A DNA stretch of 39,299 bases from Paracoccaceae bacterium (GTDB taxonomy: Bacteria > Pseudomonadota > Alphaproteobacteria > Rhodobacterales > Rhodobacteraceae), in the NCBI GenBank assembly GCA_013042605.1, contig JABDPT010000189.1, positions 1-39,299 on the forward strand, read 5' to 3'. Positions within the stretch are counted from its first letter, which is position 1, and each line of letters opens with the position of its first letter. Positions 1 to 39,299 of the stretch are shown here, in pieces. The notes under the pieces were generated by a model that was not told where the DNA came from, ran no database searches, and was given only the letters and a program-made list of their open reading frames with translations. The position numbers and the translations under genes are program-made.

Positions 1-69
1 TCTTTCGACATGCCAAGATCGGCGAGCGCATCGTGGGCATAGGGAAGATCGGGAAGTTCAAAAGCCATT
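1..69 (-). CDS. sodB: Fe/Mn superoxide dismutase, N-terminal end (partial)
   Basis: The minus strand from the ATG at 69 reads MAFELPDLPYAHDALADLG and runs off the left edge of the window. This is the characteristic opening of bacterial iron/manganese superoxide dismutases, which convert superoxide to hydrogen peroxide and oxygen in the cytoplasm. A purine-rich AAGGGGG stretch lies a few bases upstream as the ribosome site. Only 23 codons are visible, so metal ligands and the metal type cannot be judged. It lies downstream of soxG on the same strand, with a 93-bp gap holding no gene. Confidence 0.8.
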
Positions 70-162
70 GGTGGGCCCCCTTGTTGTCGTGGTGTACGGA
101 TGCGGCATACCTGTGGCGCGATGACGCAAGGGTCAAGGGCTAATGCGCCGAATGTTCCCGCT

Positions 163-729
163 TCAATAGTATCCGACCGCCGTTCCGGGCCGCGCGGCGT
201 TGGCCAGAAGGTCGGAAACATACCGCGCGGCGGACCGGAAAGCGAAAACCTCGATGGTCTGATCGTCGCGCATCCAGACCGCTGCCGGCACCTGCGCCAG
301 ACGAGTCCGGCGAAACGCGCCGGGCCGGAACCGGTCGGGATGCATATCGGCCGGGGTAAGCTTGGAAAGAACCTCGCGCGCGGACGCGCCCGACACCTCG
401 AAAAGACAGCGTGCGTCCGACACGTTGGCGACCAGGCTGTGCGTGTCCCGCAGCACATGCGCGATATGGGCGGTGTCGCCCGCAGCTTCGGCATAGGGCG
501 TCAGCACCATAATCTCATCGGGCGCCATCCAGCACAGGCCGCGTTCACCCACGTAATTGGCCTGGCCTCTATCGGGAAAGTCGACACCGCTGACCCCGGT
601 TGCCGTGCTGTTGACAAGCGGCAGAGCCAGATCGCCCTTGATCGTGATCATCCCGCGCAAACCAAGTTCGCGCACCTCGGCGATGCCAGAGACCGCCACG
701 CCGGGAAGTGGGCTTGCCAGATCAGACAT
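163..729 (-). CDS. soxG: Sarcosine oxidase gamma subunit
   Basis: Gamma subunit of heterotetrameric sarcosine oxidase, the cytoplasmic enzyme that demethylates sarcosine to glycine and passes the one-carbon unit to tetrahydrofolate. The 188-residue product (MSDLASPLPGVAVSGIAEV...) has the family size and the typical mid-region CWMAPDEIMVL followed by SDARCLFEVSG and LSKLTPADMHP. The ORF track extends further upstream, but I place the start at the ATG at 729. It overlaps the soxA stop by eight bases, which implies translational coupling and is the usual soxA-soxG arrangement. It is the last sox gene in the cluster. Family recognition is confident; the precise start is inferred. Confidence 0.9.
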   Translation of the reverse strand: MSDLASPLPGVAVSGIAEVRELGLRGMITIKGDLALPLVNSTATGVSGVDFPDRGQANYVGERGLCWMAPDEIMVLTPYAEAAGDTAHIAHVLRDTHSLVANVSDARCLFEVSGASAREVLSKLTPADMHPDRFRPGAFRRTRLAQVPAAVWMRDDQTIEVFAFRSAARYVSDLLANAARPGTAVGYY

Positions 730-3700
730 TCTGCTTCTTCCCTTCCGGGTCATAGAAGACCGGGCTGACAATCCGCGCCTCGATCGGGGCGCCGCCGATA
801 TTGGTGAACTTCAGCACCTCGCCCATTCGTTCGGGCCCATGCAGGACAAGCCCCATGGCGATGCCACGGCCCAGCGTCGGCGAATGGTAGGTCGAGGTCA
901 CGCGCCCTTGCGTGTTGCGCTGACCGTTCTCGTTGCGCCCCTCGGCCAGCGCATAGGCGCCGTCCGGCAGAACCGAACCATCGACCGTCTCCAGCCCGAC
1001 CAATTGCCAGCGGTCCGGGTCGGTCATGTGATCGCGTTCCTGCGCGCGCTTGCTAAGGAAGTCGGCCTTCTTCTTCGAGATCGCCCAATGCAGCCCAAGG
1101 TCCTGCGGGATGACCGTGCCGTCGGTCTCGTCCCCGATCATGATGAACCCCTTCTCGGCCCGCATGATATGCAGCGCCTCGGTGCCATAGGGCATCACGC
1201 CGAAGACCTCGCCCGCCTTCAAGAGCGCGTTCCAGAACGCCAGACCCTGCGAGGCGGGCACCGCCACCTCATAGCTCAATTCGCCCGAGAACGAGATGCG
1301 GAAAACCCGGGCATCGAAGTCACCGATCCTGCCTTCGGTCCAGTGCATGAAGGGCAGCGTCTCGGCGTCAAGATCGATATCGCCGCCCAGCGCCTCAAGC
1401 ACGTTGCGGGCATCGGGTCCGACCACGGCGATCTGCGCGTATTGCTCGGTCAGGTTGGCGGTGTGGACCTGCATGTCCCACCACTCGGTCTGAAGCCACT
1501 CCTCCATATGCCCGTGTATGCGATCCGCACCGCCCGTCGTCGTGTGGCAAAGCCAGCTATCCTCGGACAGGCGGACGATGACGCCATCGTCGATCAGGAA
1601 CCCGTTTTCCGAACACATCAGGCCATAGCGGCACCGACCCAGCGGCAGGGTCGACACCATGTTGGTGTACAACAGGTCAAGAAAGGCCCCGGCGTCCGGC
1701 CCTTTGACCAGAATTTTTCCAAGCGTGGATGCATCAAGTAAACCAACGGCTTCGCGGGTGTTCTTCACTTCACGCTGCACCGCCTGTTCGACGGTCTCGC
1801 TACCGCGCGGAAAGGCATAGGGCCGCCGCCAGTGACCCACGGGCTCCCAATGCGCACCGTTCGCTTCGTGCCAGTCATGCATCGGCGTGCGACGCAGCGG
1901 CTGGAACAGTTTGCCCCGCGCCTCGCCCGCGATCGCCCCCATCGAGATCGGCGTATAGGGCGGGCGGAAGGTCGTGGTGCCGACCGCCGGGATATCCGCG
2001 CCCAGCGATTTAGAAAGGATCGCTAGCCCGTTGATATTACTCAGCTTACCCTGATCCGTGGCCATGCCAAGCGTGGTATAGCGCTTGGTGTGTTCGACGC
2101 TTTCGAACCCTTCCTGCGCGGCAAGCTGCACGTCCGACACCTTCACGTCGTTCTGAAAATCGAGCCACATCTTCGAGCGCAGTTCATGTCCCGCGCCCTG
2201 CGGCATCATCCAGACCGGTTCGATCGGTGCCTCGTCCGGGCTGGCCGCCGTGGGCGCCTTGCCGCGCTTGGGCTTGTGGCCTGCGGCCTTCGCGGCATCG
2301 GCCCCGGCGTCATGGGCGTTCTGAAGGATCTCGTCACTTTTGAGCAGGCCGCTCGCCGCCCCGGTGGTGTGCACAAAGGCATGGCCGTCGGCCCCGATGG
2401 GGGCCTTGCCCGGGTCGGGGCGGAAATGCGCCTGTGCGTCGTCCCAGACAAGCTTGCCGCCGCAATGGGACCAGAGATGCACCACCGGCGACCAGCCGCC
2501 GGACATGGCCACGACGTCGCAAGCGATCTCGTCAAGAACCGCGCCTTCACCGACCTGCGCACAGATCGCCACGCCTTCGACGCGGGCCACGCCCTTGACC
2601 TTGGCGATGGCCTTGCCGGTTTCGACCCGGATCCCCGCCTCGCGCGCCGCGACGGGAAGCGGCCCATTGGCTTCGGCGCGGGCATCGATCACCGCCTTCA
2701 CCTCGAGCCCGAGATTGTGAAGCATCAGCGCCGTGCGATAGGCGTCGTCGTTGTTGGTGACGATCACCGTCCGATCACCCGCCGACACGCCGTAATTGAT
2801 CAGGTAATCGCGCTGCGCGCTCGCCAGAAGAACGCCCGGCAAGTCGTTGCCTGCAAAGGACAAAGGCCGCTCGATAGCACCGGTGGCAGTAACGATCTGC
2901 CTGGCCCGGATCTTCCAAAGCCTGTGGCGCGGCAGGCCGTCCTGCGGGTCGTGATCGCACAGACGCTCATAGGCCAGGACATAGCCGTGGTCATAAACGC
3001 CCGCGCCCATCACGCGGGTGCGCAGGCGAACATTGTCCATGTCTTCCAGCGCGTCGACCGTGGCCTCGATCCAGTGCTCTTCATCCGCCCCGTCGATCAG
3101 GGTCGCGTCCACATTTGCGCGACCGCCCCATTGGGCGGTCTGTTCGATCAACAGAACCTGCGCGCCCGATGATCCGGCCACGCGCGCCGCCTCAAGACCG
3201 GCGATTCCACCCCCGATAACAAGTACATCCACGGTGATATTGAAGTGTTCATACGTGTCCGCATCGCGGGCGTTCGGGGCCTTTCCAAGCCCTGCCGATT
3301 GCCGGATGAAGGGTTCGTAGACGTGCTTCCAGAAGGCGCGCGGCCACATGAACATCTTGTAGTAAAAGCCCGCGGGCAGGAAGCGCGAGAGGCGTGCGTT
3401 GATGGCGCCCACATCGAATTCGAGGCTGGGCCAGTGGTTCTGGCTTGTCGCCTCGAGCCCTTCGAAAAGCTCGGTCGTGGTGGCCCGCTGATTGGGTTCG
3501 AGCCGCCGCCCCGTGCCCAGATTGACCAGCGCGTTCGGCTCTTCCGCGCCGCTGGCGACGACACCGCGCGGACGGTGGTACTTGAAGGACCGGCCCACGA
3601 GTTGCTGTCCGTTGGCCATCAGGGCCGAGGCGAGCGTGTCGCCCTCGAACCCTTGCAGCTGTTTGCCATTGAAGGAAAATTCAATGGGTTGCGACCGGTT

Positions 3701-3736
3701 GAGGAACCGCCCGCCCTTGGGCAAACGCGCGCTCAT
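722..3736 (-). CDS. soxA: Sarcosine oxidase alpha subunit
   Basis: Large (1004 residue) alpha subunit of heterotetrameric sarcosine oxidase. The N-terminal ~100 residues form the 2Fe-2S-ferredoxin-like fold without an obvious iron-sulfur Cys set. It is followed by a dinucleotide-binding domain with GGGIAGLEAA near residue 175, which holds NAD in characterised enzymes. The C-terminal ~380 residues resemble the glycine cleavage T-protein (GCV_T), which takes the methylene group onto tetrahydrofolate; PFMHWTEGRIGDF and YGTEALHIMRAEKGF are typical. I chose the ATG at 3736 because it forms an ATGA overlap with the soxD stop; the track start three codons upstream is less likely. Order soxD-soxA-soxG is canonical. 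Confidence 0.95.
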   Translation of the reverse strand: MSARLPKGGRFLNRSQPIEFSFNGKQLQGFEGDTLASALMANGQQLVGRSFKYHRPRGVVASGAEEPNALVNLGTGRRLEPNQRATTTELFEGLEATSQNHWPSLEFDVGAINARLSRFLPAGFYYKMFMWPRAFWKHVYEPFIRQSAGLGKAPNARDADTYEHFNITVDVLVIGGGIAGLEAARVAGSSGAQVLLIEQTAQWGGRANVDATLIDGADEEHWIEATVDALEDMDNVRLRTRVMGAGVYDHGYVLAYERLCDHDPQDGLPRHRLWKIRARQIVTATGAIERPLSFAGNDLPGVLLASAQRDYLINYGVSAGDRTVIVTNNDDAYRTALMLHNLGLEVKAVIDARAEANGPLPVAAREAGIRVETGKAIAKVKGVARVEGVAICAQVGEGAVLDEIACDVVAMSGGWSPVVHLWSHCGGKLVWDDAQAHFRPDPGKAPIGADGHAFVHTTGAASGLLKSDEILQNAHDAGADAAKAAGHKPKRGKAPTAASPDEAPIEPVWMMPQGAGHELRSKMWLDFQNDVKVSDVQLAAQEGFESVEHTKRYTTLGMATDQGKLSNINGLAILSKSLGADIPAVGTTTFRPPYTPISMGAIAGEARGKLFQPLRRTPMHDWHEANGAHWEPVGHWRRPYAFPRGSETVEQAVQREVKNTREAVGLLDASTLGKILVKGPDAGAFLDLLYTNMVSTLPLGRCRYGLMCSENGFLIDDGVIVRLSEDSWLCHTTTGGADRIHGHMEEWLQTEWWDMQVHTANLTEQYAQIAVVGPDARNVLEALGGDIDLDAETLPFMHWTEGRIGDFDARVFRISFSGELSYEVAVPASQGLAFWNALLKAGEVFGVMPYGTEALHIMRAEKGFIMIGDETDGTVIPQDLGLHWAISKKKADFLSKRAQERDHMTDPDRWQLVGLETVDGSVLPDGAYALAEGRNENGQRNTQGRVTSTYHSPTLGRGIAMGLVLHGPERMGEVLKFTNIGGAPIEARIVSPVFYDPEGKKQNV

Positions 3737-4062
3737 GACAGCCACCGCGAAAGCCAGCCCGGGCGTTTGCCGGTGATCTTGTCATGGATGTCCCTGGGCG
3801 GTTCGGTCACCTGTGCGCTATAGGTCCCGAAGACCTCATTCGTGGTCGTGCAGCGCGCGGCGTGGAACCACTTGCCACAGCCATTGGCATGCCGCCAGCG
3901 TTCGAAATGCACGCCTTTGGGGTTCTCGCGCTGAAAGAGATAGGCCTCGAATTCCGCGTCCGAAGACCCGGGACCGAAGCGTTTCAGATGCGCCTCGCCG
4001 CCCGGGGCAAGCTCGGTCTCGTCGGCATCGACGCCGCAATAGGGGCAGTGCAGGATCAGCAT
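3733..4062 (-). CDS. soxD: Sarcosine oxidase delta subunit
   Basis: Small (109 residue) delta subunit that binds structural zinc in heterotetrameric sarcosine oxidase. The N-terminus MLILHCPYCG gives Cys6 and Cys9, and WRHANGCGKWFHAARC supplies the His and Cys expected for the remaining zinc ligands. The ORF track extends 20 codons upstream through a repeat array (MYALCTGCVRLVQAG...). I reject that extension because the recognisable family start is the ATG at 4062, with GGAG about nine bases upstream. The stop overlaps soxA as ATGA. The gene is separated from the preceding small ORF by 81 bp containing an 11-bp tandem repeat that may affect its expression. Confidence 0.92.
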   Translation of the reverse strand: MLILHCPYCGVDADETELAPGGEAHLKRFGPGSSDAEFEAYLFQRENPKGVHFERWRHANGCGKWFHAARCTTTNEVFGTYSAQVTEPPRDIHDKITGKRPGWLSRWLS

Positions 4063-4077
4063 GGCGCAGGCTCCGAT

Positions 4078-4130
4078 ACCGGCCTGCACAAGGCGTACAC
4101 AACCTGTACACAACGCGTACACAGGCCGGT
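4078..4130 (-). repeat. 11-bp tandem repeat bracketed by 9-bp inverted repeat, before soxD
   Basis: On the minus strand the unit TGTGTAC plus four variable bases occurs three times at exact 11-bp steps, followed by a partial fourth (TGTGCAGG). On the plus strand GTACAC begins at 4095, 4106 and 4117, and an inverted copy GTGTAC lies at 4129-4134. The array is enclosed by ACCGGCCTG (4078-4086) and CAGGCCGGT (4122-4130), which are reverse complements. One-helical-turn spacing puts identical faces on one side of the DNA, as expected for a cooperative protein-binding site; an RNA stem is the alternative. It lies between the small membrane ORF and soxD. Confidence 0.7.
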
Positions 4131-4143
4131 GTACCTTCGAGCG

Positions 4144-4329
4144 TCAGAAGTTGGGGTAGATGACCGGGACGGGTGTGGGGTCTTCGCTAAGGCCGTAGCC
4201 GGTGTAAAGCACCTGGAAGAAGAGCACGATGACAAGCGTGCCCAGCGCGCCCGCCGCAAAGCCGCCGATCTTGGCGCTGTTGCGCGAGAGGTCTTCGGCA
4301 GTGGGGATACGACGCAGGATGGCTTGCAT
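4144..4329 (-). CDS. Small single-pass membrane protein of unknown function
   Basis: A 61-residue protein starting MQAILRRIPTAEDLSRN. A basic amphipathic N-terminus is followed by one hydrophobic segment (about GGFAAGALGTLVIVLFFQVLY) and a short C-terminal tail rich in Pro (DPTPVPVIYPNF). I chose the ATG at 4329 because GGAGA lies about ten bases upstream; the longer track ORF (102 residues) begins inside the neighbouring methyltransferase frame. It sits between the FkbM-type gene and soxD, all on the minus strand, so it is probably co-transcribed with sox genes. I do not recognise the family. A membrane-anchored accessory of unknown role is all that can be said. Confidence 0.6.
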   Translation of the reverse strand: MQAILRRIPTAEDLSRNSAKIGGFAAGALGTLVIVLFFQVLYTGYGLSEDPTPVPVIYPNF

Positions 4330-4417
4330 GGGGAGGTCTCCGATATGTGCTGGGTCGGAAGTATTCCGGGCGCGCGGCGTTTCAAGTCCGATTGTGCGTT
4401 GGATATGCGTGATGCGG

Positions 4418-5212
4418 TCATGCGGGCGTTCCCGGTGCAACAAGGGCGTCATAGCCGATCCACTGAAGCATGTCCGACAAGGGCACGGTCATGCGGTCGC
4501 GATGGACGCCGTAAAGATCGCCGCTCAGGCGGAAGACGTCGAAACCGGCCTTTTCAAGCTGTGCGACATGCGCGCCCTGGGCGCGCCGTCCGCTGCTTTT
4601 GCATTCTATGATCACGACCGAGGCGGACAGCGCATCCAGATCGAAGCTTCGCATGACGGCGGGTTCGTGCCCCTCGACATCCACGACAAGGATATCGGCG
4701 CGGGTGATCTTGTGGTCCTTCAGCACGCCATCAAGCCGAACAAGCGGGACATCGACGCGGGCGAGGTGGTGGTCCTCGCGGGTGATCCCCTCCATGTCGC
4801 AGGCGCGGTCGATGGCGGCCGACATCCAGCTTTCGTCGAGCGACGCGCATCCCCGCGCCCAGGCCGGGTAAAGGCCGCGCGCGTCTTCGGCCAGATGGTA
4901 AAGGGGCAAGGTCGCCTCTTGATCCGAGATGCCGACATTCAGGGTGCGGATACCGGGCGTATCGGCATAAAGCGCCACGAGATCGCGGTAATAGGCAGGG
5001 TGCGGTTCGATCAGCAGTCCGGTCCAGCCGTTGGCGGTGATCATGCCGTGGATCGGGTCGGCCAGCTTGCCGTCATTCGCACCGACCTGAATGCAGAAGA
5101 CGTCGTCCTTGCGGGCATGGGACAGCGCGCGCAGGATGATCGTCTTGACCGCGTTGCGGTTGCGGCGGCCCCGGTCGGGGTCGAAGCGGGCTATGCCGTG
5201 CAGGAGGGTCAT
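4418..5212 (-). CDS. FkbM family methyltransferase
   Basis: A 264-residue SAM-dependent methyltransferase of the FkbM family. The visible Rossmann motifs are FCIQVGANDGKLADP (SAM loop, about residues 40-54), LLIEPHPAYYRDL after the second strand, and the hallmark ADILVVDVEGHEPAVM near the centre. It ends with a domain recognising an unknown acceptor (VVIIECKSSGRRA, LYGVHRDRM). FkbM enzymes methylate hydroxyls of sugars or secondary metabolites; the substrate here cannot be read. I place the start at MTLLHGIARF (5212). The track ORF runs 94 codons further upstream through low-complexity Pro/Arg/Gly sequence typical of out-of-frame reading. The gene interrupts the usual soxB-soxD adjacency. Confidence 0.8.
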   Translation of the reverse strand: MTLLHGIARFDPDRGRRNRNAVKTIILRALSHARKDDVFCIQVGANDGKLADPIHGMITANGWTGLLIEPHPAYYRDLVALYADTPGIRTLNVGISDQEATLPLYHLAEDARGLYPAWARGCASLDESWMSAAIDRACDMEGITREDHHLARVDVPLVRLDGVLKDHKITRADILVVDVEGHEPAVMRSFDLDALSASVVIIECKSSGRRAQGAHVAQLEKAGFDVFRLSGDLYGVHRDRMTVPLSDMLQWIGYDALVAPGTPA

Positions 5213-5290
5213 GGCTTTGACCCAAACGCGAAAAAGCTGGATGCAAAAGCTTCCACCTTGCGCGCCAAGAGCAGCGGCCACCCGTGGTGG

Positions 5291-5346
5291 GCGCGAAAGC
5301 GCCCGCCTGGGGGGCGGGCGGGCGCTGCCCGGCCTGTCGGCCGGGC
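5291..5346 (-). terminator. Cluster of GC-rich hairpins between soxB and the methyltransferase
   Basis: Three consecutive perfect stems lie in the 247-bp gap after soxB. GCGC-GAAA-GCGC (5291-5302) has a GNRA-type loop, GCCCGCC/GGCGGGC (5301-5319) has a five-base loop, and GCCCGGCC-TGTC-GGCCGGGC is at 5327-5346. The first two share bases, so they are alternatives. No uridine run follows on either strand, so this could be a Rho-independent-like pause, an mRNA stability element at the soxB 3' end, or a processing site. The rest of 5213-5459 shows no gene. Confidence 0.4.
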
Positions 5347-5459
5347 GGCGTGGCGAGACAAGCCGTCGTAACATATCGCGCGACCCCGACGAACGTCCGG
5401 GGCCGCACGCAGTTGCTGCGCAACCGCTTTCGCGGCTCGGCGTTTGCGCGCAAACGCCG

Positions 5460-6707
5460 TCAATGCGCCACCCCCGCAGCCACTGACTCATCAATAAACC
5501 GCCCTTCCCTAAACCGCTCGAGCCCGAACGCCGCCGCGAGCGGCCCCGGGGTGCCGCGTGCGATCATCTCCGCCGTCGCCCAGCCCGAACCCGGGATCGC
5601 CTTGAATCCACCCGTGCCCCAGCCGCAATTGATGAAGCAATTGCCCAGCGGCGTGGGCGAGATGATGGGTGAGCGGTCGCCGGTCATGTCCACGATCCCG
5701 CCCCATTGGCGCAGCATCTTGAGCCGCGAGATGATCGGGAAGGTTTCGACCAGCGCGCGCACCGTTTCCTCGATATGCAGGAAGCTGCCCCGCTGGGTAT
5801 AGTTGTTGTAGCCGTCCGCGCCGCCGCCGATGACCATTTCGCCCTTGTCGGACTGGCTCATGTAACCGTGCACGGTGTTGGCCATCACCACCACGTCCAT
5901 GCAAGGCTTGATCGGCTCTGAAACCAGCGCCTGAAGCGCCACCGACTCGATGGGAAGGCGGAACCCGGCCATTTCGGCCAGAACGCCCGAATGCCCGGCC
6001 ACGACGATGCCCAGCTTGTTGCACCCGATCGCGCCCTTGGTGGTCTCGACCCCGGTCACCTGCCCGTTTTCGGACCGGACGCCCGTGACCTCGCATTGCT
6101 GGATGATGTCCATGCCCATGTCCGAGCAGGCCCGCGCATAGCCCCAGGCCACCGCGTCATGGCGCGCGGTGCCGCCCCGCGCCTGCCAGAGCGCGCCGAG
6201 GACGGGATAGCGGGGGCCGCGGATCTCGATGATCGGGCACAATTCCTTGACGCGCTGGGGCGAGATGAATTCGGTCTGCACGCCTTGCAGCGAATTGGCG
6301 TGCGCGGTGCGCTGATAGCCCCGTATCTCGTGTTCGGTCTGGGCCAGCATCATCACGCCGCGCGGGCTGAACATGACGTTGTAATTCAGGTCCTGGCTGA
6401 TCGTCTCGTAAAGGCTGCGCGCCTTTTCATAGATCGCCGCCGACGGGTCCTGCAGATAGTTCGAGCGGATGATCGTCGTGTTGCGCCCGGTATTGCCGCC
6501 CCCGAGCCAGCCCTTTTCGATCACCGCGACATTGGTCAGCCCGTGGTTCTTGCCAAGGTAATAGGCCGTGGCCAGACCGTGCCCGCCCGCACCGACGATG
6601 ATCACGTCATAGGATTTCCTGGGCGCGCGCGACGCCCAGGCGCGGTGCCAGCCGGTGTGTTGGCGCATCGCCTCGCGCGCGACGGCAAAGACGGAATAGC
6701 GTTGCAT
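5460..6707 (-). CDS. soxB: Sarcosine oxidase beta subunit
   Basis: FAD/FMN-bearing catalytic beta subunit (415 residues) of heterotetrameric sarcosine oxidase, oxidising sarcosine to an imine with oxygen as acceptor. The N-terminal FAD-binding motif YDVIIVGAGGHGLATAYYL starts at about residue 33. GALWQARGGTARHDAVAWGY contains the histidine (about 183) that carries covalent FMN in characterised enzymes. The C-terminal NCFINCGWGTGGFKAIPGSG closes the FAD site. I selected the ATG at 6707 (MQRYSVFAVAREA), preceded by AAAAGGA; the upstream extension in the ORF track lacks family similarity. It is the first gene of the cluster, transcribed away from ccmI. The promoter should lie in 6708-6871. Confidence 0.95.
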   Translation of the reverse strand: MQRYSVFAVAREAMRQHTGWHRAWASRAPRKSYDVIIVGAGGHGLATAYYLGKNHGLTNVAVIEKGWLGGGNTGRNTTIIRSNYLQDPSAAIYEKARSLYETISQDLNYNVMFSPRGVMMLAQTEHEIRGYQRTAHANSLQGVQTEFISPQRVKELCPIIEIRGPRYPVLGALWQARGGTARHDAVAWGYARACSDMGMDIIQQCEVTGVRSENGQVTGVETTKGAIGCNKLGIVVAGHSGVLAEMAGFRLPIESVALQALVSEPIKPCMDVVVMANTVHGYMSQSDKGEMVIGGGADGYNNYTQRGSFLHIEETVRALVETFPIISRLKMLRQWGGIVDMTGDRSPIISPTPLGNCFINCGWGTGGFKAIPGSGWATAEMIARGTPGPLAAAFGLERFREGRFIDESVAAGVAH

Positions 6708-6871
6708 GGGCGATCGGTCCTTTTCGCGACCCCCCGTTTGTGCGTCCTTCGCGCCCGGTTGCCAAGCCGCCAGCGGCGCTTTGCGCCAAAATGCGACATC
6801 GCGCCGGGTTTGGGGGGTTTTTCCCGGCCCGCCGCACCTATAGATGAGGGAAAAGAGAGGACGCGGCACCC

Positions 6872-8101
6872 ATGTCATTCTGGATCGTGAGTATCGGTAT
6901 TTCGGCGTTGGTCGCCGTGCTTTTGGCGCTGGCGGTGATGCGCCGGGGCGATGTCGAAGGGTCGGCGGCGTTCGATGTTCAGGTCTACCGCGATCAGCTC
7001 AGGGAAGTTGAGCGGGATCTGGCCCGCGGCGTTGTCACCGAAGACGAGGCCGAGCAGGTACGCATCGAGGTGTCGCGCCGGCTGCTCGAGGCCGATCGCG
7101 CCGCCCAGGCCGAGGCGGCAGAGGGGACGGGCGCGCCTACCGGCGCCAGCATTGCGGTCGCGGGGGCGGTCGCGGCGGTGGTGATCGGCGGGACGGCGTG
7201 GCTTTACACGACGCTGGGCGTGCCGGGCTATCCCGATCTGCCGTTGGCGCAGCGTATCGAACTGGCCGAAACCGCGCGGCAGAACCGGCCCGGACAAGAA
7301 GTGGCCGAGGCCGAGGCCGCGCTGAACCAAGCCCCGCCGCCCGTGATCGAGCAGCGGTATCAGGATCTTCTGACCCAGCTGCGCGAAACGCTTCGGGACC
7401 GGCCCGACGATTTGCAGGGTCACCAGCTTCTGGCGCGCAACGAGGCGGCGATCGGACGGTTCGGGGCGGCCTGGCGCGCGCAGGCGCGGGTCATCGAGAT
7501 CAAGGGTGACGAGGCCACGGCCGAGGATTACGCCGATCTGACCGATCTTATGGTGCTGGCCGCTGGCGGGTATGTGTCGCCCGAGGCCGAAACGGCGATG
7601 CGCGAAACCCTGCGCCGCGCGCCGGGTAACGGCACGGCGCGCTATTATTCGGGGCTTCTGGCGGCCCAGACCGGGCGGCCGGACATAGCCTTCCGCGTCT
7701 GGCGCGCACTCTTGGAGACCAGCACCCCCGACGCGCCCTGGATCCCGCCCATTCGCGCCCAGATCGAGGAATTGGCGATGATCGCGGGCGTGGATTACGT
7801 GCTGCCCAGCCTCGGCGAGGCGCCGCGCGGGCCGACGGCGGGCGATATCGCCGCCGCCGAGGGCATGGACCCCGAGGCGCGGATGGAGATGATCCGCGGC
7901 ATGGTCGAGGGGTTGAGCGAACGGCTGGCGACCGAGGGCGGCCCGCCGGAAGACTGGGCCCGGCTGATCCGCGCCTATGGCGTGCTGGGGCGGCGCGATG
8001 CGGCCGCCGCGATCTGGGAAGAGGCGCAGCAGGTCTTTCCCGACGACATCAACCGCGTGCCGATCCTGCGCGCGGCACGGGACGCGGGCGTGGCCCAGTG
8101 A
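6872..8101 (+). CDS. ccmI: c-type cytochrome biogenesis protein CcmI
   Basis: CcmI (CycH) holds apocytochrome c for heme ligation in the System I maturation pathway. The 409-residue product begins with a membrane segment (FWIVSIGISALVAVLLALAVM). A short loop with VYRDQLREVERDLARGVVTEDEAE follows, the family signature of the cytoplasmic coiled-coil. A second membrane helix lies near residues 90-113 (ASIAVAGAVAAVVIGGTAWLY), followed by a periplasmic TPR-like region to the end. ATG at 6872 follows GAGAGGA. It overlaps ruvX by four bases (GTGA), so the two are one operon with the following DUF1289 gene. It is divergent from soxB. Confidence 0.9.
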   Translation: MSFWIVSIGISALVAVLLALAVMRRGDVEGSAAFDVQVYRDQLREVERDLARGVVTEDEAEQVRIEVSRRLLEADRAAQAEAAEGTGAPTGASIAVAGAVAAVVIGGTAWLYTTLGVPGYPDLPLAQRIELAETARQNRPGQEVAEAEAALNQAPPPVIEQRYQDLLTQLRETLRDRPDDLQGHQLLARNEAAIGRFGAAWRAQARVIEIKGDEATAEDYADLTDLMVLAAGGYVSPEAETAMRETLRRAPGNGTARYYSGLLAAQTGRPDIAFRVWRALLETSTPDAPWIPPIRAQIEELAMIAGVDYVLPSLGEAPRGPTAGDIAAAEGMDPEARMEMIRGMVEGLSERLATEGGPPEDWARLIRAYGVLGRRDAAAAIWEEAQQVFPDDINRVPILRAARDAGVAQ

Positions 8102-8574
8102 TTTACGACGACATCGCCGATCTGGCCCCCACCCTGCCCCGCGCGGGCGCGTTGGCGGGGCTTGACTTGGGCGACAAGACCATCGGGGTGGCGGTGTCGG
8201 ACGGGCTGCGGTCGGTGGCCACGCCGCTTGAAACGATCAAGCGGCGCAAGTTCACGCTGGATGCCGCGCGGGTGCTTGAGATCATGGCCGAACGCGAGAT
8301 CGTCGGGCTGGTGCTGGGCCTGCCGCGCAACATGGACGGGTCCGAGGGCCCGCGCTGTCAATCAACCCGCGCCTTTGCCCGCAATCTCGAACGGCTGACC
8401 CCCCTGCCGATCGCGTTCTGGGACGAGCGTTTGTCGACCGTCGCCGCCGAACGCGCGCTGCTGGAGGCGGATACGTCGCGAAAACGCCGCAAGGAAGTTA
8501 TCGACCACGTCGCCGCCAGCTATATATTGCAGGGCGTGCTGGACAGGATGGCGCATCTGAGGCGGGACATATGA
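8098..8574 (+). CDS. ruvX: Putative pre-16S rRNA nuclease / Holliday junction resolvase RuvX (YqgF)
   Basis: A 158-residue RNase H-fold protein of the YqgF/RuvX family, implicated in 5' trimming of 16S rRNA and earlier proposed as a resolvase. The motifs are GLDLGDKTIGVAVSD (first acidic residue), VLGLPRNMDGSEGPR, WDERLSTVAAERALLE and the C-terminal DHVAASYILQGVLD with the last Asp. The start is a GTG at 8098 overlapping the ccmI stop TGA by four bases, a clear case of translational coupling. The end overlaps the next gene by ATGA. Length and all motifs are complete. Confidence 0.92.
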   Translation: MIYDDIADLAPTLPRAGALAGLDLGDKTIGVAVSDGLRSVATPLETIKRRKFTLDAARVLEIMAEREIVGLVLGLPRNMDGSEGPRCQSTRAFARNLERLTPLPIAFWDERLSTVAAERALLEADTSRKRRKEVIDHVAASYILQGVLDRMAHLRRDI

Positions 8575-8822
8575 GCAAAGACGACGACGCGCCCGAGATC
8601 TGGCGGCGGGACGAGATCGCCTCGCCCTGCATCAAGATCTGCGTCATCCACCCCGAAACCCGGCTTTGTGCGGGATGCCACCGGTCCATCGACGAGATCG
8701 GCCAATGGTCGCGCCTGACCCCCGAGGCCCGCGCGGCGATCATGGACGAACTGCCCGCCCGCGAGGCGCTGTTGCGCAAACGGCGCGGCGGGCGTGCGGG
8801 GCGGGTCACGCGGCGGGGGTGA
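8571..8822 (+). CDS. DUF1289 domain protein
   Basis: An 83-residue protein with the four-cysteine pattern of DUF1289: SPCIKICVIHPETRLCAGCHRSIDEIGQW. The cysteines probably bind zinc or a small metal cluster, but the function is unknown. The C-terminal tail is strongly basic (LLRKRRGGRAGRVTRRG), suggesting nucleic-acid contact. It overlaps ruvX by ATGA and is the last gene of the ccmI-ruvX operon. Family membership is recognised from the cysteine pattern and flanking W residue. Confidence 0.85.
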   Translation: MSKDDDAPEIWRRDEIASPCIKICVIHPETRLCAGCHRSIDEIGQWSRLTPEARAAIMDELPAREALLRKRRGGRAGRVTRRG

Positions 8823-9191
8823 GGGTTTTTGGGGACGGGAGCTGATGGAGAGCGGATCGTGTTGGACGGGCCCCTAGCAGGCGATAGAGCCTAGTACGGA
8901 GAAGGGCGGGTTTGAGCCCAATTCTCCCACCTTGTAAATTGCAGTATTTTGCGCCCGTAGCACACAATCGAGACCGCAGGCGGCCCACAGCCACCAATCG
9001 CATTGATCACTGCATTCTGCGGCGCGGCGTGGCAAGCTGCAATTGGTCCGGTGTCGGTGAACCCTGGCTTCGGGGAGGAGGGGAATTTTCAATATTGTTT
9101 GATCGGCACGACATAGTTGATTGTGGTCAATCCTTGAACAGAATTGACCACAATCAACTATGTCGTGCCGCCGACCTGCTATCCAACTGAA
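8823..9191. other. Intergenic region with drop in GC content
   Basis: About 370 bp between the DUF1289 gene and the acyltransferase. From roughly 8920 the sequence becomes noticeably AT-richer than the preceding genes. ORFs called here on either strand are mirror images of one another around the long inverted repeat and show no domain. The only structure I can support is that inverted repeat, annotated separately. Confidence 0.6.
9104..9170. repeat. Perfect 28-bp inverted repeat with 11-bp spacer
   Basis: The arm at 9104-9131 (starting CGGCACGACATAGTTGATTG) is the exact reverse complement of 9143-9170, with spacer CCTTGAACAGA. The match stops abruptly on both sides. It ends 21 bp before the acyltransferase ATG, so a transcript would carry a 28-bp hairpin next to the ribosome site. 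It could be a bidirectional terminator, a protein-binding palindrome, or ends of a collapsed mobile element. There is no U-run. Confidence 0.9.
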
Positions 9192-10466
9192 ATGACGAAC
9201 AAAACGGTAATAGGTCACGTGCCATCTGCGGTGAACGCCGGTGCTCAAAAGAATCCAATACCACCGAAAAGGCGCCGCGATCTGGATCTGATGCGGATGT
9301 TCGTTGTGTTCGGCCTGTTCTTTTTCCACTCGGCCAGAATATTTGACCCGACAGCTTGGTACGTGAAGAACGATCCGACCATTGAGCTTTTGGTTATCGC
9401 ACTGGGATTTGCCGCAACTTGGGCTATGCCGCTGCTGTTCGTCATTGCGGGAATGGGAATCTGGTTCTCGCTTCGGTCGCGAACGATGAGGGTCTTTGCG
9501 ATCGAAAGACTCCGCCGTTTGCTCGTGCCGTTGCTATTTGGAATTGCGGTGATCGTCCCGCCACAAATCTGGCTGCGGTTACATATTGATCCGACCTATG
9601 ATGAATCCTATTGGGCATTTCTACCGCGTTTTTTCGACATCCGATTGGATTTTGCGGATTTTCCCCTGTTTATCGGTTCGGACCCGACCGAAGGCCTGTT
9701 CGAACCCGCGCACCTTTGGTTTCTGATTGTGCTTTTTGTGTTCACATTCCTGCTTGCTCCTTTGATCTGGTTCTTGCGTCGGCCTATCGGCCTTCAGGTC
9801 ATCAATCGTCTGGCGGCACAGTCCAACAAGTTCTGGGTGATCGTCTTAGCAGGCCTTCCAATTGGACTTCTTGAGGCAGCCTACCCCTTTAATGCCCTGG
9901 ACGGCCTCGGCGGATGGGGTCGCTATTCCTTCGCGATATTTTTGCTGCTTGGGTACGTGCTGCCTGCTGATCGGAGATTTGGTCAAGCACTATTTCAGCG
10001 TCGCAAAACAGCGCTTTTCGCCGGCGTAATAACCTTCGTAGTCTTTGGGGCCCTGTTCGCATTCGGATCGGAACGTCCCGGCGCAAACATGATGCAGGAC
10101 AACGATATGATTAGTCTTGCCATGAGGCTGATCCGCGAGGTCAGTGGGTGGATCTGGATCGCCGCCATTTTGGGCTTTGCCGGTGCCTGGGGGCGACGAG
10201 ATCATGCTGCACCGTCAGCCACGCCCGATCCCGGTCGGATCGATCGTTTGGCAGCATACTTGTCCGAGGCAGTTCTGCCGATATATGTTCTTCATCAGAC
10301 AGTTATCGTTGCCGTGGGTTTCTTTGTGGTTCAACTCTCAGTCGCAGTGGTTTCGAAATACCTGATCATTTGCCTGACATCAGTAGTTGTGACTTTGGTG
10401 ATCTATGACGTTGCGGTTCGACGCAACCGCCTCTCTCGGTTTTTGTTTGGGATGAAGCCCCTCTAG
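9192..10466 (+). CDS. Acyltransferase family 3 (OpgC-like) integral membrane protein
   Basis: A 424-residue polytopic membrane protein of the acyltransferase-3 superfamily, which moves acyl groups onto exported glycans or other envelope molecules. The N-terminus RRRDLDLMRMFVVFGLFFFHSARIF carries the Arg and first-helix His typical of the family, and RVFAIERLRRLLVPLLFGI is the conserved basic loop. About ten hydrophobic helices follow. I start at the ATG at 9192 (MTNKTVIGH) rather than the TTG at 9144 inside the inverted repeat. Codon use is visibly more AT-rich than either neighbour, and it stands alone between core genes, so acquisition by transfer is likely. The acceptor is unknown. Confidence 0.8.
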   Translation: MTNKTVIGHVPSAVNAGAQKNPIPPKRRRDLDLMRMFVVFGLFFFHSARIFDPTAWYVKNDPTIELLVIALGFAATWAMPLLFVIAGMGIWFSLRSRTMRVFAIERLRRLLVPLLFGIAVIVPPQIWLRLHIDPTYDESYWAFLPRFFDIRLDFADFPLFIGSDPTEGLFEPAHLWFLIVLFVFTFLLAPLIWFLRRPIGLQVINRLAAQSNKFWVIVLAGLPIGLLEAAYPFNALDGLGGWGRYSFAIFLLLGYVLPADRRFGQALFQRRKTALFAGVITFVVFGALFAFGSERPGANMMQDNDMISLAMRLIREVSGWIWIAAILGFAGAWGRRDHAAPSATPDPGRIDRLAAYLSEAVLPIYVLHQTVIVAVGFFVVQLSVAVVSKYLIICLTSVVVTLVIYDVAVRRNRLSRFLFGMKPL

Positions 10467-10692
10467 CTACGAGTGTCAGCTTTAGGAATTCACCGTATCA
10501 ATTCGCAAGCTCAGCGAACAACCGAAATCCGGTCTCCGTACGGGTAGTTTGACCAGATCAAAGCAAACTGTGCAGTCGCGGCGAACGGCAGCAAAGTCCG
10601 CTTGGCCGCCGTTACCGCGCGGCGCAGCGAAGTTCCGCTTTCCGCGCGAAAGTGACACGCCAAACCGCCACTAGTAACGCTCCCTAGCCCCC
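10467..10692. other. Intergenic gap after acyltransferase
   Basis: This 226-bp gap between convergent genes carries only a 65-residue minus-strand ORF with no recognisable domain, and no convincing terminator. GC rises again toward 10600, marking the right limit of the low-GC patch. Confidence 0.4.
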
Positions 10693-11466
10693 TCACCCCC
10701 CAACCCACCGCTCAACCGCCATCTCCGGCCGGAAATACGCCACCATGCGCCCTACCGGGTCGGCTGTGGCGCCGGGCGCCCACGGGGCGATGCCGTGGAG
10801 GATGTGGCGGTGGAGGAGCAGCGCCTCGCCCGGGCGGGCGTGGAGGGGGACGCGGCGGCAGGTCTCAAAGCAGGCGCGCCGCGCGGCGTGGTAGGCGTCG
10901 GTGATGTCGATCTGCGGCCAGAGATCGGGCGGGTGCGGCGACAGCGCCCCGGCCAGCTCGGCCCCGATCACGCGGTGGCTGCCCTCCCAGACCACAAGCG
11001 GGCTGGCCTCGGGCGCGGCCTGCGTCAGCGGCAGGCCAAGGATGAAGCCATGCGCCTCGCCCAACCTGCGGCGGCGGTCGGGACCGTTGGGCAACAGGCC
11101 GTCGACATGGGCCGCGTCGCGGGTGGCACGATAGCGGGCGGCGGCGTCGGTTTCGCCCGGATCGCGGCGCGGATAGCCGGGATATACGACCGAGACCTGT
11201 GCGGCGTCCCATGCGGCGGGCAGATCGCCAGAGGCGGCAAGCGCGTCGATGGCCGGACCGGCCAGCGGGGTGCCACCGATCCCGCCGCCCGGGTCGTTGG
11301 GCAGGATGTTCACCCCTGCAAACCACGTGCCGCCGTGGCGCAGCCATTTGGCGTTGGCGGGGTCGGCGATCGCGGTCTCTGCGACGCGCCGGGCCGCGCT
11401 CGCCCAGGCGACAGAGCGGGCGTCGGCATCAAAGCGTTGCCAACCGCGCGCCTCGGCGTCGGTCAT
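10693..11466 (-). CDS. Phytanoyl-CoA dioxygenase-like (2OG-Fe(II)) protein
   Basis: A 257-residue protein resembling the phytanoyl-CoA dioxygenase (PhyH) superfamily of iron- and 2-oxoglutarate-dependent oxygenases. RDAAHVDGLLP provides an HxD iron-ligand pair. LLLHRHILHGIAPWAPG supplies the distal His, with an Arg (GRMVAYFRPE) in the place expected for 2-oxoglutarate binding. SPLVVWEGSHRVIG lies between them. Its start overlaps the dusA stop by ATGA, so the two genes are co-translated. That pairing suggests a role linked to RNA or to cell maintenance, but the substrate cannot be inferred from sequence. Confidence is good for the fold, low for a specific reaction. Confidence 0.7.
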   Translation of the reverse strand: MTDAEARGWQRFDADARSVAWASAARRVAETAIADPANAKWLRHGGTWFAGVNILPNDPGGGIGGTPLAGPAIDALAASGDLPAAWDAAQVSVVYPGYPRRDPGETDAAARYRATRDAAHVDGLLPNGPDRRRRLGEAHGFILGLPLTQAAPEASPLVVWEGSHRVIGAELAGALSPHPPDLWPQIDITDAYHAARRACFETCRRVPLHARPGEALLLHRHILHGIAPWAPGATADPVGRMVAYFRPEMAVERWVGG

Positions 11467-12464
11467 GCAGCCTGAGCCTCGGGAACCAGCGCCAGCGCCT
11501 CTTCCACCACCTCCGGCCCGGCACCGGGACGATGCGCGTTCTCCGACAGGTGCCGACGCCAGGCCCGCGCGCCCGGCTGGCCCGCAAAGAGGCCCAGCAT
11601 GTGCCGCGTGACCGATTGCAGCCCGCCGCCTTCGTCCAGATGCGCGCGGATATAGGGCAGCATCGCAAGCGCAACATCGCGCGGGGTGCGCGCGGGGTGT
11701 GTGTCGCCGAAAATGCGCCGGTCGGCCTGCAAAAGGATGTCGCTGGGCGTGTGATAGGCCGCGCGCCCGATCATCACGCCGTCAAGACCGGCGGCCAGAA
11801 ACGCCTCGGCCTGATCAAGCGAGGTGATGCCGCCATTGACCGAGATATGCAGGTCGGGGAACGCCTCTTTCATCCGGTGCACCAGCGGGTAGTCGAGCGG
11901 CGGGATATCGCGGTTTTCCTTGGGGCTGAGCCCCTGAAGCCAGGCCTTGCGCGCGTGAATGGCGACGCGGGCCACGCCGGCATCACGAATGCGCGACAGG
12001 AAATCGGGCAAGACGACCTGCGGGTCCTGATCGTCGACGCCGATCCGGCATTTCACGGTGACCTCGACCGGGCAGGCCGCGATCATGGCCGCGACGCAGT
12101 GGGCGACTAGATCGGGTTGCTCCATCAAAACCGCCCCGAAGCAGCCCGATTGCACACGATCGGACGGGCACCCGATATTGAGGTTGATCTCGTCATAGCC
12201 CGCCTCGGCCCCCAGAACCGCCGCCTCGGCCAGTTCAGCGGGATCCGAGCCGCCAAGCTGAAGAGCCACGGGATGCTCGGCCGCATCGAACCGCAAGAGA
12301 TGCAGCGCCCCACCCCGTACGAGCGCGGGGGCGGTGACCATTTCGGTGTAGAGAAGCGCATTGCGGCTCATCAAGCGGTGGAGATACCGGCAATGCCGGT
12401 CGGTCCAGTCCATCATGGGCGCAGTGGACAACCGCGCGGCCTCGGTGGCTGCGTTCAAGGGCAT
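11463..12464 (-). CDS. dusA: tRNA-dihydrouridine(20/20a) synthase DusA
   Basis: FMN-dependent enzyme reducing uridine to dihydrouridine in the tRNA D-loop. The 333-residue TIM-barrel protein shows LSTAPMMDWTDRHCRYLHRL at the start, INLNIGCPSDRVQSGCFGA with the catalytic Cys, VTVKCRIGVDDQD, HARKAWLQGLSPKENR, and NGGITSLDQAEAFL plus GVMIGRAAYHTP for phosphate binding. The length is complete. Its first 56 bp and upstream region are duplicated at 24650-24821. Since dusA 5' ends are established integration targets, the present 5' end may have been supplied by a mobile element while keeping the frame intact. Confidence 0.93.
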   Translation of the reverse strand: MPLNAATEAARLSTAPMMDWTDRHCRYLHRLMSRNALLYTEMVTAPALVRGGALHLLRFDAAEHPVALQLGGSDPAELAEAAVLGAEAGYDEINLNIGCPSDRVQSGCFGAVLMEQPDLVAHCVAAMIAACPVEVTVKCRIGVDDQDPQVVLPDFLSRIRDAGVARVAIHARKAWLQGLSPKENRDIPPLDYPLVHRMKEAFPDLHISVNGGITSLDQAEAFLAAGLDGVMIGRAAYHTPSDILLQADRRIFGDTHPARTPRDVALAMLPYIRAHLDEGGGLQSVTRHMLGLFAGQPGARAWRRHLSENAHRPGAGPEVVEEALALVPEAQAA

Positions 12465-12580
12465 TCAGTGGTCTCCTTGGGTCCGCCGGCACTAGGGACG
12501 GAACCACGGTGCACACCATACGCACACGAAGGATAATCTGCCACCCTGCCCCGCGCAAAGACAAGCGAACGGCGGTGATT
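12409..12580. repeat. dusA-proximal copy of island-flanking repeat (putative att-containing)
   Basis: This block covers the first 56 bp of dusA and about 115 bp upstream. It aligns without net indel to 24650-24821. I count 46 of 56 identical positions in the coding part, and the strings TCTCCT, GATAATCTGCCACCCT and CGGCGGTG are conserved upstream. The similarity begins abruptly at TCCATCAT within codons 17-19 of dusA, the likely crossover zone. Confidence 0.75.
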
Positions 12581-12744
12581 GCGCGGAATCTTAAGAGGAG
12601 CAAAGGCAGTGGGCTCCTTGGCGGTTCTGTCCGACCCTCCAGAAGTCGAGAGCAACAAATTGGTCTGTGTAGGCGCTGGAAGGGATGGGTCTGACGTCGG
12701 GCTTTCTCTGTTCTCAACTCCCTCGAGCAAAGATGTACACTTGA

Positions 12745-12776
12745 GCCCGCCAGCAAGGCGGGCGCGCAGGTTTTTT
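12745..12776 (+). terminator. Hairpin followed by T6
   Basis: GCCCGCC (12745-12751), loop AGCAA, GGCGGGC (12757-12763), then GCGCAGG and six T residues. The stem is perfect, but seven bases separate it from the T-run, so efficiency is uncertain. No clear plus-strand gene ends just before it. Confidence 0.4.
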
Positions 12777-12779
12777 GCA

Positions 12780-13136
12780 TCACGCGGCCTTATTCCACGC
12801 CCTTCGGCCGTCGCCGGAGCGTAGAATGCCGCGAAGTCGCGCAGCTTGCGTCCGAGGGCTCGTTGCACGCAATTGCCTTACGTTTCGTTCGTCGAACATC
12901 TGCCGGCGGACTTCGGTAAAGACACCCGCCAGAAGCGATCTGTCAAGTTCGGTGAGCACGGCGTAGAACTGATCGAAACTGATCCTTGCTATCCATGAGA
13001 ATAGATAGGGCTGCAGGGAACGCTCGGCCTGCTTGCACCGCGAAGGCCTCGTCCACTCCATAAAGTAGTCGCTTCCGGTTAGGAGAACCCAACCAATCAT
13101 CTGCGCTCGCACGAAGCGAGGCTGGATATTGGTCAC
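12780..13136 (-). CDS. Doubtful ORF, possible gene remnant
   Basis: A 118-codon ORF starting with GTG (MTNIQPRFVRAQMIGWVLL...) without a good ribosome site. The middle part (FDQFYAVLTELDRSLLAGVFTEVRRQMFDERN) looks protein-like and helical, but I recognise no family. An overlapping ORF in another frame on the same strand (12943-13287) suggests that the region may have suffered frameshifts. It lies in the decayed left end of the island. Confidence 0.2.
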   Translation of the reverse strand: MTNIQPRFVRAQMIGWVLLTGSDYFMEWTRPSRCKQAERSLQPYLFSWIARISFDQFYAVLTELDRSLLAGVFTEVRRQMFDERNVRQLRATSPRTQAARLRGILRSGDGRRAWNKAA

Positions 13137-13240
13137 CGAACCGAAGTCCGTCCCCGATGTAGGGAAGAGGATGCCGACCGAACCTCACGCGCGGCTCTTC
13201 CTCGAGGACGCCATCTGGGGCGGGTTGCGGGATATACCGG

Positions 13241-13327
13241 TCACTTCGCGTCTTTGTTTCGCCAATCGTTGGCCAGCGCCCGTCCAATGCCGCGACTGGC
13301 GCCGGTGTTCAGAAATCCGGCGGTCAT
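13241..13327 (-). pseudogene. Truncated short-chain dehydrogenase (SDR), N-terminal fragment
   Basis: From the ATG at 13327 the minus strand reads MTAGFLNTGASRGIGRALAND and stops after 28 codons. TGASRGIGRALA is the classical SDR cofactor-binding TGxxxGIG motif, so this is the first strand and helix of an NAD(P)-dependent dehydrogenase. The remainder (about 220 residues in a normal SDR) is missing and no continuation is evident in other frames. The ATG overlaps the stop of the upstream SRPBCC gene (ATGA), showing that it was once the last gene of the cupin-ArsR-SRPBCC operon. Too short for the ORF track. Confidence 0.75.
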
Positions 13328-13758
13328 TGTCCGCCACCCTTGGCCTGGTTGCGCAACGAACGGATGTGCTCGTCCCAACCAGAATCCAGCGCCATCACCA
13401 GAGGCAGGGACGTCTCGCCAGCCGCGGCGGCGATGCCGCTATGCGTCAGTGTCAGCCGCGTGCCACCTGGCACCGCTTCCAACTGCCATTCCACACGGGT
13501 CTCATTGCCGTTGAATGGGGCGATCTCGAAGGTGTGAACCAAGCGGGTCGGGGCCTCGGCCACCAGGACCTTTCCCCAGATCTGGCGTACTTTCACGCCG
13601 TCATGAGCCGTCCGGTAGCATTCGAAGGCTTCGCCTGCGACCAGGTTCGCCTTGGCCGGATGAAACCAGGTGCCCAGCTTGTCCTTGTCGGTCAGGAACG
13701 TCCAAACCGTTTCCAGCGGCACATCGAAATAGGCGGTCTTTACGATCTTATCATTCAT
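13324..13758 (-). CDS. SRPBCC (AHSA1-like) family protein
   Basis: A 144-residue START-like helix-grip protein beginning MNDKIVKTAYFDVPLETVWTFLTDKDKLGTWFHPAKANL. Such proteins bind small hydrophobic ligands in a deep cavity. VEWQLEAVPGGTRLTLTHSGI is the usual second half, followed by the closing helix GWDEHIRSLRNQAK. The track gives 164 residues from 13818. I prefer the ATG at 13758 because the first 20 residues (DDWMPCRTRSATKPNRKKQ) overlap the ArsR coding end in another frame; it overlaps the regulator stop by eight bases. ArsR-SRPBCC pairs are widespread and generally involve autoregulated small-molecule responses. Confidence 0.85.
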   Translation of the reverse strand: MNDKIVKTAYFDVPLETVWTFLTDKDKLGTWFHPAKANLVAGEAFECYRTAHDGVKVRQIWGKVLVAEAPTRLVHTFEIAPFNGNETRVEWQLEAVPGGTRLTLTHSGIAAAAGETSLPLVMALDSGWDEHIRSLRNQAKGGGQ

Positions 13759-14083
13759 CTGTTTTTTCCTGTTCGGTTTCGTTGCGGATCGCGTCCTGCA
13801 AGGCATCCAGTCGTCCATCCCAGAACTGGCTGAAGTATTCGACCCAATCGGAAACTGCCTGCAGCGGCTCGGGGCTGAGACGGTTGATGCGTTCCCGCCC
13901 CTGCGGCCATGCGGTGACCAAACCGCCCTCTTCGAGGATAGTGAGGTGCTTCTTCACTGCCGTGCGGGTGATTTCGAAGCGGTTGCAAACCTCGCTCACC
14001 GTCATGTCCCGATTGGCCAGCAGGACCAGAATGTCGCGCCGGGTCGGGTCGGCAAGGGCGCGGAACGCGCCCTGTAGGCTCAT
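13751..14083 (-). CDS. ArsR family transcriptional regulator
   Basis: A 110-residue winged-helix repressor-like protein: MSLQGAFRALADPTRRDILVLLANRDMTVSEVCNRFEITRTAVKKHLTILEEGGLVTAW, followed by RERINRLSPEPL in the wing and a C-terminal helix (WVEYFSQFWDGRLDAL). It lacks the metal-binding Cys pairs of arsenic or zinc sensors and matches the ArsR subgroup paired with SRPBCC proteins. The start at 14083 overlaps the cupin gene stop (ATGA); the much longer track ORF runs through the cupin gene in another frame. It is the second gene of the operon and probably binds the two palindromes at 14519-14559 to repress its own transcription. Confidence 0.88.
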   Translation of the reverse strand: MSLQGAFRALADPTRRDILVLLANRDMTVSEVCNRFEITRTAVKKHLTILEEGGLVTAWPQGRERINRLSPEPLQAVSDWVEYFSQFWDGRLDALQDAIRNETEQEKTDE

Positions 14084-14502
14084 CGCTGCACCAGGTTGAA
14101 GTCGAATGCTCCATCCTGATACAGGAATGCAACGCATGGCGTGTCCGAGACGCAGGCGCTGACATGCGGCATCCCGCCGGGGATCATGTAATAGGAGCCG
14201 GGACCTATGGGCTGGCGCTCCGACGGCTCCATATCGACTGTAGTGTGCAAAAACGTCCCCGCTATGACGATGCCGTACATGTTTGCCGTCTTGACATGCT
14301 CTGGGCTGGCCAGCCCGGCGGGGAGCCGGACCATCGCCATGTATTCGCCATTGAACCGGTCGCCGTCGAGCGCGGCAAAGGCGGCGCCCTCCGAGGTGGC
14401 CTGCCAATCCAGAACGTCAGCGGGCAGACTGACAATATCTCCTGCGTCAACTGCAGAGGCGGAAACCGCGAGCGCGGCGATCGTTGTGATTATGCTTTTC
14501 AT
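14080..14502 (-). CDS. Exported cupin-fold protein
   Basis: A 140-residue protein with a Sec signal peptide (MKSIITTIAALAVSASAVDAGD, cleavage likely after the Ala-Val-Asp-Ala segment). One cupin-like beta-barrel follows: FNGEYMAMVRLPAGLASPEHVKTANMYGIVIAGTF, then PIGPGSYYMIPGGMPHVSACVS. The His residues in SPEHVK and GMPHVS sit where cupin metal ligands occur, so metal binding is likely. It is expected in the periplasm; its reaction is unknown. It leads an operon with ArsR, SRPBCC and the truncated SDR, and its promoter carries paired palindromes. Confidence 0.72.
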   Translation of the reverse strand: MKSIITTIAALAVSASAVDAGDIVSLPADVLDWQATSEGAAFAALDGDRFNGEYMAMVRLPAGLASPEHVKTANMYGIVIAGTFLHTTVDMEPSERQPIGPGSYYMIPGGMPHVSACVSDTPCVAFLYQDGAFDFNLVQR

Positions 14503-14516
14503 CAGGATTCCCTTTA

Positions 14517-14567
14517 TGACACCTTATGGTGTTAAATCTTTAACAACACCAAAAGGTGTCATGTCAA
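14517..14567 (-). promoter_or_regulatory. Promoter with two ACACC-N4-GGTGT operators
   Basis: Two palindromes, ACACC-TTAT-GGTGT (14519-14532) and ACACC-AAAA-GGTGT (14546-14559), lie 27 bp apart directly upstream of the cupin gene. On the minus strand TTGACA (14567-14562) overlaps the distal site as a -35 candidate, and the AT-rich spacer between the palindromes would hold the -10. The likely ligand is the ArsR protein encoded in the operon; this is inference from position and symmetry. Confidence 0.75.
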
Positions 14568-14833
14568 CAGGATTCACGAGACCGCGCTCGCACAATTTCG
14601 TGTAAGGCACGTCGTCGAAGCGTTACGACTGGACACCGTGGGGCGAGGCGCGATGTTGCTAAGCCGTCCGTTAAGGCAAGCAAGCGAGCGCAAAATGACG
14701 CGGGCCGATCACGTCGTATTCCTGGCGGGTTTGGCGCGGATCGAGAAAGTCTCCGAGCGGCTCGAGACCCTGCGCCATGGGGCGGTGGAGACAAGACGCG
14801 GACGATGTATGGCCACGTACGCTTCGACCTACT

Positions 14834-15406
14834 TCACCAGCGCTGATCCAAAAGCGCGGTCCCTCGCTTTCCTGCATCGAGAATCGTGTCTGAAAGCTCC
14901 CGGCTTTTGGCTAAGCGGGCGAGTGTGATCGTGCCCAGAAGCAATGCCATGGTTGCTACACCCTTGTCCGTAGCCCCGCGTTCGCCGGCGGTGAGCAGCC
15001 GGGCCATGCGTTCGACGGCGTACAATGCTTCAGCATCGGCTGCGCCGTCGAGACGGGCTATTTCTGCGCCCATGGCGGCAAGCGGGCAGCCTTCACTGCG
15101 ATCCTCCACATGCTCCGCCGAAAGGTAGCGCGTAACGTAATGGTCGCGGGCGGCAGCTTGTTCCGGACCGGCAGGTGCCGCCTCAACCACTGACAACACC
15201 TCGTCCACCGCATGTCTGAAAGCTGCGGCGACCAAGGCATCCTTGGATGCAAAATGCCGGTAGAAGCCGCCATGAGTCAGCCCTGCGGCCTTCATGACAT
15301 CAGCGACGCTGGTCGTTTCGATCCCGCGCTCTCGGAAAAGCCGCGAGGCCGCCTTCAGGATGCGCTCGTGGCTCTTCTGTTTTTCTTGCGCTGACATTCT
15401 TGGCAT
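14834..15406 (-). CDS. TetR family transcriptional regulator
   Basis: A 190-residue TetR-type repressor. The N-terminal helix-turn-helix is canonical: SHERILKAASRLFRERGIETTSVADVMKAAGLTHGGFYRHFASKDALVAAAF. The C-terminal ligand domain shows CPLAAMGAEIARLD and a final helix (ARLAKSRELSDTILDAGKRGTALL). The start could be M1 at 15406 or MSAQEKQK three codons later. It is divergent from an NmrA-like gene, 89 bp away, and regulators in this position normally control the divergent enzyme operon. The 250 bp downstream (14584-14833) hold no supported gene. Confidence 0.9.
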   Translation of the reverse strand: MPRMSAQEKQKSHERILKAASRLFRERGIETTSVADVMKAAGLTHGGFYRHFASKDALVAAAFRHAVDEVLSVVEAAPAGPEQAAARDHYVTRYLSAEHVEDRSEGCPLAAMGAEIARLDGAADAEALYAVERMARLLTAGERGATDKGVATMALLLGTITLARLAKSRELSDTILDAGKRGTALLDQRW

Positions 15407-15424
15407 CGGGTCTGCCTCCGGGGC

Positions 15425-15479
15425 TTGACAGTTTGGATTTTGATTATCATCTATATTTTAAGATTACAATTAACATCTA
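15425..15479. promoter_or_regulatory. Divergent tetR/NmrA promoter with direct repeats
   Basis: A short, very AT-rich patch in GC-rich surroundings. ATTATCATCTA (15443-15453) and ATTAACATCTA (15469-15479) differ at one position and are spaced 26 bp apart. A TTGACA at 15425-15430 could be a -35 for the plus-strand operon. The repeats are candidate TetR operator sites. Confidence 0.6.
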
Positions 15480-15495
15480 AATGGAGCGCCTCCCG

Positions 15496-16596
15496 ATGTC
15501 CCGAAAGCCAAAGATCCTTGTCACCAGCGCAAGCGGAAAAACCGGTCTGCAAACCGCGTTGATGTTGCTTCATCGGGATTTCCCCGTCCGGGCGCTGGTT
15601 CGACGGCGCGACCATCGGTCAGAGCGGTTGGAGCGGGCAGGCGCCGAGATCATGGTCGCCAATCAATATGCATTGCCGGATATGCGCGCGGCGATGCGCG
15701 GCGTGCAGAGGGCCTATCAATGCGCACCGACCGCGCCCAATGGCCTACACTTCAACGCGGTCTTCACCGCCGCAGCCTTTGAGGCCAGGCTGGAACACGT
15801 TGTGACGCTCAGCCAGTGGTTGTCGAGCGCGAACCACCCCTCGCTGTTCACCCGCGAAGTTTACCTCAGCGATATTCTGATCGGGATGCGGGAAGGGATG
15901 TCGGTGACTACCGTCAATCCGGGCTGGTTTGCTGACAACTACCTGATGGTTCTGGACATGGCGGCGCATATGGGCGTCTTCAGCATGCCGCTTGGCGACG
16001 GTCAGGTGAAGAGGAACGCGGCGCCTTCCAACGAGGATATTGCGCGCGTGGTCGTGGCAGCATTGACCGATCCCGATGTGCATGCAGGCAAGACTTATCG
16101 CCCGACGGGACCGGAGCTTCTGTCTCCGGACGATATCGCGGCGGCGATGGGCCGCGCGCTCGGCCGCAATGTCCGGTACATGGACATTTCAGAGCGCATG
16201 ATGGTCAAGGCGCTGAAGGCAAATCCGCCCTCGAATTATACCGTAGCCGCCGTGACGCAATTGGCGCTCTATGCCGAGGAATACCGCCGGGGCACCTTTG
16301 CCGTCGGCGCGCCAACCGATCACGTTGCGCGGATCGGCGGGCGCGAGCCCGAGCCATTCGAGACAGTCGTGCGCAGACATATTCAGGAACGCCCTGACCT
16401 AGGCCGCAGCACAACTCGAATGCTGGGTGCCATGGGTGGGTTCGCCAAGATGCTCCTGACCCGGCCATTCGACCTGAAGGCGGCCGAGGATGCGCGCGAT
16501 TATGTCCGGATCGCCGAGCCGACCTATGCGCAGGACGACGCCGAATGGCGGGGCAGCCATCCCCCCCTCGAAGCCGCGCACCTGCGCGTGGCTTGA
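15496..16596 (+). CDS. NmrA-like NAD(P)-binding oxidoreductase
   Basis: A 366-residue atypical SDR of the NmrA/HSCARG-like group. ILVTSASGKTGLQTALMLL gives the dinucleotide-binding loop at residue ~8, RALVRRRDHRSERLERAGAE the second strand, and NQYALPDMRAAMRGVQRAYQCAP the third. VTTVNPGWFADNYLMVL and TYRPTGPELLSPDDIAAAMGRALGR are typical of the substrate region. An extra ~90-residue C-terminal tail lacks a known domain. I prefer the ATG at 15496 (MSRKPK) because GGAG lies nine bases upstream; M1 of the track at 15481 would lack a leader. It heads an operon with carbonic anhydrase and haloalkane-dehalogenase-like genes, probably controlled by the adjacent TetR. Confidence 0.8.
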   Translation: MSRKPKILVTSASGKTGLQTALMLLHRDFPVRALVRRRDHRSERLERAGAEIMVANQYALPDMRAAMRGVQRAYQCAPTAPNGLHFNAVFTAAAFEARLEHVVTLSQWLSSANHPSLFTREVYLSDILIGMREGMSVTTVNPGWFADNYLMVLDMAAHMGVFSMPLGDGQVKRNAAPSNEDIARVVVAALTDPDVHAGKTYRPTGPELLSPDDIAAAMGRALGRNVRYMDISERMMVKALKANPPSNYTVAAVTQLALYAEEYRRGTFAVGAPTDHVARIGGREPEPFETVVRRHIQERPDLGRSTTRMLGAMGGFAKMLLTRPFDLKAAEDARDYVRIAEPTYAQDDAEWRGSHPPLEAAHLRVA

Positions 16597-16644
16597 TCCA
16601 CGGCCCTCACCGCACGTTACAGCCATTCCAAAGGAGAATTCCCC

Positions 16645-17217
16645 ATGAGCGTTCATGATGAACTGATCGCCCGCAACGCCCCCTTCGCGGCCACATTCGA
16701 TCGCGGAGACATGCCCATCTTGCCCCAACTGCGCACTCTGATCGTGACCTGCATCGACGCACGGGTCGATCCGGCCCATATCCTCGGCCTCGATCTCGGC
16801 GAGGCCATCGTGGCCCGCAACAACGGTGGCCGGGTGACGAGGGCGGTCATCGAAGAGATCCTGACCCTGACCGTCCTCGTCGGCGCAGCGACGGGCGGCC
16901 AGGAGTCCGCGTTCAATATCGTCTTGCTCCAGCACACCAATTGCGGCGCGCAGCGCCTGGCGGACCCGCAGTTGCAGGGCATGCTGCAGCAGAAATTCGG
17001 CATCGATGTCTCCGAATATGCGGTCACCGATCAGGCTGCCGACCTCATGACGGATATTGGCCGTCTTGCCGATGCGCCGGGCATGCCCGACGAGATGACG
17101 GTGTCAGCCATGGTATATGACGTGGCCAACGGAGCGGTGCAGGAGGTCGCGCCGGTCAAAAGCCTTGCCGAGTACCGCGCGGCAAAAGTCGGCGCCGCTG
17201 TGCCCATGGCGGAATGA
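16645..17217 (+). CDS. Beta-carbonic anhydrase family protein
   Basis: A 190-residue protein with the beta-carbonic anhydrase zinc set: TCIDARVDP (Cys36, Asp38, Arg40) and LLQHTNCGAQRL (His97, Cys100). EAIVARNNGGRVT is the conserved substrate loop. It should interconvert CO2 and bicarbonate in the cytoplasm, although this short subgroup with HTNCG is often annotated only as carbonic anhydrase-like. AAAGGAG precedes the ATG. It ends three bases before the next gene, so the operon is tight. The reason for a carbonic anhydrase between an NmrA reductase and a dehalogenase-like hydrolase is unclear. Confidence 0.85.
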   Translation: MSVHDELIARNAPFAATFDRGDMPILPQLRTLIVTCIDARVDPAHILGLDLGEAIVARNNGGRVTRAVIEEILTLTVLVGAATGGQESAFNIVLLQHTNCGAQRLADPQLQGMLQQKFGIDVSEYAVTDQAADLMTDIGRLADAPGMPDEMTVSAMVYDVANGAVQEVAPVKSLAEYRAAKVGAAVPMAE

Positions 17218-17220
17218 CCC

Positions 17221-18141
17221 ATGCGCTTCAGGCCCGATCCAGAACTCTATCCGTTCACCTCGCAGTGGTTGCCTCTCACCGATGGCACGCGGATCCACTA
17301 TGTCGACGAAGGGTCCGGGCCGGTCCTGTTGCTGTTGCACGGCAACCCGGCCTGGTCATTCCTTTACCGCAAGATCATTCCGCGGCTGAGCCGCGGCTTC
17401 CGCTGCATCGCGCCGGACTTGCCGGGCTTCGGCCTGTCCACGGCTCGGCCCGGATACGGCTATACCGCCAGTGAGCAGAGCGAGGCGATCGTCGCCTTCA
17501 TCGACGCGCTCGATCTGCAGGGCGCAGCTGTGATGATGCAGGACTGGGGCGGGCCGATAGGGCTTGGTGCGGCACTGGCGCGGCCCGACCGGATCGACCG
17601 GCTGATCATCGGCAACACGTTCGCCGGGCCGTTCCGGCGGCGCGGGCCGCGCGTCTTCTCGGCCATCATGGGGGGACCAGCGGGACGGTTCGCGGCATGG
17701 TCCTTCAGCGGCGTGGTCCGATGGTTCTTTACCGTCGGGGTCATGAAAAAACTGACGCGGGCGGAGTGGGCCATGTATCTCGCCCCATTCCGCCAGCGCG
17801 ACACCCGCCGCCCGACGGCGATCTTCCCGCGGCAACTGGTTGGGGCGGGCCCGTTCCTGTCCCGGATCAAGGCCGCGCTGCCGGAGATCGCGGACAAACC
17901 CGCTCTGATCCTGTGGGGCGACAGCGATTTTGCCTTCAAGACGGTAGAGCGGGACCAGTTCCGTGCGGCATCCCCGAACCACAGGGACATCACCCTGCGC
18001 AATGCCGGCCACTTCATTCAGGAGGATGCACCCGGCCCGATCTGCGAGGCGATCGAAGCTTGGTACGCCGACGATCCCGTTACTCCCCCCCCTGACACAG
18101 CCGCCACGCACAGCACCAACGAGGAAGAAAACCATGTTTGA
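17221..18141 (+). CDS. Haloalkane dehalogenase-like alpha/beta hydrolase
   Basis: A 306-residue alpha/beta hydrolase with the full haloalkane dehalogenase pattern. HGNPAWSFLYRKII gives the oxyanion loop with Asn42, and MMQDWGGPIGLG gives nucleophile Asp108 with Trp109 for halide binding. ILWGDSDFAFKT gives an acid, and NAGHFIQEDAP gives His264. Asp rather than Ser as nucleophile argues for dehalogenation or epoxide hydrolysis; the Asn/Trp halide pair favours the former. The cap domain has the expected length. The last 20 residues (PPPDTAATHSTNEEENHV) are a low-complexity tail. The stop overlaps the following membrane gene by eight bases. Confidence 0.82.
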   Translation: MRFRPDPELYPFTSQWLPLTDGTRIHYVDEGSGPVLLLLHGNPAWSFLYRKIIPRLSRGFRCIAPDLPGFGLSTARPGYGYTASEQSEAIVAFIDALDLQGAAVMMQDWGGPIGLGAALARPDRIDRLIIGNTFAGPFRRRGPRVFSAIMGGPAGRFAAWSFSGVVRWFFTVGVMKKLTRAEWAMYLAPFRQRDTRRPTAIFPRQLVGAGPFLSRIKAALPEIADKPALILWGDSDFAFKTVERDQFRAASPNHRDITLRNAGHFIQEDAPGPICEAIEAWYADDPVTPPPDTAATHSTNEEENHV

Positions 18142-18889
18142 CGTTCTTGAGATTTCCGTGCGCGTTTTCGCCGTGGCCCTGCCCGTTTGGGTCATGGCCA
18201 TCCTTGCCCTTGGTGCGGTACGCGCCGACCTCTCGGGTTTCCAGATGGCACTGGCGGCAATCTGGACGGCGCTGATCAGTGGCGCGTGGTTCGCGGCCAG
18301 TGTGCCGCTGTCACAGATCGGGGCGTTCCGTGTACCCAACAGCTTCGCCGAGCCGCCTCTGATCATCGGTTTTCTCATCGGCGGCGCGGCCCTGGTATGG
18401 GGGCTGGCGCGGCTGACAGCGACGGGGCGACAGATCACCGATGCCGCGCCGCTCAGCGCGATTGCGTCCTTCCAGATCGCGCGGGTGATGGGCGGACTGT
18501 TCCTCGTGGGCTGGCTGATAGGCCGTGTACCGCTGGAATTCGCCATTCCCGCGGGTCTGGGCGACATCTGGGCTGGTATTGCCGGGTATCAGGCGACCCG
18601 AGCCCTGGCCGCGGGTGCGCCCGATGCGCGCCGGAAACTTGTGCGCGCCAACACCATAGGACTTGCGGACTTCGCTATTGCCGTCATGCTTGGCGTCATG
18701 ACATCGGAGGGGATATTCCACACACTGTCCAAGGATGCACCAAACATCATCAACGACTACCCGCTCGCGCTGTTCCCCGCCTATTTCGTTCCGATCTTCA
18801 TAGGCTTCCATTTCATCGCGATCAGCCGCCTGCGGGCGGAGCGTAGGGAACGGGCGCATCTGCCGGCGGTTCAAGCCCAGAGAAGCTGA
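18134..18889 (+). CDS. Multi-pass membrane protein of unknown function
   Basis: A 251-residue integral membrane protein with about seven hydrophobic segments, opening MFDVLEISVRVFAVALPVWVMAILALGAV and ending in a basic tail (RLRAERRERAHLPAVQAQRS). The track ORF begins earlier (17963) in a shadow frame of the hydrolase. I use the ATG at 18134, which has GAGGAAGAAA directly upstream and overlaps the hydrolase stop. The family is not recognised. Co-translation with the dehalogenase-like gene suggests transport or sensing of the same compounds, but that is only inference from position. Confidence 0.65.
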   Translation: MFDVLEISVRVFAVALPVWVMAILALGAVRADLSGFQMALAAIWTALISGAWFAASVPLSQIGAFRVPNSFAEPPLIIGFLIGGAALVWGLARLTATGRQITDAAPLSAIASFQIARVMGGLFLVGWLIGRVPLEFAIPAGLGDIWAGIAGYQATRALAAGAPDARRKLVRANTIGLADFAIAVMLGVMTSEGIFHTLSKDAPNIINDYPLALFPAYFVPIFIGFHFIAISRLRAERRERAHLPAVQAQRS

Positions 18890-18977
18890 AGGCGACATCG
18901 AAGGCCGGTCGCCAGCGCCTTGATGCCCGACCGGCATCGGGCGACGCACCGGCCATGAGCGTTCACAGCGGGGCGGA

Positions 18978-19850
18978 TTACGGCCTGTCCGCGTCTCGCG
19001 CCTTCAACCGCTGCGCGATTTCCCTCGACAAGCCGTTCATCACCGTTCTGATCCGGGAATTGGTCTTTTGCTCGGACAGACAGCTTATCCAAAGGCGGTG
19101 CCGCCCTTCCGCAAGACGGTCGGACAGCCGCGCCAGGCGCGGATCGTCTTCTGCGATGAATTCCGGCAGAAGCGCTGCGCCTCCCCCTGCGAGAACGAGT
19201 TCGCGGGTCGGCAGGACACCATCGACGCTAGCGACGACGATGGGCGTCTCGTCTTGCGGCACGAAATCCCGGGACAGTTCCGATTGGCCCGGCGGCGTGA
19301 AGACGGCGCGCACGGGGCCGCTCTGATCACTTCGTCGGTAAAGGCCGAAGCGGACCGGGCCAAGATCGATGCTGTGCAGATCGTGCGGCCGTGTCACGGC
19401 GACACGCAGCGCGATATCTGCCTCATAGCGATGCAGATCGACGAAGCGATCCGACGTCGTCAGCACCGGAAATATCTGGGGATGCGACGCCGAAAAGCGG
19501 ATGATTTCATCGGAGAACCCGGCCAGCACATGCGGGGAAAGCGACACGCGAACCTTGCCGAAAGCGATCCTGGCATCGTCCTTGTCAGGGTAAAGATGAC
19601 TGAGTTCCTGTTCGGCGCGTTCCATGACGGCAAGCGTCCGACGGCCGTGAAGCGTCAGTTCGAGCTCCCCGGAAATTCGCTCGAACAACTTCGTCCCGAG
19701 GCGCTCTTCGAGACGGTCAAGCCTTCGCGCGACGGTCGTTCTGTCCACCCCAAGCTCGCGCGCGGCGGCCATGAAGTTGCCGGATCTCGCTAGGGCCAGC
19801 AGGAATGGTGCGTCGGACCAAGGGAGTGGTTTACGTGCATTTTTGCCCAT
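18978..19850 (-). CDS. LysR family transcriptional regulator
   Basis: A 290-residue LysR-type regulator. The N-terminal winged helix is LPWSDAPFLLALARSGNFMAAARELGVDRTTVARRLDRLEERLGTKLFER, followed by the linker helix and a substrate-binding domain (VRVSLSPHVLAGFSDEII, PVLTTSDRFVDLHRYEADIALRVAVTRP). Such proteins usually activate a divergent target when bound to a small inducer. Here the divergent gene is the DUF1330 gene, 92 bp away. The ATG at 19850 (MGKNARKPLPW) is the only sensible start. Confidence 0.9.
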   Translation of the reverse strand: MGKNARKPLPWSDAPFLLALARSGNFMAAARELGVDRTTVARRLDRLEERLGTKLFERISGELELTLHGRRTLAVMERAEQELSHLYPDKDDARIAFGKVRVSLSPHVLAGFSDEIIRFSASHPQIFPVLTTSDRFVDLHRYEADIALRVAVTRPHDLHSIDLGPVRFGLYRRSDQSGPVRAVFTPPGQSELSRDFVPQDETPIVVASVDGVLPTRELVLAGGGAALLPEFIAEDDPRLARLSDRLAEGRHRLWISCLSEQKTNSRIRTVMNGLSREIAQRLKARDADRP

Positions 19851-19942
19851 GGCCGAGCGAAACCTCGCGTTGTTTGGCGGATTTGCGACGAATACACAAA
19901 CTTCTACGGAGAGTGAAACCCAAAACCCGCAAGGAGACTTTT

Positions 19943-20326
19943 ATGCATCCCATCCTCAAGACCCTCTCGACAATTGCACTCGCAACCTCAGTGCTTGCCG
20001 CGCCGGCGATGGCCGACCCCGTCTACATGATCGCTCAAATCCAGATCGAGGATCATGAGGCATTCTTCAACGAGTACGGTGCGGCCGCAGGCCCAATCGT
20101 CATCGGCAATGGCGGGCGCGTTCTTGTGGCTTCGCCAGCGGTCGACACGCTCGAAGGCGGATGGCCCGGGAACTGGACCGTGGTGATCGAATTCCCGTCG
20201 GAAGAGGCCGCCATGCAAGGCTGGTACAACTCGGACGCCTATCAGGAGGCCATCGATCTGCGAGTCGCCAACACCTCGCTCAACAACATGGTCCTCGCGC
20301 CGGCCTTCGTCCCCCCCGCCGAATGA
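19943..20326 (+). CDS. DUF1330 family exported protein
   Basis: A 127-residue protein with a signal peptide (MHPILKTLSTIALATSVLAAPAMADP) and a dimeric alpha-beta barrel domain of the DUF1330 type: VYMIAQIQIEDHEAFFNEYGAAAGPIV, GGRVLVASPAVDTLEGGWPGNWTVVIEFPS and GWYNSDAYQEAIDLR. Most DUF1330 proteins are cytoplasmic, so the signal peptide is a little unusual and implies periplasmic action. AAGGAG lies seven bases before the ATG at 19943. It is divergent from the LysR gene and followed by an SRPBCC gene. The family function is unknown. Confidence 0.85.
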   Translation: MHPILKTLSTIALATSVLAAPAMADPVYMIAQIQIEDHEAFFNEYGAAAGPIVIGNGGRVLVASPAVDTLEGGWPGNWTVVIEFPSEEAAMQGWYNSDAYQEAIDLRVANTSLNNMVLAPAFVPPAE

Positions 20327-20412
20327 TGACCACCTGACGCCCGGAGCGGACACAGGACCGCTCCGAGTACATCAACATGCCAACTATGCAAACCTCAGAG
20401 AGGACCCAAACC

Positions 20413-20880
20413 ATGCCGACAGCCGTCGTCAAAACCGTAATCGAAGCCCCGGTCTCCAAGGTGTGGGCCACATGGGACAATTTCGGACACATCGACCAGT
20501 TCAATCCGAACCTGAAGCGATCTTTCCTGATCGACAACAGCGCCAGCACAGGACTGGGCGCGCAGCGTCAATGCGATCTTGCGGATGGCAAGAACCACGT
20601 CAAGGAGCGCATCGTCGAATACGTGCCGGAACGACTGATGGTCGTCGACATCTATGACGGAACCATTCCTCTGAAATCGGCGACTGCGCGCATCGCCCTC
20701 GTCCCCCTTGCGACAGGCCGCACGGAGCTGACCTTCAGCTTGTCTTTCGTCCCGAAGCTGGGCGTGCTTGGACGCATTATTGGGCCGCTGATGAAGTGGC
20801 AAATCCGCAAGCAGATCGCCCAGCTCGTCGCTGCCAACCGGCGCTTCATCGAAGCCCGGGCGATACGCGAGGCCGCCTAA
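20413..20880 (+). CDS. SRPBCC family protein (polyketide cyclase/MxaD-like)
   Basis: A 155-residue START-like protein: MPTAVVKTVIEAPVSKVWATWDNFGHIDQFNPNLKRSFLI, then QRQCDLADGKNHVKERIVEYVPERLMVVDIYDG and a C-terminal helix with QIAQLVAANRRFIEARA. This matches the MxaD/polyketide-cyclase-2 type of ligand-binding fold. The track starts 12 codons earlier (MPTMQTSERTQT); the ATG at 20413 has GAGAGGA upstream and begins at the domain edge, so I prefer it. It probably follows the DUF1330 gene in one transcript under LysR control. The ligand is unknown. Confidence 0.8.
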   Translation: MPTAVVKTVIEAPVSKVWATWDNFGHIDQFNPNLKRSFLIDNSASTGLGAQRQCDLADGKNHVKERIVEYVPERLMVVDIYDGTIPLKSATARIALVPLATGRTELTFSLSFVPKLGVLGRIIGPLMKWQIRKQIAQLVAANRRFIEARAIREAA

Positions 20881-20964
20881 CGGAGACTGCCCCGTCCGGG
20901 GCTCGGCGCACCCCTTGGGTGCGCGCTCTCTGGCCCGTGTATCCCCCCAAATAGGAGCTTCGCA

Positions 20965-21597
20965 ATGACGTTTTTCGATCCTTCCGTGCTTCTGGCGTTT
21001 GTGAATTTCGCCTTTGTCGCGTCCATAGCGCCGGGTCCCAACAACCTGATGGTTGCCGCCTCGGGCGCCGCGTTCGGGATACGCGCAACGGCTCCGCATA
21101 TCGTCGGCATTGCACTCGGCTTCTCAGTCATGCTGTCGTCTATCGCGCTCGGCCTCGGTGCGATGCTTGACCGGTGGCCGCTCCTTCTAGTCGCCTTGAA
21201 ATGGGCGGGGATTGCCTGGCTTTGCGTCCTCGCCTGGCAACTCGCAAGGCCCGCCTTGTTTCCCGAGAAAGCCACCGAAAGCACCGTCGCCCGGTCTTCG
21301 GGCGCGCGTCCGATGACCCTGATAGAGGCCGCGCTGTTCCAATGGGTCAATCCGAAGGCCTGGGCCATGGTCGCGGCGGTTACGGCCGCTTATTCGGATC
21401 TGGCCGACGAGGCGTGGCATCGCGCAGCGCTGATGTCGTTCACCTTCATGATCGTCGCCCCCTTGTGCAACGGGACCTGGTTGCTGGGCGGCCGCGTACT
21501 GCTGGCGCGATTTTCGGCCGGCATCTGGAACCGCGGCCTCCTGCTTTTCTTGTCCGGCCTCATCCTTCTGAGCGCTGTCCTGATCCTGTCAGTTTGA
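20965..21597 (+). CDS. LysE/RhtB family amino-acid exporter
   Basis: A 210-residue inner-membrane protein with six predicted helices. The LysE/RhtB signature is VASIAPGPNNLMVAASGAAFGIRA near residue 17, followed by WAGIAWLCVLAWQLARPALF and FQWVNPKAWAMVAAVTAAY. Members export amino acids or related small molecules by proton exchange. TAGGAG precedes the ATG at 20965. It lies 84 bp after the SRPBCC gene on the same strand and could share its transcript. Substrate specificity cannot be read from the sequence. Confidence 0.88.
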   Translation: MTFFDPSVLLAFVNFAFVASIAPGPNNLMVAASGAAFGIRATAPHIVGIALGFSVMLSSIALGLGAMLDRWPLLLVALKWAGIAWLCVLAWQLARPALFPEKATESTVARSSGARPMTLIEAALFQWVNPKAWAMVAAVTAAYSDLADEAWHRAALMSFTFMIVAPLCNGTWLLGGRVLLARFSAGIWNRGLLLFLSGLILLSAVLILSV

Positions 21598-21762
21598 GAC
21601 AGCGTTCCCGCCTGAAGCGAAGGGCTACTGAACCTGCGCTGCACCCGGGTCAACCTCAAGCGAAAACCGTATCTCATTCCCTGCACCAAGTCATGGAAAC
21701 GTTCTACCGGACCCAAGGGCGCAGTTCGTCCACAGAGCACGGTGTTGGCATTCAGGTCGGAA

Positions 21763-22689
21763 TCATGCCTGACGTGCCGACAGCTCGGCGGCTATCGATG
21801 TCCCCGCCTCCCGCTCCATCCGCGCGGCCCAGGCGTCCGCAAGATCGATCAGGATTGTCTTGAATTGCGGCTTTGCCGCGGTCGCGAAAAGCCATTTCGA
21901 AAACCCGTTGCCCTTTAGCGTCGCCACGATCTCGATGTGGAACTCCGAGCCAACGGGATGCGCCTCGACGCGCCAGCGGCCGGTCAGTTCCGCAAACGGA
22001 TACGGGTAATCCTCGGCCTCGGTGTGGATGCGGAAGCCGTATGCGCGACCGGGCTCATATAGATCGCAGGTCTCTTCCCAGTTTTCACCCTTCGGCCCAT
22101 AGCATCGCCGCTTCATGCCCAGCCCGTCTCCTGAAAGCACTTCGACTTTCGCGATGTTGTCGGCCACGTCCGCATAGGCCGGGTGGTCGGTCATCACCGC
22201 CCAGACAACTTCGCTCGGGGCCCGCACGGTCCGTTTGACGGTCGCATGAAGCTTTCCGTCCTTGCTCACCACGCGGGCCACGGGAACCGGCTTTTCGATC
22301 CTTGCCGCCGAAACAAACTGGCTCACGGCAAAGAACGCGACCACCACGGCAACCGCGCCCACGACGAGTGTGCCACTCGCGGTCAGGATCTCGCCGAAGA
22401 AGACGACAATGACGATGCTTCCGATGACCCAGCCGATATCAAGAAAGACGATTTCGTTGACCATCGCCCGCGAGACGAACTTGTAGGCCGACAGCGAATA
22501 AACGATCGCGGCGAACCCGACGAGGCCGACGCCAAGGCCCCGAAGGCCCCAAGCCGCCCAGTCGACGGGATTGGCGATCAGCATGGGCGCCACCATACCA
22601 GCGGCAAACAGAAGGGGTGCTGCGGTCAGCAGAGAGAATGCGCTGTTCATTTTCAGGAACGTTCGGGTGGCTGCGGTGGAATTCGACAT
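21763..22689 (-). CDS. Four-helix membrane domain fused to SRPBCC domain
   Basis: A 308-residue two-part protein. The first ~135 residues hold four hydrophobic helices (FSLLTAAPLLFAAGMVAPMLIA, GLGVGLVGFAAIVYSLSAY, IGWVIGSIVIVVFFGEIL, VVGAVAVVVAFFAVSQF). Residues ~150-300 form a SRPBCC ligand-binding domain: LHATVKRTVRAPSEVVWAVMTDHPAYADVADNI, MKRRCYGPKGENWEETCDLYEPGRAYGFRI and the closing helix FKTILIDLADAWAARM. The domain should face the cytoplasm if the helices are a simple even-numbered bundle. I do not know a described role for this fusion. It is divergent from an XRE-MmyB regulator that probably controls it. Confidence 0.8.
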   Translation of the reverse strand: MSNSTAATRTFLKMNSAFSLLTAAPLLFAAGMVAPMLIANPVDWAAWGLRGLGVGLVGFAAIVYSLSAYKFVSRAMVNEIVFLDIGWVIGSIVIVVFFGEILTASGTLVVGAVAVVVAFFAVSQFVSAARIEKPVPVARVVSKDGKLHATVKRTVRAPSEVVWAVMTDHPAYADVADNIAKVEVLSGDGLGMKRRCYGPKGENWEETCDLYEPGRAYGFRIHTEAEDYPYPFAELTGRWRVEAHPVGSEFHIEIVATLKGNGFSKWLFATAAKPQFKTILIDLADAWAARMEREAGTSIAAELSARQA

Positions 22690-22800
22690 ATCGTACCTCT
22701 GGCAAGTGAATGGTTCCCCACAGACAGAGCCGCTGGATAGGCGTTTCTCAATTACGCCTCAGGTAATAGCCTAGGCCGCACGTAGACGCGAAAAGGGAGC
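22690..22800. promoter_or_regulatory. Divergent promoter region with ATTAC-N7-GTAAT
   Basis: The 111-bp gap between the membrane-SRPBCC gene and the XRE regulator contains ATTAC (22751-22755) and GTAAT (22763-22767), inverted around CCTCAGG-like symmetry. This is a candidate operator for the adjacent regulator. Core promoter boxes are not convincing. Confidence 0.4.
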
Positions 22801-23598
22801 ATGAGACTTGTGATGAACCGACCCCAGGATGCGTTCGGACCGCTCTTGAAATCGTGGCGCACGCGGCGACGGCTTAGCCAGCTCGACCTCGCGCTCGATG
22901 CAGGCCTCTCGCAACGCCATCTCAGCTTTCTAGAAACCGGGCGCTCGAAACCCAGCCGCTATGCGATCCGACAGATCTGCGAGGCGCTCGACATGCCCGC
23001 GGCGGAACTCGACATCATGCTCATGTCCGCGGGCTTCGCGCCCCAGTCGGCCCATGCCAGTTGGAGCACCGATGTCCGGCACGCGGTAACGACCTCAATT
23101 GCCCATGTCCTGAAAGGCCATGAACCCTTTCCCGCCGTCTCGATCGACCGCATCTGGAACTTGCAGCAGGCGAATGCGAGCGCCGAGAGGTTCTTCGCCA
23201 TTGCTGGCGCGTCAGGGAACCCCAACCTCCTCAGGGAAATCTTCTTGCCCGGCCCCCTGCGCTCAAACATCGGCAACTGGTCCGAGGTCGCCCGTGCACT
23301 CATTCGTCTTCTCGATCTCGAAGTTGCGCGCAGGCCGCATGACGAAGAGGCAAAGGCCCTGCTTGACGAACTGAGGGAGCTTCCCGGCGTCGCTCCCGCT
23401 ATTGCGGACCGGCACAAGGCGCACCCTGCGCCAGTCCTTTCCATCGTCTTCACCATCGACGGTGCGGAACTCCGGCTCTTCTCGCTGATCGCAACCGTCG
23501 GTATGAGCATGGACGCCACTCTCGACGACCTCCGGATCGAGACGCTCCTCCCAGCAGATGAACCGACGCGCCAATGGTTTGTAAACCCCGACCGATGA
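22801..23598 (+). CDS. XRE-family regulator with MmyB-like ligand domain
   Basis: A 265-residue regulator. Residues ~13-70 are a helix-turn-helix of the XRE type: LKSWRTRRRLSQLDLALDAGLSQRHLSFLETGRSKPSRYAIRQICEALDM. The rest matches the MmyB-like PAS-related ligand domain: IDRIWNLQQANASAERFFAI, NLLREIFLPGPLRSNIGNWSEVARALIRLL, and the terminal DDLRIETLLPADEPTRQWF. Such proteins commonly control a divergent oxidoreductase or small-molecule gene. Here the divergent neighbour is the membrane-SRPBCC fusion. The start may be M1 at 22801 or the ATG at 22813 (MNRPQDAFG). Confidence 0.88.
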   Translation: MRLVMNRPQDAFGPLLKSWRTRRRLSQLDLALDAGLSQRHLSFLETGRSKPSRYAIRQICEALDMPAAELDIMLMSAGFAPQSAHASWSTDVRHAVTTSIAHVLKGHEPFPAVSIDRIWNLQQANASAERFFAIAGASGNPNLLREIFLPGPLRSNIGNWSEVARALIRLLDLEVARRPHDEEAKALLDELRELPGVAPAIADRHKAHPAPVLSIVFTIDGAELRLFSLIATVGMSMDATLDDLRIETLLPADEPTRQWFVNPDR

Positions 23599-23683
23599 TC
23601 GACCCCGTGCGCGAGCTTGCTGCAAGATGCGTGGGTGGCAACTCATGCTGTTGCTCCGAGCAAATCAATCGCCACCCTTTTGG

Positions 23684-24331
23684 TCAGAAACCAAAGTCGT
23701 ATGCCGCTGCCTTATAGCTTGGCCTGGACGTCACGCGCTGGAGCCACTCCGCGATAGTCGGCCTGGACCCGAGCAGCTCGTCATTTTCCGGCGTCAACGC
23801 AATGTACTGCATCATCGTTGCGACAAAAATATCGGCGAGCGAAAAGTCTCCGGCCAGGAAATCTGCGCCGTCTCCCAGCGCCTGCCCGATCAGATCGAGC
23901 TGGTGGGAGATGACCGGCACTGACCCGGCGACGACTTCTTCGTTCATGACACCATCGAACGCGCCGATTTTCGGCGCGAGCCGTTGCATTACCAGATCGC
24001 CGATCACCGCCGGGTAGATGTACTGGCCTGTAATGTTGATCCACTTCTGCATGGTGGCATGTGCCTTCACATCGTCAGGTTGCAAGGCTGGCCCATCAAA
24101 TGCCTCATCCACGTAGCGTGCAATCGCCGCTGTCTCATAGATATGGAACCCTTGGTGATAGAGCGCAGGCACCTTGCCGAAGGGATGCACTTCCGCGAGG
24201 TGCCTCGGAGAATCTAGCTCAGCCGGATCGACAGCGATTCTTTCGTAAGGCACCCCCTTTTCTTCTAGTACGACGCGCGCTGCGAGCCCGTAGCTGCTCA
24301 TCTTCGACGCAGCCAGTATACAATCCGCCAT
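23684..24331 (-). CDS. Glutathione S-transferase family protein
   Basis: A 215-residue GST. The thioredoxin-like N-terminal domain reads SSYGLAARVVLEEKGVPYERIAVDP, with the cis-Pro segment HPFGKVPALYHQGFHIYETAAIARYVDEAF that binds the glutathione gamma-glutamyl group. The C-terminal helical domain includes GDFSLADIFVATMMQYIALTPE, the conserved N-capping region. Ser in SSYGLA is the likely activating residue. It is cytoplasmic, with substrate unknown. The start is preceded by AAAGGGGAAA. It is the last gene of the first accessory block, 320 bp from the diverged dusA end. Confidence 0.9.
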   Translation of the reverse strand: MADCILAASKMSSYGLAARVVLEEKGVPYERIAVDPAELDSPRHLAEVHPFGKVPALYHQGFHIYETAAIARYVDEAFDGPALQPDDVKAHATMQKWINITGQYIYPAVIGDLVMQRLAPKIGAFDGVMNEEVVAGSVPVISHQLDLIGQALGDGADFLAGDFSLADIFVATMMQYIALTPENDELLGSRPTIAEWLQRVTSRPSYKAAAYDFGF

Positions 24332-24630
24332 TGTCTGGTTTCCCCTTTAGCTGATCTCTGTCGCTCCGCGTGCCTCGAGGGACTCGATCAAGAAGCACAC
24401 GAGGCGACGCACGAACTCAGTCTGGGGATCTTTGCAGAGCACCGAAATTACCTCGCAGAGAATAGGCTCGGCGTTTCAGTGAAGTAGCACACAGCATAGG
24501 CGCTGTCGCGCGCGGTCAAGTTCGCATCCAGCTCAAGATTTAGACTCGACCAAGCGTACGACACAGCGCGAAATCACGCGATCGAAACATGAACATGTGC
24601 TGCACATGACTGCCCACAACTACTTGAAAT
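24332..24630. other. Gap with a possible coding remnant
   Basis: About 300 bp upstream of the GST gene. On the minus strand one frame reads EVISVLCKDPQTEFVRRLVCFLIESLEARGATEIS and stops just before the GST ribosome site, preceded by an in-frame stop about 42 codons up. It could be the tail of a lost upstream regulator gene, but I recognise no family. The rest is AT-richer and featureless. Confidence 0.25.
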
Positions 24631-24705
24631 CTATCTAGAATCGCCACCATCCATCATAGGCGCGGTAGATAGCCGCGCTGCCGTAGTGGCTGCGTTCAAC
24701 GGCAT
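24631..24705 (-). pseudogene. dusA 5'-end fragment
   Basis: From the ATG at 24705 the minus strand reads MPLNAATTAARLSTAPMMDG, then GDSR and a stop. The first 19 residues equal the DusA N-terminus at 12464 except for one Thr/Glu change, after which similarity ends abruptly. This is what remains when an element inserts into dusA and restores the gene with its own copy of the 5' end. Too short for the ORF track. Confidence 0.88.
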
Positions 24706-24821
24706 TCAGCAATCTCCTCAGGGTTGCTCATATTCAGAACGAACCCGCTGTGGAAACCATATAGATACGACTGATAATCTGCCACCCTACCCCGCATAAA
24801 GACAGGTTATCGGCGGTGTTT
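24650..24821. repeat. Distal copy of dusA 5'/upstream repeat (putative att-containing)
   Basis: The block aligns with 12409-12580 at a constant offset of 12,241 bp. The dusA coding part is best conserved; upstream, TCTCCT, ACCATA, GATAATCTGCCACCCT-CCCCGC, AAAGACA and CGGCGGTG are shared. The changes look like ordinary divergence, so the two copies come from related but not recently identical sequences. It marks the right end of the first accessory block. Confidence 0.8.
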
Positions 24822-24963
24822 GAGTGGCGTGTGAACCGAGGCTAGGATCCAGCGCCGTTGCCAGTCTATCCGATCCTCCATGGTCAACTGGCCTCGATCC
24901 CGCCTAGACTACTTTCGAACGCAAGCTGGGTCCGGTCGTTTGGAACGGTACTTCTCAACCGGT

Positions 24964-25575
24964 ATGCCGGGAATGAAATTCCTCGGAAACGTTCTGCTTT
25001 TCAGTCTGGCAGGATTGATGCCGGTGCTGGCGCTGTACGTTCTGCTTTCGCCTGGTTTCGCATCCGCCTTGGCGGACGGGGGTCCTGCTCTAGGGCGTTT
25101 CCTCAGACAGGTTCTGACCAATGGCCTGCCAGTGGTTGTGATTGTCAACTACGTTGGCTTCTTTCTTTTCGCACTTTCTCGCGAACTGCCCGCAAACAGC
25201 CGCGATCCGGCGATATACATCGCCGTCGATATCTTTCTCAGGCTTGGCCTCTTCTTTGGCCTTCACGCCTTGATCTACGTCGTTTCAGCCGACTGGTACG
25301 GATCGTTCGGTGGCAGCCGTGCGACAGCATTGCGGGTCGTTGCACCGACACTTGCGCGCTCTGCGCTCTTCGAGAACATCTCCGGGGTCTACCTTTATGC
25401 GACTTTGATCAGCGCAATTCCATTGTACGTTTCAGCAGTCAGGCGCTCGTCACGCCTCGCACCGGTCGTTCGGCTCTTTCCCGCCCCGATCGGACCGGTT
25501 GCTGCCGCGTTGTTGATATTTGCTACAGGTGCGGTCTGTCTGACGGCTCTGGCGGGCGCCATCATGCGTTTATAA
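24964..25575 (+). CDS. Multi-pass membrane protein of unknown function
   Basis: A ~203-residue hydrophobic protein (MPGMKFLGNVLLFSLAGLMPVLALYVLL...) with five or six transmembrane stretches, including VVVIVNYVGFFLFALS, IAVDIFLRLGLFFGLHALIYVV and GPVAAALLIFATGAVCLTALAGAI. The track start at 24880 adds 28 polar residues that overlap the end of the repeat region. I prefer 24964 or 24973, where the first helix begins. The larger overlapping track ORF (24858-25586) is an out-of-frame shadow rich in Arg and Ser. I recognise no family. It is the first gene after the diverged dusA end. Confidence 0.6.
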   Translation: MPGMKFLGNVLLFSLAGLMPVLALYVLLSPGFASALADGGPALGRFLRQVLTNGLPVVVIVNYVGFFLFALSRELPANSRDPAIYIAVDIFLRLGLFFGLHALIYVVSADWYGSFGGSRATALRVVAPTLARSALFENISGVYLYATLISAIPLYVSAVRRSSRLAPVVRLFPAPIGPVAAALLIFATGAVCLTALAGAIMRL

Positions 25576-25623
25576 AGCTAGGTTGACGGCGCGGGCACGC
25601 TAACTGCGGACGTCACAGCATGA

Positions 25624-25821
25624 GGATGGCCCCAACCCGACAACGCTGAGGCCATCGCGGCCAAGGAAGCCGCGATTGCGCGTGTGTTTGCCTTTGTCGT
25701 TACGCCGGCACGCATCAATGGTCGCATAGTCGTTCGGGGTCGGATCAGCGATAAAATGGTCCGAGAGATCATCGGCCTTGAACCGAAAGAGGGTTGGGAT
25801 GCAACATGTGTCTCAACGTGA
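25624..25821 (+). pseudogene. Possible 3' remnant of an unidentified gene
   Basis: In one plus frame, without a suitable start, the sequence reads EAIAAKEAAIARVFAFVVTP, then ARINGRIVVRGRISDKMVREIIGLEP, ending at a TGA at 25819. The residue mix looks like real protein with sensible codon use, unlike the Ser/Arg/Pro-rich other frames. An in-frame TGA lies immediately upstream, so no complete gene exists. I recognise no family. Confidence 0.3.
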
Positions 25822-25878
25822 TTGCATCTACGCACGGCAACTCGCGAGGACGGGCGCCCAACGAGAATTGGAGATCCT

Positions 25879-26331
25879 TTGAATAGACGACGGTTCATGG
25901 CGATTGCTGGTGCAATGGTAATACCAGGCGTCGCTTCGGCAGCGGCCCGGGAAATCTGGTCGGCGCTCGAAGCTGCCGAGGCGCTGAACGACGAGGCAAT
26001 TGTCCTCCTCGATGTGCGTTCGCGGCCCGAATGGGCCGAGACAGGTCTTGCGAAGGGTGCCTGGCCGGTCAGCATGCACGAGCGAGGCTTTGAGCAGCGG
26101 CTTTTTGCAGCTCGCGATTTCGCCGCCGGAAAGCCCGTGGCCTTGATCTGTGCCACGGGCGGTCGCAGTGCGCGGCTTTTGGCGGCGCTCAAGGGCGCGG
26201 GCTATACCGGCTTCATCGACGTCTCCGAAGGGATGCTCGGCTCGCGCCGCGGTCCCGGCTGGATCGCGCGCGGTCTGCCCATGAGCGATCTTGAAACGGC
26301 TCTCGCCGCGCTGCCGGACACGCTACGCTGA
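25879..26331 (+). CDS. Exported rhodanese-domain protein
   Basis: A 150-residue single-domain rhodanese (sulfurtransferase-like). After a Tat-like signal (MNRRRFMAIAGAMVIPGVASAAA), residues ~35-145 form the domain: AIVLLDVRSRPEWAETGLAKGAWPVSM, VALICATGGRSARLLAALKGAGYTGFIDVSEGM and GPGWIARGLP. The Cys in ICATGGRSA is the persulfide-forming residue. The track puts the start at 25822, but a TTG at 25879 is preceded by GGAGAT at the right distance and begins the signal peptide, so I choose it. It opens the copper/stress block and may handle sulfur species in the periplasm. Confidence 0.82.
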   Translation: MNRRRFMAIAGAMVIPGVASAAAREIWSALEAAEALNDEAIVLLDVRSRPEWAETGLAKGAWPVSMHERGFEQRLFAARDFAAGKPVALICATGGRSARLLAALKGAGYTGFIDVSEGMLGSRRGPGWIARGLPMSDLETALAALPDTLR

Positions 26332-26629
26332 ATGGCGAAGCGGCCGTGGCCCTGCGGCTACGATGGTTCTCTATGCGCCTCTTGGTGCTATTGGCATTGT
26401 GGATCACATTCCCGGTTCCAGAGGTCGCTCGCGCTCTGGAGCCGGACATATAAGCCGACCCTGCAGTCACCGCTCGGCTGATTTCGGCGAGGGCGTCCTG
26501 ACGTTCCCGACGCCGGATGCTGTTTGTCAGAGCGGGCCACGGGTTCCTCTTGCTGGCAGATGTCGCACGGCTTTTCTCGTACTTATCGGGGGGCGGCTTG
26601 GTTTGCGGCTGCGCGCCCAATTAAGGTGT
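26332..26629. other. Gap without a supported gene
   Basis: About 300 bp between convergent rhodanese and DUF3047 genes. ORFs on both strands are Ser/Arg-rich shadows. I see no domain, repeat or strong terminator. Confidence 0.4.
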
Positions 26630-27280
26630 CTAATTCAGGACCAGGTCTGCAATCGAAGCGACAATCCGCCCATCCGTGTCGTCGCTGTCGGCAGAGATCG
26701 CCAGTCCGATCAGAGCGCCCGGGTCATCGCCAAATGCGGTCCGAAAATCATCTTCCAGATCAACGTCTTCCCGATGCTCGCCAGTGTCGGCAACCCGTAG
26801 GATCTTCGTGCGCAACCGCGAAGAATACGGGCTTTGCAGGACCGACCCCGCTTCATGTGCGCCACCCCACACGTAGATCAGGCCGCGCGCAGAGCCTTCC
26901 CGCAAGATCCGCCGGGCGTTCCCGCCAGAGAGTGCTTCAGCGCGATCCGGATTCACGAAGACGAAGTAGACCGACAAGTTTCGATCATCGCCACCTTTGA
27001 CGGTGAGATCCGTCGCAGACACGCCCTCCCGCACGCGCCACGCCCAACTGGCCGCCTCTGCAAAACGGTGCGATCGATCGACGGGCCGCCACAGTAGAGA
27101 AACCGTTCCATCGGAGATCACATCCAGCTGCCGTCCGCGCTGAATGTAGTCGTTGGAGAAGAGCCGCAGGAACCCCTGCTCTTTCCAGCTTCCGTCGAAT
27201 GCGACGGCCTCTGCGGCGACCGCAAGGACGGGCTGGAACGCCATCAATGCCGCAAATACCAATGTCTTCACGCCGAGCAT
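26630..27280 (-). CDS. DUF3047 family exported protein
   Basis: A 216-residue protein with a signal peptide (MLGVKTLVFAALMAFQPVLAVAAEA) and a DUF3047 domain: FSNDYIQRGRQLDVISDGTVSLLWRPVD, ASWAWRVREGVSATDLTVKGGDDRNLSVYFVFV and ILRVADTGEHREDVDLEDDFRTAFGDDPGALIGLAISADSDDTDG, which is the conserved C-terminal stretch. The family function is unknown. Beta-rich, probably periplasmic. The start is at 27280, seven bases after the decayed MauE/DoxX-like remnant; the two were probably once in one operon with cueR. Confidence 0.82.
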   Translation of the reverse strand: MLGVKTLVFAALMAFQPVLAVAAEAVAFDGSWKEQGFLRLFSNDYIQRGRQLDVISDGTVSLLWRPVDRSHRFAEAASWAWRVREGVSATDLTVKGGDDRNLSVYFVFVNPDRAEALSGGNARRILREGSARGLIYVWGGAHEAGSVLQSPYSSRLRTKILRVADTGEHREDVDLEDDFRTAFGDDPGALIGLAISADSDDTDGRIVASIADLVLN

Positions 27281-27286
27281 ATCAAG

Positions 27287-27531
27287 TCAGATACATCCGA
27301 GTGCGCGCGCGGGCGTCTCTAGCGCCATGAAGATCATTATCCGGTTTTCGGTCAGCGACTGGGCGCCAAGCCGTACATTCGATCCACCGCTGATGTGGGC
27401 ACATTTCAGTTCCCGCTTGTCGATAAAGACCATCTTAGGTTGGAAATAGCGCCAATGGTCCCGATGAAAAGCGCGATGGGCGCGCCAACCCCGACCAGCG
27501 CGCCAGCACCCCTGAGAACACTGGCCAACGC
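27287..27531 (-). pseudogene. Frameshifted remnant of MauE/DoxX-like membrane protein
   Basis: Two adjoining minus frames make one recognisable tail. ALASVLRGAGALVGVGAPIA and LFIGTIGAIS are in one frame; then KMVFIDKRELKCAHISGGSN and VRLGAQSLTENRIMIFMAL continue in another, ending at the stop at 27287. From memory, intact heavy-metal-associated MauE/DoxX-type membrane proteins end with a similar YIDKRELKCAC...SLTEN...MM pattern. The frame change near 27448, a stop (TAG) just upstream at 27532, and loss of a Cys in the CAC motif show decay. Roughly the last 80 codons remain. The 27532-27634 stretch holds nothing else I can identify. Confidence 0.55.
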
Positions 27532-27634
27532 CTATTCAAACAAACATCCATCCCGAACGTAGCGGCAGACCTGAAAGGGGCGCCTCGCGTGAGACTTCAT
27601 TGCCGTTTGCTCAGAAGGGCGCTTTTTCTGTTGC

Positions 27635-28054
27635 CTAAGAGTGATTTGTCGTCTTCCAGGACCGGGCCATACCGCCCGCCAGATCGCTGAGGATAGGACA
27701 GTCCGGGCGCTCGTCGCCATGGCAGGACTTGACCAGATGCGATAGCGTCTTGCGCATGGATTGAAGCAGTGCGATCTTGTCGTCAATCGCAGTCAGATGC
27801 TCTTCGGCAACTGCTTTCACCTGTGCACTTTCACGGCTTTCGTCTTCATAAAGGTCGAGAAGGGTCCGGCAGTCTTCGATGGAAAACCCGAGTGCCCGCG
27901 CACGACCGAGGAACGCCAGCTTGTGCAAGTCGGTTTCACGGAACGCCCGGTAGCCGTTTCCGCTTCGAAGCGGGCGAACCAGTCCGATATCCTCGTAATA
28001 GCGAATGGTCTTGGGCGGGAGGCCCGAGCGTTCCGCGACTTCTCCGATGTTCAT
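27635..28054 (-). CDS. cueR: Copper efflux regulator CueR (MerR family)
   Basis: A 139-residue MerR-type activator: MNIGEVAERSGLPPKTIRYYEDIGLVRPLRSGNGYRAF (winged helix), dimerisation helix SRESAQVKAVAEEHLTAIDDKIALLQSM, and the metal loop SCHGDERPDCPIL with Cys111 and Cys119, the two-cysteine Cu(I)/Ag(I) pattern of CueR. It should bind the 19-bp-spacer promoters between copA and copZ and distort them to start transcription when copper enters the cytoplasm. It lies 13 bp downstream of copA on the same strand, so copA and cueR are one operon giving positive feedback. Confidence 0.93.
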   Translation of the reverse strand: MNIGEVAERSGLPPKTIRYYEDIGLVRPLRSGNGYRAFRETDLHKLAFLGRARALGFSIEDCRTLLDLYEDESRESAQVKAVAEEHLTAIDDKIALLQSMRKTLSHLVKSCHGDERPDCPILSDLAGGMARSWKTTNHS

Positions 28055-28067
28055 GGGATAGAGCCTC

Positions 28068-30578
28068 CTATTCTGCCGGTTGGGTCCGGGTCTGCGGGAC
28101 AGATGCCTCGGCCCGTGGTTGTTCGTTCATTGCGGGGGCAATGCGGCGAAGGCGTAGGGCATTGGTCAGGACCGATACCGAAGACAGCGCCATCGCGCCC
28201 GCGGCGAAGACCGGCGACAACAAAAGCCCGAAGGCCGGGTACAGCACGCCGGCCGCCACCGGGATCAACGCCACATTGTATCCGAACGCCCAGACGAGGT
28301 TCTGCCGGATGTTCGACATCGTCCGCTTCGACACCTCGACAGCGTTCACAACGCCGCGCAGGTCGCCTGACATGAGCACCACATCGGCGGATTCGATGGC
28401 TACGTCCGTGCCGGTGCCGATGGCAATGCCCACGTCTGCATGCGCGAGCGCGGGGGCATCGTTGATCCCGTCGCCGACAAAGGCGATCTTGCGCCCCCCT
28501 GCCCTGAGGTCATCGAGTGCTGCGACCTTTCCGTCCGGCAACACGCCGGCGATCACATGGTCGATCCCGGTCTCGCGGGCGATGGCCTCTGCCGTCTCCT
28601 GTTTGTCGCCGGTGATCATGGCGACCTGAAAGCCGCGGTCGTGCAGGGCGGAGATCGCCGCGCGGCTCGCCGGTTTCACCGGGTCGGCAACCGCGATCAC
28701 GGCTGCCAATTTGCCATCGACGGCCGCATAGAGCGCGGTGCGACCCCGATTGGCGAGATCCCTCTCCGTATCGACAAGGCCAGCGATATCGACATTTTCG
28801 CGGATCATATAGCGATCCGCGCCGACCATGACCTCGTGCCCATCGACCATCGCCGCGACGCCGTATCCCGTTACGGAACGGAAGCCTGAGGCTGTGGGGA
28901 CCGAGATGCCTTCGCTCCGCGCGCCCCGGACGATGGCTTCGGCGATGGGATGCTCTGACTGGTCCTCTACGGCCGCGATCTGAGCGAGAACGGTTTCGCG
29001 GTCGAAGTCGTCGCTAACGACGACATCCGTCAGCGTCGGCTTGCCTTCCGTCACGGTCCCGGTCTTGTCGACCGCAATCACGTCGACGTACGACAGTTCC
29101 TGAAGCGCGTCACCCTTGCGGAACAGCACTCCCATCTCTGCCGCCCGGCCTGTGCCCACCATGATCGAGGTGGGCGTGGCCAGCCCCATGGCACAGGGGC
29201 AGGCGATGATCAAAACAGACACCCCCGCCACAAGCGCGAAGGTCAGCGCCGGGTCCGGGCCGATCGCCAGCCAGACAACAACTGTCAGGGCCGCCAAAGC
29301 CATGACGGCGGGCACGAACCAGAGCGTTACCCGGTCCACCAGTCCCTGGATCGGCAGCTTGGCACCCTGCGCCTCTTCGACCATGCGGATGATCTGCGCG
29401 AGCGTGGTGTCAGCGCCCACGCGAGACGCCCGGAACGTCAGGCTGCCGGTGCCGTTGACCGTGCCGCCCGTGACGGTGGCACCTGCGGTTTTGGCAACCG
29501 GAACGGGCTCGCCCGTTATCATGCTTTCGTCGACATTGCTGGTTCCATCGACGACTTCGCCATCGACCGGAATCCGCTCGCCCGGGCGCACGAGGATCGT
29601 ATCGCCCGGCCTGAGCGCATCGACGTCTACTTCGATGGTCTCTCCATCCCGCAAGATACGCGCGGTACGCACCTGAAGCCCGAGCAGCGCCTGTATCGCG
29701 GCGCCCGTCCTCCCCTTGGCGCGCGCTTCGAGCCAGCGGCCAATGAGGATAAGCACGACGATCACGGCGGCGGCTTCGAAATAGACCGCCCGCACGCCTT
29801 CAGGCAGCAGGGCCGGCAGGAACGTGGCAACAACCGAATAAGTCCATGCCGCGCCCGTTCCGACCGCGACGAGGCTGTTCATGTCCGGGGCCGCGCGAAG
29901 CAGTGCCGGGATGCCCTTGGTGAAGAAATGCCGTCCCGGGCCGAAGAGAACGATGGTCGCCAAAACAAACTGGATGATCCAGGACGTCTGGGTCCCGATG
30001 GTATTCGCGATCAGATGATGGAAGGCGGGGATCAGATGGGCGCCCATTTCCAGAATGAAGACGGGGAGCGTCAGCACCGCCGCCAGAAAAACATTGCGGC
30101 GCAGGTTGTCCGCCTCTTCCGCCTTGCGCTCTACGCGCGACTGGCTGGCGTTGGCCTCTGCCACCTCGGCCGGATACCCAATCGCAGCAGTCGCGGCCAT
30201 CAGGTCGGCGGGTGTGGTCGTCCCTTCGAGATAGTCCACCATGGCGGTTTCCGCGGCGAGGTTCACGGTAACCGACAGCACCCCCGGCACATCCGCGAGC
30301 GCCTTGTCGACGCGGCCCACGCAGGACGCGCAGGACATCGATGCGATGTTCAGGGTGAGCCGGGCCTTGCGCGCCGGATACCCCAGCTTGTCGAGCGCCT
30401 GTGCGGCGTCTTGCAGACGGCCGGGATCATCGACCGACAGATGCGCCGATTCAGATGCGAGGTTGACAGACACATCCGAGACGCCGTCCAGCGCCGCGAG
30501 CGTCTTTTCGACACGGCCCACGCAAGACGCGCAGGTCATGCCTTCGATATTGAGATTGGCTTGCGTGTTGTGGGTCAT
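28068..30578 (-). CDS. copA: Cu(+)-exporting P1B-type ATPase
   Basis: An 836-residue inner-membrane copper exporter. It has two N-terminal heavy-metal domains, each with MxCASC ([13 protein letters not shown] and [13 protein letters not shown]), followed by eight transmembrane helices. Key motifs are TGEPVPV in the actuator domain, CPC in [13 protein letters not shown] (helix six, copper site), [11 protein letters not shown] (phosphorylated Asp), [10 protein letters not shown] (nucleotide-domain HP) and [22 protein letters not shown] start at MTHNTQANL (30578), nine bases after GAGG; the track adds five residues. Expressed from a CueR-type promoter. Confidence 0.96.
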
Positions 30579-30608
30579 AGCGTTTCGCCTCATCTTCTGT
30601 TCGAATTA

Positions 30609-30639
30609 CATATAGGGCTTCCAGTGACTGGAAGCTCAA
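30609..30639 (-). promoter_or_regulatory. CueR-type promoter of copA
   Basis: On the minus strand TTGAGC, a 19-bp spacer, and TATATG. The spacer and -35 contain GCTTCCAGT-G-ACTGGAAGC (30617-30635), a perfect 9-bp-arm palindrome matching the CueR box shape. A 19-bp spacer (instead of 17) is the hallmark of MerR-family promoters. Placed 31 bp before the copA ATG. Confidence 0.9.
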
Positions 30640-30686
30640 TAGGGCAGAAGATTTTTTTTCGCGCTGCCCTAGCCACCCTATTTCAC

Positions 30687-30717
30687 TTGACCTTCCACTT
30701 GCTGGAATCCCTATCTC
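30687..30717 (+). promoter_or_regulatory. CueR-type promoter of copZ
   Basis: TTGACC, a 19-bp spacer and TATCTC, with the imperfect palindrome CTTCCACTTGCTGGAATCC between the boxes. It mirrors the copA promoter across a ~50-bp divergent region, so both genes respond to the same regulator. It ends 25 bp before the copZ ATG. Confidence 0.87.
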
Positions 30718-30742
30718 AAGCCAAGCAAGGAAAGGACCGAAC

Positions 30743-30937
30743 ATGAAATTCCACGTCCCGGACATGAGCTGCGGCCATTGCACGGCTGCGATCACCAAGG
30801 AAATCACGGCCCTCGATCCGCAGGCCAAGGTCGCAACCGACCTTGACGCACGCACGGTCGAGGTCATGACAGGGCAGCCGAACGCCGCCGTGATCGATGC
30901 CATCAAGGCCGCAGGATACGAAGCGGCGCCGGTCTGA
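30743..30937 (+). CDS. copZ: Copper chaperone CopZ (heavy-metal-associated domain)
   Basis: A 64-residue ferredoxin-like HMA domain protein: MKFHVPDMSCGHCTAAITKEITALDPQAKV, with Cu(I)-binding MSCGHC and the C-terminal AIKAAGYEAAPV. It delivers copper to the heavy-metal domains of CopA in the cytoplasm. AAGGA lies upstream of the ATG. Divergent from copA and driven by its own CueR-type promoter. The size and motif are complete. Confidence 0.92.
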   Translation: MKFHVPDMSCGHCTAAITKEITALDPQAKVATDLDARTVEVMTGQPNAAVIDAIKAAGYEAAPV

Positions 30938-30941
30938 GCTA

Positions 30942-31097
30942 TTAACGTGCCTCGCTTGCAAGGTGGATCATCTGATCCACCTCGATCACGCCAGGTGCGA
31001 GCGCGTCACCGATCACCGATGATGGCGTTCCATTGACGCCTAGCGCGCGGCTCACCTCAACGAAACCCGCGCCCGAGAGAGGCGTCGCCCGGTTCAT
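30942..31097 (-). pseudogene. DsbA-family thioredoxin-like C-terminal fragment
   Basis: A 51-codon frame beginning MNRATPLSGAGFVEVSRALG and continuing VNGTPSSVIGDALAPGVIEVDQMIHLASEAR. The GVNGTPSFVIGD-like cis-Pro segment and the final helix are the last quarter of DsbA-type disulfide oxidoreductases. The catalytic CxxC half is absent. The ATG overlaps the multicopper oxidase stop (ATGA), which suggests that a deletion joined this tail to the oxidase gene. It may be translated as a short peptide but is very unlikely to work. Missing from the ORF track. Confidence 0.7.
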
Positions 31098-32473
31098 GCC
31101 ACGTCAATCCAGGTCATCATTCCCGAGGCCGCGTGCGACAGCATATGGCAGTGCAGCAGCCATTTACCGGGGTTGTCCGCCACAAAGGCGATATCACGGA
31201 CCTCGCCGCGATCGAGAAGTGTCGTATCCCGGAGCGGTCCGAGGCTGCCGTCCGGCGCAAGCTCGTGGAAGTGCATGCCGTGTAGATGCATGGCATGGGG
31301 GAACGCCGTTTCATTGGCGATCTTCAAACGCACCGTCTCGCCCCGCGACAAGGTTGCGAGCGGTGCTCCGTCCATGCCGCCAACGCTGCCGTTGAACGCC
31401 CAGAAGTTGCCGGACTGCATCATGTCGCGCATGGACGACATCCGCCCGCCCATCATGCCACCGCGCATGCCGCCCATGGCGCCGCCCTCCATGAGCAGAG
31501 CCAGGCCGCGGGCCTCTGCCAGATCGGGCATCGCATGGACGTTCGGCGGCAGCGGCCGAGGCGCGGCCCTTCGAGACCGGGCACTGTCGCCCGCCACTTC
31601 GAAAGCGACCTGCGAGAAACTCTCATTGCGGTCGAGATGCAGGATGTGTCCCGCGCCACCTGTGTCCGCCGTCACATCGACGATCAGATCGATCCGCTGC
31701 GCAGGGGCGAGGAGGAATGATCCCTCCACTTGCCTTGGCTGGGCGAGAGGCATGCCGTCCACTGCAACGATCCAACCGTCAAGACCGTCGAGCGCCAGCT
31801 GAAAGACGCGCGCGTTGGCAGCATTGATCAGGCGCAGTCGCAGACGCTCGGTGCGCTTGACCGGTTTGGACAGATTGTAGGTGCCGTTCGTAGTGATGTA
31901 GTTCCCGAGCCGCCCGGCATGGCTAAGGTCGTGCATCGCTCCGAAGGTGTCCGCGATCTGTGCGGTGTCCGGGTCGATGAGCCAATCGTCCAGGATCAGG
32001 ACCTCTTCGTGATCGATATCGAGGAGGTCGGGTTCCTCGATGATCAGCGCGCCATGAAGGCCGCGCGCCACCTGTTCGAAGGATCGGTTGTGCGCATGGT
32101 ACCAATAGGTTCCTGCATCGGGCACGATGAAGTCGTAGTCGAATGATGCGCCGGGCGCGATGGCGTCCTGGGTGAGACCGGCCACGCCGTCCATGGCATT
32201 GTCGATGCGGATACCATGCCAATGTGCCGACGTCGCATCGGGCAAGTCATTCATCAGTCGCTTCTGCACCCGTGCACCCTGCGCCACCCGGATTTCCGGC
32301 CCCGGCGCCATCCCCTCGAAGTCCCAAATTCGGGTTTGGCCATAGTTTTCCGGTAGAAGCTGAACATCGGCGACACGGGCGTTGAGCCCACCTGGAGCGG
32401 CGGCGGCACCTTTTGCACCGAGAACTGCAAATGCTGTCCCCGTGGCGAGCAACTGTCTTCGGTTGAGTTTCAT
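31094..32473 (-). CDS. Multicopper oxidase (CueO/CopA-like), Met-rich
   Basis: A 459-residue exported multicopper oxidase that probably oxidises Cu(I) to less toxic Cu(II) in the periplasm. It has a Tat signal (LNRRQLLATGTAFAVLGA). Copper ligands appear in order: SAHWHGIRID, YWYHAHNRS, FPHAMHLHGMHFH and LLHCHMLSHAASGMM, complete for T1, T2 and T3 sites. A Met-rich insert (MEGGAMGGMRGGMMGGRM then MSSMRDMM) before the last cupredoxin domain recalls the substrate-Cu(I) region of CueO/CopA types. I start at MKLNRRQ (32473); the track adds three residues. It is co-directional with the truncated cytochrome upstream, whose stop lies six bases inside. Confidence 0.92.
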   Translation of the reverse strand: MKLNRRQLLATGTAFAVLGAKGAAAAPGGLNARVADVQLLPENYGQTRIWDFEGMAPGPEIRVAQGARVQKRLMNDLPDATSAHWHGIRIDNAMDGVAGLTQDAIAPGASFDYDFIVPDAGTYWYHAHNRSFEQVARGLHGALIIEEPDLLDIDHEEVLILDDWLIDPDTAQIADTFGAMHDLSHAGRLGNYITTNGTYNLSKPVKRTERLRLRLINAANARVFQLALDGLDGWIVAVDGMPLAQPRQVEGSFLLAPAQRIDLIVDVTADTGGAGHILHLDRNESFSQVAFEVAGDSARSRRAAPRPLPPNVHAMPDLAEARGLALLMEGGAMGGMRGGMMGGRMSSMRDMMQSGNFWAFNGSVGGMDGAPLATLSRGETVRLKIANETAFPHAMHLHGMHFHELAPDGSLGPLRDTTLLDRGEVRDIAFVADNPGKWLLHCHMLSHAASGMMTWIDVA

Positions 32474-32478
32474 GGTCG

Positions 32479-33045
32479 TCAATCACTCTCGATTTCGGAC
32501 AGGTCGTTGTCCATGATGTAGGTCGCCATGGCAGTTAGGTCGGCGTCGCTCAGAAACGCGGTTCCATAATTCACAACTTCCGCCATGTTGCCGCCAAAAA
32601 CGTCACCTTCCGGCGTGATGCCAGTGCGGAGCGCGTAGGCCAAGCTGTCCACGTCCCGACCAGCGTCTTTTAGATCGGACGGCATAATAGTGGGCGCACG
32701 TTTGTCGCACGGCAAGCTATCATTTGCGTCAAAGATGCGGGTGCCGATCCGGGCCCCGGCCAAGTTTCGGTCCGTATGACAAGCGCCGCAATGGGCGGCC
32801 CCGCGAGCCAGCCATTTGCCGCGGTTCCAGGCCTCACCGCGTCCGATTTCGGAGGCCGTGTCCGGCTCTGACAGGTAGGCGGCCCGCCAGAGCTTCAAGC
32901 CTGAGCAATGATCGAAAGGAAAACTGGCCGTGTGCTGCGGCGAGGGCTTTGAAACCGCTGGGACCGTTTGAAAGGCTGCCCAGAGATCGGCGATGTCCTG
33001 ATTGCTGAACAGCCGTAACCGGGTGTGTGAAGGTGGGATTGTACG
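32479..33045 (-). pseudogene. Diheme cytochrome c, N-terminally truncated
   Basis: The frame reads PSHTRLRLFSNQDIADLWAA, FQTVPAVSKPSPQHTASFPFDHCSGLKLWRA, EAWNRGKWLARGAAHCGACHTDRN, and ends with YGTAFLSDADLTAMATYIMDND. One heme site, CGACH, is intact. Family proteins normally carry a signal peptide and an earlier CxxCH domain before the ...DIADLWAYLQTVP... stretch; that whole first half is missing. The longer track ORF (from 33639) is an antisense shadow of the DUF411 gene. So this is the second half of a diheme cytochrome without a start or export signal, probably non-functional. Confidence 0.72.
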
Positions 33046-33195
33046 GCTCGCCCGCTGGCGACGCGCCCTGGCGAACCGCCCGCAGCCTCGCTGCGCGCGC
33101 GACATGGACGTTTTACGCGATACCGGGCGGTCAACCGCTCTCGACAACGATGCCCATGACGCTACTGTAGAGAGCAACACGAAAAGGAGCCACCA

Positions 33196-33645
33196 TTGAA
33201 ACGACGGAGCTTTCTGTTTTACAGCGCGGCGCTGGGGCTGACACGCCCCGTTTTCGCCGGCACCACCCCGGCTATGCAGGTCTTCAAAACTCCGACCTGC
33301 GGCTGCTGCACCGCCTGGGTCGAACATATCCGGCAAGCCGGGTTCTCGGTGGATGCGCAGGATGTCGATCAGGATGCGCTTTATGCGTTCAACGACCGGT
33401 TGCAAATCGCACCGGAGCTTGTCGGATGCCATACGGCGGTGATCGGCGACTACTTCATCGAAGGCCATGTGCCCGCGTCGGATATCGTACGCCTGCTGGC
33501 CGAGCGGCCGGTGGCGCGCGGGCTGACCGTACCCGGCATGCCTATGAGTTCGCCCGGCATGGGCGGGCCTGGCGCCGGGGATGCGTTCGAAACGCTGCTT
33601 GTCGGACCTGACGGGTCGACATCCGTCTTTGCCAGCCACAGCTAG
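33196..33645 (+). CDS. DUF411 metal-binding protein
   Basis: A 149-residue exported protein. After a signal peptide (MKRRSFLFYSAALGLTRPVFAG), the DUF411 domain follows: MQVFKTPTCGCCTAWVEHIRQAGF with CGCC at ~35-38, then LVGCHTAVIGDYFIEGHVPASDIVRLLAERP and GLTVPGMPMSSPGMG. Members occur in copper and other metal resistance loci and are thought to bind metal through the Cys and Met residues. The start is a TTG at 33196 with AAAAGGAG ten bases upstream, so a non-ATG start is likely real. It is transcribed away from the truncated cytochrome and ends the copper block. Confidence 0.85.
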   Translation: MKRRSFLFYSAALGLTRPVFAGTTPAMQVFKTPTCGCCTAWVEHIRQAGFSVDAQDVDQDALYAFNDRLQIAPELVGCHTAVIGDYFIEGHVPASDIVRLLAERPVARGLTVPGMPMSSPGMGGPGAGDAFETLLVGPDGSTSVFASHS

Positions 33646-33663
33646 GACGTAGCCGAGAGCTGG

Positions 33664-33949
33664 TTAGTACCGTGGGTCGGGTTGATGACACGTCCCGCGT
33701 CGACGAGTGCCCGAAACGCGCGGTACAGCGCTTCGTAGCTGACGTGCAAAAGCGGCAGGAACTCCAAGGACGGTGCCGTTGCGTAAGCCGGTAACCGGCC
33801 CGGCCTTCACGCGCTCTTCCGCATTCCGAATGCCGACGAATTCGAGAAGCTGTCTTTGCGCCTGTATCGGTCTGGCCGCCTTGTTGATTTTAATTAACTC
33901 ACTAGCTTCGATCACAAGAGCGTCGCAGTGGTAGTACGGACCGATCCAT
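33664..33949 (-). pseudogene. Degenerate coding remnant, family unknown
   Basis: One minus frame reads IGPYYHCDALVIEASELIKI, then NKAARPIQAQRQLLEFVGIRNAEERVKAGPVTG without a proper start. After a one-base shift a second frame gives PSLEFLPLLHVSYEALYRAF, then RALVDAGRVINPTHGT. The two together look like one protein interrupted by a frameshift near 33775; helical, perhaps DNA-binding. I cannot name the family. Its position at an island end makes a mobile-element origin plausible but unproved. Confidence 0.4.
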
Positions 33950-33956
33950 CTTATCC

Positions 33957-33994
33957 TAGGGACACAGGCTCTGGTCTGCCACCCCGCCCCGTGT
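33957..33994. repeat. Third, partial copy of island-flanking repeat
   Basis: TCTGCCACCC-CGCCCCG starts at 33975 and matches the conserved upstream block at 12537 and 24778. CTAGGGAC (33956-33963) is also present near dusA (12492-12499), but here the distance between the two strings is shorter. No dusA 5' coding sequence accompanies it. Confidence 0.45.
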
Positions 33995-34137
33995 GATCGA
34001 GATGGGGTTGCGCAGCTTTTGGGCCAGCGGAGGCGGCAACGAAACAGAACGCTTCGACTGCTTCTTGATCCGGATCAGCTATCGCCATCGCCACCCTGTG
34101 TAAGGTCACGACTGTATCTTGATTCTGGGTGTCTCCG

Positions 34138-34977
34138 ATGTCCTATTCCGCCGAAATCCAACACAAGCCGTCCGGCTTGGGTGGTCTTGTCGCGTTTTTC
34201 ATCATCGCCTTCGCGATTACCTGGGGTGTGATCGGCGCATACATTTTCTGGCCCGACGCGATGGCAGCCAGGTTCGGAGCGATCAGCGGCAGCCATCCGT
34301 TCTACTTCCTTGCCACATGGGCCCCGGCGATCTCTGCTATAGTGATTGTATTCGCATTCACAGGTCTGGCCGGAGTGCGTGGGCTGCTCTCACGTTTATT
34401 GATGTGGAGGTGCCCGCCGCCTTGGTGGGCCTTCATCCTTATCGGACTACCGCTTGTCTTCATGACCGGGTCGCTGATCAAGGGCGGTCCGCTGCTGGCG
34501 CCGCTTCCCCCGGAAGGCGCAGGACCGATGGTATCGCTGATGGTCATGATGCTGTTTCTCGGCCCGGTCGAGGAACTGGGCTGGCGGGGCGTCGCGCAAC
34601 CGCTCTTACAGCGTCATGTCGCGCCATTCTGGGCCGGGGCGATCATCGGCACAGCTTGGGGCGTCTGGCACCTGCCCGCATTTTACCTTGCCGGTGTCGT
34701 CTACGAGAACTGGAGCTTCCTGCCCTTCCTGATCGGCAACATCGTGTTGGCGATCCTCATCACTCCGATCTTCAACGCCGCCCGTGGTAGCCTGCTGTTG
34801 CCGGTGCTGTTCCACTGGACCCTCATCAACCCCTTCTGGCCGGACGCACAACCCTACGACACCTGGATCCTTGTCGTCGTCGCCGTCATCGTGGTCTGGT
34901 GGAACCGGGAGACGATGTTCACGCGTGAGGGGGCCGTGACGGAGGTCATTCCCAGAGAGGTGGGGGCCGAGCGATGA
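34138..34977 (+). CDS. CPBP family intramembrane metalloprotease
   Basis: A 279-residue polytopic membrane protein with the CPBP (CAAX protease and bacteriocin-processing, Abi) motifs: PVEELGWRGVAQPLL (Glu-Glu-x3-Arg), GTAWGVWHLPAFYL (His) and LPVLFHWTLINPF (His-x3-Asn). About seven or eight helices. Members cleave prenylated or membrane peptides, and many are associated with stress or self-immunity; the substrate is unknown here. The start is the ATG at 34138 (MSYSAEI) or a GTG at 34129. It overlaps the serine hydrolase by ATGA. Confidence 0.87.
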   Translation: MSYSAEIQHKPSGLGGLVAFFIIAFAITWGVIGAYIFWPDAMAARFGAISGSHPFYFLATWAPAISAIVIVFAFTGLAGVRGLLSRLLMWRCPPPWWAFILIGLPLVFMTGSLIKGGPLLAPLPPEGAGPMVSLMVMMLFLGPVEELGWRGVAQPLLQRHVAPFWAGAIIGTAWGVWHLPAFYLAGVVYENWSFLPFLIGNIVLAILITPIFNAARGSLLLPVLFHWTLINPFWPDAQPYDTWILVVVAVIVVWWNRETMFTREGAVTEVIPREVGAER

Positions 34978-36161
34978 GGCACCGTTTGCTTGCGGCGGCG
35001 GTGTTGGGAGCGACGGCGCTGGTTGCGTCGGTCACCAGCGCTGCGGAACGGACGCAGACCGAGGCGCTTCAGGATATGCTCGATACATTCCGGGACCTGT
35101 ACGGGTTTCCCGGTGCGACGGCCGCCATCGCGCTGCCGGACGGACAGATCGTCACCGCCGCTACGGGGTTCGCGGATGCCGAGGCGGGTGTTCCGATGGA
35201 GCCGGGCACGCGCATGTTGGCCGCCAGTATCGGCAAGACCTTTGTCGCCGCGACGGCGCTTGCGTTGGAGGCCGAGGGGCGCCTTGGGCGCGACGATTTG
35301 CTGTCGGCGCATCTGGGGACGCGCGCGTGGTTCGACCGGTTGCCCAACGCCGAGACCATCACACTGGGCGATCTTTTGCACCATACAAGCGGCCTGCCCG
35401 ATCACGTCCATATGGAGGCGTTCGGTGCCGAAATGGCGGCCCGCGTCGCGTCGGGTGACGATGCCCTTCCGCCCGAGGCCGCGATTGCGTTCGTTCTGGA
35501 CAGTGAGCCGCTCTTTGCCGCCGGGGATGGCTGGTCCTACACCGATACCGGGTATCTGCTTTTGGGTCTGGTGCTGGAAGACGTGGCGGGAGAGACCTAT
35601 TACAACGCGGTCACCGCGCGATTTCTGACCCCGCTCGAATTGTCCGACACGCGGCCATCGAACCTGCGGACCATCCCCGGGCTTGCGGTCGGCTATACGG
35701 CACCGGACAACCCGTTCGGGATGCCACCCCGCACGATGGACGACGAAGGCGCGCTGGTCTGGGACCCGGCGATGGAGTGGACCGGTGGCGGATTTGCCTC
35801 GACCTCGCGCGATCTTGCGAAATGGGGACAGACGCTTTTCACCGGGGCGGCGATGGAGGGTTCCTATCTCGACCGCCTACTTGACGGGGTTCCGGTGTCG
35901 CCCGACGCGCCGGGCGTGCTTTATGGGGCGGGGGTCGCGATCTATTCCGACACGCCGCGCGGACCGGTCTATGGGCATGGCGGCTGGATCCCCGGCTATG
36001 TCTCGAGCCTGCGGCACTATGCCGGGCACGAGCTGACCGTCGCGTTCCAGATCAACAGCGACGTCGGGATTGTCGATGACAGCACGGATCTGGTGCCCGC
36101 GATGGAGGCCGGTCTTGCCGATCTGGCAATCGAATTTGCACAGGAATTGGGCAGTCTCTAG
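34974..36161 (+). CDS. Exported serine hydrolase, beta-lactamase/PBP4* family
   Basis: A 395-residue beta-lactamase-fold serine hydrolase with a signal peptide (RLLAAAVLGATALVASVTSAAE). Active-site motifs: LAASIGKTF (Ser85-x-x-Lys88), GWSYTDTGYLLLG (Tyr189, with Asp where the family often has Asn) and YGHGGWIPGY (His-Gly-Gly). LGDLLHHTSGLPDHV is conserved in class-C-related esterases and D-aminopeptidases. It acts in the periplasm on an ester, amide or peptide not readable from sequence. It is coupled to the protease gene by ATGA. A 160-bp gap follows without a clear terminator. Confidence 0.87.
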   Translation: MRHRLLAAAVLGATALVASVTSAAERTQTEALQDMLDTFRDLYGFPGATAAIALPDGQIVTAATGFADAEAGVPMEPGTRMLAASIGKTFVAATALALEAEGRLGRDDLLSAHLGTRAWFDRLPNAETITLGDLLHHTSGLPDHVHMEAFGAEMAARVASGDDALPPEAAIAFVLDSEPLFAAGDGWSYTDTGYLLLGLVLEDVAGETYYNAVTARFLTPLELSDTRPSNLRTIPGLAVGYTAPDNPFGMPPRTMDDEGALVWDPAMEWTGGGFASTSRDLAKWGQTLFTGAAMEGSYLDRLLDGVPVSPDAPGVLYGAGVAIYSDTPRGPVYGHGGWIPGYVSSLRHYAGHELTVAFQINSDVGIVDDSTDLVPAMEAGLADLAIEFAQELGSL

Positions 36162-36322
36162 CGGGTCGCGGCCTTTCACCCGTCTTTTTCGCCGTGGCTT
36201 GGCCGTGCATCGGCGCAATATCGCCAAACGGACGAAAACACGCAAGAAAACTGCTCCAGATCAAGCCCGTTTTCACGGAATGATTTCAAGTGTTTCGCGG
36301 GTCATTCCTTGGAGGATTCGCA

Positions 36323-37414
36323 ATGGCATTCCTATCTCGCAGAACCGTTATCGGAACCGGGCTTTCCGTCGCCGCGCTCGGGGCTCTTGGCTATGGCCTT
36401 TGGCCCCGCATGGACGGCTATCTTGAAGAGGTTGAGCGGCAACGCCGGCTTTTGTCCGCGGATCCCGGGCTTGAGGAGCTTATCCGCATGGCGACGCTGG
36501 CCGCCAACGGGCACAACACCCAGCCGTGGAAATTCCGACTGGACGACGGGACGATCAGCATCCTGCCGGACCTGACGCGGCGGACCGAAGTAGTCGACCC
36601 CGACGATCACCATCTCTATGTCAGCCTTGGATGCGCGGCCGAGAACTTTGTCATCGCTGCCGCAGCCGCCGGGCAAGCCGCAGAGGTCGCGATCCTGGGC
36701 GGAATCGCGCCGCGGATCGACATCTCTCTTGCGCCCGGGGCCGCCATGCGCGGACCGTTTTACGAGGCGATCCCGCTTCGGCAGTCCACCCGCTCTGTCT
36801 ATGACGGGCAGCCTATATCGGCGGAAGATCTGGCGCTTCTGGAAGTGGCGGCGCGCGAGGATGGGGTATCGGTTCGAATTTTCACCGATGCCGCCGACCG
36901 CGACGCAATTCTAGACTTCGTGGTCGCGGGCAACAGCGCGCAGATGGACGACCCCGCCTGGGTGCAGGAATTGCGCGACTGGCTGCGGTTCAGTTCGACA
37001 AGCGCGGTTGAGACGGGCGACGGGCTGTTTGCGGCCTGTTCGGGCAACCCGGTTCTGCCGGACTGGATCGGAGGGCGGATGTTCGACGTGGTGTTCAAGA
37101 AAAAGGCCGAGAACCAGAAATACAGCGACCAGATCCGCTCGTCCGCGGGGGTCGCGGTGTTTCTTGGCGAACGGGACGACCTCGAACACTGGATCAAGGT
37201 GGGCCGCAGTTTTGAAAGGTTCGCGCTTCAGGCAACCGCGCTTGGTATCCGCAGCGCGCATATCAACCAGCCGATCGAAGATCCGGCGGTGCGCCCCGAA
37301 TTCGCGGACTGGCTGGGGCAGCCCGGCGCCCGCCCCGATCTGGTGATCCGTTTCGGACGCGCGCCCGCGATGCCGATGTCGCTGCGTCGCCCGGTGAGCG
37401 AGGTTTTGGTATGA
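36323..37414 (+). CDS. Tat-exported nitroreductase family (Acg-like) protein
   Basis: A 363-residue flavoprotein-like protein. It begins with a Tat signal (FLSRRTVIGTGLSVAALGALGYGL). LIRMATLAANGHNTQPWKFRL is the FMN-phosphate-binding opening of the Acg-type nitroreductases. DDHHLYVSLGCAAENFVIAA and GRSFERFALQATALGIRSAHINQPIE are the other family blocks. The domain is long compared with ordinary nitroreductases (about 200 residues), fitting the fused two-copy Acg architecture. The start at 36323 has GGAGG seven bases upstream; the track start at 36290 does not. A Tat signal on an FMN protein agrees with export after cofactor insertion. Confidence 0.82.
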   Translation: MAFLSRRTVIGTGLSVAALGALGYGLWPRMDGYLEEVERQRRLLSADPGLEELIRMATLAANGHNTQPWKFRLDDGTISILPDLTRRTEVVDPDDHHLYVSLGCAAENFVIAAAAAGQAAEVAILGGIAPRIDISLAPGAAMRGPFYEAIPLRQSTRSVYDGQPISAEDLALLEVAAREDGVSVRIFTDAADRDAILDFVVAGNSAQMDDPAWVQELRDWLRFSSTSAVETGDGLFAACSGNPVLPDWIGGRMFDVVFKKKAENQKYSDQIRSSAGVAVFLGERDDLEHWIKVGRSFERFALQATALGIRSAHINQPIEDPAVRPEFADWLGQPGARPDLVIRFGRAPAMPMSLRRPVSEVLV

Positions 37415-37436
37415 GACCTTGCGGAAGGCCCAAGCG

Positions 37437-38402
37437 ATGACGACGCGGCGCGCATTCCTTGTCGGATTGGGCGGGCTCGCGCTTGCCGGGGCGGGCTTTG
37501 TCAGCGGGGCCTTCCGCGAAGCGCGGGCCCAGTCGGACCTGCGGTTATACGGCCGCGCGACGGTGATCGACAGCCGCGCCGGGGCGCTGGAATACGCGGT
37601 GGCCGGGCACGGCCCGCCGTTGATGATGATCCACGGCACCGGCGGCGGTTTCGATCAGGGGCTTCTTTTCGCCGCGAAGCTGCGGCAGCGCGGGTTCCGT
37701 ATCGTTGCGCCGTCACGCTTTGGATATCTGGGCAGCGCCTTTCCCGATGACGCCTCGCCAGCGCACCAGGCCGACGCGCTGGTCGATCTGCTCGATAATC
37801 TGGGCATCGACCGGCTGCCGGTTCTGGGCGGGTCCGCTGGGGCGCTCACGGCGGCGGAATTCGCGCTTCGGCATCCCGACCGGTGTTCGCATCTGGGCCT
37901 GCTGGTTCCGGCGGCGAACCTGACGAACCGCGACCCGGTGGAGTTCACAGCCCTGCAACGGCTTGCCGTTGGCGCCGTGCTGGGGTCGGATTTCGCGTTC
38001 TGGTCGCTGTCGCGTCTTGCGCCCGGCCAGATGATACGCACGCTGTTGGCCACCGATCCCGGGCTTCTGGACCAGGTGTCCGAGGATGAGCGTGGGCGGG
38101 CGCGGGCGATCCTTGACCAGATCTTTCCGATCAGCCGGAAGGTGGACGGGTTGCGCACCGACGGGTTCTGGGCGGGGACGCCGTCACCCACAGCTTACGA
38201 GCGGATATCCGTGCCGACGCTGATCCTGTCCTGCGAGGACGATCTTTTCGGGACTGCAGCCACGGCGCGGCTTCTGGCCGAGCGGATCGCCGGCGCGGAC
38301 CTGACCGTCTTTCCGACGGGCGGACATATCTGGCTTGGCCGCGATGCCGAGATGGCGGACCGGATCGTGGGATTCCTGCGGGCCGAAGCCGCGAACGGAT
38401 GA
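37437..38402 (+). CDS. Tat-exported alpha/beta hydrolase
   Basis: A 321-residue alpha/beta hydrolase with a twin-arginine signal (MTTRRAFLVGLGGLALAGAGF). The catalytic elements are MMIHGTGGGFDQG (oxyanion), VLGGSAGALTAAEFALRHP with nucleophile Ser133 in G-G-S-A-G, LILSCEDDLFGTA (acid) and FPTGGHIWLG (His). It likely hydrolyses an ester outside the cytoplasm. I use the ATG at 37437 because it begins exactly at the twin-arginine region; the track begins six codons earlier. It overlaps the next gene by ATGA and follows the nitroreductase by 22 bp, so these are one operon. Confidence 0.87.
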   Translation: MTTRRAFLVGLGGLALAGAGFVSGAFREARAQSDLRLYGRATVIDSRAGALEYAVAGHGPPLMMIHGTGGGFDQGLLFAAKLRQRGFRIVAPSRFGYLGSAFPDDASPAHQADALVDLLDNLGIDRLPVLGGSAGALTAAEFALRHPDRCSHLGLLVPAANLTNRDPVEFTALQRLAVGAVLGSDFAFWSLSRLAPGQMIRTLLATDPGLLDQVSEDERGRARAILDQIFPISRKVDGLRTDGFWAGTPSPTAYERISVPTLILSCEDDLFGTAATARLLAERIAGADLTVFPTGGHIWLGRDAEMADRIVGFLRAEAANG

Positions 38403-39241
38403 GGAGACGACCGATGATATGGGTTCTGGCGATATTCGCCGCAATTCTGGTCGGGGCTGGGTTTTGGATGTGGAGCACCAGCCTGCCCCGCGCTTTCGAG
38501 GCCCGCCGGGCAGAGGCGATGGCCGCCCCCCGCCCAGACGCCCCGATCCTCACGGAAGAAGCCATCGCGCATCTTCCCCCGCCGGTCCGGCGCTATATCG
38601 CGCTGACGGGGTCCATCGGGCGGCCCGTCGTTACGGAGATCACCCTGCGCTTCGACGGCGCGATGTTTGACGCTCCCGGCGTGCCGGGCATGACCGGTCC
38701 GGTCGTGCAATACGAGCGTTTCGATACGCCCGACCGGTTGTTCCTGATGACGACGCGGATGAAGGGCCTGCCGGTCGCGGTCTTGCACGATTTCCAGCGC
38801 GACCGTGCAACGATGCGCGTGCGGCTGGCGGGGCTTTTCAACGTGGTCGATATCGGCGGGCCGGACCTGACCCGCACCGAGACGGTGACGATCCTGAACG
38901 ATCTGGCCTTTTTCGCGCCCTCGCGGCTGACCGATCCGCGCCTGAACTGGACCGAGATCGACGACCGCCGGGCGGGCGTGAATTTTGCGCTCGGGCCCAA
39001 TACCGTGTCGGCGGAACTGGTCTTCAACGACGCGGGCGAGCTGGTCGATTTCGTGTCGAACGACCGAGGGATGCTGGAGAAGGACGGCACGCTGCGCATC
39101 CTGCGTTGGACGACGCCGCTGGGAGAATACCGCGACTTTAACGGCTGGCGGGTGGCCAGTGAGGGCGACGCGATTTGGCATTTGCCGGAAGGGCCGTTCA
39201 CCTATGGCCACTTGAGACTGACGGGCTATGAGGCGCAGTGA
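38399..39241 (+). CDS. DUF6544-like membrane-anchored protein
   Basis: A 280-residue protein with one N-terminal membrane helix (MIWVLAIFAAILVGAGFWMWS) and a beta-rich domain: LPPPVRRYIALTGSIGRPVVTEITLRFDGAMF, QYERFDTPDRLFLMTTRMKGLPVAVLHDF, and EYRDFNGWRVASEGDAIWHLPEGPFTYGHLRLTGY at the end. This layout matches the DUF6544 (formerly DUF6920-like) proteins as I remember them; I am fairly but not fully sure. Function unknown. Start overlaps the hydrolase stop (ATGA). Confidence 0.7.
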   Translation: MRRRPMIWVLAIFAAILVGAGFWMWSTSLPRAFEARRAEAMAAPRPDAPILTEEAIAHLPPPVRRYIALTGSIGRPVVTEITLRFDGAMFDAPGVPGMTGPVVQYERFDTPDRLFLMTTRMKGLPVAVLHDFQRDRATMRVRLAGLFNVVDIGGPDLTRTETVTILNDLAFFAPSRLTDPRLNWTEIDDRRAGVNFALGPNTVSAELVFNDAGELVDFVSNDRGMLEKDGTLRILRWTTPLGEYRDFNGWRVASEGDAIWHLPEGPFTYGHLRLTGYEAQ

Positions 39242-39275
39242 ATTGAATGCGAGGCCCCTCCTGGAGATATGCAAT

Positions 39276-39299
39276 ATGAAACTTTTTCAGATACTTGTG
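39276..39299 (+). CDS. Start of a further gene (partial)
   Basis: The ATG at 39276 begins MKLFQILV at the right edge, with CTGGAGATAT about eight bases upstream as ribosome site and 34 bp after the DUF6544-like gene. Only eight codons are visible; the hydrophobic start may be a signal or membrane segment. Confidence 0.4.

Follow-up and report, generated by a model that had tools for sequence, protein, structure and literature searches.

A conserved TetR-associated operon in a Paracoccaceae bacterium joins an NmrA-like oxidoreductase, a carbonic-anhydrase-family protein, a haloalkane-dehalogenase-like hydrolase and a membrane protein

In the nemRA-gloA system, the TetR-family electrophile sensor NemR detects reactive chlorine through Cys106 and has a reductase and a glyoxalase under its control (PMC5297802). 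Haloalkane dehalogenases of subfamily III (HLD-III) have low dehalogenase activity; one of them, DhmeA, carries the pentad N63/W130/D129/D258/His, and OleB, a beta-lactone decarboxylase that releases CO2, is listed as a putative member (PMC10503415). COS hydrolase (COSase), CS2 hydrolase and some beta-carbonic anhydrases have been grouped in clade D (PMC8209446). Here we describe a locus that can be compared with each of these systems, found in a window comprising the whole 39,299-nucleotide stretch of contig JABDPT010000189.1 from a Paracoccaceae bacterium of marine type. Its features are as follows.

14834 to 15406, minus strand: tetR, a TetR-family repressor of 190 aa, back to back with the four plus-strand genes nmrA, CA, HLD and mem
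15425 to 15430, plus strand: probable -35 element TTGACA, of which TTGAC is invariant in 15 of 15 aligned intergenic regions
15432 to 15455, no strand assigned: O1, imperfect palindrome TTTGGATTTTGATTATCATCTATA, its dyad kept in orthologous loci
15458 to 15481, no strand assigned: O2, imperfect palindrome TTAAGATTACAATTAACATCTAAA, 26 bp after O1, a conserved dyad with 7/7 arms in the best copies
15496 to 16596, plus strand (the ORF opens at 15481): nmrA, an NmrA-like NAD(P)-binding oxidoreductase (PF05368, 1.9e-19)
16645 to 17217, plus strand: CA, a beta-carbonic-anhydrase-family protein of 190 aa (Pro_CA, PF00484, 3.8e-10)
17221 to 18141, plus strand: HLD, a haloalkane-dehalogenase-like alpha/beta hydrolase (Abhydrolase_1, 4.9e-29)
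18134 to 18889, plus strand, from ATG 18134: mem, a polytopic membrane protein of 251 aa with no Pfam or NCBIfam match

The ORF coordinates bear out the gene order and spacing given in the preliminary description, in which the last three genes lie within 3 bp of each other or overlap: nmrA and CA are separated by 48 bp and CA and HLD by 3 bp, and HLD shares 8 bp with mem. Pfam matches to NmrA, Pro_CA, Abhydrolase and TetR_N all exceed their curated cut-offs. The likely nmrA start is ATG 15496 (MSRKPKILV...) rather than ATG 15481, because GGAG at 15483-15486 precedes it by 9 bp, most orthologues begin there, and ATG 15481 falls inside the putative operator. Similarly, tetR possibly starts at 15397, where its orthologues begin.

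Repeats of ATTAWCATCTA had been noted at the promoter; they are present exactly at 15443-15453 and 15469-15479 (two matches against 0.23 expected when one mismatch is allowed) and turn out to be the right half-sites of the two 24-bp imperfect palindromes, O1 and O2, which sit directly downstream of the invariant TTGAC and ahead of the nmrA start. The best dyad pair is spaced exactly 26 bp in 13 of the 15 aligned intergenic regions, with the consensus TTTAGAT-N10-ATCTAAA. Together the two best dyads scored 176; base-composition shuffles of what are related sequences averaged 137 and peaked at 148, so that none of 1,000 shuffles reached the observed sum. Across the 3.54-Mb genome the exact half-site pair has three matches, two of which are O1 and O2, and pairs with one mismatch number 16, against one for a reversed control pattern. 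A simple sigma-70 scan of the operon promoter region found no site. At another locus (L050), a TetR and dyads of the same kind face mem alone. Because the dyads are conserved in nearly all 15 loci, including this one, O1 and O2 are almost certainly the operator to which, we infer, TetR binds. With a TetR HTH (TetR_N, 7.7e-17) and palindromic putative operators at its own divergent promoter, the regulator has the hallmarks of a TetR-family local repressor. The proposal of a single operon under TetR control is supported by the divergent tetR, the conserved dyads and the tight or overlapping genes, and the four-gene set is a real, conserved operon with its own TetR repressor.

A scan of the genome collection with the single CA sequence as query identified 16 loci. 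The arrangement of tetR back to back with nmrA-CA-HLD-mem recurs in four other alphaproteobacteria, at 84-94% identity in Jannaschia, Roseivivax and Kangsaoukella and at 48-72% in one metagenome-assembled genome (MAG), which rules out that the order is conserved nowhere else. Tritonibacter and Ruegeria atlantica have the order nmrA-CA-mem-HLD, and Ruegeria EL01 has nmrA-CA-HLD with a broken nmrA. Shorter versions consist of divergent tetR and nmrA-CA only (Roseibium/Labrenzia), nmrA-CA only beside an HxlR-type regulator (Maritalea) and a reversed pair, MerR-CA-nmrA (Deinococcus). CA is rare, being found in three of 385 genomes of a class sample, with a strong orthologue in eight of the 296 genomes of the order; HLD orthologues occur in five of the 296, every one of them next to CA. 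At 56% identity or more, nmrA is found at 12 places in genomes of the order, five of them beside CA; of the seven away from CA, at least six lie opposite an HxlR regulator, and DUF1330 comes next at four. The distances of NmrA are correlated with those of CA (Mantel r 0.65, none of 5,000 permutations as high), with relatedness not removed from this comparison.

Other parts of the locus are exchanged freely. A GST gene follows mem by 15 bp in one MAG locus only (L025), a MAPEG protein comes right after HLD, again in one locus only (L061), and in L035 the gene after a TetR-CA pair encodes an alpha/beta hydrolase. The regulator is of the TetR, HxlR or MerR type, the HxlR swap being seen for nmrA and for CA. 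In Paraburkholderia and L101, more distant CA relatives adjoin SDR oxidoreductases and a LysR gene, so that a link of CA to NAD(P)-binding oxidoreductases recurs in different lineages and arrangements. Judged from these neighbourhoods, nmrA and its divergent regulator appear to be the most constant part, here usually accompanied by CA, and HLD, mem, GST, MAPEG and DUF1330 appear to be optional modules. So variable a composition favours a flexible stress cassette over a fixed linear pathway, and the exchange of parts within the same set in related bacteria suggests an inducible kit for chemical detoxification, not a fixed route of halide degradation. Of the initial suggestions, the single operon, its TetR control and a shared function are supported, as is conservation of the gene order.

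The NmrA protein has an NmrA-type Rossmann fold with an NAD(P) motif (GKTG; PF05368 above cut-off). The nearest folds and profiles to its AF2 model (pLDDT 83) are SimC7, QOR2/YtfG, SwaQ2 (with doxorubicin) and triphenylmethane reductase, with Foldseek values of 7.8e-17 for SimC7 and 8.0e-16 for QOR2. These four proteins reduce quinones, carbonyls or dyes, and some other NmrA proteins are redox sensors; an obvious catalytic Tyr/Lys is missing here, so the protein could be a redox sensor instead of a reductase. E. coli QOR2 (YtfG) agrees with it in fold and profile, and many relatives of this NmrA lie divergently to an HxlR gene, as ytfG does to the HxlR gene ytfH. However, the two are only 18-20% identical, and the window protein has a longer C-terminus and a TetR in place of HxlR.

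The TetR protein has a Cys107 within a GCP motif that is invariant in 11 TetRs, although a Cys in this motif is common among TetR proteins and is no proof of thiol sensing. Its closest PDB relatives are anonymous regulators, and NemR is absent among the matches listed. In common with E. coli nemRA-gloA, the locus has a TetR-family repressor with a conserved Cys at about position 106/107, and beside it an NAD(P)H-linked reductase together with another detoxification enzyme (PMC5297802); it differs in having an NmrA reductase, not an old yellow enzyme, and in adding CA, an HLD-like hydrolase and a membrane protein.

The catalytic residues previously listed for HLD (N42, D108, W109 and H264) and CA (C36, H97 and C100) are at those positions; D236, the acid of HLD, and D38/R40, the dyad of CA, had been missed. 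All ten are invariant in the orthologues. The CA zinc ligands and dyad, which form the CxDxR and HxxC zinc site with an Asp-Arg dyad of a beta-carbonic anhydrase, with Pro_CA above cut-off, are invariant in 18 relatives. The nearest solved structures are a putative carbonic anhydrase (3las) and Rv1284, and there are further profile matches to COS hydrolase (6.4e-20) and CS2 hydrolase (1.9e-13), so that the enzyme may act on CO2 or on COS- or CS2-like compounds. The clade D beta-carbonic anhydrases (Rv1284, COS hydrolase and CS2 hydrolase) have the same Cys-His-Cys zinc site with an Asp-Arg dyad, whereas the window protein has its own signature (DARVDPAH, RNNGGRVT) and a genetic link to nmrA. 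We know of no established role for carbonic anhydrase in electrophile detoxification.

The HLD pentad, N42/D108/W109/D236/H264, is invariant in seven orthologues, and D108, H264, D236, N42 and W109 align with D129, His, D258, N63 and W130 of DhmeA, the HLD-III pattern. The nearest solved relatives, 8ooh and 8ckp, are haloalkane dehalogenases and HLD-like enzymes, and their alignment agrees with the pentad numbering of DhmeA. Because it scores under every curated NCBIfam dehalogenase cut-off compared (239 of 466 bits for PRK03204, 168 of 241 for PRK03592 and 154 of 265 for PRK00870), we class the enzyme as HLD-like only. It has the Asp-His-Asp plus Asn-Trp pentad of HLD-III (DhmeA, DrbA and DmbC, with OleB as a divergent case) at equivalent positions, but its identity is moderate, its scores lie below the curated dehalogenase cut-offs, and CA as a conserved partner is not described for HLD-III. 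Alignment by eye revealed no epoxide-hydrolase-type pair of cap tyrosines, Y186 being the sole invariant cap Tyr.

For mem (AF2 pLDDT 85) we obtained no PDB fold match with E < 0.001 and no PDB sequence match. Its C-terminal part is homologous to a membrane protein of 162-168 aa that stands beside nmrA elsewhere (hhalign E 1.3e-6; hmmsearch 3.2e-10), following nmrA-CA in L059 and, in Paraburkholderia (L068), following nmrA alone beside a TetR-like regulator.

We consider it about an even chance that the operon is a TetR-repressed, inducible cassette for detoxifying electrophiles or xenobiotics, comparable to nemRA-gloA. This reading is the best supported because the nearest folds of NmrA, the invariant Cys107 of TetR and the GST and MAPEG neighbours, taken together, favour it. 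TetR would occupy O1/O2 and block transcription until an incoming reactive compound frees it from the operator, perhaps via Cys107. NmrA would then reduce a quinone-like or carbonyl electrophile using NAD(P)H, and the Asp nucleophile of the HLD-III-like hydrolase could open an alkyl halide, epoxide or beta-lactone-like ester. The CA-family enzyme might hydrate either CO2 itself or a similar heterocumulene (COS or CS2, for example), and the membrane protein may work at the membrane as a channel, exporter or partner.

The preliminary description had tentatively suggested detoxification of a halogenated or epoxide compound that releases or needs CO2/bicarbonate. In its fullest form, hydrolytic dehalogenation or epoxide opening would act on a specific marine organohalide, with NmrA reducing the product and CA handling CO2/bicarbonate. 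The complete HLD pentad, the dehalogenase and HLD-like enzymes that are its nearest solved relatives, and the adjacency to CA of every HLD orthologue in the order would fit; yet most nmrA-CA loci (Roseibium, Labrenzia, Maritalea) are without HLD, the HLD scores fall under the NCBIfam dehalogenase cut-offs, and the operon has no halide transporter or haloacid/alcohol-oxidation genes. As dehalogenase activity is low in HLD-III, a subfamily that also takes in OleB (PMC10503415), a dedicated dehalogenation pathway is not established. HLD and mem are optional, the other partners (GST, MAPEG) are general detoxification proteins and CA may not act on CO2, and we regard this explanation as unlikely. 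Were the HLD-like enzyme instead an OleB-like beta-lactone decarboxylase, CA could clear the CO2 released, which the putative HLD-III status of OleB (PMC10503415) and the adjacent CA would suit. Neither this operon nor the orthologous operons contain Ole pathway neighbours (OleA, OleC, OleD), there being no thiolase (OleA), AMP-ligase or AMP-dependent beta-lactone synthetase (OleC), and CA occurs without HLD at most loci; such chemistry seems very improbable.

The COS and CS2 hydrolase matches of CA, and the clade D that these enzymes share with some beta-carbonic anhydrases (PMC8209446), would suit a CA of the COS/CS2-hydrolase type in an operon handling a thio- or isothiocyanate-like compound, an idea that we find quite doubtful given that the best matches are 3las and Rv1284 and that the operon lacks a sulfide-handling gene. 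There is also a small chance that NmrA and the CA-family protein are a functional pair in an undescribed detoxification pathway, with CA hydrolysing a CO2-like electrophile rather than acting as a CO2 hydratase and with HLD, the membrane protein, GST and MAPEG as add-ons. Free swapping of parts and a rare, patchy family, as in horizontally moved islands, could alternatively mean that unrelated genes share a mobile promoter island without joint function; the common operator and regulator, the tight gene overlaps, the recurrence across genera and the independent CA-nmrA arrangement in Deinococcus make this improbable.

A phage or defence origin was also considered and rejected: PHROGs matches were generic only and PADLOC returned none. 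In line with the earlier impression that no system with this set had been described, a search of open-access papers found no description of the nmrA-CA-HLD-mem combination. The soluble parts are all from known families, and in design the locus is similar to TetR-repressed detoxification operons already known; the least explained parts are the membrane protein family and the link between CA and NmrA. This small, testable operon ties a CA-family enzyme and an HLD-III-like enzyme, the latter from a group of unclear natural role, to a single regulator with a defined operator. With the operator sequence in hand, a reporter assay is direct, and the TetR inducer would show the natural substrate class of both the CA-family and the HLD-III-like enzymes.

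The operon, which comprises nmrA (an NmrA-like NAD(P)-binding oxidoreductase gene), CA, HLD and the membrane-protein gene mem, is flanked in the window by a gene block on either side, with two further genes lying beyond:

18978-21597, LysR / DUF1330-SRPBCC-LysE block, directly 3' of the operon
13324-14502, minus strand, cupin-ArsR-AHSA1 block, adjoining tetR
23684-24331, minus strand, glutathione S-transferase, separated from the operon by 5 kb
38399-39241, plus strand, DUF6544 protein, adjoining genes for an alpha/beta hydrolase and a member of the nitroreductase family

The downstream block is kept together with the operon in Roseivivax (locus L023) and Kangsaoukella (L024), and the block beside tetR is likewise retained with it in Kangsaoukella. 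DUF1330 is also found after nmrA in other genomes.

Two gene remnants lie on the tetR side. One comes from the C-terminal end of a further NmrA-like gene, a small one (12783-12983, minus strand); the other is a frameshifted AraC-type regulator (14740-14828, plus strand). Both are intact in Jannaschia (L022) and Roseivivax, where the small NmrA-like gene is positioned upstream of the operon and the regulator adjoins tetR.

Orthologues of mem also occur outside the operon; in seven genomes that lack it (L051-L057), mem has no operon partners and is transcribed away from a small HxlR-type regulator, whose family was checked with Pfam in one case.
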